This document shows, one piece after another, positions 1 to 64,000 of a stretch of DNA of 64,000 bases. The DNA is from an uncultured Caryophanales bacterium (lineage in GTDB: Bacteria > Bacillota_I > Bacilli_A > RFN20 > CAG-826), in the NCBI GenBank assembly GCA_946409515.1, contig CAMJWS010000001.1:251557-315556 (forward strand), read 5' to 3'. Under the pieces are notes generated by a model. That model was given only the letters and a program-made list of their open reading frames with translations, had not been told where the DNA came from and searched no databases. The position numbers were made by a program, and so were the translations under genes. Each line of letters opens with the position of its first letter. The stretch's first letter is position 1.

Positions 1-85
1 CTCTAGACAGTAAAGCTGAGCCTAGAACCGCTTGCTCCGCTTGCGCATTGTAAGGGAGTTCGCGACTATTTTTACTAACGGCCAT
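1..85 (-). CDS. dnaB: Replicative DNA helicase DnaB, N-terminal fragment (cut by window edge)
   Basis: Only the first 28 codons are inside the window. They begin MAVSKNSRELPYNAQAEQAV, and the Pro-Tyr-N-x-x-AEQAVLG pattern is the conserved opening of the DnaB N-terminal domain, which recruits primase. The start lies one base beyond the rplI stop. A GGAGG Shine-Dalgarno sits inside the last rplI codons, so translation is probably coupled. The order gdpP-rplI-dnaB is common in Bacillota. The rest of the gene continues off the left edge, so helicase motifs cannot be checked. Confidence 0.85.
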   Translation of the reverse strand, partial: MAVSKNSRELPYNAQAEQAVLGSALLSR

Positions 86-86
86 A

Positions 87-539
87 TCATTTCTCCTCCC
101 CTTCTATATGCACATGAACTTTGGCGATAACGCCTTTATGTAATTCCACTTTGAGATCCCAGTAGCCTAGGACATCAAGTGGTCCTTTATCAATGAATTT
201 TCTTTTATCGATAGTAATCTTGTATTGTTTTTCAAGTTCGTCAGTCACTTGTTTTAAAGAAATAGCACCGAAGAGTTTGCCTTCTCTACCGGTTTTGACT
301 TTGAAAGGTAAGGTGATTTCATCTAAACGTTTAGCGAGTACTTCTGCTTCCGCTTTGGCTTTAGCTTCGTTCTCTTTACGTTCTTCTTGTTGGTTTTCTA
401 AAACTTCGACACTTTTCTTAGTGACTTGGACAGCGAGTTTGCGTGGGAAAAGGAAATTGACGGCATAGCCATCACTGACTTCGATTGTTTGATCTTTTTT
501 ACCGAGTTTTTTGACATCTGCTAATAAAATGACTTTCAT
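87..539 (-). CDS. rplI: 50S ribosomal protein L9
   Basis: A 150-residue protein starting MKVILLADVKKLGKKDQTIE, the typical L9 N-terminal RNA-binding lobe, followed by the long charged connecting helix rich in Glu, Lys and Ala (about residues 42-75) and the C-terminal globular domain. The length matches the family. An in-frame start six codons upstream is possible, but the ATG at 539 gives the canonical L9 N terminus. It lies 4 bp downstream of gdpP and just before dnaB, so all three are likely co-transcribed. The stop is TGA, one of the signs that this genome uses TGA as a stop. Confidence 0.95.
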   Translation of the reverse strand: MKVILLADVKKLGKKDQTIEVSDGYAVNFLFPRKLAVQVTKKSVEVLENQQEERKENEAKAKAEAEVLAKRLDEITLPFKVKTGREGKLFGAISLKQVTDELEKQYKITIDKRKFIDKGPLDVLGYWDLKVELHKGVIAKVHVHIEGEEK

Positions 540-543
540 ACCG

Positions 544-2580
544 TTAATCCTCCTCACTGTTCTTTGGTAAGCCCTTATTTGTGGCTTCGGTTAATGATGA
601 TTCTAAGACCGCTAAGATAGCGTTTTTAACTTCCCTTGTGTCGGTTGTATTAAAGGTGACAGCCGCGGAAGCGAAGTGACCACCACCTCCAAGTCTTTCA
701 GCAAGTAATGAGACATTGATTGTGCCATCACTACGAGCGGAGACACGTATTTCACGGTTACTAACTTTACCCATAACGAAGGCAGCGTGTACACCTTTGA
801 ATGTTAAGCAGAGGTTCGCCGCTTTAGCGATAGTCGCATGGTCGTATAAACGCTCTGGATTAGCGGTAGCGACAACCACACCATAGTATGGGGTATCTAA
901 GTTAGTGGTAATATCAGTAACTTCCTTATGCTCTTCATAGTCATCTTTTAAGAAGTCATCCGCTAAGGAGTTATCAGCGCCATATTCTTTAAGAATAGTC
1001 GCCGCTTCAAATGTTCTAATACCAGTATTTCTAGATTTGAAATATGAGGAATCTAAGAAGATACCAGAGAGCATAATAGTTGCGTATGTACTTGGAAGTT
1101 CAATTCTTGGGTTGATAGATGAGAATCTGATGAATTCAGAAATAAGTTCACAGGTTGATGATGCCGCTGGGTCGATATGGTTAAAGACTGGAGAATCGAT
1201 ATATTCTTCCGCACGTCTATGATGGTCGATAACGACAATCTTTGCGGCTTTATCAATGAGTTTGGGCGCCATAACCATGTTAGGAATATGAACGTCAACA
1301 ACGATTAATAATGTATTACCAGCAATTAAATCTTCTGCTTCTTTAGAAGAGACGATTAATTTATCTAGTTCTTCTTTACCGAAGGAAGAAGTCATCGCAG
1401 ATCTAGTTTTGAATTCAGTATTCTTCAAATCAGCAACGATACGGGAATTCTTCTTTAAACGATTACAGATAGCTTTCATACCTAAACAGGCACCGAAAGC
1501 ATCCATATCCATCATTTGATGGCCCATAATAAGAACACGGTCAGAAGCGTTGATTAAAGAGATAAGGGAGTCGGCTAAAACACGAGTCTTAACTCTATTA
1601 CGTTTTTCTTGAGCTTCAGATTTACCACCATAGAATTTCATTTCTTGGCCATAAGCAGAAACAACGACTTGGTCACCACCACGAGACATAGCGATATCTA
1701 AAGCATCATTAGCGAGATCGTTTAATTTAATAACATCTGGGAAGTCATGGGCAAAACCCATAGATAATGTTAATGGGATTTCACCACGAATAGATTCACC
1801 ACGTACTTTATCGATAATGGAGAATTTATCTTCGAGTATTCTAGTGAACGCTTCATAATTACAAAGCATAGAATAACTATCATCTTTAATTCTTCTAAGA
1901 AGAATGCCATATTCCTTAGCGTAAGCAAAGATGTCGTTTTTAACTTTAGTGACAACGTCATTGAAGTCATCATCACCACGGACAACGTCATCATAGTTAT
2001 CAATAGTTAAAATACCAACGACAGGCGCTTGGTCTTTGGAATAGTTATAGATAGATTCATAATCAGTGATATCTTTGAAAATCCATAAGCCCGCTTCTTG
2101 GAGGAGCTTAACTTGATATGTTCTTGAGTTAACAACAACTTTAGCTACTTGATCGCCATTAGCGATGTCTCTTAACGTTGCTAATTCTGGTTGCCATTCA
2201 ATGATATCCATATCCATGATTTCAATATGTCTAGATTTGAATAAGTCATTTGTCCATAGGACAACGTTTTGATCATCAGTAATGGCTAAACCAATCATCG
2301 CAAAGTTATAAGCTTCTTGGACGTCACTACCAATAATTGTGGCCGCTTTTAAGTCTGTTTTTTGTCGTAAGGAAGATAACACTAAGATAATGATCCAAAC
2401 AAATAAACAGTCGACCGCAATGATGATAGCCATTGTAATAGCAATATATTCTGGTTTTACTTCGTTGTAGAAGTTAAAGAAATTATTGAAATAGATAATG
2501 GAAAAGAAACCGCCAAGAAGGACTTCAACGGCGATGATGATAAAAGAGACGAGTTTAATAATTCTAATCGTTTTTCCCAT
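544..2580 (-). CDS. gdpP: Cyclic-di-AMP phosphodiesterase GdpP (DHH-DHHA1)
   Basis: A 678-residue membrane enzyme that hydrolyses c-di-AMP. Two N-terminal membrane helices (about residues 8-32 and 44-68) are followed by a PAS-like segment, a degenerate GGDEF domain without a GGDEF signature, and a DHH/DHHA1 catalytic part. The DHH motifs are visible as GHQMMDMDAFG, VVDVH and IDHHRR, and the C-terminal GGGGH motif of DHHA1 is intact. This is the domain order of Bacillus GdpP. The ATG at 2580 was chosen because an upstream extension would be translated from promoter sequence. There is no Shine-Dalgarno, and a TATAAT box ends 9 nt before the ATG, so the mRNA may be leaderless. Confidence 0.93.
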   Translation of the reverse strand: MGKTIRIIKLVSFIIIAVEVLLGGFFSIIYFNNFFNFYNEVKPEYIAITMAIIIAVDCLFVWIIILVLSSLRQKTDLKAATIIGSDVQEAYNFAMIGLAITDDQNVVLWTNDLFKSRHIEIMDMDIIEWQPELATLRDIANGDQVAKVVVNSRTYQVKLLQEAGLWIFKDITDYESIYNYSKDQAPVVGILTIDNYDDVVRGDDDFNDVVTKVKNDIFAYAKEYGILLRRIKDDSYSMLCNYEAFTRILEDKFSIIDKVRGESIRGEIPLTLSMGFAHDFPDVIKLNDLANDALDIAMSRGGDQVVVSAYGQEMKFYGGKSEAQEKRNRVKTRVLADSLISLINASDRVLIMGHQMMDMDAFGACLGMKAICNRLKKNSRIVADLKNTEFKTRSAMTSSFGKEELDKLIVSSKEAEDLIAGNTLLIVVDVHIPNMVMAPKLIDKAAKIVVIDHHRRAEEYIDSPVFNHIDPAASSTCELISEFIRFSSINPRIELPSTYATIMLSGIFLDSSYFKSRNTGIRTFEAATILKEYGADNSLADDFLKDDYEEHKEVTDITTNLDTPYYGVVVATANPERLYDHATIAKAANLCLTFKGVHAAFVMGKVSNREIRVSARSDGTINVSLLAERLGGGGHFASAAVTFNTTDTREVKNAILAVLESSLTEATNKGLPKNSEED

Positions 2581-2589
2581 AGTGCAATC

Positions 2590-2595
2590 ATTATA
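2590..2595 (-). promoter_or_regulatory. -10 box of gdpP, leaderless arrangement
   Basis: A perfect TATAAT on the minus strand ends 9 nt before the gdpP ATG and no ribosome-binding site intervenes. Transcription starting 7 nt downstream would leave a 5' leader of only 2-3 nt. The -35 region falls inside the terminator of the upstream gene and has no good TTGACA match. Confidence 0.6.
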
Positions 2596-2610
2596 TATAA
2601 TGTGCGCAGA

Positions 2611-2647
2611 AAAATAAATACAGGAAGTAAGAATCACTCCTGTATTT
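2611..2647 (-). terminator. Rho-independent terminator of the SGNH hydrolase gene
   Basis: A 10-bp perfect stem (AAATACAGGA at 2616-2625 with TCCTGTATTT at 2638-2647) is followed on the minus strand by a T-rich run. It overlaps the upstream edge of the gdpP promoter. Confidence 0.8.
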
Positions 2648-2742
2648 ATAACCTATTTTTTGACTATTTTCTCTTATTTAAGAGGGTAGTGCTTGTATTA
2701 TATAACCTTATTTTGAGAGAAAAAATATTTTTATAAAAATTT

Positions 2743-3657
2743 TTAAAGTTTGAATTCTTTGGCAATATCCCAAACTCTACCAGCGACATATTGAGCAGCC
2801 GCTTTGGTGAAGTGGACATTATCGTTATTTGGTCTTAAATATTCAGTTGCGTAATTTGGATTTGCTTCAAATTCTTCTCTTAAATCAAGTAATTCAAAAC
2901 CATATTCTTCAGCGAGTTCTCGTTGCACTGGATTAACATAGTTTTTGATCTCTTCATTAGGAATACCAAATTGGTTTGGATAAACAACTGGTGGAGAGAC
3001 CATCATAATGAACTTAGCTCTTGGGAATTGTTCCACGAATGAGTCAAGTAAGATATGGTATTCACTATCGAAAGTTGATTCCGCTTTTGACCATTCAGTA
3101 GCATCGTTTGTGCCTAACATAATAGCAAAAACATCTGGTGCATAATCAACGCAATTCTTATACACGTCTTGCTTAATATATCGTTGTTCAGGGGCTGTGG
3201 AACTAAATGAACCACCGTAGCCTGTTATTGAAATACCATTAACACCGAAGTTACCAACTTTATATTGTTCATCCACTGTTTGTCCTAAGAATGTTGGGTA
3301 TGATTCATTAGCCCAATAGTGACCAGCGGTAAGTGAATCACCAACACAAGCGATGTGATATTCCTTCTTCACTGTGATTGGATATTCAGCGGTATACTCA
3401 CCATATTTGATAGTTACGCTTGTTTGATCAGCGGCTAGGTTTTCACCATTTTCCACTTCAAACTCAACGCGCTCCATTTTTTTGGTTCTGTTGCCTTGTA
3501 AATATACTTCCAAACCATCGGCATTGAAGTCACTGCCTTCGATGAATGTGTGCCAAGCATTTGAATCATCAACAACAAGAATGCGTTCCTCGTTATTGGT
3601 ACAGCCAGTTGATAAGACTGCAAAAAGTGCAACGCTTAACAAAGCTAATTTCTTCAT
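2743..3657 (-). CDS. SGNH/GDSL-family lipoprotein hydrolase
   Basis: A 304-residue predicted lipoprotein. The signal peptide ends in a lipobox (LSTGC, Cys19). A small beta-rich N-terminal domain (about 25-95) precedes an SGNH esterase fold with block I as GDSLTAG, block II Gly in GVNGIS, block III as GTNDA, and the C-terminal DxxH catalytic pair in DNVHFT. It probably removes acyl groups from carbohydrate or another ester substrate outside the membrane; the substrate cannot be told. It lies 2 bp downstream of the aldose-epimerase lipoprotein gene, so the two are almost certainly one transcript for extracellular sugar processing. Confidence 0.85.
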   Translation of the reverse strand: MKKLALLSVALFAVLSTGCTNNEERILVVDDSNAWHTFIEGSDFNADGLEVYLQGNRTKKMERVEFEVENGENLAADQTSVTIKYGEYTAEYPITVKKEYHIACVGDSLTAGHYWANESYPTFLGQTVDEQYKVGNFGVNGISITGYGGSFSSTAPEQRYIKQDVYKNCVDYAPDVFAIMLGTNDATEWSKAESTFDSEYHILLDSFVEQFPRAKFIMMVSPPVVYPNQFGIPNEEIKNYVNPVQRELAEEYGFELLDLREEFEANPNYATEYLRPNNDNVHFTKAAAQYVAGRVWDIAKEFKL

Positions 3658-3659
3658 AA

Positions 3660-4724
3660 TTACGCTCCTAACTTACTAAAGTGATATGTAGTTTTAGAGG
3701 TGAACGTTTCACCTGCTCTTAAAATGGTCGTTCCATATGCATCAAATTCTGGATGATTAATAGCGTCTGGTAACATTTGAGTTTCTAAACAAACGTTGCC
3801 ATTATCATCTTTGTATAACTGTATTCCTGGTCTATCAGTATAAACATCGACTTTAAATTGTGTGCCAGTTAAAGTCGCAGCTTTCATATAATCACCTTTG
3901 GTGGTGTGATTTAAAACATAATTATGATCATATTGGATACTTCTATCACCCTTAAGAGCTTTCTCTTCTAAGTAATCAAAGTTTGTACCCACAACTGATT
4001 TAATTTCACCAGTAGGAATTTTGTTATTATTCAATGGATTATAACTATCAGCGTTAATTTGCAATTTAACGTTGTTATAACTCCTATTACCATTAATATC
4101 GATAAACAAATGGTTAGTTGGATTGCACAACGTATCCTTAGTGGTTGTGGCACTATATTCAATTGATAATTCGCCAGCTTCAGTCAGAGTGTATGTAACA
4201 TACATCGTCATTTCACCTGGATAGCCATCATCTTTATCAGCGGAAACAATTTTATATTTGATAGAAGAAGCTGTTTGTTCTTCGGTTTTCCAATTTGCAG
4301 TGGCAAAAGGTCCTTGCCAACTACTACCACCACCATGGAGAGAATTAGGTCTATCATTTGGAGTGACATTATATTGGGTACCATTTAAAGTAAACTTGGC
4401 ATTAGCAATACGATTAGCGACACGGCCAACAGTAAAGCCATCTTTAGCAATTTGCTTGCCATTATATTCAATTTTATCGATTCTCGCACCTTGTTCTTTG
4501 AAGTAGACTTTCAATCCGTTGGCAGTTGAAAGTTGATAATTACTACTATATGACTTGGAGCTTGTGTTAGAACTTGAACTTTTTTCTGAACTTGAACTTG
4601 CAACCGAAGTTGAAGATGATGGTACTTCACTAGATTTTTGTTCACTTGTGAAACCAGTGTTATTACACGCTGCAGTGATTAGCGCAAAAGAAATAAGCAC
4701 TAAACGAGCTAATAATTTTTTCAT
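3660..4724 (-). CDS. Aldose 1-epimerase lipoprotein (GalM-like)
   Basis: A 354-residue galactose-mutarotase-family protein with a lipoprotein signal (ITAAC) and a Ser-rich linker (about residues 28-62), so it should be tethered outside the membrane. Catalytic positions of the GalM family are present: the His of LHGG, the His of NPTNH, and the Glu in CLETQMLPDA. Most GalM proteins are cytoplasmic, so a secreted version is unusual, but it fits with the galactoside operon at 21.5-26.7 kb. GAGGA precedes the start. The SGNH lipoprotein gene follows directly. Confidence 0.88.
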   Translation of the reverse strand: MKKLLARLVLISFALITAACNNTGFTSEQKSSEVPSSSTSVASSSSEKSSSSNTSSKSYSSNYQLSTANGLKVYFKEQGARIDKIEYNGKQIAKDGFTVGRVANRIANAKFTLNGTQYNVTPNDRPNSLHGGGSSWQGPFATANWKTEEQTASSIKYKIVSADKDDGYPGEMTMYVTYTLTEAGELSIEYSATTTKDTLCNPTNHLFIDINGNRSYNNVKLQINADSYNPLNNNKIPTGEIKSVVGTNFDYLEEKALKGDRSIQYDHNYVLNHTTKGDYMKAATLTGTQFKVDVYTDRPGIQLYKDDNGNVCLETQMLPDAINHPEFDAYGTTILRAGETFTSKTTYHFSKLGA

Positions 4725-4772
4725 AGATACAAATCCTCGCTATTAGTTTCCCACTTTATAAGTGAGTATGCA

Positions 4773-4797
4773 ACAAAAAGGACTACCGAAGTAGCCC
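4773..4797 (-). terminator. Terminator downstream of trpB-like gene
   Basis: On the minus strand GGGCTAC-TTCG-GTAGTCC forms a 7-bp stem with a UUCG tetraloop, followed by CTTTTTG. Confidence 0.8.
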
Positions 4798-4828
4798 CAT
4801 TTGAAAGGATTTTAATTATGAATACTTT

Positions 4829-6250
4829 TTATTTTGCGTCTAAGAACATATGAGGATATTTCTCTAACATAAAGTCCATATCCTTATCACCACGACCGCT
4901 TAAGTTAACAAGTATAGAACCACTCTTCATGTTTCTAGCGCACTTGATTGCATAAGCTAAGGCATGGCTTGATTCGATTGCAGGAATAATACCTTCTAAT
5001 CTTGATAATAGGAAGAATGCTTCCGCTGCTTCATCATCAGTAATTGATTCATATTTGACACGGCCAATATCTTTTAAGAAGGCGTGTTCTGGGCCAACAC
5101 CTGGATAATCTAGACCACTAGCGATAGAATAGGCATCTCCTGCTGTACCATCTTCATTTTGTAACACATATGAATTAAATCCATGTAGGACCATTTCTTT
5201 ACCTAATGTCATTGTGGCACTGTTTTTACCTATTTCTTTACCAGTACCCATGGCTTCAACACCAACGATATTAACTGGTTCATCTAAGAAGGCTTCAAAC
5301 ATACCAATGGCATTACTACCACCACCGACACAAGCGGTGACGATGTCTGGTAATTCACCTGTCATTTCTAGGAATTGTTCTTTGGCCTCTCTACCAATAA
5401 CTTCCTGGAAGTCTCTCACCATTAATGGATATGGGTGAGGGCCAACAGCACTACCAATGACATAGAATGCATCTTTATATTCAGTCATGTATGCTTCGAA
5501 AGCGGCATCAACTGCTTCTTTTAATGTTCTTGTACCAAAGCTTACTGGCACCACTCTAGCGCCTAATACTTCAATACGCTTAACGTTAGGGGCTTGTTTT
5601 TCCATATCGACTTCGCCCATATAGATATCACACTTTAGGCCAAAGTATGCTGCCGCCATCGCGACTGCAGAACCATGACTACCAGCACCTGTTTCCGCAA
5701 TGAGTTTTTTCTTGCCTAAATATTTAGCTAATAAAGCTTGGCCCATCGCGTTATTTAGCTTATGCGCACCACCATGGTTAAGATCTTCTCTTTTAAGGTA
5801 AATTTGTACACGTCCTAAATAATTTGATAAGTTTTGGCAGTGATAAACTGGTGTTGGTCTGCCTTGATAATTCTTTCTAATTTCTCTAAGTTCAGCGATG
5901 AATTTAGATGATTTAGCGATTGTTTGATAGCCATAGTAAATTTCATCCATGGCCTTTTGTAATTTCGGAGGGACAAAGCTTCCACCGTAACGACCAAAGT
6001 ATCCATCGTCTGTTGGAAACTGCTTACGGTAATTTTTGAAGTCAAAATTTATATCTTTTAAAGGAGAATCTTCAAAAAGCCTTTGCCCCTTGATTCTACG
6101 ATCTAATGGTTTTGGTGCATTTTCCGGTATAAAGTACTTATGCCCTTTAAGGATGGCACCTTCAATTCTCTGCTCTTTTAAAAGAGCACGAACTCTTCTT
6201 TCGTTAATTCCCCATTTTTCACTTGCTTCTAATACGGTAATATATTTCAT
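4829..6250 (-). CDS. trpB: Tryptophan synthase beta subunit with N-terminal helix-turn-helix domain
   Basis: A 473-residue protein, about 75 residues longer than a usual TrpB. Residues 1-58 resemble the MerR/excisionase-type helix-turn-helix found at the front of many Bacillota proteins ([12 protein letters not shown], then [15 protein letters not shown]). From about residue 78 it is a standard Trp[14 protein letters not shown], the PLP lysine in HKLNNA (Lys164), ETGAGSHG and GGGSNAIG. It should condense indole with serine. No trpA or other trp gene is nearby, suggesting indole salvage. The leader has TATAAT followed by an imperfect inverted repeat (GGCATA-N5-TATACC), which could be an operator for its own domain. 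The AAGG before the ATG is only a modest ribosome-binding site. Confidence 0.9.
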
Positions 6251-6317
6251 ACCTTTTTCTTCCTTTCGGTATATTCTTTATGCCTATTTATTATAAGGTA
6301 TTAAATATATATGTAAA

Positions 6318-6343
6318 TAAAAAAATCACCCAATTGAGTGATT
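6318..6343 (-). terminator. Terminator of the C39-like peptidase gene
   Basis: AATCAC...GTGATT inverted repeat (6324-6343) followed on the minus strand by seven T residues. Confidence 0.8.
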
Positions 6344-6367
6344 ATTTATTATTCTTAATAAAACTAC

Positions 6368-7039
6368 TTATTTTGAATAGAAAATTGTGTTCTTATCAAA
6401 CATACCGAACGCAAATGCGTAATTATAGAATAACGGCATGCCTTTATAAGCTTTGAAAGATGTACGATCAACGAACTCTTTTACTGCAATATTTTCAATA
6501 TAGCCATATGGATTATAGATAGTAACGTTATCATTAGCTAAATCAATCGCAGTAACTACAGAGAAATGAAGAGTCCATTCTTTATTCTCGTATAAAGCCG
6601 CCCATTCAAGTGCGACTGGTTTATTATCTTTGATTGCGTTATGCACTTCTTTTAACAAAGCATCATGTTTTAAATATGAATGTTTAGCGAACTTGTGTTC
6701 TGGAATTGATTTATTAATCTCATCTAAGAAACCTTGGGAAGTTTGAGTAGAAACCGCACTATTTCTAGCGTCTAAATCATCTTCTGTAACTTTGTTACCA
6801 TAGAAGGATGAAATCATTTCAATCGTGGCGTAACCACATGAAACATGTTGAGTAACTAATTCTAATCCTGTGACTTCTACTTTATCCTTATATTTAGCAT
6901 CGTTTCTTAAATAAGAATAATCTGCATTTAAATTATTTGTTTTAACGGCATCAGCAATTAAAGGAATACTAGCGGTTAAAACTAATGCGCCCACTAAAGC
7001 GGACACAACAATTATTGTGACTTTGGCTTTCTTTTTCAT
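6368..7039 (-). CDS. Membrane-anchored C39-like cysteine peptidase
   Basis: A 223-residue protein with one N-terminal hydrophobic segment (about 9-30) and an extracellular domain of the C39/papain-like type. The likely nucleophile is the Cys in HVSCGYATIEMI, the general-base His is in WTLHFSVVTAID, and NPYG follows where the third residue lies in the family. Free-standing C39-like proteins often cleave Gly-Gly peptides or act as cell-surface peptidases; the substrate here is unknown. It has its own promoter (TATAAT 9 nt before ATG, no Shine-Dalgarno) and its own terminator, so it is monocistronic. Confidence 0.7.
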   Translation of the reverse strand: MKKKAKVTIIVVSALVGALVLTASIPLIADAVKTNNLNADYSYLRNDAKYKDKVEVTGLELVTQHVSCGYATIEMISSFYGNKVTEDDLDARNSAVSTQTSQGFLDEINKSIPEHKFAKHSYLKHDALLKEVHNAIKDNKPVALEWAALYENKEWTLHFSVVTAIDLANDNVTIYNPYGYIENIAVKEFVDRTSFKAYKGMPLFYNYAFAFGMFDKNTIFYSK

Positions 7040-7048
7040 AACTGTTAT

Positions 7049-7054
7049 ATTATA
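7049..7054 (-). promoter_or_regulatory. -10 box of the C39-like gene, leaderless arrangement
   Basis: TATAAT on the minus strand lies exactly 9 nt upstream of the ATG at 7039, the same spacing as for gdpP, glf and the DUF368 gene, with no ribosome-binding site. Confidence 0.6.
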
Positions 7055-7058
7055 CGAA

Positions 7059-8267
7059 TTATTTCATAAATGAGCGAATGACTTTTTCACATTCTTTCTC
7101 ATCCATGATTTTTGGTACTGGATAACCTGGATTACCTTCTTTAAGCGCACGCTTGATGAGTGTGCCCATATCTTCTTCTTTAATAAAGTCAAACTTCTCA
7201 GGAATATTCATCGCCTTATTCATTCTTCTTAGTTCAGTAATGAAAGCTCTAGCTTTTTCTTCATTAGTCATATCTTCTTTGGTGATACCAATGATATCCG
7301 CAAGCTTCGCTAATTGTCTATAAATAGAAGCGCCATACCAATCTAAAACATATGGAAGAATAACGGCATTGGCTAAACCATGTGGGGTGTTATATAAGCC
7401 ACCTAGATTATGGGCAATTGCGTGCACATAGCCCACAAATGCTCTAGTAAAGGCACTACCAGCATAGAAAGAAGCTTTAAGCATATTTTCTCTTGCTTCT
7501 ATGTCTTTACCATTGTTATAAGCCTTTTCTAAATTATCGTGAATTAGCTTAGTGGCATCTTCTGCATATCTAATTGTGGATTTCACATTACTTTTACCAA
7601 TATAGGCTTCAACAGCGTGAGTCATAGCATCCATACCTGTTGTGGAAGTAATATGTGGAGGTAAGCCCACTGTTAAAGCAGGATCAAGTACTGCGTACTT
7701 TGGTCTTAAGCATGGATCAGAGATAGCATTCTTTTCGTGAGTTTCTGGATCAGTCACCACTGCTGCTACTGTTGTTTCAGAACCTGTGCCAGCGGTTGTC
7801 GGAACAGCGAAGAATGGAGGAAGCTTCTTACCAACTTTCAAATATCCTCTCATTTTTCTAACTGATTTCTTAGGCCTAACCACTCTTGCGGCAGCGGCTT
7901 TAGCACAATCCATTGGTGAACCACCACCAAAGGCAATAATGCCTTCACAGTTATTATCTAAATACATATCTCTACAACGTTCGATATTAGGAATTGTAGG
8001 GTTAGGCTGCACGCCATCATAGACGAAATATGCTATACCGTGTGCCTTAAGTTGCTCAAATAATGGATCTAACAAGTGAATACTCATTAAGCCTTGATCA
8101 GTAACCACTAAGACTCTATTTATTCCTTTTTCTTTAATTAATATAGGTAACTTTAAAACAGCGCCTTCACCTTCTAAAAGTTGAGGCTCTTTCCAGTCCA
8201 TAAAACACATCGCAAGTTTTAAAACTTTTTGGTAAATGCGATAATACCATTTCTTTATAAAGAGCAT
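7059..8267 (-). CDS. Iron-containing alcohol dehydrogenase
   Basis: A 402-residue group III (Fe-dependent) alcohol dehydrogenase. It shows the NAD(P)-binding GGGSPMDCAK, the PTTAGTGSE signature and the metal-ligand region DAMTHAVEAY plus HAIAHNLGGLYNTPHGLANA. Such enzymes interconvert aldehydes and alcohols or diols; the exact substrate cannot be read from sequence. It follows the CBS-domain gene by 11 bp and is probably co-transcribed with it. An extra N-terminal stretch of about 25 basic/aromatic residues precedes the usual start of the fold. Confidence 0.9.
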   Translation of the reverse strand: MLFIKKWYYRIYQKVLKLAMCFMDWKEPQLLEGEGAVLKLPILIKEKGINRVLVVTDQGLMSIHLLDPLFEQLKAHGIAYFVYDGVQPNPTIPNIERCRDMYLDNNCEGIIAFGGGSPMDCAKAAAARVVRPKKSVRKMRGYLKVGKKLPPFFAVPTTAGTGSETTVAAVVTDPETHEKNAISDPCLRPKYAVLDPALTVGLPPHITSTTGMDAMTHAVEAYIGKSNVKSTIRYAEDATKLIHDNLEKAYNNGKDIEARENMLKASFYAGSAFTRAFVGYVHAIAHNLGGLYNTPHGLANAVILPYVLDWYGASIYRQLAKLADIIGITKEDMTNEEKARAFITELRRMNKAMNIPEKFDFIKEEDMGTLIKRALKEGNPGYPVPKIMDEKECEKVIRSFMK

Positions 8268-8278
8268 ATTAATCTCCT

Positions 8279-8695
8279 TTATTTACTATCAATTTGTTTC
8301 TTTAAATAGATGAAGACATCTCTTCTTTTAACAATGCCAATAAAGACTTCTCTATCATCCACAACTGGGATAAAGTTTTGAGACAATGCTAAAGCGTAGA
8401 GTTCATCTAATGTTGCATCCACAGATACAGCGTTATATGGACGATATCTTTCTATTTCTAAGATGTTTGTCTTTTCGGCTTTTACTAAATCAAAACCACC
8501 ACTAGCATGGATAAATCTTAAAATGTCACCTTCTGATAAAGAAGTAACATAATGTCCTTGTTCGTCTAAGACAGGCACAACAGTAAACTTATGATAAGCA
8601 AACTTTTCAAATGCTTGTCTGACAGTCATTGTGCTATCTAAATAAAAAGTTGCACCTTTAAGAGTGGTAATTTGTAATAAATTGAAGTTTTCCAT
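8279..8695 (-). CDS. CBS-domain pair protein
   Basis: A 138-residue protein of two CBS motifs (about residues 15-70 and 80-135; repeats of the form VVPVLDEQGHYVTSLSEGDILRF and FIPVVDDREVFIGIVKRRDVF are visible in part). CBS pairs bind adenosine nucleotides and usually regulate a partner; the co-transcribed alcohol dehydrogenase is the obvious candidate, by inference only. An upstream in-frame extension would run through a TATAAT box, so the ATG at 8695, 10 nt after that box, is preferred and the mRNA may be leaderless. Confidence 0.8.
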   Translation of the reverse strand: MENFNLLQITTLKGATFYLDSTMTVRQAFEKFAYHKFTVVPVLDEQGHYVTSLSEGDILRFIHASGGFDLVKAEKTNILEIERYRPYNAVSVDATLDELYALALSQNFIPVVDDREVFIGIVKRRDVFIYLKKQIDSK

Positions 8696-8705
8696 CTTTG
8701 AAATC

Positions 8706-8711
8706 ATTATA
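8706..8711 (-). promoter_or_regulatory. -10 box of the CBS-Fe-ADH operon, leaderless arrangement
   Basis: TATAAT on the minus strand, 10 nt upstream of the ATG at 8695. It lies just beyond the terminator of the preceding gene and decides the start codon. Confidence 0.55.
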
Positions 8712-8735
8712 GAAAACTTTTTATTCAAGTTAAAT

Positions 8736-8760
8736 AAAAAGCCACCCAAATTAGGATGAC
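8736..8760 (-). terminator. Terminator of the XRE/zinc-ribbon gene
   Basis: GTCATCC/GGGTGGC stem (two G-U pairs) followed by TTTTTATTT on the minus strand. Confidence 0.75.
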
Positions 8761-8780
8761 TTTATTGATTATCACTAGTT

Positions 8781-9404
8781 TTATTTATTGCTGATGACTT
8801 TTTTATGGTATGACTTTTTACCACAGTGTGGGCATGTCATATATCTACTTCTACCCATATGAGGCGCCATCATGACAGCTTTATATGTTGGAACATATCT
8901 ATAGCCACATTCTTTACATTCATAGTAGCCAGCTTTTTGTTCAATTCTTAAAGCGAAGAAACAGCCACCAAAGAAGATGATAGCCGCTACTACTAGCATA
9001 ATAATCATGGCCCATAATGGTAAGTTAGCGTACTTATATGTAAATATTGAAGTAAACACTAATGCTAAGAAGATGAATGTGGCGGTTACACCAATCACGA
9101 TTTCAGCGTGAAGAAGTCTTTTATCTGATTCTTCTTTTTCTTTTGTAATTTGAAGTAAGTTTAATTCTGCTTGTCTATTATAGTTTTTCATTTCTAATTC
9201 CTCCCCGGTTAACAATTCGTTAACACTAATTCCAAGCGCTTCGCAAAGTTCTAACATGATAGATGAGTCTGGCATAGAACGGCCACATTCCCACTTAGAT
9301 ATCGCTCGATCAGTAACATGTAGAAGTTCTGCTAGTTGAAGCTGTGTGAGCTTCTTTTCTTTTCTTTTTTCTGCAATGAACGAACCGATTTTTAGTAAAT
9401 CCAT
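8781..9404 (-). CDS. XRE-family regulator with two membrane helices and zinc ribbon
   Basis: A 207-residue protein. Residues 1-65 form a classic Cro/CI helix-turn-helix (TQLQLAELLHVTDRAISKWE). Two membrane helices follow (about 100-125 and 130-152), then a C-terminal zinc-ribbon-like domain with paired Cys motifs CKECGY and CPHCGK. This layout is common in Bacillota and suggests a membrane-bound sensor-repressor. GAAGGAGG gives a strong ribosome-binding site. Its promoter region holds an 8-bp inverted repeat (TTAGTTGA at 9464 and TCAACTAA at 9493) that could be its own operator. Confidence 0.85.
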   Translation of the reverse strand: MDLLKIGSFIAEKRKEKKLTQLQLAELLHVTDRAISKWECGRSMPDSSIMLELCEALGISVNELLTGEELEMKNYNRQAELNLLQITKEKEESDKRLLHAEIVIGVTATFIFLALVFTSIFTYKYANLPLWAMIIMLVVAAIIFFGGCFFALRIEQKAGYYECKECGYRYVPTYKAVMMAPHMGRSRYMTCPHCGKKSYHKKVISNK

Positions 9405-9611
9405 ATCACTTGCCTCCTTCGCTTAAAACTTTAAATTAGAAAGAATAAATATTATACATACCATTAGTTGAGTTATGGAAAACTGAGGAAAATCAACTAA
9501 CCGTAGACCTCTTTTTATTATACATTATGAAAACAATTAACTATTTTTTGACTTTTTGTGTGGGCGCGTGTTGTAATTAAAATATAAAGTTTTATAAAAG
9601 GGAGAGTTTTT

Positions 9612-9911
9612 ATGAACATTACAAAGCAACAATCTGGCTTAGAACTTTTCGTTGCAGTTGAAGGCAGTATCGATAGTACATCCGCGCCAGAACTAAATGA
9701 CCAGATATGTGATTCACTTACTAGTATCAATTCTTTAGTTTTTGATTTTAGTAAAGTTAACTATATTTCATCCGCTGGTTTACGTGTCCTCTTATCAGCG
9801 CGTAAAGCTTTAGGGGATAAAGGAGGAGTCATCATCCGTCATCCAAATAGCAATGTCTTAGACGTCTTTACTATGTCAGGCTTCGATAACATTCTTAAAA
9901 TTGAACAATAA
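9612..9911 (+). CDS. STAS-domain anti-sigma factor antagonist
   Basis: A 99-residue single STAS domain of the SpoIIAA/RsbV type. The phosphorylatable Ser region is visible as YISSAGLRVLL (about residues 55-65), and EGSIDSTSAPEL matches the N-terminal strand. Such proteins bind an anti-sigma kinase to free a sigma factor. No partner kinase or sigma gene is next to it, so the target is unknown. GGGAGAG is 5 nt upstream of the ATG, and a bidirectional terminator follows. Confidence 0.88.
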   Translation: MNITKQQSGLELFVAVEGSIDSTSAPELNDQICDSLTSINSLVFDFSKVNYISSAGLRVLLSARKALGDKGGVIIRHPNSNVLDVFTMSGFDNILKIEQ

Positions 9912-9931
9912 ATAATAAAACAAGTAAAAGA

Positions 9932-9955
9932 AAAGTCGCCCCTTAGGACGACTTT
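9932..9955. terminator. Bidirectional terminator between the STAS gene and rpsR
   Basis: AAAGTCG (9932) and CGACTTT (9949) form a 7-bp stem followed by a T run on the plus strand and by TTTTCTTTT on the minus strand, serving both convergent genes. Confidence 0.85.
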
Positions 9956-9980
9956 TTTTCTTACTTTTTTGAGACCGTAA

Positions 9981-10208
9981 TTAGTCAGCAACGTATGGGA
10001 GAAGAGCCATGAATCTAGCGTTTTTGATAGCTTTGGCTAATTCTCTTTGGTGCTTGGCGCATGTGCCTGTAGCTCTTCTGGTGGAAATCTTACCGTTTGG
10101 GGTAATCATTGTCTTTAAGAGTTCAACGTCTTTGTAGTCAATGAATTTAGATTTGTTCTTGCAGAAGATACATACTTTTTTATGTGGTCTAACTTTTCTA
10201 AATGCCAT
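9981..10208 (-). CDS. rpsR: 30S ribosomal protein S18
   Basis: A 75-residue S18. The zinc-like CIFCKNK motif near the N terminus and the [19 protein letters not shown] core are characteristic. Last gene of the rpsF-ssb-rpsR operon, 19 bp after ssb. It pairs with S6 on 16S rRNA. Confidence 0.96.
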
Positions 10209-10227
10209 AATTTTCCCTTTCTTTTAA

Positions 10228-10650
10228 TTAAAATGGAAGATCGTCATCTGGCAAGTCATTTAAGTCAAGATTATTGCCGCTGGATTGAGCTGGAACATCA
10301 TCAAATTTTGGTTCTTCCGCTGGTGCGTCTTTCTTAGGATCTAAGAATGTCACACTATCAACGATGACTTCAATTGATTTACCTTTTGTTCCGTCTTTGC
10401 GTTCAAAGTTTCTTTGATTGAGACTGCCGTCAACTGCGATCCTACTACCTTTTCTGGTGTTCTTGACTAAACTATCAGCTTGGTCTCTGAAGACACGACA
10501 ATCAATGAAGATTGTACCCCTTGTGCCATCAGATTCTCTCATGCGGTTATCCACAGCAAGAGTGAATGTAGCGAAGCTAACATCAGAATTGGTTTTTCTT
10601 AATTCTGGGTCCTTAACTAAGCGACCCATTAAGAGTACACGATTAACCAT
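10228..10650 (-). CDS. ssb: Single-stranded DNA-binding protein
   Basis: A 140-residue SSB. It has an OB fold (residues 1-105, starting MVNRVLLMGRLVKDPELR), a short acidic linker and the conserved acidic tip DDDLPF that docks repair and replication partners. The ATG at 10650 follows AAGGAGG; a longer in-frame extension overlapping rpsF is not needed. Conserved position between the genes for the S6 and S18 ribosomal partners. Confidence 0.96.
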   Translation of the reverse strand: MVNRVLLMGRLVKDPELRKTNSDVSFATFTLAVDNRMRESDGTRGTIFIDCRVFRDQADSLVKNTRKGSRIAVDGSLNQRNFERKDGTKGKSIEVIVDSVTFLDPKKDAPAEEPKFDDVPAQSSGNNLDLNDLPDDDLPF

Positions 10651-10663
10651 GTAATTGTCCTCC

Positions 10664-10954
10664 TTATTGTTGATCAACTGTAACTAGATGACGTAACACG
10701 GCTGGATTGATTTTGACTTTACGATTGAATTGATAAAGTGCAGCCTCATCAGCTTCCACTTTGAGGATGACATAGAAACCTTTGGTTTGATCCTTGATTT
10801 CGTACGCTAATTCGCGTAAACCCATCTTGGTATCTGTGTTGTTAACCTTGGCGCCGTTCTTTTCGAGGAGCTTTTGGATATTGCCCATTTCAGCTTCACG
10901 AGCGGCTTCATCTAAGTCGGCCTTCAAAATGTACATAATTTCATAATTGCGCAT
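10664..10954 (-). CDS. rpsF: 30S ribosomal protein S6
   Basis: A 96-residue S6, opening MRNYEIMYILKADLDE and carrying the usual YEIKDQTKGFYV strand. First gene of the rpsF-ssb-rpsR operon. The ribosome-binding site is AGAGGGAGG. The leader contains two hairpins that may be a site for S6:S18 autoregulation. Confidence 0.96.
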   Translation of the reverse strand: MRNYEIMYILKADLDEAAREAEMGNIQKLLEKNGAKVNNTDTKMGLRELAYEIKDQTKGFYVILKVEADEAALYQFNRKVKINPAVLRHLVTVDQQ

Positions 10955-10980
10955 TTTATATACCTCCCTCTGGTCTAATG

Positions 10981-11061
10981 GCTACCATATTTACATTGGT
11001 AGCAGAGAATATTGCTACATTGTAGCGTGTCAATTATACTAGCCAATAATCAATTTGTAAA
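10981..11061 (-). promoter_or_regulatory. Promoter and structured leader of rpsF-ssb-rpsR
   Basis: On the minus strand TTTACA (11061-11056) and TATAAT (11038-11033) are 17 bp apart, a strong sigma-A promoter. The leader that follows has two hairpins with related arms, GCTAC-AAT-GTAGC (11026-11014) and GCTACC...GGTAGC (11003-10981). The first arm of one can pair with the second arm of the other, so they could be alternative structures. S6:S18 complexes bind leaders of this operon in many bacteria; whether this leader has the required motif is not proven here. Confidence 0.65.
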
Positions 11062-11129
11062 GCGCGTATACGTATAAGTGAGACGAAGGGACTTGAGGCA
11101 AGAAAAGTTAGACCTTGGTTCGAACCATC

Positions 11130-11167
11130 AAAAAAGCCCCCTCAATAATTAAATAGGGGCGTTTTTT
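11130..11167 (-). terminator. Terminator of lysS
   Basis: CGCCCC/GGGGGC-type stem with A-rich 5' side and a T run on the minus strand, beginning about 40 bp after the lysS stop. Confidence 0.85.
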
Positions 11168-11206
11168 GTATTTTGTCCAAAATTTCTAATATTTTGTGAA
11201 AATTTG

Positions 11207-12691
11207 TTATCTATCTCTCATGGTTGGGAAGAGAATGACTTCACGGATTTGTGCTTGGTTAGTTAATAACATGACTAATCTATCAATACCCATGCCCACG
11301 CCACCTGTTGGAGGCATACCATATTCTAAGGCTTCAACGAAGTCCTTATCCATTTCACTAGCTTCTTCGTCACCTAACTTCTTGGCTTCTAATTGGGCAA
11401 GGAATCTTTCTTCTTGATCTAATGGGTCGTTAAGTTCGGTATAAGCATTAGCGAGTTCTTTACCATTAACGAATAATTCAAATCTTTGAACGAATCTTGG
11501 ATCTTTTTCTTTCTTAGTTAATGGAGAAACTTCGATTGGATATTCATAAACAAAGGTAGGTTGAATTAAATCATCTTGGCAGAACTCTTCAAAGAATTCG
11601 TTCATAACGTAACCAACAGTGTTTTTGAACTTGTCTAAATGTAAGTCACGTTCATCCGCTAATTTCTTAGCTTCTTCATAGGTTTTGACTTCTTTGAAAT
11701 CGATACCACATTTTTCTTTAATTAAATCATTCATGGAAATCCATTTGAATGGGTCTTTGAAATTAATTTCACGGTCACCATATTTGACGATTGCAGAACC
11801 TGTCACTTCTTTAGCGGCATTTCTAATCATCTTTTCAGTTAAAGCACCAATACCTCTTAAATCAGAATAGGCTTGATAGATTTCAATTGTGGTGAATTCT
11901 GGGTTATGGGAAGCATCCATACCTTCATTACGGAATAATCTACCAATTTCATACACTCTTTCCATACCACCAACGAGTAAACGTTTGAGGTTAAGTTCAG
12001 TAGCGATTCTTAAATAGAAATCTTTATCTAATGTGTTGTGATGTGTAATGAATGGACGAGCGGAAGCACCGCCTAAGATTGGGGAAAGAATTGATGTTTC
12101 AACTTCAGTGAAACCTTGACCGTCAAGGAAGTGTTGGATACTACGGATGATTTGAGGTCTCATGAAAGCAACCTTTCTTGCTTCTTCGTTCATGATTAAG
12201 TCTAAGTATCTTCTTCTAGAACGTTCTTCAACGTCAGTTAAGCCATGGAACTTTTCTGGTAATGGATGTAAGCACTTTGTTAAGTGAATAAACTTTTGTG
12301 CTTTGATTGTTAATTCACCAGTTCTTGTTAAGTTCATGATGCCTTTGATGCCAACGATATCACCGATATCGGCCATCTTGAAAAGTTCGTAGTTCTTTTT
12401 GCCTAAACCGTCGAGTGATAAATAAACTTGGATATTACCAGTTTTATCTTGGATATTCATAAAGGAGGCTTTACCCATTTTACGAATAGCTTTGATACGG
12501 CCTGCAACAGAAACTTTTAAAGCCATTTTAGCAAGGGCTTTTTCGCTCTTCTTATTACATAAGGCACGAATCTCCTTAATCGAATGGGAAACTTTATAAG
12601 CTTGACCAAATGGATCGATACCTAATTCTTGGTATTTTTTAATCTTTTCTAAACGGATTAGTTCTTGGTCATTTAATTCATTAATGTTCAT
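11207..12691 (-). CDS. lysS: Lysyl-tRNA synthetase, class II
   Basis: A 494-residue class II enzyme: N-terminal OB-fold anticodon-binding domain (about 50-160) and a catalytic core with motif 2 (RNEGMDASHNPEFTTIE) and motif 3 (GVGMGIDRLVML). It charges tRNA-Lys. A TTG seven codons upstream is in frame, but MNINELN is the usual LysS opening and AAAGGAA precedes it. It stands alone between its terminator and dusB. Confidence 0.95.
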   Translation of the reverse strand: MNINELNDQELIRLEKIKKYQELGIDPFGQAYKVSHSIKEIRALCNKKSEKALAKMALKVSVAGRIKAIRKMGKASFMNIQDKTGNIQVYLSLDGLGKKNYELFKMADIGDIVGIKGIMNLTRTGELTIKAQKFIHLTKCLHPLPEKFHGLTDVEERSRRRYLDLIMNEEARKVAFMRPQIIRSIQHFLDGQGFTEVETSILSPILGGASARPFITHHNTLDKDFYLRIATELNLKRLLVGGMERVYEIGRLFRNEGMDASHNPEFTTIEIYQAYSDLRGIGALTEKMIRNAAKEVTGSAIVKYGDREINFKDPFKWISMNDLIKEKCGIDFKEVKTYEEAKKLADERDLHLDKFKNTVGYVMNEFFEEFCQDDLIQPTFVYEYPIEVSPLTKKEKDPRFVQRFELFVNGKELANAYTELNDPLDQEERFLAQLEAKKLGDEEASEMDKDFVEALEYGMPPTGGVGMGIDRLVMLLTNQAQIREVILFPTMRDR

Positions 12692-12765
12692 ATTTTCAAC
12701 TTTTCCTTTCAAATATCCACGCTCAAATACTATATACGAGTTTTTTGTCTAATGAAAGACAAACA

Positions 12766-13743
12766 TTAAAATTTAATATTTTCCTTCTTGAATTCATCAA
12801 GAATCCTCACTAAAGATTGATAGTCCGTTAATGAGGTTGCAAGTATTGTTCTAAGTGTTCTTGAATTAGCAAATCCAGAGAAGAATTTAGGGGCGATACC
12901 ACGATATATTCTCATCGCTGTTAATTCACCTTTTTCTTCACACATTGATTTAGCAAGTTCTAAACAATAATTGCATTGTTCTTCAAATGATGGATTTGGT
13001 AATCTTTCACCTGTTTCAAAATAGGTTTTAATTTGTTTGATGAGGAACGGATTTCCCATACCACCACGAGCCACCATTACAGCATCCGCTCCTGTTATTT
13101 CTAAAGCGTTAATTGCGTCATCCAAAGTATAGATATTACCTGAGACAATAAGCGGCACTTTCATCTTGCTTCTTAAGTCTTTTAATAAGTCAAAATGTGG
13201 TTCTCCCATATAGAGTTCTTTTCTTGTTCTAGCGTGAATAGCAATGGCATCAACACCACTATTTTCAAGCTCTTTTATGACGTCTAAGAAGTTAACCTCA
13301 TTATAGCCTAATCTAATCTTCGCGGTAACTGGTTTATCAGTAACACTCTTAATAGCCTTAATGATCTCACCACATAAGGTAGGATTTAGCATTAAAGCAG
13401 AGCCTGCTCCAGTCTTGGTAACCTTAGGAACAGGACAACCCATATTTACATCAAAGAAATCGATACACGGGTTCAATGTAAGCGATACGGCTGCGGCTTT
13501 TGCGATGTTTTCAGGCTTAGCGCCGAATAATTGGACACCAGTTAATGTTTCATCTTTTTCATAGGTCACATAAGACTCTGTTTCTTTGTTTTGATAGATA
13601 AGTCCCATATCAGAAACCATCTCAGAAACACAGACATCCACACCAAAAGTATTGAGGTATTTTCGATAACCTGCACTTGTGATTCCCGCCATAGGGGCAA
13701 GAACGACTTTTCCTTCGATGTTAAATTGACCTAATTTCCACAT
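12766..13743 (-). CDS. dusB: tRNA-dihydrouridine synthase
   Basis: A 325-residue flavin TIM barrel. It starts GKVVLAPMAGITS and has the catalytic Cys in VNMGCPVPKVTKTGAGSALM, plus HARTR and the GNIY and ARGGMGNP phosphate-binding motifs. It reduces specific uridines in tRNA. Located between ftsH and lysS, the Bacillus-like position for DusB. No good Shine-Dalgarno is seen; the region just upstream is occupied by a GGAAGG/CCTTCC hairpin. Confidence 0.93.
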   Translation of the reverse strand: MWKLGQFNIEGKVVLAPMAGITSAGYRKYLNTFGVDVCVSEMVSDMGLIYQNKETESYVTYEKDETLTGVQLFGAKPENIAKAAAVSLTLNPCIDFFDVNMGCPVPKVTKTGAGSALMLNPTLCGEIIKAIKSVTDKPVTAKIRLGYNEVNFLDVIKELENSGVDAIAIHARTRKELYMGEPHFDLLKDLRSKMKVPLIVSGNIYTLDDAINALEITGADAVMVARGGMGNPFLIKQIKTYFETGERLPNPSFEEQCNYCLELAKSMCEEKGELTAMRIYRGIAPKFFSGFANSRTLRTILATSLTDYQSLVRILDEFKKENIKF

Positions 13744-13777
13744 AGTAAAAGGAAGGTTTTGCCCTTCCTAAAGTTAA

Positions 13778-15823
13778 TTATTTATCTTCGCCTTCAGCAG
13801 TTTCGGTTTTAACTTCTTCCACTGGGGCTGGAGCAGCTTCAGCTGGCTTTTCATCTCTTAAAAGATGGCGATGTTCCATCAAGTAATCAATTTCTTCACC
13901 AGTGATTTGTTCGTGTTCCATAAGTGTCTTAGCAAGTAAGATCACATCATCCTTATTTTCCTTGATAACACGGACTGCTTCATCATGTGCTTCTTCAACA
14001 ATCTTTCTGATTTCAGCATCGATTTTTGTCGCTGTATCAACAGAGAAGTTCTTTTGTGTTGAAGTATAGTCTCTTCCTAAGAAGACACTACCAGTATTTC
14101 TTTCATATTGAATTGGTCCTAATGAGGACATACCCCATTCAGTAACCATTGCTCTAGCAATGGCGGTTGCCACTTCAATATCGCTAGAAGCACCATTAGA
14201 GATGTCGTCCATGAAAACTTCTTCACTAGCGCGTCCACCCATGAGACCCACGATACGGGCAATGAGTTCTTTCTTACTATTAGTGAAGCGATCGTCTTCA
14301 GGTGTCATACGGACGTGACCGCCTGTATTACCACGTGGGATGATAGTAATTTTTTGGACTTTATCAGAATGAGGATATCTTAAACCGATAATAGCGTGAC
14401 CACTTTCGTGGTAAGCAATCATTTCTTTCTCTTTGACTGTTAAAGACTTAGAAGATTTAGCAGGACCAGCGACTCTACGATCGATAGCTTCATCGATATC
14501 ATCGATGGTAATCTTTTCTCTATTAGCACGAATCGCTAAGATAGCGGCTTCGTTCATGATATTTTCAATATCAGCACCAGAGAAGCCAACAGTTCTCTTT
14601 GAAAGGTTTTCAAAGCTCACTGATTCATCAATTTGTTTATTACGAGCGTGGACTTTGAAGATAGCTTCTCTGCCTTTTCTGTCAGGTAAGGAAACTGTAA
14701 TCTTTCTATCAAAACGACCTGCTCTTAAAAGAGCTGGATCGAGAACGTCGTCTCTATTTGTCGCAGCGATAACGATAATACCAGAGTTATCATTAAAGCC
14801 ATCCATTTCAACGAGTAATTGGTTAAGTGTTTGTTCACGTTCATCGTTACCACCACCTAAGCCAGCACCTCTTTGTCTACCAACAGCATCGATTTCATCG
14901 ATAAAGACTAAGCAAGGAGCATTTTCTTTAGCGATTCTGAACATGTCTCTAACACGTCCTGCACCGACACCAACGAACATTTCGACAAAGTCGGAACCAG
15001 AGATGGAGAAGAATGGAACTCCAGCTTCACCCGCAACGGCTTTGGCTAATAATGTTTTACCACATCCTGGAGGGCCCACTAAAAGGACACCTTTTGGTAA
15101 TTTAGCGCCATACTTTGTATATTTCTTTGGTTCTTTTAAGTAATACACTAATTCTTCCATTTCGGCTTTTTCTTCATCAGCACCGGCAACATCAGCAAAT
15201 TTGATTTTGCTTGTATTGACTCTTCTAGCACGAGAACGGTTGAAGTCCATCGCTTGTCTGTTTGAGGAATTGACAGAAGAGGACATTCTTGAGAACAAGA
15301 ACAATAAAAGCAATGTGGAACCCGCTAAGATGATAATTGTTGGGCCCCAACGATCAAACCATGAGACTTCATAAGGGTCTTTGACAGTGACGACAAACTT
15401 TGGTGTAACGCCTTGTTTGTATTCATTTTCCTTAGCAGCGTCAACAATCATTTGAGTAATTGATTTTTCAATTGCTTCTTTAGTGCCATCGCCATCAATA
15501 TCGACATACCATGTCAATTTGGTGTTATACATTTGTTCTGGGATACCAGTGGTAAATGCTGTTTTAACAGTTTTACCGTTAGAATCTGTTCCAGAATAAT
15601 GACCATTGATTGTAATCTTTGTTTCACCTTGGACTAATTGCACGTCTGTTATTTTGCCTTTGGCCAAATAATCGACAAACAAATCTGGTTGAAGCTGTTT
15701 AACTGTGCTCATATTAGAGAAAATGAAATAAGCGATTAAACCTAATATTGCAGCGACGAATAATATCGAAAAAATAAAGCTTCGAGAAATTCGACCTTGA
15801 GGTCTATTGTTTTCTTCATCCAT
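13778..15823 (-). CDS. ftsH: ATP-dependent zinc metalloprotease FtsH
   Basis: A 681-residue membrane AAA protease. Two membrane helices (about 15-36 and 160-182) flank an extracytoplasmic domain. The AAA module shows Walker A GPPGCGKT, Walker B FIDEID and the FVGVGA pore segment; the peptidase has the zinc motif HESGH. The tail is Ala/Glu/Pro-rich. It degrades membrane and regulatory proteins. GAGGAGG lies 8 nt before the ATG and a TATAAT promoter is upstream, so it can be expressed separately from tilS. Confidence 0.97.
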
Positions 15824-15909
15824 ATTTTTTACCTCCTCAATATTTACGCGATTGATTTATTATAGGCATATTTCTTTTATTAATTAAAGAAAAATGCTCT
15901 TAATGGGAT

Positions 15910-17112
15910 TCACTTCACGTAAAAATTGCAGTTATCTTCTTTTTTAAAGTCTTTTTGATATCTTGGAACGTAGATGATAGTTCCATCTTTATTAACGATG
16001 ACTGGCCATCTTTTTCTTAAGGTGACTGGCACCTTCCAATCAATGAATAATCTTCTTAATTGTTTCTCGTATCCTTTGATGAGATAGACATCATTTGGTT
16101 TGGCGTTTCTAATGGTAATTGGATAGTCATCCTTGCTCACGTTGCGGTTGCTCGTATCGCCTGTAAAATCTAAATAAAAATATTCAGTATCAAGGGTAGA
16201 TGGTTTTTCAATTTTAAATGAGAAGTCTGTCTCAATTTTTTGATCCACGAATTGGAAAGAACCATAGCTTTTCACTAAAGTCAAATCATCAACATTAACA
16301 GAGATATTAGCCTTATCAGAAAGGAAGATTTTTCTAATTTCTAAGCCTTGATTTCTGCTCATTGTAAAGTTAGGTTTTAGTTCTCTTCCAAGCTTCACAA
16401 TAGCGTATAAGAACTCTTCATCGGTTAACCTATTATATTCTTCGCACTTGTTGCTATTAATCTTCGAAATCTTTTCATTAATCAGGGCAAGTTTAAGATT
16501 CTCATCATCAATTTCTTTTAAGATTTTAACGCGATCTGATTTGCTCATTCTTTCAACAATTTTATGTCTAATTTGGTTGCGTAAAAAAACGTCTTCTAAA
16601 TTAGTTTTGTCGATGGAGTATTCCACTTTATTTAAGTTACAAAACATCAATAAATCTTGTTTAGAATAACTAAGTAAAGGACGAATGATTTTTACGTCAA
16701 AAATGATAGGATTTTCCTTAATTCCAAAAAATTGAACCAAGTTTTGCCGCCTTTTTTGCATTAAGTACGTTTCAATGAGGTCATCTTGGTTATGGGCAAC
16801 TAGGACGGCATCAAAGCCATGTTGATTCACTAAATCTTTAAAGAATGAGTAGCGGATGACTCTGCACTTTTCCTCTAAGTTATTCTTACCTAAATATTCA
16901 TCAACATCTTTAACAAATAATTGGACACCAGTTTTAGCGCAGTACTCTTCTAACTGTTGCTGTTCTAAATTGCTTTCTTCACGGAGATGATAGTTAACAT
17001 GAGCGACCGCAAATTTATAACCTTCTTCTTTAAGCATGTAGAAAAGGGCCATTGAGTCTGGACCATGAGAACACGCTAATAAATATTTTTGTTTTTTATT
17101 AAGATTAAGCAT
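15910..17112 (-). CDS. tilS: tRNA(Ile)-lysidine synthase
   Basis: A 400-residue N-type ATP pyrophosphatase with the PP-loop CSHGPDSMAL (canonical SGGxDS, slightly changed) followed by AHVNYHLR and the VLVAHNQDDLIET motif. It converts the wobble C of tRNA-Ile(CAU) to lysidine. It overlaps the S4-domain gene by 8 bp. The expected neighbour hpt is missing between it and ftsH. Confidence 0.9.
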   Translation of the reverse strand: MLNLNKKQKYLLACSHGPDSMALFYMLKEEGYKFAVAHVNYHLREESNLEQQQLEEYCAKTGVQLFVKDVDEYLGKNNLEEKCRVIRYSFFKDLVNQHGFDAVLVAHNQDDLIETYLMQKRRQNLVQFFGIKENPIIFDVKIIRPLLSYSKQDLLMFCNLNKVEYSIDKTNLEDVFLRNQIRHKIVERMSKSDRVKILKEIDDENLKLALINEKISKINSNKCEEYNRLTDEEFLYAIVKLGRELKPNFTMSRNQGLEIRKIFLSDKANISVNVDDLTLVKSYGSFQFVDQKIETDFSFKIEKPSTLDTEYFYLDFTGDTSNRNVSKDDYPITIRNAKPNDVYLIKGYEKQLRRLFIDWKVPVTLRKRWPVIVNKDGTIIYVPRYQKDFKKEDNCNFYVK

Positions 17113-17362
17113 CGCTATTTACCTTAGTTGTTAAGATCTCTTTATATGTTGGAAATTCCTTTTTAAATCTTTCAATGAAGTTAATTTCTACGATTAAAAC
17201 ACGATTACCTAAATGTAGTTCTAATCGGTCTCCTTCACGGACTTCGCTTGATGGTTTTGCAACACGATCGTTGATTAAAATTCGGCCACGTTCCGCAAGC
17301 TCTTTTGCAACCGTTCTTCTTTTAATTAAACCTGATAATTTTAGTACAACATCTAAACGCAT
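17105..17362 (-). CDS. rqcP: S4-domain ribosome quality-control protein RqcP (YabO-like)
   Basis: An 85-residue S4 RNA-binding domain (MRLDVVLKLSGLIKRR...LAERGRILINDRVAKPSSEV). The size and position between mfd and tilS match Bacillus RqcP/YabO, which helps add C-terminal alanine tails on stalled 50S subunits. It starts 1 bp after the mfd stop and overlaps tilS. DivIC, usually next, is absent. Confidence 0.88.
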   Translation of the reverse strand: MRLDVVLKLSGLIKRRTVAKELAERGRILINDRVAKPSSEVREGDRLELHLGNRVLIVEINFIERFKKEFPTYKEILTTKVNSDA

Positions 17363-17363
17363 A

Positions 17364-20300
17364 TTAATTAATTTCCTTCACTACGAAATGATTCTGTATT
17401 TCCATCAAACTCTTAAGGATATTTTCTAGGTCATAAACCCAGTTCTTACCTTTATTAAGTACGATTCTAAAGACATTATTAGCATAACTGATTTTAACAA
17501 ACGCTAAAAATGGAATTAATGCTTCAAATAAAATATTACCAATGCCTTTGATATTAATATATTCATCGCCTAAGTTGATTTCCACAAACTTTGCTTTATC
17601 TTGAAGTTTTAAAACATGAGCTTCTTTAGTTAATAAATCAATGCTGCGTTTCGCAAATAATGATTCAACTTCTTCAGGGAGACGTCCATATACATCTCTA
17701 GTCTTAGTTTTAATTGTTTCTAATTCAAATAGGGTAGGCGCGTGTAAGATTTCTTGATAAAGTTCAATCTTATCACCTTCTTTAGCGTAGCTATTTGGAA
17801 TATAGGCATCGATATCTAAGGTTGGATTGATTTCGACATCCTCTTCTTCAACTTTACCTTCCATCTTTTCCTTAACCGCGTCATTTAATAGCTTGATATA
17901 CATATCAAGACCAATGGAATCGATAAAACCTGCTTGTTCTGGACCTAAGATGTCACCAGCGCCTCTAATCATTAAGTCACGTTGAGCAATCTTATAACCA
18001 CTACCGAGTTCAGTAAAGTCTTGGAGAGCTTTTAATCTCTTTTGGGCTTTTTCATTTAATACTTTGTATTCACTATACATTAAATAGGCATAGGCAATTC
18101 TAGAAGAACGGCCCACTCTACCTTTAATTTGATATAACTGTGATAAACCATAGTTTTCACTATCTTCAACGATAATCATATTTGCGTTAGGAACATCGAT
18201 ACCGTTTTCAATAATGGAAGTAGATACTAAAACATCGATTTCACCTTCATAGAAGCGCATCATCACATCTTCGATGTCTTCTCTATCCATCTTGCCGTGC
18301 GCTACACCAATATGGACATTAGGTAACAACTTTTGCAAAGTTGAGACTCTGTTATATAAAGTCGCAATATTATTATGTAAGAAGAAGACTTGTCCATTTC
18401 TTCCTAATTCTCTTTCAATTAATTCTTTAACGACATCTAATCTAAATGGAGTTACATATGTTTGGATTGGCATTCTATCTTGTGGAGGAGTATCAATCTT
18501 TGACATACTACGAACACCAATTAAAGAGATTTGAAGTGTTCTAGGAATAGGTGTAGCGGATAAAGTTAAGACATCAATATCTTTCTTAATTTCTTTAATT
18601 CTTTCCTTTTGTTCCACGCCAAAGCGTTGCTCTTCATCGACGATTAATAAGCCTAAATTATTAAAGTGTAAATTCTTAGAAAGAAGACGATGTGTACCGA
18701 TTATGAGGTGTGCTTTACCTTCTTCCACTAGTTTCATATACTTGGTTTGTTGTGCGGTTTTAACGAGTCTAGAGAAGACTGCGATATTAACATCAAAGTT
18801 AGCAAAACGCTTACACGCTAGTTCGTAGTGTTGTCTGGCTAATAATGTCGTTGGACATAAAATAGCAACTTGTTTACCAGAAAGGATGGCTTTGAAAGCG
18901 GCTCTAAAAGCAACTTCAGTTTTGCCAAACCCAACATCACCACACAATAAGCGGTCCATAGGGGCACTGCTTTCCATATCCTTTTTAATATCGTTTAAAG
19001 CTTTCTCTTGATCGCGCGTTAATGGATATTCAAATTCATTTTCAAACTCTTGTTGGAATTCATCATCTTGTTGGAAGGCAAAGCCTTGGGCTTTACTTCT
19101 TTCAACATATAGTTGCATAAGGCGCTCAGCTAAATCGTTAACTCTAGCTTTAACTTTCTTTTTGGTGTTTTCCCAGTCTTTACTATGTAAATGGCTTAAT
19201 CTAGGTGCAGCGCCTTCTTTACCTAAGTATTTTCTTACTAATTGGAACTGCACGACTGGGACATATAAGAATTCATTACCCCAATAAGCAATCTTTAAAT
19301 AGTCTTTATGTGTACCATTTACCTCTAGTGTTTGAAGAGCGATGAATTGACCAATACCTTGATATTCATGAACAACATAGTCACCTGGTTCTAATTCTTC
19401 ATAACTTCTTAAAATCGTGGCTTCTTTAAATCTATTGTCAAATCTCGCAGTTCTAACTTTTTCATTAAATAGTTCCGCACTTGTTAGATAAACAATCTTT
19501 TCTTCACTTAGTACAAAACCACTTGATAAGTTAATTAAAGAAATACCAACTTTACCTTCTTTTGGTAATTCAAAATCGTTAACAACTTGATATTTGATAT
19601 GTTGGAAGTCTAAAACTTGTTCCGCTAGATGGATATGTTCTTTATTGTTTAATGCTAAAACGATTTGATAATCATCTTTTAAGTAGGAAAAGATAATATT
19701 TATCGCATCTGACTTTTTACTAGCCTGGAATGGTACTGCTTTAACAGGGAATGAGATAGAAGAAGGAGAATCTAATAAAGATGAAGTTGTAATATGGTTA
19801 TTCATATTTACTAGACGATTGATATCTTGATAGATTTCTAGTCTTGATAAAGCTTTACCATTTTCATAAAGTTCATCTAAATATGTATGAGAATCCCTTT
19901 GAAGCATATCGTTAGAATTCTTGATTGCATTCGCATCGATAAAGACATTTTTATAGTCCTTGCAGTAATCAAAAATTGAATAATGATCTTTTGTCAAAAA
20001 ACCATAGTATTTATAGAACTTTTCATCAATCTGCCCTTCACCCAAAACAAAGGCTAAATCATCAGCCGTGTCGCGTAATTTTTCAAAAAGTGTTAATCCA
20101 ATGACTTCTTTATCTTTCTCAATATTTGCGTATAATTTATCACCACTTTTGGCTAAATCTTCATCATTAAATAAGATATCTGATGCAGGTAAGATAGTGA
20201 CTTCATCAAGCATACCAATAGATGTCTGTTTTGCGAGATCAAAATATCGCATACTCTCGATTTCATCATCGAAGAATTCAATACGCACTGGATTATCATT

Positions 20301-20840
20301 ATTAACGGAGAAGATATCTAAAACATCACCACGGATAGCGAACTGTAATGATTGGTCAACTTTATTAACTAGAGCATAACCATCTTTGATGAGTTTTCTT
20401 CTAATATCATCTAATTGATAATGTTTACCTTTCTTTAAAGTGAATGTTCTTTCTTTAAATAATTCTGGAGAAGGCAAATACCTAGTAGCGCTTGCTAAGT
20501 TAGCAATTACAATTGGATTATCTCGATGAAGGATTTCATTTAAGACAAATAGACGATGAGCCGCCATTTCTTTAGATTGGGCAATTGTTTCCGCTCTAAT
20601 TAGTTCATCGCTTGGGAAAAGTAAAACATCATCTTTGCCTAAGAAAGACACTAACGCGGAATAGACTTGTTGGGCCTTATATAAATTAGAAGTTATTAAT
20701 AGGATTGGTTCTTTTTTATTCTTGTAAGAAGATGCCACTAAAAGGGCAATTCCATTATTATCATCAACGACAAAATGCCCCGATTTCCTTCGGAAGAGGG
20801 GGGTAACACTATTAGATTTTAACTTGTTAAAAAGGTTCAA
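17364..20840 (-). CDS. mfd: Transcription-repair coupling factor Mfd
   Basis: An 1158-residue helicase/translocase. The order is UvrB-like N-terminal module, RNA-polymerase-interacting domain (about 480-550, EPGDYVVHEYQGIGQF), and the RecG-like translocase with CGDVGFGKTE (Walker A), DEEQRFG (Walker B) and the TRG motif region GRVGRSSRIAYAYLM. It removes stalled RNA polymerase and recruits UvrA. The start codon is TTG, fixed by AAGGAGG 7 nt upstream. It lies 15 bp after pth. Confidence 0.96.
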   Translation of the reverse strand: MNLFNKLKSNSVTPLFRRKSGHFVVDDNNGIALLVASSYKNKKEPILLITSNLYKAQQVYSALVSFLGKDDVLLFPSDELIRAETIAQSKEMAAHRLFVLNEILHRDNPIVIANLASATRYLPSPELFKERTFTLKKGKHYQLDDIRRKLIKDGYALVNKVDQSLQFAIRGDVLDIFSVNNDNPVRIEFFDDEIESMRYFDLAKQTSIGMLDEVTILPASDILFNDEDLAKSGDKLYANIEKDKEVIGLTLFEKLRDTADDLAFVLGEGQIDEKFYKYYGFLTKDHYSIFDYCKDYKNVFIDANAIKNSNDMLQRDSHTYLDELYENGKALSRLEIYQDINRLVNMNNHITTSSLLDSPSSISFPVKAVPFQASKKSDAINIIFSYLKDDYQIVLALNNKEHIHLAEQVLDFQHIKYQVVNDFELPKEGKVGISLINLSSGFVLSEEKIVYLTSAELFNEKVRTARFDNRFKEATILRSYEELEPGDYVVHEYQGIGQFIALQTLEVNGTHKDYLKIAYWGNEFLYVPVVQFQLVRKYLGKEGAAPRLSHLHSKDWENTKKKVKARVNDLAERLMQLYVERSKAQGFAFQQDDEFQQEFENEFEYPLTRDQEKALNDIKKDMESSAPMDRLLCGDVGFGKTEVAFRAAFKAILSGKQVAILCPTTLLARQHYELACKRFANFDVNIAVFSRLVKTAQQTKYMKLVEEGKAHLIIGTHRLLSKNLHFNNLGLLIVDEEQRFGVEQKERIKEIKKDIDVLTLSATPIPRTLQISLIGVRSMSKIDTPPQDRMPIQTYVTPFRLDVVKELIERELGRNGQVFFLHNNIATLYNRVSTLQKLLPNVHIGVAHGKMDREDIEDVMMRFYEGEIDVLVSTSIIENGIDVPNANMIIVEDSENYGLSQLYQIKGRVGRSSRIAYAYLMYSEYKVLNEKAQKRLKALQDFTELGSGYKIAQRDLMIRGAGDILGPEQAGFIDSIGLDMYIKLLNDAVKEKMEGKVEEEDVEINPTLDIDAYIPNSYAKEGDKIELYQEILHAPTLFELETIKTKTRDVYGRLPEEVESLFAKRSIDLLTKEAHVLKLQDKAKFVEINLGDEYINIKGIGNILFEALIPFLAFVKISYANNVFRIVLNKGKNWVYDLENILKSLMEIQNHFVVKEIN

Positions 20841-20855
20841 TTTATACCTCCTTAA

Positions 20856-21410
20856 TTAGTTATACTTGTTCATCGCCCGATCAAAATCAGACTTAATAGC
20901 CTCCTTTAATGCACCAACAGCGTTTTCAATCGCTTCATCGATTAAAGGTTGTTCGTCTTTAAGAGGCTTTGATAGAACGAAGTCAACAGTATCCCATTCA
21001 CCTGGTTCACCAATGCCAATACGAATTCTTTTAATCTTGTCAGTTGATAAACAATCAATAATGTTTTGCATGCCTTTATGACCACCAGAAGAGCCTTCTT
21101 TTCTGATTCTAATTCTGCCTGGTTCTAAAGCCATGTCATCGAAAACAACGATAATGTCATCCACTTCAATCTTGAAATAATGGACGACTTCTTGCACCGC
21201 TGTTCCGGAGAGATTCATAAATGTTTGAGGCTTAATGAGGATGCAATCTTCACCATAGATTTTGCCTCTACCCATTAAGGAATGGAAAACTTCTTTATCG
21301 ATATCAATCTTAGCTTGATCCGCTAAAAGGTCGATAGCCATAAAGCCCATATTATGACGAGTCTTGTCATATTTCTTTCCTGGATTTCCTAAGCCTACAA
21401 TAAGTTTCAT
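20856..21410 (-). CDS. pth: Peptidyl-tRNA hydrolase
   Basis: A 184-residue Pth with GLGNPGKKYDKTRHNMGF (catalytic His20), KPQTFMNLSG and the DDMALEPGRIRIRKEGSSGGHKGM segment. It recycles peptidyl-tRNA. First gene of pth-mfd-rqcP-tilS. A TATAAT box is 17 nt upstream of the ATG and only a weak GAG serves as ribosome-binding site. Divergent from the DUF368 gene. Confidence 0.96.
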   Translation of the reverse strand: MKLIVGLGNPGKKYDKTRHNMGFMAIDLLADQAKIDIDKEVFHSLMGRGKIYGEDCILIKPQTFMNLSGTAVQEVVHYFKIEVDDIIVVFDDMALEPGRIRIRKEGSSGGHKGMQNIIDCLSTDKIKRIRIGIGEPGEWDTVDFVLSKPLKDEQPLIDEAIENAVGALKEAIKSDFDRAMNKYN

Positions 21411-21482
21411 ATAAATCTCGTGGTGTTATTATATCACAATGATAGAAAAAGGCACTTTATTTACTTAACTAAATAACTTTCG

Positions 21483-21488
21483 TATAAT
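21483..21488 (+). promoter_or_regulatory. -10 box of the UptA/galactose operon, leaderless arrangement
   Basis: TATAAT with exactly 9 nt to the ATG at 21498. AGG occurs within those 9 nt but too close to the ATG for a normal Shine-Dalgarno. Confidence 0.55.
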
Positions 21489-21497
21489 TGATTAGGT

Positions 21498-22505
21498 ATG
21501 AAAATTAAAGAATGGTTTAGAAAGCTAGTGGCTGGTTTAGCCATCGGCGCAGGAGCCGCGATTCCTGGTGTTTCAGGAGCTGCTATAGCAGTCATCTTCC
21601 ATGTCTATGAAGATATCATTGGTGCAGTTAATAACTTTAGAAAGAAGTTTGGCTGGGCTATAAAAGTATTAATTCCAATCCTTTTAGGTATTGTTATTGC
21701 AGTAGTAGCGTGCATCATCATCTTCTCTTATGCGTTTGAATATCTAATGTTTGTTTTAATATGTGTGTTCGCGGGTTTCTTAATTGGTTCTTTCCCTGGC
21801 ATCACCGATGAAGTCAAAGGTGAAAAGATCACTAAGAAAAATGGCTTACTTATTGGAGTAGGCGCGCTATTTGTTATCGTGTTAGGTGTTTTAAATATCG
21901 TCGCGGGACTTAATCATTTCTCCGTGAATGATTTATTCTTACCTCAACCAGTTTGGTGGTTATATTTATTGCTTATTCCAGTAGGCGCGATTGCCGCAGT
22001 TGCTTTAACTGTTCCTGGTTTATCTGGTTCTTTGATTTTATTAATTTTAGGATTCTATAGACCACTTGTGGATAACGTCAAAGGCTGGGCTAGTGAAATG
22101 ATTAAACAAGGTGATTTTTCGCACACAGGCGCCTTATTTGGTGTTTTAGGATGTTTTGCAGTTGGTTGCTTAATTGGTGTTGTTTTAGTTTCTAAAATCA
22201 TGAATATCTTATTAAAGAAATGCCGTAAGGAAACATTCTTTGTCATTATTGGTTTTATCGCCGGATCTATCTTAGTGTTATTCGCTAATTCTAATATTGT
22301 TGATTACTATCAAACATGGGCTAGCCCAGCATATGGTGATAATCCAAATGTTAATATTCATCCAGTCTTACCAATGTGGTTAGAAATTATTATTGGTGTA
22401 TTAGTCTTAGCACTCTGTGCTTTCTTAAGTTATAGATTAGTGGTCGCTCAAAGAAAAAGAGCCGCTTTAGAAGTAAAGGAAAATGAAGAACTACCTCAAG
22501 AATAA
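21498..22505 (+). CDS. DUF368 membrane protein (UptA-type undecaprenyl-phosphate translocase)
   Basis: A 335-residue polytopic protein with about nine membrane helices. The two Gly/Pro-rich repeats typical of the DUF368 family are visible: GAAIPGVSGAAIA near residue 20 and VPGLSGSLILL near residue 175. Members of this family recycle undecaprenyl phosphate across the membrane for cell-wall and teichoic-acid synthesis. Its stop lies 23 bp inside the following kinase gene, so the pair are translationally coupled, which is an odd partner for a wall-recycling protein. Confidence 0.85.
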   Translation: MKIKEWFRKLVAGLAIGAGAAIPGVSGAAIAVIFHVYEDIIGAVNNFRKKFGWAIKVLIPILLGIVIAVVACIIIFSYAFEYLMFVLICVFAGFLIGSFPGITDEVKGEKITKKNGLLIGVGALFVIVLGVLNIVAGLNHFSVNDLFLPQPVWWLYLLLIPVGAIAAVALTVPGLSGSLILLILGFYRPLVDNVKGWASEMIKQGDFSHTGALFGVLGCFAVGCLIGVVLVSKIMNILLKKCRKETFFVIIGFIAGSILVLFANSNIVDYYQTWASPAYGDNPNVNIHPVLPMWLEIIIGVLVLALCAFLSYRLVVAQRKRAALEVKENEELPQE

Positions 22506-23643
22506 ATTCTTAGAAACATTTAATTCTGAACCAGAACTATATTTAAGCTGTGGCGGTCGTTTTGAAGTATTAGGTAATCATACTGACCATAACCATGGCT
22601 TATGTATTGCGGCGACTTGTTCTTTATCAATATTTGCGGCGATTAAAGCAAGAAATGATTTATTAGTTAATGTTTATAGCGAAGGCTTTGGTGGCTTTTC
22701 TATTGATTTAGCATCTTTAGAAAAGAATGAAGAAGAAGTTGGTAAATCATCATCGCTAATTAGAGGCATAGTTGCTTATTTAAGTGAAATATATAAATAT
22801 GGTGGCTTTGATATTTATATGAAGAGCCAGATTCCTGGTGGCGCAGGTGTAAGTAGCAGCGCGGCATTTGAATTATTAGTGGCTCAAACTATCAATAAAC
22901 TCTTTAATGATGAACAAATTCCTTTAATGACCTTATGTAAAGCTAGCCAATTTGCGGAACGTAATTACTATGGCAAGATGTGTGGCTTATTAGATCAAAT
23001 CGGTGTCGCTTATGGTGGTCTAGTTTATATCGATTTTAAAGATATCAATAATCCAATTGTTAAATCACTTAACGTTGAATTAAATGATTATTCTTTTGTG
23101 ATTGTTAATTCCGGTGGTAGTCACGCTGGGCTTGACCATTTATATAAAGCAATCCCTGATGATATGTTTAAAGTTGCCCACTACTTTGGTGAGGAATATT
23201 TAAGGGATGTTGAAGAAGCTGAAGTAATCAAAAATAAGCAAGACGGCATATCAAATTATGGTGAAATTGCCTATCAACGCGCTCTACACTTCTATGGTGA
23301 AAATAGACGTGTTAAAGAAGCATATGACGCCATTAGCAATAACGATATGCAAACTCTTATTAGATTAATTAATGAATCAAGAGAATCATCCACTGATTTA
23401 TTACACAATATGTACGTTGATAAGGTTGAAGACTCGCCATTAGAGGCTTGTGAATTAATTATGAAAGCCTCTAATAATGAAGCTGGTGTTAAAATCAACG
23501 GGGGTGGTTTTGCAGGTTCTGTTATCGCCCTTGTTCCAAATAAAGTTTTAAATAACGTTTTACTTGCCGCGAAAGAAAGATATGGTGAAGGAAACGTTCA
23601 TATAGTTAATGTTAGAAATCAGATACCTTCCGAAATAAAATAA
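22483..23643 (+). CDS. galK: Galactokinase-like GHMP kinase
   Basis: A 386-residue GHMP kinase. The galactokinase signature is GRFEVLGNHTDHNHG (usual form GR.N.IGEHTD), followed by the phosphate loop PGGAGVSSSAAFE and the C-terminal GGGFAGS. It probably phosphorylates galactose at C1. The replacement of the usual Glu by Asn in LGNHTD is shared with a subset of galactokinases, so a related sugar is possible. Neighbouring MFS transporter and GH2 glycosidase support galactoside use. Confidence 0.85.
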   Translation: MKNYLKNKFLETFNSEPELYLSCGGRFEVLGNHTDHNHGLCIAATCSLSIFAAIKARNDLLVNVYSEGFGGFSIDLASLEKNEEEVGKSSSLIRGIVAYLSEIYKYGGFDIYMKSQIPGGAGVSSSAAFELLVAQTINKLFNDEQIPLMTLCKASQFAERNYYGKMCGLLDQIGVAYGGLVYIDFKDINNPIVKSLNVELNDYSFVIVNSGGSHAGLDHLYKAIPDDMFKVAHYFGEEYLRDVEEAEVIKNKQDGISNYGEIAYQRALHFYGENRRVKEAYDAISNNDMQTLIRLINESRESSTDLLHNMYVDKVEDSPLEACELIMKASNNEAGVKINGGGFAGSVIALVPNKVLNNVLLAAKERYGEGNVHIVNVRNQIPSEIK

Positions 23644-23649
23644 GGAGGA

Positions 23650-24999
23650 TTGGGTATGGAAAACAAGATAGGTCTAAGAAGATGGCTAATGTTCATATTA
23701 GCTGGTTTTGTTGGCCAATTAGCCTGGGCTATTGAGAACAACTATTTCAATGTCTATGTTTTTGACTGCACAAGTGAATATGGTTTTATTCCTGTAATGA
23801 CAGCGTGCAGCGCTGCGGCAGCGACATTAACCACACTACTTATGGGTGCGGTCAGTGATAGATTGGGTAAAAGAAAGTTATTAATATCCACTGGCTATAT
23901 ACTATGGGGTGTATCTATTATTGCTTTTGCTTTCCTAGATCCTCATTCTTCTATCACTTTAGTAGCACATAACGCCTTTTTAGCTGGTACATTGATTGTC
24001 ATTATGGACTGCGTGATGACATTCTTTGGTAGTACCGCGAATGACGCAGCGTTTAATGCATTTGTTACCGATAACACTACTGAAAAGAATAGAAGTAAAG
24101 TCGAAAGTGTCTTATCTGTTCTTCCTTTGTTAGCATTAATCGCCGTTATTGTTGTAGCGGGTATCTTTGTTGACGTAGGAGATGGCGCTACTAAGAGATG
24201 GGATTTATTCTTCTATATCTTTGGTGGTATTACCTTAGCTATTGGTATTGCTTCTATCTTCTTAGCGCCTAAAGATGTCACTAAGCCTAATAAAGAAGAA
24301 CCTTATTTCAAGAATATTATTCATGGTTTTAGACCAAGTGTTATTAAGGCTAATCCAGTTTTATATATTACTCTTATTGCCTTTATGGTCTTTAATATCG
24401 GCTTACAAGTATTCATGCCATACTTCATCTTATATGTGCAAAATGTCTTAGGTATTGTTGATAATGATTTCACTATTAGCTTAGGTATTGTTTTATTAAC
24501 AGCAAGCTTAATTACAGTCGTATTTGGCTTCTTCATGGATAAGATTGGTAAAAATAAGATTATGATTCCTTCGCTTATTGTAGGCGCTGTTGGAGGTATA
24601 ACAGTATTTGCTATTCCAGCGGGTCAAGGAATGGGCACACAAATCGGTTTAATAATAGGCGGCATTATCTTAATGTCTGGCTATTTAATCAGTACTGCGG
24701 TATTAGGTGCTAAAGTTAGAGACTATACACCAGTTAAAGAAGTTGGTTTATTCCAAGGTGTTAGAATGATCTTTACTGTTTTAGTACCAATGATTATTGG
24801 ACCTATGGTTATAGCAGAGATCATTTGCCGTTTAGGTGGTAACCCATATCAAAATGAATATGGAGTGACAGTATATCCTCCAAACAGATGGTTATTCTTT
24901 GCGACTGGCATCATCTTTGCCTTAGCGATTATTCCAGTAATTCTCATGATTAGAAAGGAGAGGAAAATCAATGAACGAAACAATGATTCCACTAAGTGA
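23650..24999 (+). CDS. MFS transporter, probably for galactosides
   Basis: A 449-residue protein with about twelve membrane helices. The loop between helices 2 and 3 has the MFS motif A form GAVSDRLGKRKLL, and a second, SGFFMDKIGKNK-like copy follows helix 8. The overall pattern resembles SLC45/GPH-type sugar carriers. It begins 6 bp after galK with a good GGAGG, and its end overlaps the GH2 gene by 29 bp. The substrate is inferred only from context. Confidence 0.82.
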   Translation: MGMENKIGLRRWLMFILAGFVGQLAWAIENNYFNVYVFDCTSEYGFIPVMTACSAAAATLTTLLMGAVSDRLGKRKLLISTGYILWGVSIIAFAFLDPHSSITLVAHNAFLAGTLIVIMDCVMTFFGSTANDAAFNAFVTDNTTEKNRSKVESVLSVLPLLALIAVIVVAGIFVDVGDGATKRWDLFFYIFGGITLAIGIASIFLAPKDVTKPNKEEPYFKNIIHGFRPSVIKANPVLYITLIAFMVFNIGLQVFMPYFILYVQNVLGIVDNDFTISLGIVLLTASLITVVFGFFMDKIGKNKIMIPSLIVGAVGGITVFAIPAGQGMGTQIGLIIGGIILMSGYLISTAVLGAKVRDYTPVKEVGLFQGVRMIFTVLVPMIIGPMVIAEIICRLGGNPYQNEYGVTVYPPNRWLFFATGIIFALAIIPVILMIRKERKINERNNDSTK

Positions 25000-26659
25000 A
25001 TATCCTCGTCCTCAATTTAAAAGAGATTCCTATATTTGTCTTAACGGATATTGGGAATATGCAATTAGAAAAGAAGATAAAATTCCGCACAAATTTGATG
25101 GTCAAATCTTAGTGCCTTTTTCTCCTGAAGTAGAGAAGAGTGGCGTTAATAAAACTGTCCTTCCTGATGACTATCTTTTCTATAAATTACATGTTGAATT
25201 ACCTAAGGAATTTATTAAAGATAAAGTTATACTACACTTTGGCGCTGCTGACCAAATAGCCGAAGTATTCATTAATGGCCAATTCGTGATGAAGCACATT
25301 GGTGGTTTTCTTCCTTTTGAAATGGATATCAAGCCATATTTAGAGGACAACGAAGCCACCATTATTGTCAGAGTTCAAGACACTACTAACTGCTCATATC
25401 ATTCCTCGGGTAAACAAGCTTTGAAGCCAGAAGGCATCTGGTATAAACCTCAATCTGGTATCTATATGCCAGTGTGGTTAGAGAGTGTTAAGACCGGTTA
25501 TATTGAATCAATTAAGATTACTCCTGATATTGATGAAAAAGTCGTTAAAATAAGCTTCAAAAGTTCCAATAAGTCTGCAAAACTCAATTTAAAAAATCAA
25601 ATTTATGAAATTGAAGCGGATAAAGAAAACATTATTAAGATTAAAGAAATGAAGCTTTGGTCTCCTGAAGATCCATACCTTTATGAATTCGAAATTTCAA
25701 ACGATGTTGATAAAGTTTCTTCCTATTTTGCAATGAGAAAAGTTTCTTTAATGGAAAATGAAAAAGGCATGAAAGTCATCGCTTTAAACAACAAGCCTTA
25801 TTTTATGAAGGGCGTTCTTGATCAAGGCTATTATCAAGATGGTTTATTAACGCCAAATAGCGATGAAGATTACATAAATGATATTAACCTCATTAAGTCA
25901 CTCGGTTTTAATGTTTCTAGAAAACATATTAAGATTGAATCTATGAGGTGGTATTACCACTGCGATAGACTTGGTTTACTCGTGTGGCAAGACTTTGTAA
26001 ATGGCTGCACAAAATACGATTTCTGGCTTAACCAAGTTCCACTATTTGTGAGATATAAAATTAATGATCATAGATATAAAAAATTCTTTAGAGAAAACGA
26101 AGAAGGAAGACGAGAAGCGCTTAACGAATTTAAGGAAACTATCGAATTACTTTATAACTGTCCATGTATTGTTTATTGGACCATCTTTAATGAGGGCTGG
26201 GGACAGTTTGACGCTAAAGAGATTTATCAAGAACTTAAGCTCATTGATCCAACTAGAATCTATGACCATGCATCAGGATGGCATGACCAAGGTAGTAGCG
26301 ATGTTAAATCAATGCATATCTATAAATGGAAAGTAAAGGTACCTAATAGGTTCAAACTCAAAGGAAGAGCATACGTGTGTTCCGAATGTGGTGCTTATAT
26401 CCTTGACAAGCGTTTAAAAGAAGCAAAGAAAAAGGAAGGCTTCATTTACTTATTATTTAACAATAAAGAAGACTTCCAAAAAGAATATATAAGATTTATT
26501 AACGAAGAGATTAAACCCGCTAAACAACGTGGCATGTCTGGATTCATCTATACTCAATTAAGTGATGTTGAAGAAGAGATGAATGGTTTTGTCACTTATG
26601 ACCGTAAAGAAATCAAAGTGGATATACCAGTTATTAAAGAAATTAATGAGTCTTTCTAA
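24971..26659 (+). CDS. Glycoside hydrolase family 2 (beta-galactosidase/beta-glucuronidase-like)
   Basis: A 562-residue GH2 enzyme without a signal peptide. An N-terminal sugar-binding jelly roll (about 10-175) and a short immunoglobulin-like domain (about 180-260) precede the TIM barrel. The acid/base is the Glu of FNEGWGQFD and the nucleophile is the Glu of SECGAY. It should cleave an imported beta-linked disaccharide or oligosaccharide in the cytoplasm. AAAGGAGAGG precedes its start inside the MFS gene. Its 3' end overlaps the convergent XRE gene by 17 bp. Confidence 0.88.
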   Translation: MNETMIPLSEYPRPQFKRDSYICLNGYWEYAIRKEDKIPHKFDGQILVPFSPEVEKSGVNKTVLPDDYLFYKLHVELPKEFIKDKVILHFGAADQIAEVFINGQFVMKHIGGFLPFEMDIKPYLEDNEATIIVRVQDTTNCSYHSSGKQALKPEGIWYKPQSGIYMPVWLESVKTGYIESIKITPDIDEKVVKISFKSSNKSAKLNLKNQIYEIEADKENIIKIKEMKLWSPEDPYLYEFEISNDVDKVSSYFAMRKVSLMENEKGMKVIALNNKPYFMKGVLDQGYYQDGLLTPNSDEDYINDINLIKSLGFNVSRKHIKIESMRWYYHCDRLGLLVWQDFVNGCTKYDFWLNQVPLFVRYKINDHRYKKFFRENEEGRREALNEFKETIELLYNCPCIVYWTIFNEGWGQFDAKEIYQELKLIDPTRIYDHASGWHDQGSSDVKSMHIYKWKVKVPNRFKLKGRAYVCSECGAYILDKRLKEAKKKEGFIYLLFNNKEDFQKEYIRFINEEIKPAKQRGMSGFIYTQLSDVEEEMNGFVTYDRKEIKVDIPVIKEINESF

Positions 26660-27314
26660 TAGCAGGAACCGCGAATTGAAGAACGGAAACCACAAACGAG
26701 AATCCACATAAGACACCTGGTGCAGCGCCATTGAATCCACCATGAAAGCACATTGGTAGAATAAGCGCGGCAATTAGGAAATAAAGAATATTTGAGATCT
26801 TTATAAGTGTTCCTAAGCCCTTCCAATCGAAGAAGATATAAGTTATAGCGAGAGCTTGTGGAATAAAACCAAAAGAGAAATACAATACAGCGGTAAACAT
26901 TCCACCCCAAGATTCATAGCCAAAAGCACCTGAGAATAATAATTGATATGTATTTAAATAAATGTAATCGGTTAGGCCGCTTCCAACAGGTATACCATAC
27001 CAAACAAAGCCATAGGCAAAATATGTGAAAATAAAGAAGCCTAAAGTCATAACGATAAGTGGTAGCTTCTTTGTGTTAAACGCTTTACCACGTCCACGAC
27101 TTTTAACTTTTTCATCACTATCTTCATTTAATAAAAAATCAATAGAGCATTGATATAGTTTTGATAAGGTAATTAGTTTTTCTGTTTCAGGAAACGCAAC
27201 ATCACTTTCCCATTTAGAAATAGATTGGCGCGACACGTTCATAATGTCTGCGAGTTCTTCTTGAGTATAGTTGCTATCTTTTCTTAATTGTTGTAGTTTC
27301 TCACCTATGGTCAT
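26643..27314 (-). CDS. XRE-family regulator with C-terminal membrane domain
   Basis: A 223-residue protein: helix-turn-helix at residues 1-65 (TQEELADIMNVSRQSISKWE), a basic stretch, then four predicted membrane helices (about 85-108, 120-140, 145-170, 185-215). It probably regulates its own promoter, where a perfect AACCAC-N6-GTGGTT repeat lies. The ribosome-binding site is AAGGAGGG. Related in its DNA-binding part to the XRE domain fused to GlmM at 43.5 kb. Confidence 0.85.
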   Translation of the reverse strand: MTIGEKLQQLRKDSNYTQEELADIMNVSRQSISKWESDVAFPETEKLITLSKLYQCSIDFLLNEDSDEKVKSRGRGKAFNTKKLPLIVMTLGFFIFTYFAYGFVWYGIPVGSGLTDYIYLNTYQLLFSGAFGYESWGGMFTAVLYFSFGFIPQALAITYIFFDWKGLGTLIKISNILYFLIAALILPMCFHGGFNGAAPGVLCGFSFVVSVLQFAVPAIRKTH

Positions 27315-27370
27315 AAATAAACCCTCCTTGAATGATTTCTCGCATATTGTAGGAAATTGTGTAGTTTACA

Positions 27371-27388
27371 AACCACCAATTTGTGGTT
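27371..27388. promoter_or_regulatory. Palindromic operator candidate upstream of the XRE-membrane gene
   Basis: AACCAC, six bases, GTGGTT: a perfect 6-bp-arm palindrome about 57 bp upstream of the regulator's ATG and just upstream of a TACAAT box on the minus strand. Confidence 0.5.
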
Positions 27389-27454
27389 GTTTTTACGTCA
27401 CTTTTAAGTTGCGGAATGATGTAAACCGACGCAACCAATTATACACACGCTAAT

Positions 27455-27482
27455 AAAAAGAACCACATTTAGTGTGATTCTT
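27455..27482 (-). terminator. Terminator of the six-helix membrane protein gene
   Basis: AATCACA/TGTGGTT hairpin (one G-U pair) followed by CTTTTTATT on the minus strand. Confidence 0.7.
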
Positions 27483-27507
27483 TGTTACTTTTTTGAAGTT
27501 TTGCTTA

Positions 27508-28026
27508 TTATTTGAGTTTCTTATTTGCGAGAACACTAATAAGTTCAAGAACGCCATACGCCGCAATAGCAATACCAGTGACGATCCAGAAGGCTTTTTG
27601 GAAATCAGGAATATTTAAGTAAAGGATTGTAAAGACAATAACCACGATACCTAAAACCATTTCCACAACACCAATAGCGACTTTCTTGCTTAAGATGACA
27701 GTGAATAAACCATAGGCGAATAAAGCAATGCCTAAACCTAGTATCAATAAGACAAATAAGTTAATTAACATTGTGAATGATACATAATGAGTCCAGATAA
27801 AGCAAACACCTAGAACAATTAAAGCGGTACTTAAGAATAATTGGCCGAATGTGATTTGTTTTGATTTTGCAAGGCTAATGATATTTAAAATCACTAAAAC
27901 ACCACCAGCGACTAAGCAGCCGATGCCAAAATATAAATCAAGAGCGCCAGCGCCAACAACAGCGATGATGATGCCCATGACAATTAAGATAACAGCGGCA
28001 ATAATTCTTGCGTATTTTTCTTTCAT
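27508..28026 (-). CDS. DUF308/HdeD-like six-helix membrane protein
   Basis: A 172-residue protein made almost entirely of six membrane helices in three helix pairs, the look of HdeD/DUF308 proteins. Function unknown; in enterobacteria HdeD relates to acid stress, but that cannot be transferred here. AAGGGAG precedes the start and a TATAGAAT-like promoter lies farther up. Monocistronic with its own terminator. Confidence 0.65.
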   Translation of the reverse strand: MKEKYARIIAAVILIVMGIIIAVVGAGALDLYFGIGCLVAGGVLVILNIISLAKSKQITFGQLFLSTALIVLGVCFIWTHYVSFTMLINLFVLLILGLGIALFAYGLFTVILSKKVAIGVVEMVLGIVVIVFTILYLNIPDFQKAFWIVTGIAIAAYGVLELISVLANKKLK

Positions 28027-28082
28027 AGAATAACTCCCTTGTAGATAATTTATATTCTATAAGAATATTTTTAAGTTGCAAC

Positions 28083-28107
28083 AAAAAACCTCTCGCTTAG
28101 GAGAGGT
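28083..28107 (-). terminator. Terminator of the GT2 gene at 28.1 kb
   Basis: GACCTCTC/GAGAGGTT stem followed by six T residues on the minus strand. Confidence 0.85.
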
Positions 28108-28115
28108 CTTTGTTA

Positions 28116-29150
28116 TTAGCCAAGTTTTAATCTCTTTTGGAAAACTTTATAACCATTCTTACTAGCAAATGACTTTAAGCCGTAGCCTGGTAAGTTGAAG
28201 GCAAAGCACGCTAAGGAACGATGTCTAATCTTGTTATAGAGTTTCTTATCAAGCCCTTTTAGTTCATCAAAGTATTCGTGGAACACTTTCCAACGTGTCT
28301 TTTTATCTTCTTTTGTACCAACGATGGTCATAATGGTAATGCCACAAATTGTCATCAACCATTTAAACATATATTTCTTTAAGTGTTTTGGTTGTTTAAT
28401 AATTTCATCGTACTTGTAAGCTGTAAACATGATTTTGAACACTCTCATTTGTTGTTCATATCTCTTACACATTGTGTTGTAGTTAACAGATTGATCCGCT
28501 CTACCGATAAAGTAATGATATAAATCAATATCGTGATAGAAGATCTTCTTCATGAATGGTAATGGTTGATAGGCATAGATGTCATCAACATAGAATGTAT
28601 GGTTAGGAAGTTCCATTTTGGATTCTCTTAACTTACTAGTTCTATACATTAACGAGTGCATTAAGAAGACTGTTTCTAATTTCACACGTTTCATTTCTTC
28701 CCAGGCAAAGATTTGTTCTGGTGGTAAGCATTTACGATAATGCATGACGTATTGTGAATTATCTACAGCGTGTTCATAAACATAGTTTGTGATATATAAG
28801 TCGATATTAGCGTTTTCAGCTTCGTGACGTTTGATTAATTCAAGCATGTCCAAAACATCTTTGGTTTCAACCCAGTCGTCACTGTCGACAACCTTAAAGA
28901 ACATACCATTGGCATTGCGGATACCCGCCATAACGCCTGAACCATGTCCGCCATTCTCTTTTTGAATAGCTTTCACAATTGTTGGGTATTTCTTTTCATA
29001 TTCGTCAGCAATTTTACCTGTGTCATCTTTACTACCGTCATTGACGATGATGACCTCAACATCTTCACCAGCGGCAACGATATTATCGATGCAGTGGCGC
29101 ATGTAGTCTTGTGAGTTGTAGCAAGGAATTGTAAATGTAATGTATTTCAT
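28116..29150 (-). CDS. Glycosyltransferase family 2
   Basis: A 344-residue GT-A fold enzyme. The nucleotide-binding start ITFTIPCYNSQDYMRHCIDN, VNDGSKDDT and the metal-binding VDSDDWVE (DxD) are clear. The C-terminal third is basic and membrane-associated in character. It adds a sugar to a surface glycan or lipid. It lies directly downstream of the UDP-galactopyranose mutase gene, suggesting galactofuranose as a possible donor sugar, which is inference. A separate TTGCAT/TATAAT promoter sits in the 69-bp gap. Confidence 0.88.
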   Translation of the reverse strand: MKYITFTIPCYNSQDYMRHCIDNIVAAGEDVEVIIVNDGSKDDTGKIADEYEKKYPTIVKAIQKENGGHGSGVMAGIRNANGMFFKVVDSDDWVETKDVLDMLELIKRHEAENANIDLYITNYVYEHAVDNSQYVMHYRKCLPPEQIFAWEEMKRVKLETVFLMHSLMYRTSKLRESKMELPNHTFYVDDIYAYQPLPFMKKIFYHDIDLYHYFIGRADQSVNYNTMCKRYEQQMRVFKIMFTAYKYDEIIKQPKHLKKYMFKWLMTICGITIMTIVGTKEDKKTRWKVFHEYFDELKGLDKKLYNKIRHRSLACFAFNLPGYGLKSFASKNGYKVFQKRLKLG

Positions 29151-29219
29151 AATTCGTGATTAAACCCGGCCCTTCAGCCTTAAAACATTATAGTAAAGTT
29201 GAATATTTATGCAAGTTAC

Positions 29220-30329
29220 TTAGTTTAGAAGGCTCTCTACTAATTGAAGTGCCTTCTCTACTACGACGTCCATGTTGTAATAAGAATAGGTACCTAAACG
29301 ACCACCAAAGTGAATATGTGGATTTTGTTTGGCTAATTCTTGATATTTTAAGTATAGCATACTGTTTTTCTCGTTATTAAGTGGATAATATGCTTCGTCC
29401 CCTAAAGTCCAAGTCTTAGAGTATTCTTTTGTGATGACTGTCTTATTGTGCTTTTGTCCTGGTTCAAAGTATTGATGTTCAGCGATACGGGTATATGGGA
29501 CTTCATATTCTGTATAGTTAACAACAGCGTTACCCTGGTAATCAGGTTTATCGATGATTTCTTCTTCGAATCTAAGCGATCTCCATTCAAGAGCGCCGAA
29601 CTTGTAATCAAAGAACTTATCAATTTCACCAGTATAGATGACTTCATCCGCGAGAGCATTTAATTCATCTTTATGTTCTAAATAATCGACGCCTAATCTT
29701 ACTTCAATGCCTTTAAGCATATTAGCAATCCATTTGGTGTAGCCACCAATCGGAATACCTTGATAGATATCATTGAAGTAGTTGTTGTTGTATTCATATC
29801 TCACTGGTAAACGAGTGATGATGAAAGGTGGAAGTTCGTTACATGGTCTACCCCATTGTTTTTGGGTGTAGCCTTTAATGAGCATTTCGTAGATTGTTGT
29901 GCCCACCATAGAGATAGCTTTTTCTTCAAGGTTTTTTGGCTCCTTAATATTAGCCGCTTCTATCTCTTTTTCGATACACTCCTTAGCTTCTTCTGGCTTA
30001 TCCACTCCAAAAATTTGATGGAATGTGTTCATGTTAAATGGCATGTTGTAATACTTGCCTTTGTAATAGGCTAAAGGCATGTTGATGAAATCGTTGAACT
30101 TGGCAAATTGATTAACATAGTCCCAGATTTCTTTTTTAGAGGTATGGAAGATATGTGGTCCATATTTATGAACTTGGATGCCTTCGATTTCTTCTGTGTA
30201 GATGTTTCCAGCGATGTTGTTACGTTTTTCCACCACTAAAACTTTATAGCCGCGTTTGTTTAATTCATGAGCGGCCACTGCGCCGAATAAACCAGCGCCA
30301 ACAATTAAATAATCATAATTCTTTTTCAT
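29220..30329 (-). CDS. glf: UDP-galactopyranose mutase
   Basis: A 369-residue flavoenzyme. The FAD dinucleotide fold YLIVGAGLFGAVAAHELNKRG and the HKYGPHIFHT motif are diagnostic, and the conserved WGRP segment and the C-terminal GRLGTYSYYNMD are intact. It makes UDP-galactofuranose for surface polymers. The ATG at 30329 lies 9 nt after a perfect TATAAT; an in-frame TTG seven codons upstream would start inside that box, so it is rejected. Confidence 0.95.
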   Translation of the reverse strand: MKKNYDYLIVGAGLFGAVAAHELNKRGYKVLVVEKRNNIAGNIYTEEIEGIQVHKYGPHIFHTSKKEIWDYVNQFAKFNDFINMPLAYYKGKYYNMPFNMNTFHQIFGVDKPEEAKECIEKEIEAANIKEPKNLEEKAISMVGTTIYEMLIKGYTQKQWGRPCNELPPFIITRLPVRYEYNNNYFNDIYQGIPIGGYTKWIANMLKGIEVRLGVDYLEHKDELNALADEVIYTGEIDKFFDYKFGALEWRSLRFEEEIIDKPDYQGNAVVNYTEYEVPYTRIAEHQYFEPGQKHNKTVITKEYSKTWTLGDEAYYPLNNEKNSMLYLKYQELAKQNPHIHFGGRLGTYSYYNMDVVVEKALQLVESLLN

Positions 30330-30338
30330 AGCCCCTAT

Positions 30339-30344
30339 ATTATA
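30339..30344 (-). promoter_or_regulatory. -10 box of glf, leaderless arrangement
   Basis: TATAAT on the minus strand, 9 nt from the ATG. GGGG occurs within the 9 nt but too close to be a normal ribosome-binding site. Confidence 0.6.
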
Positions 30345-30395
30345 CAACTTTTGGTTTTGTTTCCGCCAACTTTGGTAGTCATTATTGCATTTAGA

Positions 30396-30424
30396 TTGAC
30401 AAGTTCGTTATCGAACTTTACAAT
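30396..30424 (+). promoter_or_regulatory. Promoter with embedded palindrome for the ABC exporter operon
   Basis: Consensus TTGACA (30396) and TACAAT (30419) are 17 bp apart. The spacer is almost completely occupied by the perfect palindrome AAGTTCG-TTAT-CGAACTT (30401-30418). A repressor bound there would block RNA polymerase. The TTCGNTANCGAA core is like MarR-family operators of drug exporters, but no MarR gene is adjacent. Confidence 0.75.
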
Positions 30425-30456
30425 TTTCTAGCATAAAGAAAAGGAGGATAAACAAA

Positions 30457-32253
30457 ATGTTTAAGATGATTCGTAGAGTCTTCAAAAGCGTTAGAGAATA
30501 CAAAAAATACGCGATTATTACTCCTTTATTTATGATTGGTGAAGCGGCAGTTGAATGTGCTTTACCTTTAGTCATGACTTTATTTGTCGAGAATATTGAA
30601 ACCGCTAGTTCAATTCAAGAATTGTTACCTTATATCTTTATCATCTTAGGTATGGCGGTTGTTTCTATTACATGTGGTATCTTAGGTGGTAGATTTGCCG
30701 CTTACGCTGCCAGTGGCTTTGCTAAAAACTTAAGAAAAGATTTATATCAAAAAGTTGAATCATTCTCTTTTGAAAATATCGACCATTTCCATGCTTCTAG
30801 TTTAGTGACTAGAATGACAACTGACGTCACCAACACACAAAACTCATTTGCTATGGCAATTAGAATTGTTGTTAGAGCGCCATTAATGCTGATCTTCTCT
30901 GCGATTATGGCCTTTGTCGTCGGTGGTAATTTAGCGTGGATCTTCGTGGCCGCGATTCCTGTTATCGGCATCATCTTCGTAGTCTTAGCGAGATTTGCCA
31001 TGGGTATCTTTAGAAGAGTCTTTAAGAAATACGATGCTCTAAACGAATCCGTTCAAGAAAATGTCTCAGGTATGAGAGTGGTTAAATCCTATGTTAGAGA
31101 AGGCTATGAGGATAATAAGTTCTCCACTGCCTCTAATAACTTAAGCAAGGAATTCATTAAAGCGGAAAAGATTGTTTCTTTAATGACACCTTTAATGAAT
31201 ACCTCAATCCATGTTGTTTACATTATTACAATGTTCCTTGCCGCAACATTGATCTTCAAATCCACAGAGCCATACTGGGGTACTGATGCAGATGGTAATC
31301 CAACCGTTCTATTCCGTTGGGGCCAATTATCTATTCCAGATATGTCCGCATTACTGACATATGGTATTCAAATCTTAATGTCTATCATGATGATTTCTAT
31401 GATTGTCACCATGTTAGTCATGTCATTTGAATCAATTAGACGTATTAGTGAAGTCTTGGAAGAAGAACCAACAATTAAGAATCCAGAAAACCCAGTGATG
31501 GAAGTTAATGATGGTTCTGTTATCTTTGACAATGTTTCCTTTAAATATAAGAAAGAAGCGGAAAGATACGCAGTTAATAATTTAAATATCAATATTAAGT
31601 CTGGCCAGTTTATCGGTATTATCGGTTCTACCGGTTCAGGTAAATCCACATTAGTTAATTTAATTTCTAGATTATATGACACCACCGAAGGAAAAGTTTT
31701 AGTGGGCAATCATGATGTTAAAGAATATGACCTTAAAGCATTAAGAGATTCTGTCGCGGTAGTTCTTCAAAAGAACTTCTTATTTAGTGGCACAGTGGCC
31801 TCTAATATGCGTTGGGGTAATAAAGAGGCAACCGATGAAGAAATTGTTAAAGCCTTAAGAGTGGCCCAAATGTCTGAAACCATTGAAGCCACACAAGAAA
31901 GACTTAGTAAAGTCGTTGAACAAGGTGGCGCGAACTTCTCTGGTGGTCAAAAACAGAGATTATGTATCGCCAGAGCGTTACTTAAGAATCCTAAGATTTT
32001 AATCTTAGATGATTCCACCTCTGCAGTGGACACTAAGACTGATAGATTAATTAGAAAAGCCTTAAAGAATGATTTACCAGAGATGACAAAGATTGTCATC
32101 GCTCAAAGAATCAGCTCTATTGAAGAAGCTGATCAAATCATTGTTTTAGATAACGGTGAAATAAATGGTATCGGTACTCATAAACAGTTACTTGAAAGTA
32201 ACGAGATTTACCGTGAAGTTTATCAATCACAAACACAGAAAGGAGGAGAGTAA
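30457..32253 (+). CDS. ABC exporter, permease-ATPase subunit 1
   Basis: A 598-residue half transporter: six membrane helices (residues about 15-330) and a C-terminal ATPase with Walker A GSTGSGKS, signature FSGGQKQR and Walker B LILDDS. The catalytic Glu after Walker B is Asp (LDDSTS), so this may be the degenerate site of a heterodimer. Together with the next gene it forms the usual two-gene multidrug-type exporter. AAGGAGG precedes the ATG. Confidence 0.93.
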   Translation: MFKMIRRVFKSVREYKKYAIITPLFMIGEAAVECALPLVMTLFVENIETASSIQELLPYIFIILGMAVVSITCGILGGRFAAYAASGFAKNLRKDLYQKVESFSFENIDHFHASSLVTRMTTDVTNTQNSFAMAIRIVVRAPLMLIFSAIMAFVVGGNLAWIFVAAIPVIGIIFVVLARFAMGIFRRVFKKYDALNESVQENVSGMRVVKSYVREGYEDNKFSTASNNLSKEFIKAEKIVSLMTPLMNTSIHVVYIITMFLAATLIFKSTEPYWGTDADGNPTVLFRWGQLSIPDMSALLTYGIQILMSIMMISMIVTMLVMSFESIRRISEVLEEEPTIKNPENPVMEVNDGSVIFDNVSFKYKKEAERYAVNNLNINIKSGQFIGIIGSTGSGKSTLVNLISRLYDTTEGKVLVGNHDVKEYDLKALRDSVAVVLQKNFLFSGTVASNMRWGNKEATDEEIVKALRVAQMSETIEATQERLSKVVEQGGANFSGGQKQRLCIARALLKNPKILILDDSTSAVDTKTDRLIRKALKNDLPEMTKIVIAQRISSIEEADQIIVLDNGEINGIGTHKQLLESNEIYREVYQSQTQKGGE

Positions 32254-32254
32254 T

Positions 32255-34249
32255 ATGCCAGCACCTCGTATTAGACAATACGCTAAGCCTAAAAAAGGCA
32301 CAGTTAAGCGTTTAGTCAAATCACTTTGGGCAAACTTTAAGCCTGAAATTATTATTTCTTTAATTACTCTTATTCTTTCAATCTTTGTTAACTTAAGTGG
32401 TTCAGTCTTCGCTAGTATGATTACTGACTTATTAACAAAGGCTATTCCAATGAAATTGGATCCATTAGCGGATGTTAATATCTTAACTGGTTCATTTGAT
32501 ATTTCTTTATTAGGTGGCATTCCTCTTAAGGGTGTTAACTTAATCACTTTAGTGATTGCTTTAGGCGTCATCTATTTAGTGGGTGTTCTTTGTTCATGGA
32601 CATGGACTAGAACAATGGCGATTGTCACGCAAAAGTATTTGAATCTCTTCCGTAATAAGATGTTCTCTCATATGCAGAAGCTTCCTATCAAATATTTTGA
32701 TACGCATCAAAACGGTGCAATTATGTCGTTATACACTAACGATATTGATACCATTAGACAATTAATCTCACAATCATTACCAAATATCTTTGCCACAGGT
32801 ATTACCGTTGTTGGTTGTTTATTTGTGATGTTATCCTTCTCCATTTGGATGACTTTAATTGTTATCGCAGGCACTGTCGCTATGTTCTTCAACACCAAGA
32901 TTGTCGGTGGACGTGCCTCACGTTTCTTTGTCGCTCAACAAATGAGCATTGGTAAAGTTGAAGGTAATATTGAAGAAAGTATTACTGGCTTAAAAGTTAT
33001 CAAAGTATTCACTCACGAAGAAGATAGCTTAAAAGACTTTGAAAAAGTTAATGAAGAATTATATAAGAACTCCACTGCGGCGAATATCGCTGGTAATATC
33101 ATGATGCCAATCAATGGTAACATTGGTAACTTCATCTACGTTATTATCGCGATTATTGGTTGTATCTTATATCTCACACCAGGCGCTCAAAACTTATCAT
33201 TATCTGGTATGAAAGTAGTAGATACCACAACTTTCTATAGTAGTTTACTTGTTCCATTCCTAATGTTATCTAGAATGTTTACACAAAATATCTCTAACTT
33301 CTCACAACAAGTAACATTCGTCGTGATGGGTACCGCTGGTGCATCAAGATGCTTCGACTTATTAGATGAAGTCGTTGAAGCGGATGATGGCTATGTCACA
33401 TTAGTGAATATCAAATATCATGAAGATGGTACATTTGAAGAAACTAGTGAAAGAACTAGAGACTATGCTTGGAAACATCCTCATAAAGCGGATGGTACAG
33501 TTACATATACTGAACTTAAAGGTGATATCGTAATAGACGATATCGACTTCTCCTATGATGGTAAGAAGACTGTCCTTAAGAATGTCTCTGTTTACGCTCA
33601 TCCAGGTCAACAAATTGCTTTAGTGGGCGCTACTGGTGCGGGTAAAACCACCATCACTAACTTAATTAATAGATTCTATGACATTGCAGACGGCAAAATC
33701 CGTTACGATGGCATAAATATTAATAAAATTAAAAAAGACGACTTACGTCACTCTTTAGGTGTGATTTTACAAGATGTGAACTTGTTCACCGGTACAGTCA
33801 TGGATAATATTAGATATGGCCGATTAGACGCTACTGATGAAGAAGTCTATGAAGCAGCAAAGATTGCTAATGCGTATGACTTTATTATGAGATTACCTCA
33901 AGGCTTCAATACCATGCTTTCAGGTGATGGCTCTAACTTATCACAAGGTCAAAGACAATTAATCTCTATCGCAAGAGCGGCAATCGCTGACGCTCCTGTG
34001 ATGATTCTTGATGAAGCGACATCTTCTATTGATACTCGTACTGAAAGACTAGTGCAAAAAGGTATGGATCAATTAATGAAAGGTAGAACTACATTCGTTA
34101 TTGCTCATAGATTAAGCACTATTCAAAATGCTGACTACATTTTAGTGTTAGATAAAGGTGAGATTATCGAAAGAGGTAACCATGAATCCTTAATCGCAGA
34201 AAAAGGTGCCTACTATCAACTATATACAGGCGCTGTTGAGTTAGAATAA
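32255..34249 (+). CDS. ABC exporter, permease-ATPase subunit 2
   Basis: A 664-residue half transporter. The start at 32255 follows AAGGAGGAG at the end of the partner gene. Six membrane helices are followed by an ATPase with GATGAGKT, LSQGQRQL and LILDEATS, so this subunit has the catalytic Glu. A 60-residue insertion (about 385-440, rich in charged residues) sits between the membrane part and the ATPase. Heterodimer with the preceding protein. Confidence 0.93.
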   Translation: MPAPRIRQYAKPKKGTVKRLVKSLWANFKPEIIISLITLILSIFVNLSGSVFASMITDLLTKAIPMKLDPLADVNILTGSFDISLLGGIPLKGVNLITLVIALGVIYLVGVLCSWTWTRTMAIVTQKYLNLFRNKMFSHMQKLPIKYFDTHQNGAIMSLYTNDIDTIRQLISQSLPNIFATGITVVGCLFVMLSFSIWMTLIVIAGTVAMFFNTKIVGGRASRFFVAQQMSIGKVEGNIEESITGLKVIKVFTHEEDSLKDFEKVNEELYKNSTAANIAGNIMMPINGNIGNFIYVIIAIIGCILYLTPGAQNLSLSGMKVVDTTTFYSSLLVPFLMLSRMFTQNISNFSQQVTFVVMGTAGASRCFDLLDEVVEADDGYVTLVNIKYHEDGTFEETSERTRDYAWKHPHKADGTVTYTELKGDIVIDDIDFSYDGKKTVLKNVSVYAHPGQQIALVGATGAGKTTITNLINRFYDIADGKIRYDGININKIKKDDLRHSLGVILQDVNLFTGTVMDNIRYGRLDATDEEVYEAAKIANAYDFIMRLPQGFNTMLSGDGSNLSQGQRQLISIARAAIADAPVMILDEATSSIDTRTERLVQKGMDQLMKGRTTFVIAHRLSTIQNADYILVLDKGEIIERGNHESLIAEKGAYYQLYTGAVELE

Positions 34250-34692
34250 TGAAGACCATTATCTTTGTTTGTCATGGTTCAATATGCCGTAGCCCTGCTG
34301 CGGCTTTTATTGCAAAGCAATACTTAAAAGAACAAGGTAGAGATAAAGAATTTAACATTCTTATAAGAGCGACATCCAGTGAAGAAATCGGTAATGATGT
34401 CTATCCTCCGATGAAAAGAGAACTATATAGAAGAGGAATCACTATGTATCCTCATGCCGCTACTCGTATTAGACAAATAGATTATGAGAACGCTGACTAT
34501 ATCTTTTGTATGGATGATGAAAACTATTATTCATTACTTAGGCAATTAGATAACCATAAAGGCATTATTTATCGTATTAATAAATACACACCATCAATTT
34601 ACGAAATAGAAGATCCTTGGTATACAGGTAGATATGAAAAAGTCTGCGATGAAATCACAGACTGTATTCACGATATATTTGCTAATATCTAG
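34249..34692 (+). CDS. Low-molecular-weight protein tyrosine phosphatase
   Basis: A 147-residue phosphatase. The P-loop is VCHGSICRS (C-x5-R-S) at residues 8-16 and the general acid is in DPWYTG near the C terminus. Its ATG overlaps the TAA of the ABC gene (TAATG), so it is translated with the exporter. Its TAG stop shares the palindrome CTAG with the stop of the convergent gene. Confidence 0.9.
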   Translation: MKTIIFVCHGSICRSPAAAFIAKQYLKEQGRDKEFNILIRATSSEEIGNDVYPPMKRELYRRGITMYPHAATRIRQIDYENADYIFCMDDENYYSLLRQLDNHKGIIYRINKYTPSIYEIEDPWYTGRYEKVCDEITDCIHDIFANI

Positions 34693-36359
34693 CTACGTGA
34701 GGCAACGATCTTAATTGAAGAGTTATCAGTAACTGCGTTACCATCAACGGCAACAGAGAACGCTGTTCCACTGTTTTGTAAGAATTCTTTATAAGCTGCT
34801 CCGATTGGTGAACTTGTATCAACAGCGTTAATCGCGGTTGTTAATAAGGCATCAAAGGAGATAGTCATTTTACCTTCTCTTTCAAATTTGAAAGAAGATT
34901 GATTAACTGATTCAGCGAGTGATTCAAAGATAACATCTTTAGTGTCATCACTGACGAATAAGCCTTCGCTTTCTTTACCGAAATAGATCTTATCTACTTT
35001 GTAGACTAATTTACTAGTGTCAGTGTTAGTTTCATCCACTATCATCTTTAAGGTGGTAATTGTTTCTAAGCCATTGATATTTAAGCCAACAGAGATAATA
35101 GCGTCTTCCCCGTAGATATTCATATAAGCATTATCTAAGGCGATATAGTTAACTTTATGATTGCCTTCACTGACTTCTCTATTTAAGAAGTATTTCATAC
35201 CGAAACAAGATTGTGATTTTAAGAAGAGATTGATTTCACTTTCATTTAAAGTGGCAATATCAAAGCTTGTAACTGATGGATCAATAACGTAGCCGTTATA
35301 AGTACTAACAGCATTCTTTAACATATCATCGATTGAGGAAGCCTCAACAAGGTTGAAACCTTGATATGCCTCTTTAACGGTGATACCAATATCGGTTAGA
35401 TCGTACGCAGGAGCGTTACTACCGTTATAACCATTAAATAAGTAGTTGCTGATAGAACTTAAGTTAGCGTTTGTAATAAGTCCTTTATTGAATAAGACAG
35501 CGATAGCGTCTCTAATAACATCTAAAGATAACTTTTTTTGTTCACCATCAATAGTGAGTTTAGTTAAGGTATTTTCATATGGCATTGGATAATAGACATT
35601 AGCGCCCACGCTAGCGTCATAATCATTACCGGTTAATGGTTCTAAGTTAATATCAACATTAAGTGATTCACCGCCATAGAAGTCAATGTTCACTAAGTTT
35701 AAATCTAAGAAGTTATTAATGAAGGCAAAATAGAATTCAGAAGTACCTGAACCACCATTGATGCCTTGATTAATCATGGCTCTTAAATCTTCAGTGTAGA
35801 TATATAATCTAGAGTTTTGTAAATCAGTATGTAATTTAAGATTAGAAGTTAAAGCGTCTAATGTCTCATTAGTTAAGAATTGATTTAAGAAGAACATGAC
35901 GATTGGTTTAAGTTGTGTTAAACGACCAACAGACATCTTATCAACGTTTAAGATAAAGGCATCTTTATCGTTAACTTTGCCTTTTGATAATTTAGTGGCT
36001 AACTTCGCTCTTGTTTCAAAGAAGAAGAACTTACCAGAAACATTTAATGTATAGGCATCTTCTTGGATATCTAAAGCAAACTGAGTGAGGTATTTTTGGA
36101 TTTGAATATTATTCTTAATACCGGAATATAAGATATTGTTAATATCCGCTTCACTGACTTTGAATGAAGCTTTCTTTTGATCGACAGTGTGATCAAGAGA
36201 ATCCACCACTAAAGCTTGAGACCATTTTTCCATTGCAAAGTTATTATCGTAGTTAACTTTCATCTTTCCTGTATCGAATAAGAAAATGAATATCAATGCA
36301 ATTGGTAAAATAATAAGGACTACTAAAGTAATGATTAAACCTTTAAAAAACTTTTTCAT
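34689..36359 (-). CDS. Large membrane-anchored protein of unknown function
   Basis: A 556-residue protein with one N-terminal membrane helix (about 5-28) and a long extracytoplasmic part rich in Asn, Ser and Thr with no recognised motif. It repeats long alternating hydrophobic/hydrophilic beta-like stretches, as in LPS-assembly or lipid-transfer-type domains, but I cannot assign a family. GAGGA precedes the start and a TATAAT promoter lies in the gap shared with the divergent methyltransferase-like gene. Confidence 0.6.
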   Translation of the reverse strand: MKKFFKGLIITLVVLIILPIALIFIFLFDTGKMKVNYDNNFAMEKWSQALVVDSLDHTVDQKKASFKVSEADINNILYSGIKNNIQIQKYLTQFALDIQEDAYTLNVSGKFFFFETRAKLATKLSKGKVNDKDAFILNVDKMSVGRLTQLKPIVMFFLNQFLTNETLDALTSNLKLHTDLQNSRLYIYTEDLRAMINQGINGGSGTSEFYFAFINNFLDLNLVNIDFYGGESLNVDINLEPLTGNDYDASVGANVYYPMPYENTLTKLTIDGEQKKLSLDVIRDAIAVLFNKGLITNANLSSISNYLFNGYNGSNAPAYDLTDIGITVKEAYQGFNLVEASSIDDMLKNAVSTYNGYVIDPSVTSFDIATLNESEINLFLKSQSCFGMKYFLNREVSEGNHKVNYIALDNAYMNIYGEDAIISVGLNINGLETITTLKMIVDETNTDTSKLVYKVDKIYFGKESEGLFVSDDTKDVIFESLAESVNQSSFKFEREGKMTISFDALLTTAINAVDTSSPIGAAYKEFLQNSGTAFSVAVDGNAVTDNSSIKIVASRS

Positions 36360-36447
36360 AAATGGATTCCTCAGTTATGGTAAAGATATTATACCAAAAC
36401 AATAGATTTTTCATCTATTTGTTTGATAATTAAGTTAGAATTATGGT

Positions 36448-37518
36448 ATGAAATTCGCTAACGATAAAAATCTTAAGAATAAAATCAACGAAGTAATCCG
36501 TATTAATCAAATCAATACATGGGTCGCAGAATTATTTAACGAAGTAAATAGTTATACTGATTTCTTTTCATTAGAAAAGATTAATAACTATGTTAAGCAA
36601 GGCTTCAACGAATCTGAAGCCATGGTTAACATCATGTATGATGAATTTAACTTTGATAAGAACGATGAAGAGACTATGGGTATTACTGATGAATACTGCG
36701 TTAAGAGTATTAAGTGTTTAGAGGCTAAGGAATATTTAAATAATAAATATGTTCAAGCAATTAAGGCCACCGGTAGATATAAACAGTATTCTTTAAGAAA
36801 TATTACATATGAACCATATCAAACATTTGCCTATGATGAAATAAGTGTCACTAAAGATTATAAAGAATATAGTGCTATTGGCTATTTCAAAAAGCCTTTC
36901 TCCTATTTAGCGTTATGCGAAGGTAATAACATCTGGATGTCGCTTAATCCAAATGAAATAGAAACAATGAAACCATATATAGATAAAGGACACGGTAACG
37001 TTTTAGTGCTTGGTCTAGGCATGGGCTATGTGCCTTTTATGATGTCACTTAAAGATGAAGTTAAGCACATCACTATTATTGAAAAAGATCAAAACATCAT
37101 TAATCTATTTAATAATCTCTTATTCCCACATTTTATTAATAAAAATAAGATTACTATCATCAAAGATGATGCGATTAAATATGTTAGTAAGAATACTAAG
37201 TATGATTATATCTTCGCAGACTTATGGCATACACCTGAAGATGGCTTAGACTTATATATCGAGTTAAAACGTATCAATAAAGATATCGATTGTTGGTTAG
37301 AGACTTCTCTTATAGCCATGCTTCGTAGATGCATGATTACTTTAATTGAAGAACAATTAGATAATCTTAAAGAAGATAACTATAAGAAGGCTAAGACTGT
37401 AACCGATAGAATGATCAATCACTTCTATCAAGTAACAAAAAACCTCGTCATTAATAACGAGGATGATTTGTTTAATTTATTAAGTGATGGCTCACTTTTA
37501 GAGCTGATTACATTTTAA
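36448..37518 (+). CDS. SAM-dependent methyltransferase-fold protein (spermidine-synthase-like)
   Basis: A 356-residue protein. Residues about 190-290 have a Rossmann methyltransferase fold: NVLVLGLGMGYVPF (motif I), ITIIEKDQNII (acidic motif II) and YDYIFADLWH (motif IV). The N-terminal 180 residues are helical and unknown. It resembles the spermidine-synthase-like class but substrate cannot be assigned. A TAGAAT box ends 6 nt before the ATG and there is no Shine-Dalgarno. Its 3' end overlaps the convergent fic gene by 11 bp. Confidence 0.65.
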   Translation: MKFANDKNLKNKINEVIRINQINTWVAELFNEVNSYTDFFSLEKINNYVKQGFNESEAMVNIMYDEFNFDKNDEETMGITDEYCVKSIKCLEAKEYLNNKYVQAIKATGRYKQYSLRNITYEPYQTFAYDEISVTKDYKEYSAIGYFKKPFSYLALCEGNNIWMSLNPNEIETMKPYIDKGHGNVLVLGLGMGYVPFMMSLKDEVKHITIIEKDQNIINLFNNLLFPHFINKNKITIIKDDAIKYVSKNTKYDYIFADLWHTPEDGLDLYIELKRINKDIDCWLETSLIAMLRRCMITLIEEQLDNLKEDNYKKAKTVTDRMINHFYQVTKNLVINNEDDLFNLLSDGSLLELITF

Positions 37519-38434
37519 TCCAGCAATTCTCTTTCAAGAACGAAGCAATTTGATCCTTTTTTGTTTCGTCCTCATAATAGTCCACTAATACTTTTTTATA
37601 TTCACCAACTTTTTCTGCTGGAACCACGATTAAGCCTAAAGCATGAGAAATCAAATAATGGTTAGCGAAAAGTATTGCGGTTCTTTTATTTCCATCAAGG
37701 AATAGCTGTTTTTTCATTACATATAAAACGAGATTGACCGCTAAATCGATACCATCTAGATTGTTTAAAATATCATCAATATCTTTCTTTACTTGATCTT
37801 CAAAAGGAATTGGAGGGAGATATTTAGAGCCACGTATTTGAACCGGGACGCTTCTTATTCTTCCAGCGGTCAACGAAAACCCATCCTCCACAATTTTATT
37901 AATTTGGCAAAGCACAGCATAGTTTGTTGGATAATTAGCTAAATCAATAGACATAATAAATTCCCAGGCTCTTTTTAGGTTGATAACCTTACTAATATCA
38001 GCTGGGGTCATATCATTCACCTTGCCACCATTAATGATAGTCTCGGTGTCAGAATACGTTGTGGCAACGCCTTCCAACATTGCTTGTTTAAAAACAGAAT
38101 CAACTAAATATCTTCTTGCCAAATCGATGTTAATGGCTACTTTTTCATCAATATTTTGTGTGTCAATATAATTTAAACTTTTAAGTTCTTTATTGATTTC
38201 TTTTAATCGTTTTTTAAGATTTTTCGCTAAATCTGTATTGTGTCTTACCAAGTTATAAAGAACATCAGAATATTCACCAACATATTTAGTGACTAAAACA
38301 CCTTCTTGCCTGAAGTGAACGTAAATATACTGCTTATTGTCTTTTTCCCTCAATTCAACAGATCCATAGACCATTGAATTCAATTGTCCAACAATTTGCT
38401 TTTTTTCAAGTAATAATTCATTGATGTTTGGCAT
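37508..38434 (-). CDS. Fic-domain protein with altered catalytic motif
   Basis: A 308-residue Fic protein. The motif reads QLFLDGNKRTAILF (about residues 243-256). Active Fic AMP-transferases have His where this has Gln243 (HxFxDGNxR), while Asp, Gly, Asn and Arg are kept. An upstream EG pair (about 121-122) in a Thr/Ser-rich helix resembles the inhibitory (S/T)xxxE(G/N) segment of self-inhibited Fic proteins. It may be inactive for AMP transfer or catalyse a different reaction. A 10-bp perfect inverted repeat lies in its promoter. Confidence 0.8.
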   Translation of the reverse strand: MPNINELLLEKKQIVGQLNSMVYGSVELREKDNKQYIYVHFRQEGVLVTKYVGEYSDVLYNLVRHNTDLAKNLKKRLKEINKELKSLNYIDTQNIDEKVAINIDLARRYLVDSVFKQAMLEGVATTYSDTETIINGGKVNDMTPADISKVINLKRAWEFIMSIDLANYPTNYAVLCQINKIVEDGFSLTAGRIRSVPVQIRGSKYLPPIPFEDQVKKDIDDILNNLDGIDLAVNLVLYVMKKQLFLDGNKRTAILFANHYLISHALGLIVVPAEKVGEYKKVLVDYYEDETKKDQIASFLKENCWIKM

Positions 38435-38476
38435 ACATTATTTCCTACGCCAATATTATAGCACAACATAAATATG

Positions 38477-38509
38477 GTGTGAAACATTTTTATTCGTTTT
38501 GTTTCACAC
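38477..38509. promoter_or_regulatory. 10-bp inverted repeat upstream of fic
   Basis: GTGTGAAACA (38477-38486) and TGTTTCACAC (38500-38509) are perfect complements around a 13-base loop. On the minus strand a TATAAT (38460-38455) lies 17-18 bp downstream of the right -35 position inside the repeat, so this is more likely an operator over the -35 than a terminator. Confidence 0.55.
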
Positions 38510-38516
38510 TATAGTT

Positions 38517-38548
38517 TTTTAAAAAGAGACCACCATCAGTAGGCAGTC
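38517..38548 (-). terminator. Terminator of the GT2 gene at 38.6 kb
   Basis: GACTGCC/GGTGGTC hairpin (two wobble pairs) followed by TCTTTTTAAAAAA on the minus strand. Confidence 0.6.
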
Positions 38549-38571
38549 ATTCCTAATTTCTATGAAAGATC

Positions 38572-39276
38572 TTAATCAAACAAGTAAGTCTTTTTATGCT
38601 TTTTAATAAACGATAAGTCCTTAAAGAACTTAATGGATGATTTTAATGGTGAAACAGTACTACCACGATCATCCGCCCAAATAACGCCCATTTCATAAAT
38701 GGATAAGTTATTTAAGCTAGCGATATATAAGTATTCAACATCAAAGGCAAAGTTATTAACGACTTGTTTAGAGACAATCTTTTTAGCAATATCTGTTCTC
38801 ATCGCTTTAAAACCACATTGTGTGTCTTTATATTTGAAGTGGAACTTCATGTTAACAAGTTTACGGCAGCACCAACCAATAAACACTCTTAAGGCTGGTT
38901 GTTTCTTTTTAATAACACTATCTTTAGTGTGTCTACTACCAATGACCATATCATAGTTAGGGGCTAACTTAAGGAATTTATCAATGGCTTCTAAGTCTGT
39001 AGATAAATCAGCGTCCATAAATAAGACATAGTCACCAGTGGCGTTTTCAATACCATATTTAACCGCTCCGCCTTTACCACGGTTTGGTTCATATGATAAA
39101 GCCTTAACACCTGGGATAGCTTCAATTACTTCCTTAGTGTTATCTTTACTACCATCATTGACTAAGATTAATTCATAGTCTTGTTTAATAGTTTCTAAAT
39201 GTTTTTTGATAATCTCACTATTTTTAGCGATATCCTTACTTTCGTTATAGCAAGGAACAACGATACTTAATTTCAT
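38572..39276 (-). CDS. Glycosyltransferase family 2 (dolichyl-phosphate-glucose-synthase-like)
   Basis: A 234-residue GT2 enzyme. LSIVVPCYNESKDIAKN, VNDGSKDNT, NRGKGGAVKYG and MDADLSTD (DxD) match the polyprenyl-phosphate glycosyltransferase subgroup, and GSRHTKDS plus the RxxxG...CGFKA segment are typical of the DPG-synthase branch. It likely loads a sugar on undecaprenyl phosphate. The ATG at 39276 is preferred over a GTG two codons upstream; TAAAAT lies 8 nt before it and no Shine-Dalgarno is present. Confidence 0.85.
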   Translation of the reverse strand: MKLSIVVPCYNESKDIAKNSEIIKKHLETIKQDYELILVNDGSKDNTKEVIEAIPGVKALSYEPNRGKGGAVKYGIENATGDYVLFMDADLSTDLEAIDKFLKLAPNYDMVIGSRHTKDSVIKKKQPALRVFIGWCCRKLVNMKFHFKYKDTQCGFKAMRTDIAKKIVSKQVVNNFAFDVEYLYIASLNNLSIYEMGVIWADDRGSTVSPLKSSIKFFKDLSFIKKHKKTYLFD

Positions 39277-39359
39277 ACCCACTTATTTTACACACATAGA
39301 CTAATTATTCAAATAATTATGTTATAATAACTTCACTCTAAATTAAGGAGATAGAAAAT

Positions 39360-39791
39360 ATGAATCTTTTAAACTTAAAAGAAAAACTATTACAATACGG
39401 TGAAAAAATCGGTTTACAAGTGGAAGAGGAAAAAGCAGACTCTTTAACATTGCATAGCCAAATTACCGCGAAACAATACTTTACTAATTCCGTATATCTT
39501 AGATTTGTGGCCTTCCAGAGTGGCACATATCATTTATTCTTAACATTCGATGTCATTGAAAAGACATATGATAACTTATTTCTCATTAATGCTTTCAATG
39601 AAAACAGTCCTTGGTTTAGAGCGTATATCACTAGCCTCAATGATAAAGACTATTTAGAACTTCATTATGTCGCTATCGGTTTAAAAGACGAACAAGAAGT
39701 CATTGATTCATTTAGTTTCTTAATGAATGATTTATTAAAAGAAAACACAATGAAGTTTTTAAGACCAATTCTTAATGGCGAAGCAAACTAG
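39360..39791 (+). CDS. Small alpha/beta protein, YbjN-like
   Basis: A 143-residue protein with no clear catalytic motif. Predicted alternation of helix and strands, with SVYLRFVAFQSGTYHLFLTF and a helix near the C terminus, resembles YbjN/type-III-chaperone-like folds; that is a weak call. AAGGAG precedes its start. It overlaps the NERD gene by 17 bp, so the two are co-translated and may work together. Confidence 0.55.
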   Translation: MNLLNLKEKLLQYGEKIGLQVEEEKADSLTLHSQITAKQYFTNSVYLRFVAFQSGTYHLFLTFDVIEKTYDNLFLINAFNENSPWFRAYITSLNDKDYLELHYVAIGLKDEQEVIDSFSFLMNDLLKENTMKFLRPILNGEAN

Positions 39792-40470
39792 AAAACTAAA
39801 ACGTGGCGAAGAGGGTGAACAACTGGTATCCCTTACTTTAGATAAGGATTCCTCCTTTCATCGTTTAATCAATAATCTAGTGTTATTAGGGGACAACAAT
39901 GTCTCTCATCAAATAGACCATATTCTCGTTAGAGAAAATGGTATTTTTGTTATTGAGACCAAGAATCACTTTGGTCGTATTACTGGCTTAGAAGATGATT
40001 CATATTGGAAAAAGACATATCCATATAAAGGTAGAATCAAGACCGAAACATTTCATAATCCCCTTAAACAAAATCAATCACATATAAGAATCATCAAAAG
40101 AACATTAGGTAAGGACTATCCTATCTACTGCTTTGTAGTGTTTGTACGTAGCAATGTTGACGAACTAGACTTGTTCAATGTCTGTGGCCCTAACGATATC
40201 TTGAAAAGAATTAATCTCATCACAAGTGAAAGACCACTATCTAAAGAAGTCATTGAATCAATCTATCAAACACTTTTAGATAAAGAAGCTTATGTGAATG
40301 ATGAGATGCATTTAGAAAGTATTAAGAAGATCACTAAAGATAGAAGAGAATATCAAAAGCAATTAAGAACAGCGATAGAAAAGAAAATATGCCCCGACTG
40401 TGGGGGCATACTCTCTATTGTGCCTAATGGCTTAAGATGTTCTAAGTGTAATAAGTTAATCAAAATCTAA
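39775..40470 (+). CDS. NERD-domain protein with C-terminal zinc ribbon
   Basis: A 231-residue protein. Residues about 10-120 form a NERD (nuclease-related) domain: IDHILVRENGIFVIETKNHFG has the D...ExK arrangement of restriction-type nucleases. The C-terminal zinc ribbon has CPDCGG and CSKCNK. It may act on DNA or RNA, but NERD activity is poorly defined. Its stop is adjacent to the stop of the convergent nagB. Confidence 0.8.
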   Translation: MAKQTRKLKRGEEGEQLVSLTLDKDSSFHRLINNLVLLGDNNVSHQIDHILVRENGIFVIETKNHFGRITGLEDDSYWKKTYPYKGRIKTETFHNPLKQNQSHIRIIKRTLGKDYPIYCFVVFVRSNVDELDLFNVCGPNDILKRINLITSERPLSKEVIESIYQTLLDKEAYVNDEMHLESIKKITKDRREYQKQLRTAIEKKICPDCGGILSIVPNGLRCSKCNKLIKI

Positions 40471-41193
40471 TTACTTAACTAAGCTATAAGCATCTTCATC
40501 AACATAGATTGTGCAATCTGGATGTTTTTGAAGGATGGAGCATGGAACTTCTTCGGTCATTGGACCTTTTAATAAGTTATAGATTGCTTGTGCTTTGTTT
40601 TTACCAGTAGCGATTAAGACAATCTTTCTTGCGTTCATAATGCTCTTTAAGCCCATAGTGACCGCTTTGGTAGGAACTTCAGAGATATCATTGAATAATC
40701 TTGAGTTATCTTTGATTGTTTGTTCTGTTAATTCTGCGACATGGGTTAAGGAATCAAATGGAGTACCTGGTTCATTGAAAGCAATATGACCATCGCTACC
40801 AATACCTAAGATTTGAAGATCAATGCCACCAAAAGAAGCGATTAGAGCGTCGTATTGATTGGCGTAGGCTAAATAATCACCGACACCTTTAAGCACGTGT
40901 GTACGCGCTTTATCGATATCTAAACCATCGAATAAGTATTTGTTCATGAAGTAACGATATGATTGATCATGTGTTCCTTCTAAACCAATGTATTCATCAA
41001 GGTTGAATGTCGCGACATCTTTAAATGATACACGACCCTCTTTATTGGCCTTAATCATATTCGCGTACACTTCAATTGGGGATGTACCTGTCGCTAAGCC
41101 TAAAACACTATTTGGTTTCTTTTGCACTTGTTTAATAAATTCTTCAGCGATTAACTTGCTGATTTCTTCGTTAGTGCCGACAACGACTTTCAT
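40471..41193 (-). CDS. nagB: Glucosamine-6-phosphate deaminase
   Basis: A 240-residue NagB. LGLATGTSPIEVYANMI, FNLDEYIGLEGTHDQSYRYFM and LGIGSDGHIAFNEPGT are the family signatures, including catalytic Asp, His and Glu. It interconverts GlcN-6-P and Fru-6-P plus ammonia. Third gene of the XRE-GlmM operon, 2 bp after the hexapeptide-repeat gene, with AAGGAGAAAAG as ribosome-binding site. Confidence 0.95.
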   Translation of the reverse strand: MKVVVGTNEEISKLIAEEFIKQVQKKPNSVLGLATGTSPIEVYANMIKANKEGRVSFKDVATFNLDEYIGLEGTHDQSYRYFMNKYLFDGLDIDKARTHVLKGVGDYLAYANQYDALIASFGGIDLQILGIGSDGHIAFNEPGTPFDSLTHVAELTEQTIKDNSRLFNDISEVPTKAVTMGLKSIMNARKIVLIATGKNKAQAIYNLLKGPMTEEVPCSILQKHPDCTIYVDEDAYSLVK

Positions 41194-41195
41194 AA

Positions 41196-41867
41196 TTATC
41201 TTTTCTCCTTTACGACAATATTGTCTTTAGCTTTATAAATACTATTTTCTGGGACAACGCCTCTCACCATTGATAATGGATAGATTTGAGAGTGTTGACC
41301 AATGACTGTACCTGGATTAAGAACGGATTGGCAGCCAATATCAGCATAGTCACCTAAGATAGCGCCTATTTTTCTTAATCCTGTTTCATAATCTTTATCA
41401 CCATGGATCACGATATTCTTACCATCACTCTTTAAATTAGAGCAGATACTTCCCGCACCCATATGAGCGTAGTTACCAAGCACACTATCACCAACATAGC
41501 TATAATGTGGGACTTGGACGTGGTATAAGAGGATACAGTTTTTAAACTCACAAGAATTACCTAAGACACAGTTATCACCAACGATGACATTACCTCTTAA
41601 ATAAGCACCTGGTCTAATTTCAGTATTATTGCCAATAATCGCTGGAGGAATGATTGTCGCGGTAGGAGAAATGCTAACATTTTCCCCTACGAGGACACCT
41701 TCTTTAAGTAAGGTATAACCTGGTAAACCTTGTTCTAAGACTTTTTTAATAATTTCTTTAATTTGAGGAAGTAATTCCCAAGGATAAGTTGAGTTATCAA
41801 AATATTCTCTAAGGAAATCACTACTACAATCGAAGAGATCTTTAGTCAAGACAGCTTTCTTATTCAT
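41196..41867 (-). CDS. Left-handed beta-helix acyltransferase (GlmU C-terminal type)
   Basis: A 223-residue protein. After a helical N terminus (about 1-60), hexapeptide repeats ([LIV]-G-x4) build a left-handed beta helix with KLRPGAYLRG-like and GNYAHMGAGSICSN segments matching the acetyltransferase half of GlmU and related sugar-1-phosphate enzymes. Between XRE-GlmM and nagB, acetylation of GlcN-1-P is the likely job; no uridyltransferase half is present here. It overlaps glmM; the ATG at 41867 has the better distance from GAGAGG than one three codons upstream. Confidence 0.78.
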   Translation of the reverse strand: MNKKAVLTKDLFDCSSDFLREYFDNSTYPWELLPQIKEIIKKVLEQGLPGYTLLKEGVLVGENVSISPTATIIPPAIIGNNTEIRPGAYLRGNVIVGDNCVLGNSCEFKNCILLYHVQVPHYSYVGDSVLGNYAHMGAGSICSNLKSDGKNIVIHGDKDYETGLRKIGAILGDYADIGCQSVLNPGTVIGQHSQIYPLSMVRGVVPENSIYKAKDNIVVKEKR

Positions 41868-43500
41868 CGATGACATAACCTCTCTTCTTAATGACGTTAT
41901 AAATCGCGTCGATATATTTATCACATTCCGCGAGAGAACCAAGTTCCACCATGATACGGACAACTGGTTCAGTACCAGATTGTCTTAATAAGGCTCTACC
42001 GTTATCACCGATTTCTTTATTAACTTCGTCAAATTTAGCTTTAACAACTTCATCTTCAACGGTCGCGGCTTTATCGGTAACTCTGACGTTTTTAAGTTTT
42101 TGTGGTAACACTTTAACTGGGGCCACAAGTTTAGATAACGCTTCTTTTCTTTCAAGCATTTCTTCCGCCACCATGATGGCTGTTAAAACACCATCACCAG
42201 TTGTAGCGTATTTCTTAATGATAATGTGGCCAGATTGTTCGCCACCTAAGACATAGCCTTCATTGACCATTCTTTCAAAGACGAATCTATCACCAACTTG
42301 GGTTCTTTCTAAGTTAACACCAATTTGTTTTAAGGCTTTAGCAAGACCACTGTTAGACATAATTGTGGCGACAACTGTGTTCTTATCTAATGAACCTTCG
42401 TTTTGTAACTTACAGGCTAATAAGTACATGATCTTATCACCATCAACTTCTTTACCGTTTTCATCAACAGCGATACATCTATCAGCGTCACCATCAAAGG
42501 CAAAGCCAACATCTAATTTGTTATCTTTGACGTATTTACAGAAGTTTTCAATGTGTGTACTACCCGCATTGAAGTTAATATTCAAACCATCTGGATGGTT
42601 ATTAATAATAAAGACTTGAGCGCCTAAAGCTTCAAAGACACTCTTAGCGATCATCCATGACGCACCGTTAGCGGTATCTAAACCCACTTTTAATGGCTTC
42701 ATAGAATGCTTCGCTAAGGAGATTAAGTAGCCAATATATCTATTTCTGCCTGAAGAGTAGTCATTAATCGTACCGATATCACTACGTTTCGCAAATGGTA
42801 AATCATTTTCACCTTCTAAACCTAAGGTTTTGAAATCACCATCTAAATAAGCTTCCGCAAGATACGCTACTGCATCTTCTAACTTTTCACCATTACCATT
42901 AATGACTTTAATACCATTATCGTAGAATGGGTTATGAGAAGCAGTGATCATCACACCACAGTCAAAGCAGTCTTGTCTAACAATGTAAGAAACTGATGGA
43001 GTGGTTGTAACGTGTAATAATTCGACATCCGCACCAGATGATGCCGCACCTGCGGCCACAGCGTATTCAAGCATATAGGAAGAACGTCTTGTGTCTTTGC
43101 CAATAACGATCTTAGCTCTATAGCCTGGTTTTTGCATATTGTATTTAGGATTGGAATAGAACCAACCAAGGAATCTACCAATCTTATACGCTCTATCTGA
43201 GTTTAATAATTCATTAGCTTCACCTCTAAAACCATCTGTACCAAAATATTTGGTTTTGATGTGTTCATTAGGTAATTCTAATTTGTAGCCTTTATGAATA
43301 ACGATGTTATCATCAATTAATTCATCCGCGCTTACCTTAAAAATGTTACATAAATCTTTAATCGCTGTAAGTGGAGGAAGGTTTTCACCGTTTTCCCATT
43401 TAGACATAGATTGTCTAGATACTTTCAAGATTTTTGCAAGCTCTTCTTGAGAAATATTGCTCACTATTCTTAAGTGAACGATTTTTTCACCAATGGTCAT
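41860..43500 (-). CDS. glmM: Phosphoglucosamine mutase fused to an N-terminal XRE DNA-binding domain
   Basis: A 546-residue fusion. Residues 1-65 are a Cro/CI helix-turn-helix (SQEELAKILKVSRQSMSKWE), with a short linker to about 81. From there a full phosphohexomutase follows: TKYFGTDGFRG, active-site Ser in TASHNP, metal loop DGDADR, sugar loop GEQSGH and phosphate loop RQSGTEPVVR. It converts GlcN-6-P to GlcN-1-P for the cell wall. GGGGG precedes the ATG. The promoter contains a perfect CAAATAGT-N11-ACTATTTG palindrome, suggesting the enzyme represses its own operon. Confidence 0.93.
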   Translation of the reverse strand: MTIGEKIVHLRIVSNISQEELAKILKVSRQSMSKWENGENLPPLTAIKDLCNIFKVSADELIDDNIVIHKGYKLELPNEHIKTKYFGTDGFRGEANELLNSDRAYKIGRFLGWFYSNPKYNMQKPGYRAKIVIGKDTRRSSYMLEYAVAAGAASSGADVELLHVTTTPSVSYIVRQDCFDCGVMITASHNPFYDNGIKVINGNGEKLEDAVAYLAEAYLDGDFKTLGLEGENDLPFAKRSDIGTINDYSSGRNRYIGYLISLAKHSMKPLKVGLDTANGASWMIAKSVFEALGAQVFIINNHPDGLNINFNAGSTHIENFCKYVKDNKLDVGFAFDGDADRCIAVDENGKEVDGDKIMYLLACKLQNEGSLDKNTVVATIMSNSGLAKALKQIGVNLERTQVGDRFVFERMVNEGYVLGGEQSGHIIIKKYATTGDGVLTAIMVAEEMLERKEALSKLVAPVKVLPQKLKNVRVTDKAATVEDEVVKAKFDEVNKEIGDNGRALLRQSGTEPVVRIMVELGSLAECDKYIDAIYNVIKKRGYVIDE

Positions 43501-43540
43501 ATAAAGACCCCCTTTTATTGTCGTGGTTTAATAATAAGAA

Positions 43541-43573
43541 CAAATAGTAATAATTGCAAACTATTTGTGTCAA
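43541..43573 (-). promoter_or_regulatory. Promoter/operator of the XRE-glmM operon
   Basis: On the minus strand TTGACA (43573-43568) is followed by the perfect palindrome CAAATAGT-N11-ACTATTTG (43567-43541), which covers the whole spacer and the -10 region (TACTAT). This is the arrangement expected for an autoregulating Cro/CI-type repressor. Confidence 0.7.
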
Positions 43574-43762
43574 CTTTTCTTTACTCAATATTACCACTAT
43601 GTAACTTATAACTATGTTATAACCAATTTCAAAGTTTTGTCATATCAATAAGTTTACCAAGTTGTAAGAAAAGTTTACAAAGCCATATTAGAAGTTGAAA
43701 CTAAAATGAACCATAAATATATTTATTATTAATTCCTCATTATTTTGTTTTATTATGTAAAT

Positions 43763-44005
43763 ATGATTACACCTATATACTTAATGATTGATCCTAAACT
43801 TCAAGAAGAGGCCGCGAAGTTATTTGAAAATATGGGCATGGATATGTCCCAAGCAGTTAGCCTATTCTTTTATCAGTGCATTATGAATGGGAAAATACCA
43901 TTCTCTACAGAGATGCCCCCTAATATGAATAATCAATACTTTGCTTCAAAGATAGGTACTCCTTATCAAGCGCCTACTGAAGAAGATAAGAAAGAAGATA
44001 AATAG
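43763..44005 (+). CDS. RelB/DinJ-type ribbon-helix-helix antitoxin-like protein (no toxin partner)
   Basis: An 80-residue protein. Residues 1-45 fit the RelB/DinJ fold (MIDPKLQEEAAKLFENMGMDMSQAVSLFF is the usual pattern, read in part), and the polar tail carries the place where a toxin would be bound. No RelE/YafQ gene follows; a terminator comes directly. TATTAT lies 6 nt before the ATG and no Shine-Dalgarno is visible. Confidence 0.75.
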   Translation: MITPIYLMIDPKLQEEAAKLFENMGMDMSQAVSLFFYQCIMNGKIPFSTEMPPNMNNQYFASKIGTPYQAPTEEDKKEDK

Positions 44006-44012
44006 AAGTTTT

Positions 44013-44038
44013 AAAAAGAGAGCATTAGCTCTCTTATT
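44013..44038. terminator. Bidirectional terminator between the RelB-like gene and gdhA
   Basis: AAGAGAGC-ATTA-GCTCTCTT (44016-44035), T-rich on both sides; it overlaps the gdhA stop codon. Confidence 0.8.
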
Positions 44039-45329
44039 TATTAAGCATCTTTTCAGCGACCCCTACAAAGGCATAGTTATTAGCGCCTTTAATCAGGTTA
44101 TATTCATCGCCTAATCTTTTCGCAGTGTCATAACAGTTTTTGAAGATTGTTTTCATGATATGTTTTAGTTTTAAATCAACTTCTTCAAATGACCATTTCT
44201 CACCAAGCTTATATTGTTCAATTTCCAAACCAGAGACTGCAACGCCACCAGCGTTGCTAGCCTTACCTGGTGAATAGATAACTTTATTAGCAATGAATAA
44301 GTTAGCGGCTTCTAAGGTACATGGCATATTAGCACCTTCAAAGACACCAATACATCCATTAGCGATTAATCTTTTAGCGGCTTCTTCATCCAATTCAAAT
44401 TGTGTTGCGCATGGGAAAGCTAGATCACATTTAATAGACCAAATGTCTTTAGACCCTAATACTTCTACTTCATCTTTAACTAGATCTTTATATTCTTTAA
44501 TTCTTCCACGTCTATCTTCTTTTAAGGCTCTTATGGTTTCAAAGTCGATACCATTAGGGGCATAAATTGTATTATCTGAGTCATTCATAGCGATAACAGT
44601 GCCGCCATAATCAACGACTTTCTTTAAACAATATAAAGCAACGTTTCCACTACCAGAGACAATAACTTTCTTTCCTTTAAAGTTTGTGTCCTTATATGTC
44701 TTTAAAGCACCCCTAGCAAAATAGGTAACACCATAACCAGTAGCTTCAGTTCTACATAAAGAACCACCTAAATCTAATGGTTTACCAGTTAATGAACAAT
44801 CTGATTTACCAGAGTATTGTTTATAAGCTTCATATAGATATCTAATTTCACGACCGCCTACACCGATATCACCCGCTGGAACATCAAGGTCAACACCAAT
44901 ATATGGATATAATTCTTTCATAAAGGCATAACAGAAGTTTTTAACTTCGTTATCACTCTTGCCTTTAGGATCAAAGTCACTACCACCTTTAGCACCACCC
45001 ATAGGTAATGTGGTTAGATAGTTTTTAAATATTTGTTCAAATCCTAATAACTTAAGAATTGATAAGTTAACAGACTTATGGAATCTTAATCCACCTTTAT
45101 AAACACCATTAGCGTTATTGAATTGAATTCTATAGCCCTTATTAGTGTGTTTCTCGCCCTTATCATCAACCCAGTTAACATCAAAGGTGATGATTCTATC
45201 AGGTTCTTCTATTGTTTCTAAGATAGAGGCATATCTAGGATTATTTAGTACACTATCGTCTAATGAAGAAAACATCTCCCTAAGAGCGGCTTGGAATTCT
45301 GGTTGATCTTTATACTTACTGTAATCCAT
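44034..45329 (-). CDS. gdhA: Glutamate dehydrogenase
   Basis: A 431-residue hexameric-type enzyme. LPMGGAKGGSDFDPKGKSD carries the catalytic Lys, VPAGDIGVGGREI and VSGSGNVALY (nucleotide-binding loop) follow, and SNAGGVAVSG is near the C terminus. The length fits the NADP-type bacterial enzyme. It links ammonia and 2-oxoglutarate to glutamate. GGGAG precedes the start, and TATAAT lies 31 nt farther up. Monocistronic. Confidence 0.95.
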   Translation of the reverse strand: MDYSKYKDQPEFQAALREMFSSLDDSVLNNPRYASILETIEEPDRIITFDVNWVDDKGEKHTNKGYRIQFNNANGVYKGGLRFHKSVNLSILKLLGFEQIFKNYLTTLPMGGAKGGSDFDPKGKSDNEVKNFCYAFMKELYPYIGVDLDVPAGDIGVGGREIRYLYEAYKQYSGKSDCSLTGKPLDLGGSLCRTEATGYGVTYFARGALKTYKDTNFKGKKVIVSGSGNVALYCLKKVVDYGGTVIAMNDSDNTIYAPNGIDFETIRALKEDRRGRIKEYKDLVKDEVEVLGSKDIWSIKCDLAFPCATQFELDEEAAKRLIANGCIGVFEGANMPCTLEAANLFIANKVIYSPGKASNAGGVAVSGLEIEQYKLGEKWSFEEVDLKLKHIMKTIFKNCYDTAKRLGDEYNLIKGANNYAFVGVAEKMLNK

Positions 45330-45594
45330 AATACGTCTCCCTTATTTACAAATTATGCATTGATTATACACTATATGAAAAAATGGTATTCATACTTTTT
45401 AATAATGGACAATCATATCAAACACAAATAATTCAAAAAATTTATCAAATTTTATCCCATATTTATATTTATAACCATATATACAAGTATATAAGATTAT
45501 TTAGTAGAAAAAATATAAATATAGGGATACTCAAATGGGTCTAATTTTTCCTGTTGATTTCTATATTTTTTGTGCCTTATTATGTAGTCACTTT

Positions 45595-45978
45595 ATGGCA
45601 AAGAAAACGAATGAAAAATATGATCTAAAGCTAATAGAAGCACTTAAAAAGCTTCCACCTCTAATTGAAGATAAAAGGCACGGCTTTGTTGTTCAAATTA
45701 GAGATGATATGGCTAGAAGCAATGAAACTAGATTCCAACACATCGCCAAAAAGATGCACGAGTTAAAAGTACGAGACATCGAATCTATTCCTGAAGGTAT
45801 TAAAGCCTATATCAAATTTGCCAAGAGTAAAGAGATAAAAGATACATACTATTACTACATCAAAAGAAAAGGAGGAGACAAAGGCTTTATTCAAGTTGCT
45901 ATCCTAGTGGATATTAACAATAAGAAGATAGCCTACTTAAAAACAATCTTTATTACCTATCGAATAAAAGGCTGTTAA
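45595..45978 (+). CDS. Small protein, possible barnase/EndoU-like (PBECR-type) fold
   Basis: A 127-residue basic protein starting MAKKTNEKYDLK. FQHIAKKM followed later by YYYYIKRK and LKTIFITYRIK recalls the strand pattern of PBECR/EndoU-like nucleases, where His and the terminal Thr-Tyr region are functional. This is a weak pattern match and not proof. TATTAT lies 11 nt before the ATG; a longer in-frame start would be translated from promoter DNA. No partner gene is adjacent. Confidence 0.45.
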   Translation: MAKKTNEKYDLKLIEALKKLPPLIEDKRHGFVVQIRDDMARSNETRFQHIAKKMHELKVRDIESIPEGIKAYIKFAKSKEIKDTYYYYIKRKGGDKGFIQVAILVDINNKKIAYLKTIFITYRIKGC

Positions 45979-45994
45979 CACCATTAAAAGATGA

Positions 45995-46000
45995 TATAAT
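45995..46000 (+). promoter_or_regulatory. -10 box of the orphan structured RNA
   Basis: TATAAT placed 6 nt before G46007, the first base of the closing stem of the RNA. Confidence 0.65.
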
Positions 46001-46006
46001 AAATTC

Positions 46007-46130
46007 GTTAGAGGTGGAGAATCAGTGCACGACCACGACGCATCTAGAGATAGGTGGGTACGGTGTTCCGGGATGGTAACTGCCCCGGCTAACGAATGAA
46101 AAGCATTCCCGCGAAGGAATGCTTTTATTT
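46007..46130 (+). ncRNA. Orphan structured RNA of unknown class
   Basis: A TATAAT box sets transcription to start at G46007. The transcript closes on itself: GTTAG (46007-46011) pairs with CTAAC (46089-46093), and the pairing extends by three more bases in the DNA. Inside are GTGG...CCAC, CATCT...AGGTG and CCGGG (46058) pairing with CCCGG (46084), stacked directly on the closing stem, i.e. a multiway junction. A strong terminator follows (AAAAGCATTCC-CGCGAA-GGAATGCTTTT, then ATTTTTT). GC content is far above the surroundings. No gene lies downstream on this strand. It lacks the SRP GGAAG/GCAGC loop and tRNA, 5S or T-box motifs. Confidence 0.7.
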
Positions 46131-46131
46131 T

Positions 46132-47343
46132 TTATTTATTGTAAGCCATCTTGACCGCTAAGCAGATTACTTCACTAGCGGTCTTTAGTTCTTCTAACGA
46201 TGGGTAACTAGGACAGATTCTAATGTGTTCGTCATTAGGATCTTTATGATATGGGTAAGAAGAACCCACATCTGTAAGCGTTACTCCTAGTTCTTTGCAT
46301 GTTTTTACGACTTCTGAGGCGTTTTTAACGTAAAGGGATATAAAATATCCTCCTTTAGGTTTACTCCATTTAGCGATGTCTTTTATCTCTTTTTCAAATA
46401 TGGATAAAACTAAATCAAACTTTGGTTTTAATATAGCGGCATGTCTATTCATATGCTCTCTAATAGTCTTTTCATCTTTGAAGAACAATGCGTGTCTATA
46501 TTGATTTAACTTATCATAACCGATGGTTTGATACTTAAGTGTATTCTTAATGTCTTTTAAGTTAGCGGGTGACGCCCCTAACATGGCAACACCACTACCT
46601 GGGAAGGTCATCTTAGATGTAGATGTTAAAATATAAACAATATCCTCATTATTATTCTTCACACATTCATCATAGATATTAAGTAATGGTTCATATTTAC
46701 CATCAAAGGTTTGTTGGGCAAGGTACGCTAAATCCCAGTATATTCTGAAATCAGATGCTGCTGGTTTTAATTTAGCAAATCTTCTAATTACTTCATCACT
46801 ATATGTATTACCTGTTGGATTAGAATACTTAGGTACACACCATATGCCTTTTACTTCTGGATTTTTGATATATTCTTCTATTAAATCCATATCCGGACCA
46901 TCTTCATACATCGGTATATTAATCATCTCAATACCTAGTGCTTCACATATAGTAAAGTGCCTATCATATCCTGGAACAGGACATAACCATTTAATATGTG
47001 ATTGTTTAGAGAAAGGGACACCATCATTAACACCGTGGATCATACTCTTGTCCAATAAAGACGCCATGATATTTAATGATGAGTTACCATAAACGATAAT
47101 GTTCTCTTCTTTTAAACCGGTAATATAAGAAAACATCTTCTTACATTCAGGGATACCATCTAATACACCATAGTTACGATAATCGATATCGTTGATAATG
47201 AGGGAGGAACCACTATTAAAGATATCTAACATAGGCATAGATAAATCTACTTGCTTTTGGCAAGGTTTGCCACGGGCCATGGAAATGCATAGATTCAAAT
47301 ATTTATAGTGGTTGTATACCTTTTCAATGTTTTGTATATCCAT
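46132..47343 (-). CDS. PLP-dependent aminotransferase (PF12897-like, aspartate/MocR type)
   Basis: A 403-residue fold-type I aminotransferase. The opening MARGKPCQKQVDLSMPML and YGNSSLNIM match the PF12897 family. YSNPTGN and WDLAYL precede the PLP lysine in STSKMTFPGSGVAM. Substrate unknown. No Shine-Dalgarno is visible. Its stop lies 2 bp from the terminator of the orphan RNA. Confidence 0.85.
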   Translation of the reverse strand: MDIQNIEKVYNHYKYLNLCISMARGKPCQKQVDLSMPMLDIFNSGSSLIINDIDYRNYGVLDGIPECKKMFSYITGLKEENIIVYGNSSLNIMASLLDKSMIHGVNDGVPFSKQSHIKWLCPVPGYDRHFTICEALGIEMINIPMYEDGPDMDLIEEYIKNPEVKGIWCVPKYSNPTGNTYSDEVIRRFAKLKPAASDFRIYWDLAYLAQQTFDGKYEPLLNIYDECVKNNNEDIVYILTSTSKMTFPGSGVAMLGASPANLKDIKNTLKYQTIGYDKLNQYRHALFFKDEKTIREHMNRHAAILKPKFDLVLSIFEKEIKDIAKWSKPKGGYFISLYVKNASEVVKTCKELGVTLTDVGSSYPYHKDPNDEHIRICPSYPSLEELKTASEVICLAVKMAYNK

Positions 47344-47422
47344 ATTAGTTCTTTAAAATGTGTATTTCTATTTTACCACATAAGATTTTATATTCATCTA
47401 TGTTTAGATTTTTGAACTACGA

Positions 47423-47452
47423 AAAACGCCCTTCAAGAGAAAAGGGCGTTTT
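47423..47452 (-). terminator. Terminator of the 58-residue protein gene
   Basis: AAAACGCCCTT/AAGGGCGTTTT perfect 11-bp stem (47423-47433 and 47442-47452), followed by T residues. Confidence 0.85.
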
Positions 47453-47483
47453 AATTATTTTAGTTATAGCAATAATGAACGGA

Positions 47484-47660
47484 TTATTTTAATAAAACTT
47501 TCAAATCTGACTTTGAAACACTTCTGGATTCATCATTAGTGCCACGAAAAACAATAGAACCAGAATTGCCGTAAACAGCTTCGACAAACCTAGTGTTATT
47601 TGGCTTTGCTTCAATAGCCACGTCTTCTTCTAAAATAATCTTCTTGATATCTTCAGACAT
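47484..47660 (-). CDS. Small 58-residue protein, function unknown
   Basis: MSEDIKKIILEEDVAIEAKP then a basic, Ser-rich C terminus ending SKSDLKVLLK. No family recognised. Believed real because GGTAGGAGGAG sits 6 nt before the ATG, a TATAAT lies just above, and a strong terminator follows. An upstream in-frame ATG lies above the ribosome-binding site and was rejected. Confidence 0.6.
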   Translation of the reverse strand: MSEDIKKIILEEDVAIEAKPNNTRFVEAVYGNSGSIVFRGTNDESRSVSKSDLKVLLK

Positions 47661-47713
47661 ATTGACTCCTCCTACCGTATTATTATTATAATACTTAATC
47701 GCATTCAATTCAA

Positions 47714-48553
47714 TTACAACGCTCTTGCAAGCAACTCATTCGCTAAAACCCTTAAGCATGGATAACATCCAAGTCCTTCATCTAAGTATATCAAAATATA
47801 GAACTGTGATAAGCACGCTTGTATAAACGAGGAAAACTGAGCAACTATCATTTCCCTATCAACCGTAGAATTAACATATGCAACAGCTAGTCCTTCCAAA
47901 AAATTCAAAATTCGAATTCTCTTATATCTACAGATAGATTCAATCTCGGTTCTACCTCTATTGCTTAATGACTCATACTTATTTTTGTCCTTAAGAACAA
48001 GTTGGCAAAAATCAACCATTTCTTTCGAGAGAATGCCGCTCGTATAAAGGCGAGAGCATGCGCTAATATAAAACTTATTCTTATAATTCGCCTCACCAAC
48101 ATTCACGTTAAACATATCAATCTTTGAATCCTGTATTTCCAACGTTGGTTCGAAAGAAAATTTCATATTAATAGTTTTATTTGTTATTTCAATCATTCTT
48201 GTAAGTTGAATCGAGTCCTCTAAATAGTCTATATTGAATTCCCTAATCAGAGATTCTGCATTTGAAATTTGTCGTTCGTTTGTTTCGCTTTGATACGCTC
48301 TTTGAGAATTGATATAGGTAAAAAGCGAGCCTAGTGTTGTGGTTAAAGTAAAAAGGCCTGTAGTTACACCAACTACGACAACAAAATTAGAACTCCAGGT
48401 TTGAAGATTGCAAATAAGAAATATAAGCAAGCCTAGGGAACACGCCAACAAAACAGTAGAAGTAATATAGAAGCAAATGTTAAATTTTGTTCTTCTTGAA
48501 TCGTTTTTCTTTTTGTCGCTAACTGCAGAGCTAATTGTTTTTTTATTTTTCAT
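47714..48553 (-). CDS. Two-helix membrane protein of unknown function
   Basis: A 279-residue protein with two adjacent membrane helices (about 27-50 and 60-85) and a long cytoplasmic helical domain. No known domain. The layout recalls small membrane proteins found near defence genes, but nothing proves that role. The ATG at 48553 is 11 nt after TAGAAT; a GTG seven codons upstream would lie in the promoter. Confidence 0.6.
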   Translation of the reverse strand: MKNKKTISSAVSDKKKNDSRRTKFNICFYITSTVLLACSLGLLIFLICNLQTWSSNFVVVVGVTTGLFTLTTTLGSLFTYINSQRAYQSETNERQISNAESLIREFNIDYLEDSIQLTRMIEITNKTINMKFSFEPTLEIQDSKIDMFNVNVGEANYKNKFYISACSRLYTSGILSKEMVDFCQLVLKDKNKYESLSNRGRTEIESICRYKRIRILNFLEGLAVAYVNSTVDREMIVAQFSSFIQACLSQFYILIYLDEGLGCYPCLRVLANELLARAL

Positions 48554-48664
48554 AAACTGTTTTGATTCTATCACTTTTTTTAGATTGTGTGAATGCTTTT
48601 AATCATTTGATATGACGGCGTGGGTTTTTAATGTCAGACCATTCAAATCACAAATGATACTGTT

Positions 48665-49816
48665 TCACAGCATCTTTTTTAGCAGTGTTATTGATTTTAT
48701 AAAGACTTTTAATTTTTCCATACTCGCAGCATAACTGATTCTAATGTAGCCTTCACCACTATCACCAAATGCTGTTCCTGGAACAACTAAGATATCATAT
48801 TCATTTAATAGTTTTAAGCAGAATTCTCTAGAAGACATTCCAAATTTCTTAATAGATGGGAATAAATAGAATGCTCCTTCAGCGTTAAAACAATCAATGC
48901 CTAGTTCTTTAAATGATTTTAATAAGTATTCTCTTCTACGGTTGTATTCTGCAACCATGTTTTCCATATCAGGCATACAGTAGTCTAATGCGGCTTTCGC
49001 GCCGTACTGTGCCATTGTGGGCGCACTGAGCATAATATATTGTTGAATCTTTAATATTTGATCAAGTATATCTTTAGGAGCGCATACATAGCCTAATCTC
49101 CAACCAGTCATAGCAAAAGCTTTAGAGAAGCCATTGATTAAAATAGTTCTTTCTTTAAAACCTGGTAGAGAAGCTATAGAACAATGCTTTCTACCATATG
49201 TTAGTTCAGCATATATTTCATCGCTGATAACGTATAAGTCATTATCTAAAATTAAAGGAGCAATTTCTTTTAAATCTTCTCTAGTCATAATTGCCCCTGT
49301 TGGGTTATTAGGGAAAGATAAGAAGACTCCTTTAGTCTTAGAAGTGATATGTGCTTGTAATTCTTCTTTTGTGAGTTTGAAGTTATTCTCCGCTTTAAGT
49401 GGAATCACCACTGCCTTACCACCACACATTTCAATGTCAGGGATATAACAAATATATGTTGGTTCAGTAACTATGATTTCATCTCCTGGATTAATAATAG
49501 CCATTAAGGCCGCTAAGATACCTTGCGATGATCCAGCGGTTAATATCATTTCATCAGAGTTATAATCCACTCCAAATCTATCTTGTAAGTATTTACTGAT
49601 TCTTTTTCTTAATGATGGTAAACCTTGGTTAGATGTATAGAATGTTTTACCTTTATCTAATGATGTTTTTGCAGCATCAATAATAGGTTGAGGAGTTGTG
49701 AAATCTGGTTCGCCAACACCTAATGAAGTTATCTCTGGTCTTTCAGAAGCATAATTAAAGAACTCCCTAATACCAGAAGGTTTCATTTTAGTGATGCGTT
49801 TAGATATTGGCTTCAT
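48665..49816 (-). CDS. Class I/II aminotransferase (aspartate/aromatic type)
   Basis: A 383-residue aminotransferase. LGVGEPDFTTP, NPTGAIM, DEIYAEL and the PLP lysine in NGFSKAFAMTGWRLGY, plus Arg in GYIRISYAA, mark subgroup I-gamma (aspartate or aromatic amino acid). Ribosome-binding site AAGGAAG and TATAAT lie upstream. A housekeeping gene next to the membrane-protein genes. Confidence 0.92.
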   Translation of the reverse strand: MKPISKRITKMKPSGIREFFNYASERPEITSLGVGEPDFTTPQPIIDAAKTSLDKGKTFYTSNQGLPSLRKRISKYLQDRFGVDYNSDEMILTAGSSQGILAALMAIINPGDEIIVTEPTYICYIPDIEMCGGKAVVIPLKAENNFKLTKEELQAHITSKTKGVFLSFPNNPTGAIMTREDLKEIAPLILDNDLYVISDEIYAELTYGRKHCSIASLPGFKERTILINGFSKAFAMTGWRLGYVCAPKDILDQILKIQQYIMLSAPTMAQYGAKAALDYCMPDMENMVAEYNRRREYLLKSFKELGIDCFNAEGAFYLFPSIKKFGMSSREFCLKLLNEYDILVVPGTAFGDSGEGYIRISYAASMEKLKVFIKSITLLKKML

Positions 49817-49871
49817 ATTTAAACTTCCTTATATAAATTATATTCTTATCAATAATGACTGTGTACTGCAA

Positions 49872-50468
49872 TTATTTATTGTTTTCTAAATTAAATATGT
49901 AAAAAGAACACTCGCCAAGATTATCAAACGCTTTTTTATTGTTGAAAAGCTTATCGTTTTCTAATGGTCTATGATAGATGCCAGTCCTAACAATAAAAGA
50001 GTTTACTCCTGCCGCAAGCCCAGCCTTATAATCAGACATTTGATCGCCAATGAGATAAGAATGCGCTAAATCAATGTTAAAGTCTTTTTGAGCTTGTTCA
50101 ATCATTCCAGGATTTGGCTTGAATGAATAATCGTTATCTTCTGGTAAATAAGGCGAATAGTATATAGCAAGTATTTCAATGCCATGTCCCTTAAAATCTT
50201 TTAAAATTGCTTGGTTAAAAGCATGCATCTTCTTAGCGTCATATTTTCCCTTTCTAATACCATCTTGGTTAGAAATAATGATGAAAAAGAATCCTAAATT
50301 TGAGAGTCTTTTGAGTGCAGAAAAAGTATCTGGGAAATACTCTAAGTCTTTTTCTTCGACAGTGTTAACTTTATCAACATGGATTGTGCCATCACGGTCT
50401 AAGAAAATTACCCTTTTCAAGGATTTATCGTTTCGATATTTAGGATTGATATAATCTACATGAGTCAT
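49872..50468 (-). CDS. HAD-IIIA phosphatase (GmhB/histidinol-phosphatase-like)
   Basis: A 198-residue HAD enzyme: IFLDRDGTIH (nucleophile Asp and acid Asp), IISNQDGIRKG (motif II), KPNPGM and IGDQMSDYKAG (motif IV). The GmhB family removes a phosphate from heptose- or other sugar bisphosphates. The extra cysteine zinc site of classic GmhB is not apparent. It starts 1 bp from the next upstream gene and is co-transcribed with it. Confidence 0.8.
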   Translation of the reverse strand: MTHVDYINPKYRNDKSLKRVIFLDRDGTIHVDKVNTVEEKDLEYFPDTFSALKRLSNLGFFFIIISNQDGIRKGKYDAKKMHAFNQAILKDFKGHGIEILAIYYSPYLPEDNDYSFKPNPGMIEQAQKDFNIDLAHSYLIGDQMSDYKAGLAAGVNSFIVRTGIYHRPLENDKLFNNKKAFDNLGECSFYIFNLENNK

Positions 50469-50469
50469 A

Positions 50470-51054
50470 TTACTTGCTGGCTTTATTAAATTTTCTAATA
50501 ACTAGGAAACTTATTAATTCAAAGATAAGTCCGATAGAAACAGAGATGATCAGGATTATCCACCAATCATGGAGCTTGCGATAAGATGCTAAAAGATAAA
50601 ATAAACAGGAAGCTATTACAGGAACAACGAAAACCGCGATTTCAAAAAACCTTTTTCTTATGCCTGGTGTCTTAACTTTTATTTTCTTTGCTTCGACATC
50701 GCAATATTCTTCCCACATTAATCTTTCTTCGTCACCTTTTGTAATTGCTAATGTTTTAGCGATTTCTGGCTCGATATTATTTGCCAAGAATTTATGGCAT
50801 CTATCATGAATGGTATATGAGTATAGAATTTGAATTGAATAAAATAGCGCGATAATTGGTAATAAGAAAAATAAGTATGGTGAATATTGGAATTCTAAGA
50901 AACCAATAGTGATAATTGCACCACTACCTACGATAAATTGAATGGCGAAAGTATCTCTTTGATTAATTCGTGACTGAATCTCAGAGCGAACTTCACCGTG
51001 AGTATTAAATAAATAATCTAGTTTGTTTTTATTATCTTCACTATTATTGGTCAT
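50470..51054 (-). CDS. Four-helix membrane protein, unknown function
   Basis: A 194-residue protein with membrane helices near 35-55, 60-82, 130-155 and 160-185 and a charged loop between the pairs. No family assigned. TATAAT and GAGGA precede it. It begins an operon with the HAD phosphatase. Confidence 0.6.
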   Translation of the reverse strand: MTNNSEDNKNKLDYLFNTHGEVRSEIQSRINQRDTFAIQFIVGSGAIITIGFLEFQYSPYLFFLLPIIALFYSIQILYSYTIHDRCHKFLANNIEPEIAKTLAITKGDEERLMWEEYCDVEAKKIKVKTPGIRKRFFEIAVFVVPVIASCLFYLLASYRKLHDWWIILIISVSIGLIFELISFLVIRKFNKASK

Positions 51055-51132
51055 TATTTAGTCCTCAAAGCTATTTCTATTATATTAAGAATAGAAAAGT
51101 AAGTCATTCATTTATTCTGATGTTTATTGTAT

Positions 51133-51162
51133 AAATAGAAGCGCCTCCGTTTAAAGAGGTGC
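51133..51162 (-). terminator. Terminator of the large lipoprotein gene
   Basis: GCACCTC/GAGGCGC stem followed by a modest T-rich stretch on the minus strand. Confidence 0.65.
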
Positions 51163-51190
51163 ATTGATTGATAAGCAATTAGAAGATTAA

Positions 51191-53311
51191 TTATCCTTCT
51201 ACTTCAAGTTCTCCTTCTATGAAGACAAGATGAATGAATTCACCATCAATCATTGCTCTTAGACTAAAATGGCAGTTTGCGGTAACAAGGATGTTGTCTT
51301 CTTCACCTTCTGGTTGTAATGCTTTGAATAGCATATCAATGCCATCTATATCATGATAGCCATAGCCACCACGTTGGCCACATTCATGGTTAACAACGAT
51401 TTTGAACTTTTCACCTACTATCATGTGGACATCAGATAAAGTAAATTCATTTTCACCAGTTTTAGTGAATTCTGCACAATTGGTATCTACTTGCCAGTTA
51501 TTAAATGAGCCGACCATGGAGACAGCATTAACTATAAATACATCTGGTGCATCTTGAGTGCTAATGGTAAGAACTAGACATCCACTTTCAATGGCAGCAT
51601 TGTTAATACTGATAGTGACTATTTTTGTATTAACTTTTTTCTTATATTCTCTATAGCCAAATATTTCAGTGACTTCAAAACCGTTCTTTAATAGTTTGGT
51701 TCTATAGTTTTTTTCTTCGTTACCATCAGTATTTAGGATTTCTAACTTATATGGTTCTTTATCAAAGACACATCCTGGACCAAATGTAATTCTTTCTCCT
51801 TCATATTCAGGAACACCTATATCTTTAAGTGCTTGTGGGAATTCTGGCTTTGTATAGCTTGATGGGAAGTCACCAGCGTAATAGAAATTCATTGCCCCAC
51901 CAAGATTATCACCATCCACGAATAAGATAGTTAAATCTCTATCTTGGAAACTACCTCTTTGTATCACATCATATAAGGTATCATCTAGATGTGCTTCAGT
52001 AGAGTATTCACCTCGTTGTGATTTAACATAATATCTTAATGCTCTTAAATCAGTGACTTCAGATAATAGACCACCATCTGAATCAATGTAATATAGATGT
52101 ACCACTACCTTTTCACCAAAGTTATCAACAAAGCCATTGAATAATTGACTAATTGTTGTAGAACCAGGAACTTGATAGTTATCTGCTCCTCCTGATAAGT
52201 CACCATTCATCGCTCTAATAGCTGCTGGTTGTTTTTCTATCTCGCCATGATCGCCCTCTTCTTTACAAACTAGGTCATAGATAATATCTTCTTTAGCGAT
52301 TTTATTGAATTCTTGATAGCAGGTTTTGATAACACTATTTTGTGTACCTTGTTTGTTATAGAATCTATCAGCGTCTATCTCACTAGCGTTTAATCCTAAG
52401 TCAGTAAATAATGCTTCGCCTATGGCTTTAGCTTCATCACCTTGTGCTCTAGTTCTTTTATTCTTATGGAAGACACCACCTTTATACCATGAGCAAGCAT
52501 CTACCTTATATTCACATCCTTCTTCAACATATGAATTGAAGTTAGTATGTGTCGAGTCTTTAACTAATCTATGGTCATTGTCCATACAGAACTTTCTCCA
52601 TTCATTGATGGAGTTATTCTTAACATCGACATAGTCATATTCATATGTATATCTACCATAGAATGATAATTCTCTTTCATCGTTTTCAGTGACCATGGTC
52701 ATTTGATAATTAGGAGAATTATTTGCCATATCATAATCTAACTCAATAGCGACATACCATTTTGTATTGTATTCTTCATTACCTTTAGTAAGTTTGATAT
52801 CAAACGATATATCCGCGGTGATTAAGTCATTATCATCGATGTTGATATCCATTCCTAAAGTAAAGGTGTAGTTATACTTATATTGCTCACCTTCTTTTTT
52901 AAAACCTGTCTCAACATCTAAATACATTTCACCATTGATAGTGTCGTAGTATTTATTACCAAATTCATAACCACTTCCAACTTTTTCCAATACTTTCTTT
53001 AGATATTGGAACTGCACCATTGGGGGTTGATTGTATTCTACTTCTTCCAAGAAATTATCTCGTATATCATCATCTCTAAAGTAGCTATAGATGGTATCTA
53101 AACCATGAGATGTATTAGATCCTCCTAGTTTAGCTTTAGGCAACAAGATTGCGGCTTTGGCCGCTTTCTTGCTCTTAAACGATTTCTCCACACCATTAAA
53201 GGCAAATTTAACTTTCTCATATTGGGTGGTTGGTAGTTTAGGACTACACCCAATAAGAGAGATACCTAAAATACCCACGAGTGTGGTAGCAAAAAAATGT
53301 ATCTTCTTCAT
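51191..53311 (-). CDS. Large lipoprotein with C-terminal carbohydrate-binding-like domain
   Basis: A 706-residue lipoprotein (lipobox LIGC) starting MKKIHFF. The N-terminal and middle parts, rich in Asp, Asn and Tyr, have no recognised family. Near the C terminus VGSFNNW...GENEFTLSDV...GEKFKIVVN resembles the starch-binding CBM20/48 beta-sandwich pattern. GGGAG precedes the start. It lies between the defence operon and the membrane-protein operon and is not clearly tied to either. Confidence 0.6.
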   Translation of the reverse strand: MKKIHFFATTLVGILGISLIGCSPKLPTTQYEKVKFAFNGVEKSFKSKKAAKAAILLPKAKLGGSNTSHGLDTIYSYFRDDDIRDNFLEEVEYNQPPMVQFQYLKKVLEKVGSGYEFGNKYYDTINGEMYLDVETGFKKEGEQYKYNYTFTLGMDINIDDNDLITADISFDIKLTKGNEEYNTKWYVAIELDYDMANNSPNYQMTMVTENDERELSFYGRYTYEYDYVDVKNNSINEWRKFCMDNDHRLVKDSTHTNFNSYVEEGCEYKVDACSWYKGGVFHKNKRTRAQGDEAKAIGEALFTDLGLNASEIDADRFYNKQGTQNSVIKTCYQEFNKIAKEDIIYDLVCKEEGDHGEIEKQPAAIRAMNGDLSGGADNYQVPGSTTISQLFNGFVDNFGEKVVVHLYYIDSDGGLLSEVTDLRALRYYVKSQRGEYSTEAHLDDTLYDVIQRGSFQDRDLTILFVDGDNLGGAMNFYYAGDFPSSYTKPEFPQALKDIGVPEYEGERITFGPGCVFDKEPYKLEILNTDGNEEKNYRTKLLKNGFEVTEIFGYREYKKKVNTKIVTISINNAAIESGCLVLTISTQDAPDVFIVNAVSMVGSFNNWQVDTNCAEFTKTGENEFTLSDVHMIVGEKFKIVVNHECGQRGGYGYHDIDGIDMLFKALQPEGEEDNILVTANCHFSLRAMIDGEFIHLVFIEGELEVEG

Positions 53312-53440
53312 ATAATTAAAAAGTCTCCCTTGAACCAAATAAATATATTGATTCTAATTATTCGTATATGATGGTTACAGCCTAATCATAGCACGTATTT
53401 AAAAAATAGATAGAGGAATATGCATTAAAAGCTAATATTG

Positions 53441-54406
53441 TTAACTATCTAAAGTGACAAACCAAGGTCTAGGTTTTTTTGCATTGGTGTTATCAAAATC
53501 ATACACAAGAATTGGCTTCATTTCATTTGTGCGTATTGATCGACCAATCGAGAGGCAAAGAGATGAGGAGCCACAAATCATCAAATGTATTTTAGAATAA
53601 TCTTTAGAACATTCTCTTAGCGTTTCGCTAACTGTGCTTGTAAGAGCATTGAGTTTGTTGATGGTGTTTATTGATGATCTCCCTAAACAATTAGTGCTAA
53701 CGCTTATACAATCTAGTCTTTGTAAATTTTCTGGCATTGAATTGTAATTAAAGTTAGTAGACGATTCAACACAAACAACAACCTCGTTTGTTTTGCTTTC
53801 CTCGCATTTAAGTATCTTTTTTACTACTTTAAAGTGACTAAATTTATGGAACGATGAAAAGCGCAGTTTTTTAACTTTTGAACTATTTCCTTTTATGAAA
53901 TTGTGGAAATAAACAACCTTATTGCATTGATTCAAAATAGTGCCAAGCTGTACAATATATGGAATATAATCAGCCCCAAGATATTTAATTTTCTTGATGC
54001 GTTCAATATTATTGATTGCAAATCGCATTTCAATTACCTTTTGTAGAATATCCTTGCTGTCTTCGCTATGTTTATTTCTCTTTACAGAACTGCCCATATC
54101 TTCTGTAACTGCAATATCGATTTTTGCTAAAACTGGAAAATCCATTTTGCGACCAGCACCTATAACATTTTCTGAAATCTGCCTTATAGCAACTGTTTTT
54201 CTAAACAATTTCCACACTCTAAAAGCTATCAAGGAGGTTGTGACGGCAATGATAATGATTCCAATTAAAATGAACAAATAGTGAGGAATTATCTTATATA
54301 GTTCCTCAAAATTTATGTTCGTGTTAAACAATGGTAAAAGATTTGGAGCAAATACTATTACAAAGCCTAACGCAAGTAAGATAATCAATGATAAAACATC
54401 CATCAT
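53441..54406 (-). CDS. CBASS effector: two-helix SAVED protein (Cap14-like)
   Basis: A 321-residue protein. Two membrane helices (about 4-24 and 42-66) are followed by a SAVED domain (about 90-321) whose C-terminal segment KIHLMICGSSSLCLSIG then ILVYDFDN is the usual cyclic-oligonucleotide-binding core. Membrane-anchored SAVED proteins are CBASS effectors that oligomerise and open the membrane when their signal molecule binds. Its ATG overlaps the E2-like stop (ATGA), with AGGAGG before it. Last gene of the five-gene operon. Confidence 0.82.
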   Translation of the reverse strand: MMDVLSLIILLALGFVIVFAPNLLPLFNTNINFEELYKIIPHYLFILIGIIIIAVTTSLIAFRVWKLFRKTVAIRQISENVIGAGRKMDFPVLAKIDIAVTEDMGSSVKRNKHSEDSKDILQKVIEMRFAINNIERIKKIKYLGADYIPYIVQLGTILNQCNKVVYFHNFIKGNSSKVKKLRFSSFHKFSHFKVVKKILKCEESKTNEVVVCVESSTNFNYNSMPENLQRLDCISVSTNCLGRSSINTINKLNALTSTVSETLRECSKDYSKIHLMICGSSSLCLSIGRSIRTNEMKPILVYDFDNTNAKKPRPWFVTLDS

Positions 54407-54825
54407 TCATTTGTCCTCCTCTTAAAACTATGCCCTCCTCCACACCATTTACCTGTAATTTTCCAAACTTCATAATAATACAGCCATTCAGAAATCCAAG
54501 GTACAACAACAGAATAATCATCAGAACTATCTATTTCCTTTGGCAAGTATAAGCATATCCTGCCATCTTTTAGCGAATACATATGTGGAACGTTTTTATT
54601 CTCTTTATTTTCTTTGGCTAAATTAGGTTTTAAAACTAATACATCTAGTTTTTTACTACCAGTTAATTTAATCTGTGCTAGATATGTTCTAGATTGCTCT
54701 GTAGGTTTAATCCTCAAATTAACAAATAGCGGTTGTTTAAAAGAATGAGATTCGACCAAATCAGGAAATTTACTAACAATTCTAAATATTTGTAGAGATG
54801 GATTATTCCCTTTATTCTTTATCAT
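54403..54825 (-). CDS. Standalone CBASS E2-like protein
   Basis: A 140-residue protein. The E2-CBASS pattern is clear near the C terminus: HMYSLKDGRICLYLP with Cys91 as the likely thioester Cys, then VVPWISEWLYYYEVW and GKWCGGGHSF. In CBASS with E2 but no E1, such proteins act on the CD-NTase C terminus. No E1 or deconjugase gene is present here. It overlaps the CD-NTase gene by 14 bp; upstream in-frame starts were rejected because they lie deep inside that gene. Confidence 0.8.
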   Translation of the reverse strand: MIKNKGNNPSLQIFRIVSKFPDLVESHSFKQPLFVNLRIKPTEQSRTYLAQIKLTGSKKLDVLVLKPNLAKENKENKNVPHMYSLKDGRICLYLPKEIDSSDDYSVVVPWISEWLYYYEVWKITGKWCGGGHSFKRRTNE

Positions 54826-55957
54826 ATTTTCTACCAAAGAAAGTGTGTGCTGTAACAGCAACACCGGCAACTGAATTTAGCATTCCAGTCTTTTTGTCCA
54901 TTTTCAGTTTGCCTGCTTCGCGTTCGCTCTTTGCTAATTCGCCAAAATATTTGTAGACATTTTCAACGTTTTCCTTACCAAAAATTGCTTTAGCCTTATT
55001 TGCAAAGCCAATAGTATCCAATGTATTTAGTTCTTTAACATCCTTAATCAATTGCGCATGCCATTGAAAAAAATAATGTGGCTTGAGAGCATCGTTATTC
55101 CACTTATCAGCAAAATTTTCTTTGGTGTTGACTGGGTTTATTATTGCATATTTGCCATTATTGTCCGTTGAGACATACTTATTCATACTATTTACAACGT
55201 TTAACAGGCCAACGATTAAATCTGTCTCACCAAAGTATGCTCTTGCAGCAAGGGTAGTAATAATAATAGAAATTGGTTTGTATTTTTCAGCTGAACTACC
55301 AAGACTTCCAAAATACACATCCCTATGTCTCTTGATTAATTGAACAATTTTTTGAAGAGTAGTCTTTCTAGGATATTCTTTTATTTTTTCCAAAGAGAAT
55401 AATCTCTTACTTTCTTTCATAAAAGAATTACTCTTGTCCAAAAACCAAGCAAGATAACCTTTTGGATTTGTATAGATCTCAGTGAAATTAAAGCCATCGT
55501 CAGTGTGGGTCGCAATGACAGAATCAATTTCTTTATATGTCGCTGGATTCAAATCCGGTTTGCATGGAAGAATATCCATATGATAGTCTTTGTAATTCAA
55601 AGTCCAGCACCTTTTCCCACCGTTCGGTAACTTTTCGATTTTGTTCTTATATCTATCACTATTCTTAAGGGCGTTGCCTATGATGTGTTTTAATGTTCTT
55701 AAATCAATACTACTATTTTTCAAAAAAGCAACCATATCAACATCATAATCAGATTTAGAAAGTGGTTTAACTGTGGTGCCTAAAGCGATAGAGCCTTGAG
55801 GAAAAACACTTATATCGCCATATTGCGTTATATTCTTATCGTTATTCAAAAGTGCTCCCACCGCTTCATATGATGTGATGACACTATCGAGTTCCGTATC
55901 GTTTAGATTCAAATCGTTAGCAACTTTTTCAAGCACATTATTCTTGTTTAATTCCAT
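54812..55957 (-). CDS. CBASS CD-NTase (cGAS/DncV-like nucleotidyltransferase)
   Basis: A 381-residue cyclic-oligonucleotide synthase. The pol-beta core is complete: GS loop in PQGSIALGTTVKP (Gly55-Ser56), metal residues Asp72 and Asp74 in DYDVDMVAFL, and third Asp128 in YHMDILP. An all-helical C-terminal half follows. It should make the second messenger read by the SAVED effector. The C terminus ends GRKYDKE and not in Gly, so E2 attachment of a C-terminal Gly would need trimming. Preceded by AAGGAGG, 15 bp after the TOPRIM gene. Confidence 0.88.
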   Translation of the reverse strand: MELNKNNVLEKVANDLNLNDTELDSVITSYEAVGALLNNDKNITQYGDISVFPQGSIALGTTVKPLSKSDYDVDMVAFLKNSSIDLRTLKHIIGNALKNSDRYKNKIEKLPNGGKRCWTLNYKDYHMDILPCKPDLNPATYKEIDSVIATHTDDGFNFTEIYTNPKGYLAWFLDKSNSFMKESKRLFSLEKIKEYPRKTTLQKIVQLIKRHRDVYFGSLGSSAEKYKPISIIITTLAARAYFGETDLIVGLLNVVNSMNKYVSTDNNGKYAIINPVNTKENFADKWNNDALKPHYFFQWHAQLIKDVKELNTLDTIGFANKAKAIFGKENVENVYKYFGELAKSEREAGKLKMDKKTGMLNSVAGVAVTAHTFFGRKYDKE

Positions 55958-55972
55958 GGTTTTTCCTCCTTA

Positions 55973-56497
55973 TTATTTTTTGATAGTCAAATGTCTAAAG
56001 CCTTGAGCAAAAGATGAGAATGGTTCGCTCGGAATTCTACTCCACATTTTATTTATTTGAAATCCGACACTTTTTAATTTTGGAACTATATCCCTATGTT
56101 TGATGAATTTCTTTTTGAACTCTTCCCTTCCTTTTGTCCCTAATAATTCGCCTATGTTCACCAAACGCTCGCAGGCGAATACTAATTCATCTTCTAAGGA
56201 AGATACAGATTGAACGAAGATAATATCCTCTTCATTAAGCGAAGAATTGTTCATGATAGTTTCAATGTTATCCTCTAAAAGATCGATTTTCTTAATGTCT
56301 GTATCAAAGACAAAAACTACTTTTGTACCCTTTTTAATTGTCCTTGCTTTGGTTGGGCTAATTTTTTGATAAAGTACATTTAGTATTTCAATTTTACCTG
56401 GGCAAATACCATAGGAGGCATCTTCTGCATGCATTAAGGCCTTGAGCAAGACCATTTCACATTCCCCTTCCACAAAATAATGATATAAGCCCGCCAT
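55973..56497 (-). CDS. Small TOPRIM-like protein paired with the ATPase
   Basis: A 174-residue protein. FVEGECE (Glu10) and VFVFDTDI (Asp65, Asp67) match the TOPRIM metal site of OLD-, RloB- and AriB-type nucleases; SLEDELVFACERL could supply the third acidic position. It starts 3 bp after the ATPase stop. ATPase plus TOPRIM partners form known abortive defence systems (PARIS AriA/AriB, RloA/RloB, split OLD), but this one is shorter than AriB and I cannot choose among them. Confidence 0.68.
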   Translation of the reverse strand: MAGLYHYFVEGECEMVLLKALMHAEDASYGICPGKIEILNVLYQKISPTKARTIKKGTKVVFVFDTDIKKIDLLEDNIETIMNNSSLNEEDIIFVQSVSSLEDELVFACERLVNIGELLGTKGREEFKKKFIKHRDIVPKLKSVGFQINKMWSRIPSEPFSSFAQGFRHLTIKK

Positions 56498-56500
56498 AGA

Positions 56501-57619
56501 TTATTTGTCCCCTAATTCTAAGATTAAATTGGTACTTGGAGCGACATCAAAAAAGTCATTATCATATAGATTTTTAATATTGACATTATTTCTTTTTTCT
56601 AACGTACCAGCATTAATCATTTGAATGTTTATATTGCCTTCTTCATCGCTTACTTTTTTCAAAAAGTTATAAGAGTGATTTGGGAATGGCAATGATAAAA
56701 TCTCTGTATCGTGTGTAGTGAAGAACAACTGTTCCCCATCGTCCAATAAGTTAACCATTGTGGCTAAGCATGCAATTTCTAAGTCATGACTGACGTATGA
56801 AAATTGTTCATCAACAAAATAGAAGCCGTTCTTATGCTTTTTAATGGCGTAGATAATGCCAGCTATATTGACAGCATATTTGCTGCCTGAAGATAGCATT
56901 TTTATTTCGCTTAACTTATCACCGTGTGTAATAGGAATCGATTTTAAACCATTTTTAAAGCTAACAATATAAGAATTGTCGATTTCTTTAGAAGGAGTAA
57001 CAGATAAAACTGAGTCATCAAAGGTTTTTAAAACTCTTTCTAAAACGTTTGAAAACTCCTTGCGTTCATTTTTCTCATACGCGCAGGAAATAACATCAAA
57101 GCCAGATTCAATAGAAGGGAATAGAAAATTCCACCCGCTAGTGATTACATGCTCTAAGACTTTGATATAGTTTTCAAAGCCTTTATCACTGTCATCTAAT
57201 CTATCAACAACAGTTTCATATGAATCGTTACCATTCAAAAATTTTTCTTGGTATTTGACCAACACTTCGTTAGTCGGAGAAACTATTTTGATTTCTAGTC
57301 TAAAAAATAAACCCTCAGGATAAACACAATCCATCAAGACATATGCACTTTTATTGGCGTTTGATACCATATCAATTATGGTTTTGGCCTCTTTGTTTAA
57401 AAGGAATAAAAAAACTTTCCAAATAGCTTTGCCAAGTGATGTTTTGCCAGAAGCGTTAGAACCAACTATAACGTTCAGCTTGCGATATCTAATGTTTGGA
57501 AAATTGTTAAGATATTCACTATCCAGCGTTGGTTTGACTAATTTTTTTGGATAAGAAAAATCTGCTTCAAAATTGTTAAAGCATAGAATGTTATCAAATT
57601 TTACTTTCAAAACAGCCAT
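56501..57619 (-). CDS. ABC/SMC-type defence ATPase (AAA_15/21-like), first gene of the CBASS operon
   Basis: A 372-residue ATPase. Walker A GSNASGKTS (residues 53-61), an ABC-like signature LSSGSKYAV, Walker B with DE in YFVDEQFS, and the H-loop FFTTHDTEIL are ordered as in OLD/RloA/AriA proteins. It probably senses phage or damage and drives its TOPRIM partner. The ATG at 57619 has GGAG 7 nt upstream; an in-frame ATG four codons earlier has none. Gap to the TOPRIM gene is 3 bp. Confidence 0.82.
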   Translation of the reverse strand: MAVLKVKFDNILCFNNFEADFSYPKKLVKPTLDSEYLNNFPNIRYRKLNVIVGSNASGKTSLGKAIWKVFLFLLNKEAKTIIDMVSNANKSAYVLMDCVYPEGLFFRLEIKIVSPTNEVLVKYQEKFLNGNDSYETVVDRLDDSDKGFENYIKVLEHVITSGWNFLFPSIESGFDVISCAYEKNERKEFSNVLERVLKTFDDSVLSVTPSKEIDNSYIVSFKNGLKSIPITHGDKLSEIKMLSSGSKYAVNIAGIIYAIKKHKNGFYFVDEQFSYVSHDLEIACLATMVNLLDDGEQLFFTTHDTEILSLPFPNHSYNFLKKVSDEEGNINIQMINAGTLEKRNNVNIKNLYDNDFFDVAPSTNLILELGDK

Positions 57620-57634
57620 ATATATCTCCATTTA

Positions 57635-57651
57635 GTTCAAGATTTTTGAAC
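57635..57651. promoter_or_regulatory. Palindrome 1 at the defence-operon start site
   Basis: GTTCAA-N5-TTGAAC, perfect. It begins at the expected transcription start, just downstream of the -10 box. Preceded on the minus strand by ATTT, as in palindrome 2. Confidence 0.7.
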
Positions 57652-57657
57652 AAATAT

Positions 57658-57687
57658 ATTCTAATAGTATTCATACACTCGTGTCAA
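57658..57687 (-). promoter_or_regulatory. Promoter of the ATPase-TOPRIM-CBASS operon
   Basis: Perfect TTGACA (57687-57682) and TAGAAT (57663-57658) with an 18-bp spacer; expected start near 57651, inside palindrome 1. Confidence 0.75.
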
Positions 57688-57708
57688 TAAGTTCATTATG
57701 TATAATTG

Positions 57709-57726
57709 GTTCAAACGATCTTGAAC
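57709..57726. promoter_or_regulatory. Palindrome 2 upstream of the defence-operon promoter
   Basis: GTTCAA-N6-TTGAAC, perfect, 21 bp upstream of the -35. Same arms and same flanking ATTT as palindrome 1; the centres are about 74 bp apart (about 7 helical turns). Confidence 0.7.
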
Positions 57727-57834
57727 AAATTATGTTTCATCAAAGTGCATTGCTATTTGCTGTCTTTAATCTTTTTTAGACTTTCATTATAGCAAGTAAC
57801 AAAAATAAACGAATATCTACTTTAACCAAAAATT

Positions 57835-59781
57835 CTATTGTTTTGTGTATGGTAGCTCTTTTTTAAATTTTCTCAAATAGATTGATTGCAATTTGGAAAA
57901 AGATTGAAAAGAAATCAATTTGACATAGTTGATAATTCCGATTACTTTTTCTTCGTTTTTTTCTAAATCTTTCTCATATCTAGCTATAGTTTCTACATAC
58001 TCTTCAAGATACTTTTTGCTGATTGTAAGAATAGAACCATCCTTTTTGTAAACGATGTTAATACCGACATAGTGAATCGAGTCTCCCTCATTATTGAATC
58101 TAACAACGGCCTTCTTTTTCTGATTGACCGTTAAGCCTTTTTCCAGCAAAAGAGAAATTAGCTTTTCCAGCTCATTATCAAATGAATGCTTTGAAGATCT
58201 GTTGGATATTAATATGTCATCAGCGTACCTCGTGTAGACATCATTTTTACAATATTTTGAAAATTCAAAATCTAGAGAATTCATATAAATATCAGACAAT
58301 ATTGGAGACGTTACAAGGCCTAACGGAAGGTGCGAAGAATAAGCACATATGTCTATAAAAGGCTTTAGGTAAATTGAATGCGTTCTTAAAGAAATGTTCT
58401 TTATAGCTTTTGCTTTCAATTCTTTGTTAATTCGTTCTCTCAAAGCAACCACTAATTTTCCTTTATTAATCGAATTAAAGAATGAATGGATATCTAGTTT
58501 AATAAAACTCTTACTATTAATGTGCTTTAATATGCAATCTTTGATTGATGTGTCGTTTTTATAAGCAAACGAACATTCATGTGGTGGGAAGAAATAATAT
58601 AGTCTACTCGCCATTTGTTCGTGCATTTTCCTTAGTTCCCTGCCGTTTCGATTGTTCTTATAAGTAATAATTTGCCTTTTCTTTCCAGAAGTAACAATGA
58701 TTCTTTTCTCTAGAAAATCGTTTCTGTTTTTATAAAATCTCTTGATGATGCTCAGTTGATAGTTCTTGATAGAAAACAACTGATCAGTAACGTTAATTTG
58801 TCTAAGGCTTTTAAAGTCTGGGCGATATAGTCTCCCAGTTCTAATATTCTTATCTCCTTCAGATATAGAAATCTTATATAAAATACAGATAATGTGCTTG
58901 AACACTAGTTCTGCATCCATACCATCATTTCCGAAAAATAGATTGCACTTTGGTCTCTTTAAAATGAACTCGATAGAATCAGGACAATGTGGACTTGTGA
59001 TGTACAAATCAACGATATTGTTTTTAAAACGTTCAAATGCTTCCATAAAGTTCTCATGTTGCACAACATCATCAATGTATTTTTTGCTTAGAAGATTAAT
59101 TGCTAAATAGAAAGCTAATTTTATGCCAAGATAAAAATTAATTTCGTTATGCATTTTTAGAAAAGATATTTCATTAGCCTTTCTTTTGCTAGTGGCAACA
59201 AAAGGAACGATAGCTCCGTCTTTTAATCTTTCATATAGATCTTCGAAATCTTTATCAATTACTTTTTTAACTTCGTCTGGTATTACGTTGTTTTTGAAAT
59301 GAAGATATTTCTTTTCATCTTTTATAGGATAATACTCATGGATTTTACTTTTTGAGTTAGTTGAAATGCTCTTCTTGACATATTCTCCTACATAGTTATT
59401 TTCATATTTTTTTCTGTCTTCCAAGAACACATTTATTTGATTATCCGCTCTAAATGTGTCAAACAATCCCAATTCATAGCTTGTTGACATTGTATCCAAG
59501 AATATATAAGTGCGGTAAGCAACTTCCGCCACTATTTCTTCCATAGTTTTTAAACTCAACGAGTATCCATTAATAAAATCATCATCAAAAATATTGTCAA
59601 CAATAATTGGCACAAGACGGAAAACGTTTCTCTCTCTTTTTCTAGTTCCCTTTGGACTTTTATCTTTAATGTAATCAGCTGTAAGCTTTCTTCTGTCAAA
59701 TGGATTGTCTTTATCAAAGGCCGGTCCACATAGGAAAACTAAAGGTCTATTAATAATGAGTTTATTCTCTTTATTGTTCAT
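57835..59781 (-). CDS. Nucleoside-deoxyribosyltransferase-like domain fused to a reverse transcriptase (retron-type)
   Basis: A 648-residue fusion. Residues about 12-125 have a nucleoside-deoxyribosyltransferase-like fold: PLVFLCGPAFD at the front and STSYELGLFD (Glu103 as likely catalytic residue) before a VFLED strand. About 150-340 is helical and unknown. About 370-600 is a reverse transcriptase: KLDIHSFFNSI (Asp430), LPLGLVTSPILS, TRYADDILIS (YADD 519-522) and NQKKK...YVGINI, the last in place of the retron VTG motif. The msr-msd-like RNA directly upstream makes retron the best assignment. NDT-like proteins are known retron effectors as separate genes. No Shine-Dalgarno precedes the ATG. 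Confidence 0.8.
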   Translation of the reverse strand: MNNKENKLIINRPLVFLCGPAFDKDNPFDRRKLTADYIKDKSPKGTRKRERNVFRLVPIIVDNIFDDDFINGYSLSLKTMEEIVAEVAYRTYIFLDTMSTSYELGLFDTFRADNQINVFLEDRKKYENNYVGEYVKKSISTNSKSKIHEYYPIKDEKKYLHFKNNVIPDEVKKVIDKDFEDLYERLKDGAIVPFVATSKRKANEISFLKMHNEINFYLGIKLAFYLAINLLSKKYIDDVVQHENFMEAFERFKNNIVDLYITSPHCPDSIEFILKRPKCNLFFGNDGMDAELVFKHIICILYKISISEGDKNIRTGRLYRPDFKSLRQINVTDQLFSIKNYQLSIIKRFYKNRNDFLEKRIIVTSGKKRQIITYKNNRNGRELRKMHEQMASRLYYFFPPHECSFAYKNDTSIKDCILKHINSKSFIKLDIHSFFNSINKGKLVVALRERINKELKAKAIKNISLRTHSIYLKPFIDICAYSSHLPLGLVTSPILSDIYMNSLDFEFSKYCKNDVYTRYADDILISNRSSKHSFDNELEKLISLLLEKGLTVNQKKKAVVRFNNEGDSIHYVGINIVYKKDGSILTISKKYLEEYVETIARYEKDLEKNEEKVIGIINYVKLISFQSFSKLQSIYLRKFKKELPYTKQ

Positions 59782-59790
59782 AAAACAGGA

Positions 59791-60049
59791 GGGGTTACTT
59801 TTATATGTTTATTACAACGATACATACTAATCCTTAATTCGGTGAACTTAGGTAGTTCATGCCGAACATGGACATTAATAATTTATAACAAACAGATATG
59901 GATTATTGATGTCAATATTTGGAATGAAAAGTCATTTCAAAAACTAATACACAGTTTTCATATAACACAGCATTAACGCCCATATAAAACATCATTGGCC
60001 ACAAGTGGTAGTTTCCATATTATCCGTATCCACGAACTAAACTAACCCC
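59791..60049 (-). ncRNA. Retron-like msr-msd RNA
   Basis: A 259-nt leader ending 9 nt before the RT start. Its ends are inverted repeats: a1 GGGGTTA (60049-60043) and a2 TAACCCC (59797-59791); past one mismatch, three more bases pair. The base after a1 is G, as for the branching guanosine. Inside are GTTTTATAT...TATATGAAAAC (59990-59954), a 12-bp stem with one mismatch (59913-59902 with 59882-59871) and a hairpin TTCGG...CCGAA containing GAAC/GTTC (59866-59838). TATAAT ends 6 nt before a1. Lengths and order fit retron RNA. Confidence 0.7.
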
Positions 60050-60055
60050 AAAAAG

Positions 60056-60061
60056 ATTATA
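60056..60061 (-). promoter_or_regulatory. -10 box of the retron-like RNA
   Basis: TATAAT on the minus strand; the seventh base downstream is the first G of a1. The -35 region is A/T-rich and weak. Confidence 0.6.
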
Positions 60062-60113
60062 AGATATTGTTAGCAAAAATAAACTATAAATATTTATATA
60101 AAAACGTTCTTTT

Positions 60114-60143
60114 GAAAAAGCATGGCACCGGTTTCCCGATGCC
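60114..60143 (-). terminator. Terminator after ugd remnant 1
   Basis: GGCATCGG-GAAA-CCGGTGCC, an 8-bp stem (one G-U pair) with GNRA tetraloop, then ATGCTTTTTC on the minus strand. It separates the surface-polymer genes from the retron promoter. Confidence 0.85.
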
Positions 60144-60170
60144 AATTGTCTTCTAAATATATATCAGTAA

Positions 60171-60409
60171 TCAGTCTCTTCTAAATAAATCTCTTGTATA
60201 GACTTTGTTTCGAACATCATCTAAACAACCGTCGTATCTATTAGCGATAATTGCGTTAGATAATTTCTTAAATTCTTCTAAGTTATTAACTACTTTACTA
60301 CCAAAGAATTCTGAACCATCCTCTAATGTTGGTTCATAGATAATAACTTTAACACCTTTGGCTTTCTTTTTGGCGAGTGTTGCCCACATAGTAGCAATGC
60401 GAGCCACCC
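60171..60409 (-). pseudogene. ugd remnant 1: 3' end of UDP-glucose 6-dehydrogenase
   Basis: The 78 codons preserve the very C terminus of a UDP-glucose/nucleotide-sugar dehydrogenase: [24 protein letters not shown] and the end [11 protein letters not shown] whole Ugd has about 390-430 residues, so the 5' 80% is gone. Reading frame still open. It is followed by a strong terminator, which was probably that of the original gene cluster. Remnant 2 at 60986-61222 has the same endpoints. Confidence 0.82.
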
Positions 60410-60425
60410 ATTGTTTTAAAAATAA

Positions 60426-60983
60426 CTACTTATTCTCTGATGTATCTTGATAGTCTTTTTGGTAATTATCATATATTTCATCCCAAGAGGAATGCTTGTT
60501 ATTATTCTTCATCTTACCAACTGTTTCTAATTTAATACGTTTCCATTCTGTTTGAACGTATAAATCCATTTCTTTTATGAATTCTTTTCTTTTAGAAATA
60601 AGTTTTTCTTTATTAGTATCTTTACTAGAATTCATATAAGAAATAACACTATCTTTTAAAGATTCAGTAATATTAATTAAATCTCTATCACATTCAAAAA
60701 TTTGAGAATACTCAGATCTAATATCCGCGGTTACTTCCACTAATTCCTTCACAGTGGCTTTCTTATCTTCTTTATCTAAAGAATCAAGATATTCAATGCT
60801 AGATAGCTTAATCATCTTAGCCATAAGCGTCTTGGTCTTTTCTCTTCTACTCAATCTGGTCTTAGTAATAACACTAATGGAATTACTCTTTCTTTGAACA
60901 AAGGAATTAATAATAAAACCAATGACACCTAATAATAAGGTTACACATACTGCGATTAGAGAAATAACATCTTTCCATTCCAT
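60426..60983 (-). CDS. Single-helix membrane protein of unknown function
   Basis: A 185-residue protein. One N-terminal membrane helix (about 7-28) then a strongly charged helical, coiled-coil-like domain. No family recognised. It is flanked on both sides by copies of the same ugd 3' end and was probably brought in as a cassette. No convincing ribosome-binding site. Confidence 0.55.
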   Translation of the reverse strand: MEWKDVISLIAVCVTLLLGVIGFIINSFVQRKSNSISVITKTRLSRREKTKTLMAKMIKLSSIEYLDSLDKEDKKATVKELVEVTADIRSEYSQIFECDRDLINITESLKDSVISYMNSSKDTNKEKLISKRKEFIKEMDLYVQTEWKRIKLETVGKMKNNNKHSSWDEIYDNYQKDYQDTSENK

Positions 60984-60985
60984 AA

Positions 60986-61222
60986 CTAGTCTCTTCTAAA
61001 CAAATCTCTTGTATATACTTTGTTTTGAATATCATCTAAGCATCTATCGTTTCTATTAGCGAAATTGCGTTGGATAATCTCTTAAACTCTTCTAAGTTAT
61101 TAATTACTTTGCTGCCAAAGAATTCAGAACCATCTTCTAATGTTGATTCGTAGACAATAACTTTAACACCTTTGCTTTCTTTTCGGCGAGTGTTGCGCAC
61201 ACAGTAACAATGCGAGCCACCT
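60986..61222 (-). pseudogene. ugd remnant 2: degenerate second copy
   Basis: About 237 bp aligned along its whole length with remnant 1, from the terminal RRD-stop codons to the GGTGGCTCGC boundary. It carries single-base deletions (near 61066 and 61173), so the frame is broken. The 5' limit is the same in both copies, showing a shared breakpoint. Lies between the 185-residue gene and the phosphonate genes. Confidence 0.8.
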
Positions 61223-61223
61223 A

Positions 61224-62963
61224 TTATTTATTAATGCTACCATAGCATTTCCTTATATTAATTTTAAACGGAAAATTTTTAAGTCTTATAGGATTGACTG
61301 ACTCAATTAACTCGTTAATATCATTTTTTAAAAAAGATACATTCTTGCTTAATTCAAAATAATCGATGATTTCATTAAAAACTTTCTTTACATCCAAATC
61401 ACTGCCGAATTGAGTTTTGACTTTGCAATTTTCAAAAATCGAATTCATGCAAATAGCAACAGCATGTCCATGCGGAATACCATACAGGGATGTAATTTTA
61501 TAGCTCATAGCATGGGCTGCGGTTGTTTCAGAAATATTGATAGCTTTCCCAGAGTAATTAGCAGCCAATTGAATGTTCTTAATAGCATGTATATCACATT
61601 CCAGATAACCTTTGTAATTGTCTTCGAAGAGCTTTAAACCTTTAATTGCGTATTTTCTGCTAACAGGCGTAGCTTTTCTAGACCATAATGATTCAATACA
61701 CTGGCACAAAGCGTCCATCGCTGTACATTTCTTTTGATATTTGGGAACGCTAATAATAAGTTTTGGGCAAAGAATGACATAATCCGGAACATTGACAGGA
61801 TTAGCTATTGATTGTTTCTCGCCGTTTAAATATAACACAGCATGCTTAGTGGATTCACTACCAGTGCCACTTGTACTAGGTATACAAATATGTTTGATAT
61901 CGGAGTATTTGTAATTTTGTTTGAATGTTGGGGTATCGCTTTTTAAGTCGGCATTTAAAGAGAGTCTAATTACTTTGGCAACATCAATACAAGATCCACC
62001 ACCAATGGACACAATTGCATCACACTTGTTATCCTTGAATGATTTGAGACCATTCAACATTTCTTCATATTTCGGATTAGATGTGAATCCAGAAAACACA
62101 ACTGCATTTGGTAATTTCTTTTGAATATTCTTTGCCAAAAAAATATCAGCAACAATAAATGGTTTTATTGAGTTTAACTTGCTTAATTGAGTTTTCAGTG
62201 GAAAAAAATATTTAGAGGATGTTTTGATCTTCTGAGTTTTATAATCCCATTGTTCTATTTCTTTATTAACTCTAGCTAAATCATCTTTGTTATCTACTTC
62301 GTCAATAAAATGATTAGCATAACTGACTGGTCTAATCCTCAGCCCTTCGCTAACTTCGTTAAAGGCATTTTCTGCATAGACATTAAGGTTATTATTTTCA
62401 ACAAACCTTACAACATTATCTAGCCATACTTTAATAACTTCTTTTGATAATTTATAAAGTGGCTGGAAAGCAAAACAATCTTTGTCAAAGATGTTGATGC
62501 CTACTTCTCTAAGCTCATTATCCACTATTCTTCCTTTAAAATCCTTTTCAGGAAGAGATTTATATTTATTAATCAAGCAAGTGTTTGATTCTCTATTTTT
62601 TAACAATGATGGTATAAGTTTTCTATCAAAAACCAAATCACCATGCATCATTAAGATATCGTCATTTAAATATTCTCTTGCTTTGTACATAGAGTAAATA
62701 TAGTTCGATGCATCATATATCTCATTATGAGGAAATACAAAATGCATATTTCTATAGCAAGGCTTAGCACAAATGTCTTTTAGCATTTCAGGATATGGAC
62801 CAGTTGTAATAACGACTTCTGTAATACCAGCTTCTTGGAGAAGTCTTATTTGACGCTCAAAGATGGTCTCATCATTGTATAGATGGACCATGCTTTTAGG
62901 ACAATGGGCAGTTAACTCACCCATTCTTTTTCCAATGCCAGAATTAAATATAAGAGCTTTCAT
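61224..62963 (-). CDS. Nucleotidyltransferase fused to iron-dependent alcohol dehydrogenase (phosphonate pathway)
   Basis: A 579-residue fusion. Residues 1-235 are a LicC/IspD-like nucleotidyltransferase ([16 protein letters not shown], then HGDLVFD). Residues about 250-579 are an Fe-ADH ([47 protein letters not shown]). The gene starts 2 bp after phosphonopyruvate decarboxylase, so the dehydrogenase probably reduces phosphonoacetaldehyde to 2-hydroxyethylphosphonate and the transferase activates a phosphonate with CTP. The reaction is inferred from context. Confidence 0.82.
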
Positions 62964-62965
62964 AT

Positions 62966-64000
62966 TTATTTTTTAATTTCTTTCATGAATGATTCTTTGT
63001 TTTGAATTGGAGTAGTTGTCGGTCTTCCTAAATCATCCCTACTGCCTTGCTTTGTATATAAGATTAGAGCACATTTGCCTTCATTTTTCATTTTGCCAAT
63101 GGCTTTTCTAATTTCTTCTCTTGTTTTTGCTTCATAAGTTGAAGAAAAACCACACGCTTTCAAAATTGCTTTGATATCGATTTTGTCACTAACTGTTGGT
63201 TGACCGCCAACAGATTCATGAGCGGCGTTATTATTAATAACATATTTGAAATTATCGCCTGCATTTTGACCAGCAATAGCTAAGCCGCCCATATGCATAA
63301 TGAAACTGCCATCACCATCCAAACACCAAACATTACGCTTTGTTCCAATGGATACACCCAACGCAATTGATGAAGTGTGTCCCATAGAACCTACTGTTAA
63401 GAAATCGTGCTCATGACCTTGACGATACTTTTCTCTTAATTCAAATATTTCACGTGATTCCTTACCTGTTGTCGAGACAACCATATCATCACCAATTTCT
63501 TTTAAAATGGTATCAAGAGCTTCTTCTCTTAATAACTCACCCATTACTGCTTTTTCTTTATTAATTGGTGAATACTTTGAGAATGTACCTTTTTTAATAA
63601 CTAATGCTACTGGTTTATTCTCTTTTTTGGCCAATGAAATAAGATACTCCAAATCTTGTCCATATTCATCAGACAAAATACGATATTCAATATCCATAGC
63701 TTCTAACAGTTTTAAAGTGACTTCACCTTGCTTAATGTGTTGCGGTTCATCATGCACGCCCGGCTCACCTCTCCAACCGATGACTAGCAGCATAGGAACG
63801 GAGTAAACTTTGGGATCAGCCAAAGATAATAAAGGATTAACTGCATTTCCTTCACCACTATTTTGCATATAAACCACGCCGAGTTTGCCAGTAGACAAAT
63901 AATATCCTGCCGCCAAGCCAACGGCATTGCCTTCATTTGCAGCAATGATATTGTGCTTACTATCAGACTTATCTTTTATGCACGAACACAATTCCTTTAA
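62966..64000 (-). CDS. Phosphonopyruvate decarboxylase (partial at window edge)
   Basis: At least 344 residues of a TPP enzyme; the N-terminal 30 or so are off the window. AANEGNAVGLAAGY and YMQNSGEGNAVNPL match the pyrimidine-binding half; DGDGSFIMHMGGL and NNNAAHESVGGQPT are the TPP motif and the phosphonopyruvate-decarboxylase signature. It converts phosphonopyruvate to phosphonoacetaldehyde. PEP mutase would be expected just outside the window. Confidence 0.88.
   Translation of the reverse strand, partial: LKELCSCIKDKSDSKHNIIAANEGNAVGLAAGYYLSTGKLGVVYMQNSGEGNAVNPLLSLADPKVYSVPMLLVIGWRGEPGVHDEPQHIKQGEVTLKLLEAMDIEYRILSDEYGQDLEYLISLAKKENKPVALVIKKGTFSKYSPINKEKAVMGELLREEALDTILKEIGDDMVVSTTGKESREIFELREKYRQGHEHDFLTVGSMGHTSSIALGVSIGTKRNVWCLDGDGSFIMHMGGLAIAGQNAGDNFKYVINNNAAHESVGGQPTVSDKIDIKAILKACGFSSTYEAKTREEIRKAIGKMKNEGKCALILYTKQGSRDDLGRPTTTPIQNKESFMKEIKK

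Follow-up and report, generated by a model that had tools for sequence, protein, structure and literature searches.

Little is known about how defense systems that pair an ATPase with a TOPRIM protein are controlled, that is, how they are kept quiet and how they are switched on. Among the described systems of this kind, PARIS (AriA-AriB) encodes an ABC ATPase and a TOPRIM protein as two genes, AbiL (AbiLi-AbiLii) likewise places its ATPase gene first, and the Gabija and OLD nucleases carry ATPase and TOPRIM fused. Palindromic operators on defense operons have a precedent in RptR, where sites at the −10 repress the operon; that island differs from the locus described here in having a dedicated regulator and a 6-bp TAGCTA site (PMC12255303). 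Type II toxin-antitoxin modules offer another parallel: they too are two-gene operons with the possible neutralizer (here, the ATPase) encoded first and with a palindrome that lies on the promoter and is conserved with the module. They differ in the protein that binds, which is an HTH or RHH antitoxin there, whereas the candidate binder here is a Rad50-like ATPase. For PARIS, the passages of the literature searched describe no operator of the kind reported below, and we found no description of a GTTCAA or TTC-N9-GAA element in the literature searched.

In the window (the whole 64-kb stretch of DNA that was analyzed), an operon starts with genes for an ATPase and a separate TOPRIM protein and continues with a CBASS set in the order CD-NTase, E2, and SAVED effector (Table 1). 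The predicted structure of the ATPase (pLDDT of 89) is nearest to Rad50/SMC heads (Z score of 20.5 and RMSD of 3.6 over 277 residues for the best of the matches listed), many of which were solved with DNA, and shows no evident HTH domain. Its best PADLOC match, a distant one, is AbiLi (E value of 1.3e-19, residues 3 to 363), and the gene order is that of AbiL; the TOPRIM protein, however, has no AbiLii/RloB match in Pfam, PADLOC, or NCBIfam. AriA models match the window's ATPase only locally, and its similarity to PDB AriA is weak (E value of 1.4e-4 over 46 positions); AriA is absent from the 50 structural matches listed for the ATPase, which does not speak against kinship. In the TOPRIM protein, neither Pfam nor PADLOC gave a match to AriB/DUF4435 at an E value of 0.001. 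A search for PARIS in Bacilli gave two uninformative AriA-model matches. Since the structural score of the TOPRIM model (pLDDT of 91.9) is modest, with GajA and OLD TOPRIM domains as its nearest neighbors (Z score of 6.7 and RMSD of 4.5 over 145 residues), and no Pfam model matches the protein, its assignment also leans on the EGxxE (E10-G11-E14) and DxD (D65/D67) motifs, which are invariant across 16 sequences. The ATPase more likely starts at 57619, behind the GGAG at 57629 to 57626, than at 57631.

TABLE 1 Positions of the candidate control elements and genes of the operon within the window
Feature	Position	Strand	Remarks
O1, proximal operator (candidate)	57635..57651	-	GTTCAA-N5-TTGAAC, GTTCAAGATTTTTGAAC; starts at predicted transcription start
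O2, distal dyad	57709..57726	.	GTTCAA-N6-TTGAAC, GTTCAAACGATCTTGAAC; 21 bp above -35
-35 hexamer TTGACA	57682..57687	-	Consensus match
-10 hexamer TAGAAT	57658..57663	-	Spacer to -35 of 18
Ribosome-binding site GGAG	57626..57629	-	6 nt before ATG at 57619; aligned starts of relatives
Rad50/SMC-head-like ABC ATPase, 372 aa	56501..57619	-	Proposed operator-binding component
OLD-type TOPRIM protein, 174 aa	55973..56497	-	E10, G11, E14, D65, D67 invariant; proposed effector
CBASS CD-NTase (SMODS)	54812..55957	-	
CBASS E2-like protein	54403..54870	-	
CBASS effector	53441..54406	-	N-terminal hydrophobic segment(s) and SAVED domain

Two GTTCAA-N5/6-TTGAAC dyads accompany the predicted promoter of this operon. 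The initial annotation had placed both correctly at every coordinate and was likewise right that ATTT precedes each on the minus strand and that 21 bp separate O2 from the −35 below it; the distance between dyad centers, which it put at about 74 bp, measures 74.5 bp. The promoter that it called strong, TTGACA-18-TAGAAT (minus strand, 57687 to 57658), agrees with 11 of 12 consensus bases and outscores all promoter-like sites over 53000 to 61300, with promoters in the window and in relatives assigned by consensus only. The window was expected to hold 0.03 exact dyads rather than 2, a number that none of 100 shuffles reached, and O1 and O2 were the only matches to GTTCAA-N4-8-TTGAAC in the whole assembly (1,323,416 bases, 92% complete). 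The core of O1 is TTCA-N7-TGAA, and its wider arms are ATTTGTTC and GAACTAAAT.

We collected ATPase relatives from public genomes, viral contigs, phages, and plasmids and, leaving aside the upstream region of the window, searched 44 distinct ones over the 100 nt before the start codon. TTC-N9-GAA was present in 41 of the 44 regions, several of which are close relatives, so that the independent number is nearer 30, and a complementary fourth pair extended it in all 41. In shuffled regions, the core occurred 1.1 times (maximum, 5) and the core with the fourth pair 0.33 times (maximum, 4); spacings other than N9 gave 0 to 3 matches. Upstream regions of other genes contained the core in 12 of 388 cases and the extended form in 5. 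The three exceptions were L036, with TTCA..TGGA; L079, with a spacer one base longer, as in O2; and L090, with TTTG..TGAA, which adjoins a TOPRIM gene that has lost an internal segment. In the relatives examined, the exact motif outside open reading frames was almost confined to the ATPase gene, and other exact copies almost always lay inside genes; the motif is thus not scattered at random.

The element follows the cassette over considerable distances. The sampled ATPases extend down to about 26% identity to that of the window, and they come from Bacilli, human-gut phage, Acinetobacter phage Ab105-3phi, an Acinetobacter plasmid, and other prophages. In the phage, prophage, and plasmid cassettes, the ATPase and TOPRIM genes are the only ones in common. 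O1 pertains to these two genes rather than to the CBASS genes that follow. In the window, the CBASS genes are probably under the same putative operator, because they are codirectional with the TOPRIM gene and begin 15 bp after it. A second dyad, 61 to 76 bp upstream, occurs in only about 4 of the 44 relatives (L042, L112, L037, and, weakly, L077), and O2 may be an auxiliary operator that strengthens repression; looping between O1 and O2, an idea of the initial annotation, may also occur. In L112 (phage PV036423, human gut), the two-gene cassette sits between the portal and terminase genes; besides a dyad of its own, it has another 65 bp upstream.

At the fourth position of the half-site, the relatives differ: most Bacilli have A, the Acinetobacter-like set has C, and two phage sequences, one of them from human gut, have G. 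Mapped onto the ATPase tree, these classes require 4 changes, compared with a possible minimum of 3 and a shuffled mean of 16.8. L046, a locus from Bacilli, has C at this position, and in the tree its ATPase falls, on a long branch, with the C-type prophage set. Because the fourth base follows the ATPase tree, the site tracks the cassette and not the host. This ATPase-linked specificity base suggests that the defense ATPase may read DNA sequence.

Short dyads are abundant in AT-rich promoters, and O1 could in principle be a chance inverted repeat in AT-rich DNA; 41 of 44 regions against about one expected, with the complementary fourth pair in every one, makes the probability of this negligible, and we rejected it. 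O2, for its part, may be such a repeat. A more serious alternative is that the dyad works in mRNA, as a 5′ leader hairpin of about 5 bp with a 7-nt loop. The TOPRIM protein would bind or cleave this hairpin, or the hairpin would affect ribosome access, so that control would be exerted on translation or mRNA stability. Most loci have the dyad beginning at the predicted +1, some 7 nt past the −10, where it would be transcribed; its 7-nt spacing is nearly fixed, the loop is A-rich on the coding strand, and in one prophage set the dyad overlaps the ribosome-binding site. The related nuclease AriB moreover cleaves an anticodon stem-loop (PMC12409363). Four loci (L036, L043, L046, and the degenerate L090), however, have the dyad on the upstream side of the −10, where it covers the −35 region; the −35 hexamer of L043 and L046 is formed by the right arm of the dyad. 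The dyad of L091 and L112 begins 3 nt downstream of the −10, so that its left arm should escape transcription. Provided that the consensus promoters hold, no hairpin could form in the transcripts of these loci. Among flanking pairs that are not standard, G-U is no more frequent than A-C (5 versus 7), and dyads are kept where the TOPRIM has been lost. A search for known RNA families over 53000 to 61300 returned nothing relevant. The positions of the dyad and the lack of a G-U preference favor a DNA operator, and we consider action through mRNA unlikely. One feature does count against a symmetric operator: the first four spacer positions of the 41 dyads are A, on the coding strand only, in 33 to 39 sites, an asymmetry that a symmetric dimer does not require.

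If the dyad acts as DNA, the protein that binds it could be a repressor encoded elsewhere in the host genome and occupying both dyads, as the initial annotation held. The geometry of the dyads fits ordinary HTH dimers, and the cassette contains no classical regulator gene; HTH, WYL, and LexA were not found among the island proteins scanned, in agreement with the annotation. A host repressor would nevertheless have no regulon, since the exact motif occurs only at this promoter in the assembly, and of 6 other, relaxed sites, 4 lie in open reading frames, 1 near a contig end, and 1 between genes. The intergenic site (L149, 1501 to 1518) is a lone GTTCA-N8-TGAAC upstream of a yebC-like gene and probably arose by chance. 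The motif class also tracks the ATPase tree, with the cassette found in Bacilli, gut phages, and Acinetobacter. Control by LexA was considered and rejected, as PF01726 was not found in the source assembly (92% complete); the half-sites of the Firmicutes LexA box (GAAC-N4-GTTC) are oriented opposite to those of O1 and O2. Control by a WYL protein (BrxR/CapW) was likewise set aside, with no adjacent HTH-WYL gene among the island proteins scanned. A host-encoded repressor thus appears quite improbable, and the annotation's claim of a repressor that must lie elsewhere is probably wrong. Across phyla, the dyad goes with the ATPase-TOPRIM cassette, which has no further gene in common, and the fourth base of the half-site agrees with the ATPase tree; most likely, therefore, the operon itself encodes the regulator.

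Within the cassette, loss of the TOPRIM gene points to the ATPase. An intact TOPRIM frame is missing in 12 of the 44 loci. Four loci (L050, L059, L062, and L074) have no recognizable TOPRIM but retain an open ATPase frame and the dyad, and three (L063, L068, and L034) retain ATPase and dyad with only a TOPRIM fragment. Several loci without the second gene thus keep the first gene and the putative operator, as in type II toxin-antitoxin modules. Because ATPase and dyad persist without TOPRIM, the binder would be the ATPase or a complex led by it. In L051, L057, L058, and L077, the TOPRIM frames are broken; the break falls at a run of A residues near codon 55 in L057 and L058. Such breaks may stem from errors of assembly, from decay, from phase variation, or from programmed frameshifting.

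We therefore consider it probable that O1 is the DNA operator of a mobile ATPase-TOPRIM cassette whose ATPase, alone or with TOPRIM, binds it as a dimer and represses its own promoter. The two TTC half-sites are separated by about one helical turn, and the ATPase, or its complex with TOPRIM, would occupy both as a dimer at the transcription start and so shut down its own promoter. Expression would rise once the complex has been consumed or changed, for example, in infection, and in the source genome, the CBASS behind the cassette would fall under the same control. The initial annotation held that repression keeps the operon off; the operator-type element at the operon start is borne out and probably serves repression, and repression itself we infer. 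The autorepressor account has against it that the ATPase model shows no evident HTH domain and that the DNA binding of Rad50-type heads is usually not sequence specific. It is a tentative and rather doubtful further proposal that this Rad50/SMC-head-like ATPase, lacking an HTH, is a sequence-specific autorepressor whose DNA-binding surface is the sensor, such that phage DNA or DNA mimics strip it from the operator, raising expression and freeing the TOPRIM nuclease.

A cis-element conserved across phyla, together with an ATPase-linked specificity base, makes autoregulation directly testable, and the dyad provides a sequence tag for finding ATPase-TOPRIM cassettes. Canonical AbiLi relatives (L115 to L144) had TTC-N9-GAA upstream in none of 30 cases. 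Other dyads, such as TGAGAA-N3-TTCTCA, occurred in 11 of 26 of them (P ≤ 0.05 versus shuffles). Operator-type control may be general among ATPase-TOPRIM systems.

Further features lie upstream of the operon. A reverse transcriptase akin to retron reverse transcriptases (57835 to 59781, minus strand; PADLOC RT_II-A) has a long N-terminal extension and an NCBIfam St85-like match below the cutoff. The adjacent 390-nt gap (59782 to 60170) contains inverted repeats and is a candidate retron RNA, with no Rfam match. Beyond it, a 244-bp direct repeat (60173 to 60416 and 60988 to 61229; 88.5% identical) flanks an open reading frame at 60426 to 60983. The repeat resembles the C-terminal end of UDP-glucose 6-dehydrogenase and is possibly the mark of an insertion or duplication beside the island.

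What the first reader, a model, noticed from the sequence alone, without database searches (positions are those of the whole stretch)
57835..60061. Retron-like unit with effector and reverse transcriptase in one polypeptide
A single 648-residue protein joins a nucleoside-deoxyribosyltransferase-like domain to a reverse transcriptase with an intact YADD. Its leader has matched a1/a2 repeats (GGGGTTA/TAACCCC), a G right after a1, at least three hairpins and a -10 box that would start transcription at a1 base 1. NDT-like effectors are known in retrons as separate proteins (retron-Eco1 type); a fused form with a variant VTG region (VGINI) would be a less usual or new architecture. A helical domain of about 190 residues lies between.
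Basis: partly seen in the sequence, partly recalled or inferred. Interest (0 to 1): 0.9.

Follow-up and report, generated by a model that had tools for sequence, protein, structure and literature searches.

The report
Retron with effector and transcriptase fused
A bacterial DNA-making immune unit, a retron, seems here to carry its killing enzyme and its reverse transcriptase in one protein with its template RNA just upstream; intact fused relatives turned up in four other genomes, which makes it a credible but untested new layout of a known kind of phage defence.

Summary
Window 57835-59781(-) encodes one 648-residue protein. Its N-terminus is a relative of the Ec86/St85 retron effector (NDT-like): an HMM of seven separate effectors finds it at E=1e-9; the same seven match the solved Ec86 effector at 7.6e-30. 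Its C-terminus is a reverse transcriptase whose best matches are retron RTs.

Fused genes occur in four other genomes and, split by a frame change, in a fifth. The leader layout (a1 ending TA or CA, then G; G before a2) is found in 16 of 17 related leaders and 2 of 153 controls, and a1/a2 covary. The rule was made after looking; 6 of 13 held-out two-gene loci meet it.

Against strict type II-A membership: effector and RT are not separate genes, and NAxxH and VTG are replaced. Whether the RT belongs to the II-A clade is undecided. No paper found names an NDT-RT fusion, but the main classification paper was not held.

Likely mechanism, inferred: msDNA made by the RT restrains the NDT domain in cis; infection releases it to consume NAD+ or a nucleotide. 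New variant of a known kind.

The parts
57835..59781 (-). NDT-like/RT fusion gene, 648 aa
59239..59769 (-). N-terminal NDT-like effector domain (residues about 5-181)
   Evidence: HMM of seven separate St85/Ec86-type effectors, E=1e-9, residues 5-181; hhalign of fused against separate effectors 97.9%, E 3.3e-13, over 102 columns
59473..59475 (-). Glu103 of STSYELGLF, in the place of the NDT nucleophile (that role is recalled, from no call)
   Evidence: invariant in the 5 fused N-termini aligned; the matching Glu is invariant in 7 separate effectors
58792..59214 (-). linker (residues about 190-330), helices predicted, low confidence
   Evidence: AlphaFold2 model, pLDDT under 50 at 193-217, 255-287, 310-330
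57856..58791 (-). reverse transcriptase domain (residues about 331-642)
   Evidence: PF00078 6.7e-24; RT_II-A 4.1e-32; retron RT structures head the fold search
58216..58227 (-). YADD catalytic motif
   Evidence: residues 519-522
58054..58068 (-). VGINI in the place of VTG
   Evidence: residues 572-576
59791..60049 (-). ncRNA (msr-msd), 259 nt from a1 to a2
   Evidence: fold z -3.14; family layout
60043..60049 (-). a1 repeat GGGGTTA
60042..60042 (-). candidate branching G just after a1
   Evidence: invariant in 13 aligned loci, though it was part of the selection rule
59791..59797 (-). a2 repeat TAACCCC
59798..59798 (-). G just before a2
   Evidence: invariant in 13 of 13 aligned loci and not used to select those 13
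60022..60037 (-). msr hairpin 1 (GGAU loop, also predicted in G184)
59896..60020 (-). second hairpin region
59806..59894 (-). third hairpin, probable msd template (inference)
60056..60061 (-). TATAAT -10-like box six bases from a1
   Evidence: sequence; not reported by the promoter scan

Best explanation
It is a retron-type phage-defence unit in which the NDT-like toxic effector and the reverse transcriptase are one polypeptide. A transcript starting at about a1 folds into an ncRNA closed by a1/a2 (supported by comparison). The RT domain primes from the 2'-OH of the G after a1 and copies the msd hairpin into msDNA that stays bound to the RT (inferred from known retrons). The RT-msDNA complex keeps the N-terminal NDT domain, tethered in cis, inactive or in an inactive assembly (inferred). 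Infection that alters the msDNA or the complex frees the domain, which then hydrolyses NAD+ or a related nucleotide and stops the infected cell (inferred from Eco1). The layout probably arose when overlapping, already adjacent effector and RT genes became one frame (inferred).
For: N-terminus: hmmsearch with seven separate effectors finds the window protein at E=1e-9 and those of G145, G007 and G184 at 3.1e-13, 6e-12 and 1.7e-10; the best row that is neither an NDT effector nor a fused gene has E=0.44, in 1,328 ORFs read with table 11, repeats included. The same seven match the Ec86 effector of 7v9x at 7.6e-30 and 7 of 7 match NF038232. RT: best PADLOC models are RT_II-A, I-B and other retron RTs (best 25 of 47 shown), best NCBIfam model retron_St85_RT; retron RTs fill the first twelve rows of the fold comparison, Z 24.1 to 21.3, then DRT2 20.8 and group II 20.5. 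Leader: 16 of 17 leaders pass the refined layout against 2 of 153 controls; eight of nine a1/a2 pairs change on both sides, 93.2% of cells paired against 35.9-50.0% when slid; 6 of 13 held-out leaders pass. Fused genes in G007, G145, G184, G340 and, frame-split, G678. In the 20 separate NDT+RT loci for which both ends were read, the effector gene lies upstream of the RT gene and overlaps it by at least one base. The window unit lies beside CBASS and AbiL-like genes.
Against: The window's own N-terminus gives no PADLOC or Pfam hit and a profile of five fused N-termini finds no PDB chain. G340's gene did not appear, where it was read with table 11. The RT lacks NAxxH and VTG and its NCBIfam scores lie under the curated cut-offs. 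The five fused RTs are not shown to be one clade, with RT-LRR giants and L098 among them, though one clade is not rejected (p 0.438). The layout rule was made after looking at most of these loci; 7 of 13 held-out leaders fail it, two of them (L023, L036) from the window's own family, and so does L093. In one search one of five measures, further pair types, does not exceed shuffles (268 of 500 reach it). The window's ncRNA (259 nt) is longer than those of the other fused loci measured (149-209). Rows of the fold comparison that differ by under 1 in Z count as tied, so the lead over DRT2 and group II is small at the lower end. Nothing here shows msDNA, catalysis or defence.
Confidence: 0.75

Rival explanations
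1. A defence-associated RT (DRT/UG-like) fused to an NDT-like domain that does not make msDNA but other DNA; the leader is a regulatory or scaffold RNA.
For: The RT lacks NAxxH and VTG; UG17 and Drt3a models also match, at 3.1e-22 and 8.6e-21; DRT2 lies close behind retrons in the fold comparison; the gene next downstream in G184 matches PDC-S61 (1.5e-114) and, weakly, the DRT-associated model RTasPDDEXK (7.1e-14).
Against: The best retron RT model scores about ten orders of magnitude better than the best UG/DRT model; the leader has the a1/G ... G/a2 layout shared with two-gene NDT+RT loci.
Confidence: 0.12
2. A retron whose NDT-like domain is not the toxin but a structural or substrate-binding part of the RT complex, the toxin being a neighbouring gene such as an AAA ATPase.
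For: The NDT-like sequence is divergent. ATPase-type defence genes lie near 4 of 4 fused loci read with table 11: AbiLi-like 204 bases downstream in the window, AbiLi-like about 5 kb downstream in G007, an AriA/AbiLi-like gene downstream in G184, and a gene matching PDC-S46, with a P-loop-like sequence seen by eye, upstream in G145.
Against: These ATPase genes differ in family, side and distance, as in any defence island, and I saw none in the stretches read around G340 and G678, which were not scanned for families. The Glu in the NDT nucleophile position is invariant in 5 fused and 7 separate proteins.
Confidence: 0.1
3. A decayed former retron: a remnant without activity.
For: It lies next to gene fragments (two ugd 3' ends); one relative, G678, is split by a frame change.
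Against: Intact frame, intact YADD, invariant Glu103, and conservation of both domains and of the leader layout at about 30% protein identity.
Confidence: 0.03

Closest known systems
Type II-A retrons (Eco1/Ec86, St85)
   Same: NDT-like effector of the same family; effector before RT in the 20 separate loci read; ncRNA-like leader with a1/a2 upstream of both in many; best RT model RT_II-A.
   Different: Effector and RT are one protein; the RT lacks NAxxH and VTG. Eco1 is described as having a standalone NDT effector (PMC12405507, passages). Whether the RT is of the same clade is undecided.
Fused retrons: I-C RT-Toprim (Eco2), VII-A1 RT-DUF3800, XI RT-protease, XII RT-TIR
   Same: One polypeptide joins RT and effector; PADLOC marks these models as single gene.
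   Different: The effector here is NDT-like and N-terminal; in those models the matched RT stretch lies in the first half of the profile, so the effector follows it (inference).
Lachnospiraceae two-gene NDT+RT systems (L096, L097)
   Same: Nearest separate NDT relatives by RT in the 114-row tree (85/77); effectors of the St85 family; a1/a2 with TA|G ... G|TA.
   Different: Two overlapping genes; the RTs keep TG of VTG and NAxxH (L097; L096 read by eye); an extra gene of 228-229 aa upstream. In the 49-row tree their place next to the fused group is unresolved.
RT-LRR giants (L022, L089, L090, L091)
   Same: RT in the same group as the fused RTs (96/85) and same a1/a2 layout (4 of 4).
   Different: No NDT match; the RT is followed by a long LRR_5 array (two of the four scanned).

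Membership tests
Retron (broad) | RT with YxDD | tested here: met
   YADD at 519-522
Retron (broad) | ncRNA closed by a1/a2 with a G just after a1 (described in PMC8989520, passages) | tested here: met
   Window and relatives, 16 of 17 leaders against 2 of 153 controls; covariation; 6 of 13 held-out
Retron (broad) | RT closest to retron RTs rather than group II or DRT | tested here: met
   group II rows stand apart at 100/99; the join between this group, other retrons and group II is weak (72/49)
Retron (broad) | NAxxH and VTG motifs in the RT (named for Eco1 and Eco2 in PMC12405507, passage); typical rather than universal | tested here: not met
   CILKH and YVGINI; two RTs that PADLOC scores best as RT_I-B, L105 and L154, also lack VTG, so I do not take these motifs as defining
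Retron (broad) | msDNA product | not testable with these tools
   needs isolation of DNA
Type II-A retron | NDT-like effector of the Ec86/St85 family | tested here: met
Type II-A retron | RT in one clade with the other NDT-bearing RTs | tested here: inconclusive
   best HMM is RT_II-A; in the best 49-row tree 14 two-gene NDT rows stand apart from the fused RTs with support 58, and one clade of all 21 NDT-bearing rows is not rejected, AU p 0.32. The p 2.3e-6 came from a wrong grouping and is withdrawn.
Type II-A retron | effector encoded by its own gene | tested here: not met
   one 648-aa frame, also one frame in G007, G145, G184, G340
Defence-associated RT (UG/DRT) | RT closest to a UG/DRT class | tested here: not met
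   best UG/DRT models 3.1e-22 and 8.6e-21 against 4.1e-32 for RT_II-A

The most novel reading that the evidence does not exclude
A retron clade of its own, centred on Mycoplasmatota-related bacteria and branching outside the described types, in which the RT keeps its partner domain in cis: NDT-RT fusions in some members and RT fused to long LRR arrays in others, each with its own a1/a2 ncRNA.
Probability: 0.4. Interest if true: 0.65.

Novelty: new variant of a known kind. Interest (0 to 1): 0.5.

Why it matters
If active, a single gene plus a 259-nt RNA would be a complete NDT-type retron, with effector and RT fixed at 1:1. That makes it directly testable how msDNA restrains the effector, a question that in Eco1 involves separate proteins and filaments. 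It would add an NDT form to the known effector-RT fusions, and it gives a compact test object from a lineage of small genomes.

Tried and rejected
Withdrawn: I tested all NDT-bearing RTs as one clade and got p 2.3e-6, but had put at least seven other NDT-bearing loci (L106, L108, L174, L137, L140, L131, L107) among the outsiders. With the rows sorted the same test gives p 0.32, not rejected.

Window N-terminus alone against PADLOC: no hit; against Pfam the whole protein gives RVT_1 only. Profile of fused N-termini against PDB: none; the bridge over separate effectors worked. The first AlphaFold2 model, from 4 rows, was poor, mean pLDDT 42.3, and was not searched; the second (36 rows, 78.3) was. 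Its VIA comparison covers model residues 328-648 in the main, so the NDT part is untested by fold. The viral fold list held RTs, RNA polymerases and a few other or unnamed proteins and added nothing. Rfam: three matches, all far under the gathering scores. Plasmids (24 records), phages (8 records) and viral contigs (9 loci): matches within or near the RT, none with the NDT part.

The upstream genes of G184 and G007 (x) and of L096/L097 (y) were compared as one family: no support; x against x is weak, E 6e-4. Plain stem score did not single out the window's a1/a2, which is why the layout rule was used. rests on rows selected for complementarity; shuffles and slides do not remove that. Paper searches for an NDT-RT fusion showed none in their listings; Mestre et al. 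2020, the main classification paper (recalled), is not held, so absence from print is not shown. Searches for retrons with LRR or BspA: 6 of 6 papers listed and 10 of 499 listed, none on that subject by title.

Rows dropped: of 173 ORFs that matched the RT profile, 99 went into the tree under their own names and 13 under group names; 27 were left out as repeats or, for L133, as cut off, and 34 as under 59 bits; the window and G340 rows were added. 49 of the 114 rows went into the second tree. The frame-split G678 gene is in neither.

Full report
Observation. The protein at 57835-59781(-) is a single 648-residue frame. Its sequence shows RPLVFLCGP near the start, STSYELGLF around residue 103, YADD at 519-522 and VGINI at 572-576. 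The leader carries GGGGTTA at 60049-60043 and TAACCCC at 59797-59791, nine bases before the ATG. The RNA between them folds better than shuffles (z -3.14; 1 of 200 as low).

What the protein is. The C-terminal part matches RT_II-A at 4.1e-32, RT_I-B at 1e-30 and UG17 at 3.1e-22, and NCBIfam retron_St85_RT at 3.4e-35 against group II at 2.5e-19, both under the curated cut-offs. The N-terminal part has no direct family hit. Relatives give the bridge. Their N-termini hit PADLOC NDT_II-A at 2.7e-10 (G007), 1e-5 (G184) and 2.3e-4 (G145); one of the four fused proteins, not the window's, hits the St85 effector family at 9e-13. An HMM of seven separate effectors, which match the Ec86 effector at 7.6e-30, finds the window protein at 1e-9; among 1,328 ORFs the first row that is neither an effector nor a fused gene is at 0.44. 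hhalign of five fused N-termini with these seven gives 97.9% and E 3.3e-13 over 102 columns. The Glu of the ELG motif is invariant in both sets.

How common. Whole-genome searches (193, 279, 395, 392, 4 and 23 genomes, overlapping sets) gave full-length fused matches in the window genome, G007, G145 and G184. Partial hits in G340 and G678 turned out, read with code 4, to be fused too, the last in two frames. I did not inspect the other partial hits one by one for a fused N-terminus. The fusion is therefore rare but not a single-genome artefact.

Leader. A first rule (a1 of 7 pairs ending TA or CA, followed by G, a2 within 45 bases of the start) is met by 14 of 15 related leaders, 19 of 106 control leaders and 4.5-18% of shuffles. 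Aligning 13 loci that have such repeats (the G340 locus added, two giants left out as near repeats) showed a G just before a2 in 13 of 13, which had not been asked for. With that G added, 16 of 17 leaders pass, 2 of 153 controls pass and shuffles give 0.2-3.4%. The 17 are six fused, seven two-gene and four giant loci; L093 fails. The rule is post hoc. As a hold-out, 13 further two-gene NDT+RT leaders were tested once: 6 pass, 7 do not. The failures are L023 and L036, from the window's own family, one Chlorobiota locus and four of five proteobacterial ones. In the 13-row alignment eight of nine pairs change on both sides, with the reserve that rows were chosen for complementarity, and one of the five measures there does not exceed shuffles.

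Where the RT stands. In a tree of 114 RTs the five fused RTs, four RT-LRR giants and L098 form one group (96/85), with Lachnospiraceae L096/L097, which have separate NDT genes, next to it (85/77); group II intron RTs stand apart at 100/99, while the join between this group, group II and the other retrons is weak (72/49). In a second tree of 49 rows the group of ten holds (SH-aLRT 95), and its nearest relatives are an unresolved set with L096/L097 and three I-B-like RTs. One clade for the five fused RTs is not rejected (p 0.438) and not shown. One clade for all 21 NDT-bearing rows is likewise not rejected (p 0.32); an earlier test that seemed to reject it was wrongly grouped and is withdrawn (see Tried and rejected). 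So the RT may be a fast-evolving II-A relative or a clade of its own.

Structure. The second AlphaFold2 model has mean pLDDT 78.3, high over the RT, block means 67-93 over residues 11-120, and under 50 at 193-217, 255-287, 310-330 and 338-341. Retron RTs fill the first twelve rows of the VIA comparison, Z 24.1-21.3, then DRT2 at 20.8 and group II at 20.5.

Mechanism. Known retrons start reverse transcription from the 2'-OH of a conserved G next to the inverted repeats (PMC8989520, passages). Eco1 forms filaments and acts through NAD+ hydrolysis (PMC12405507, passages). By analogy the fused protein would make its own msDNA, hold its NDT domain in check in cis, and release it on infection. Only the parts list and the leader layout are supported here; priming, restraint, trigger and catalysis are inferred. 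ATPase-type defence genes lie near four of four fused loci read with table 11, in differing families and positions; I take this as defence-island company, but it keeps a rival open.

Comparison. [quoted passage not shown] PADLOC marks single-gene forms for I-C, VII-A1, XI and XII. I found no NDT-RT form in the paper searches named under Tried and rejected. Hence new variant of a known kind.

Noticed in passing
L022:6253-11475, L089:489-5768, L090:7965-13226, L091:2734-7752: Frames of 1,672-1,759 aa with an RT at the start; the two scanned (L022, L089) carry BspA-type LRR_5 repeats after it (E 1e-242 and 0). a1/a2 GGTGGTTA or AGTGGTTA with matching a2 upstream in 4 of 4. Possibly a further retron architecture.
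   Followed up: partly
60173-60416 and 60988-61229: Two direct copies, 88.5% identical, of the 3' end of a UDP-glucose dehydrogenase-like gene flank the small gene at 60426-60983; no third copy found in the window genome as held. Looks like a recombination scar at the edge of the defence genes.
   Followed up: partly
53441-55957: CBASS-like set: cyclase, E2-like and 2TM-SAVED effector genes.
   Followed up: no
55973-57631: ATPase best matching AbiLi (7e-20) with a small partner gene; G007 has an AbiLi-like gene (4.7e-26) with a small gene after it downstream of its fused gene (L021:13047-14698).
   Followed up: partly
L020:4204-4956: Gene next downstream of the fused gene in G184 matches the candidate defence model PDC-S61 (1.5e-114) and RTasPDDEXK (7.1e-14).
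   Followed up: no
L020:7396-8460 and L021:4499-5629: A gene of 354-376 aa just upstream of the ncRNA in two of the fused loci, no Pfam or PADLOC hit, weakly alike (E 6e-4).
   Followed up: partly
L096:4055-4744 and L097:1444-2130: A different gene of 228-229 aa upstream of these two-gene NDT+RT systems, clearly alike between the two (aligned), no Pfam hit for the one scanned.
   Followed up: no
L177:3619-6340: The fused gene of G678 is split into two frames; decay or an assembly error cannot be told apart.
   Followed up: no
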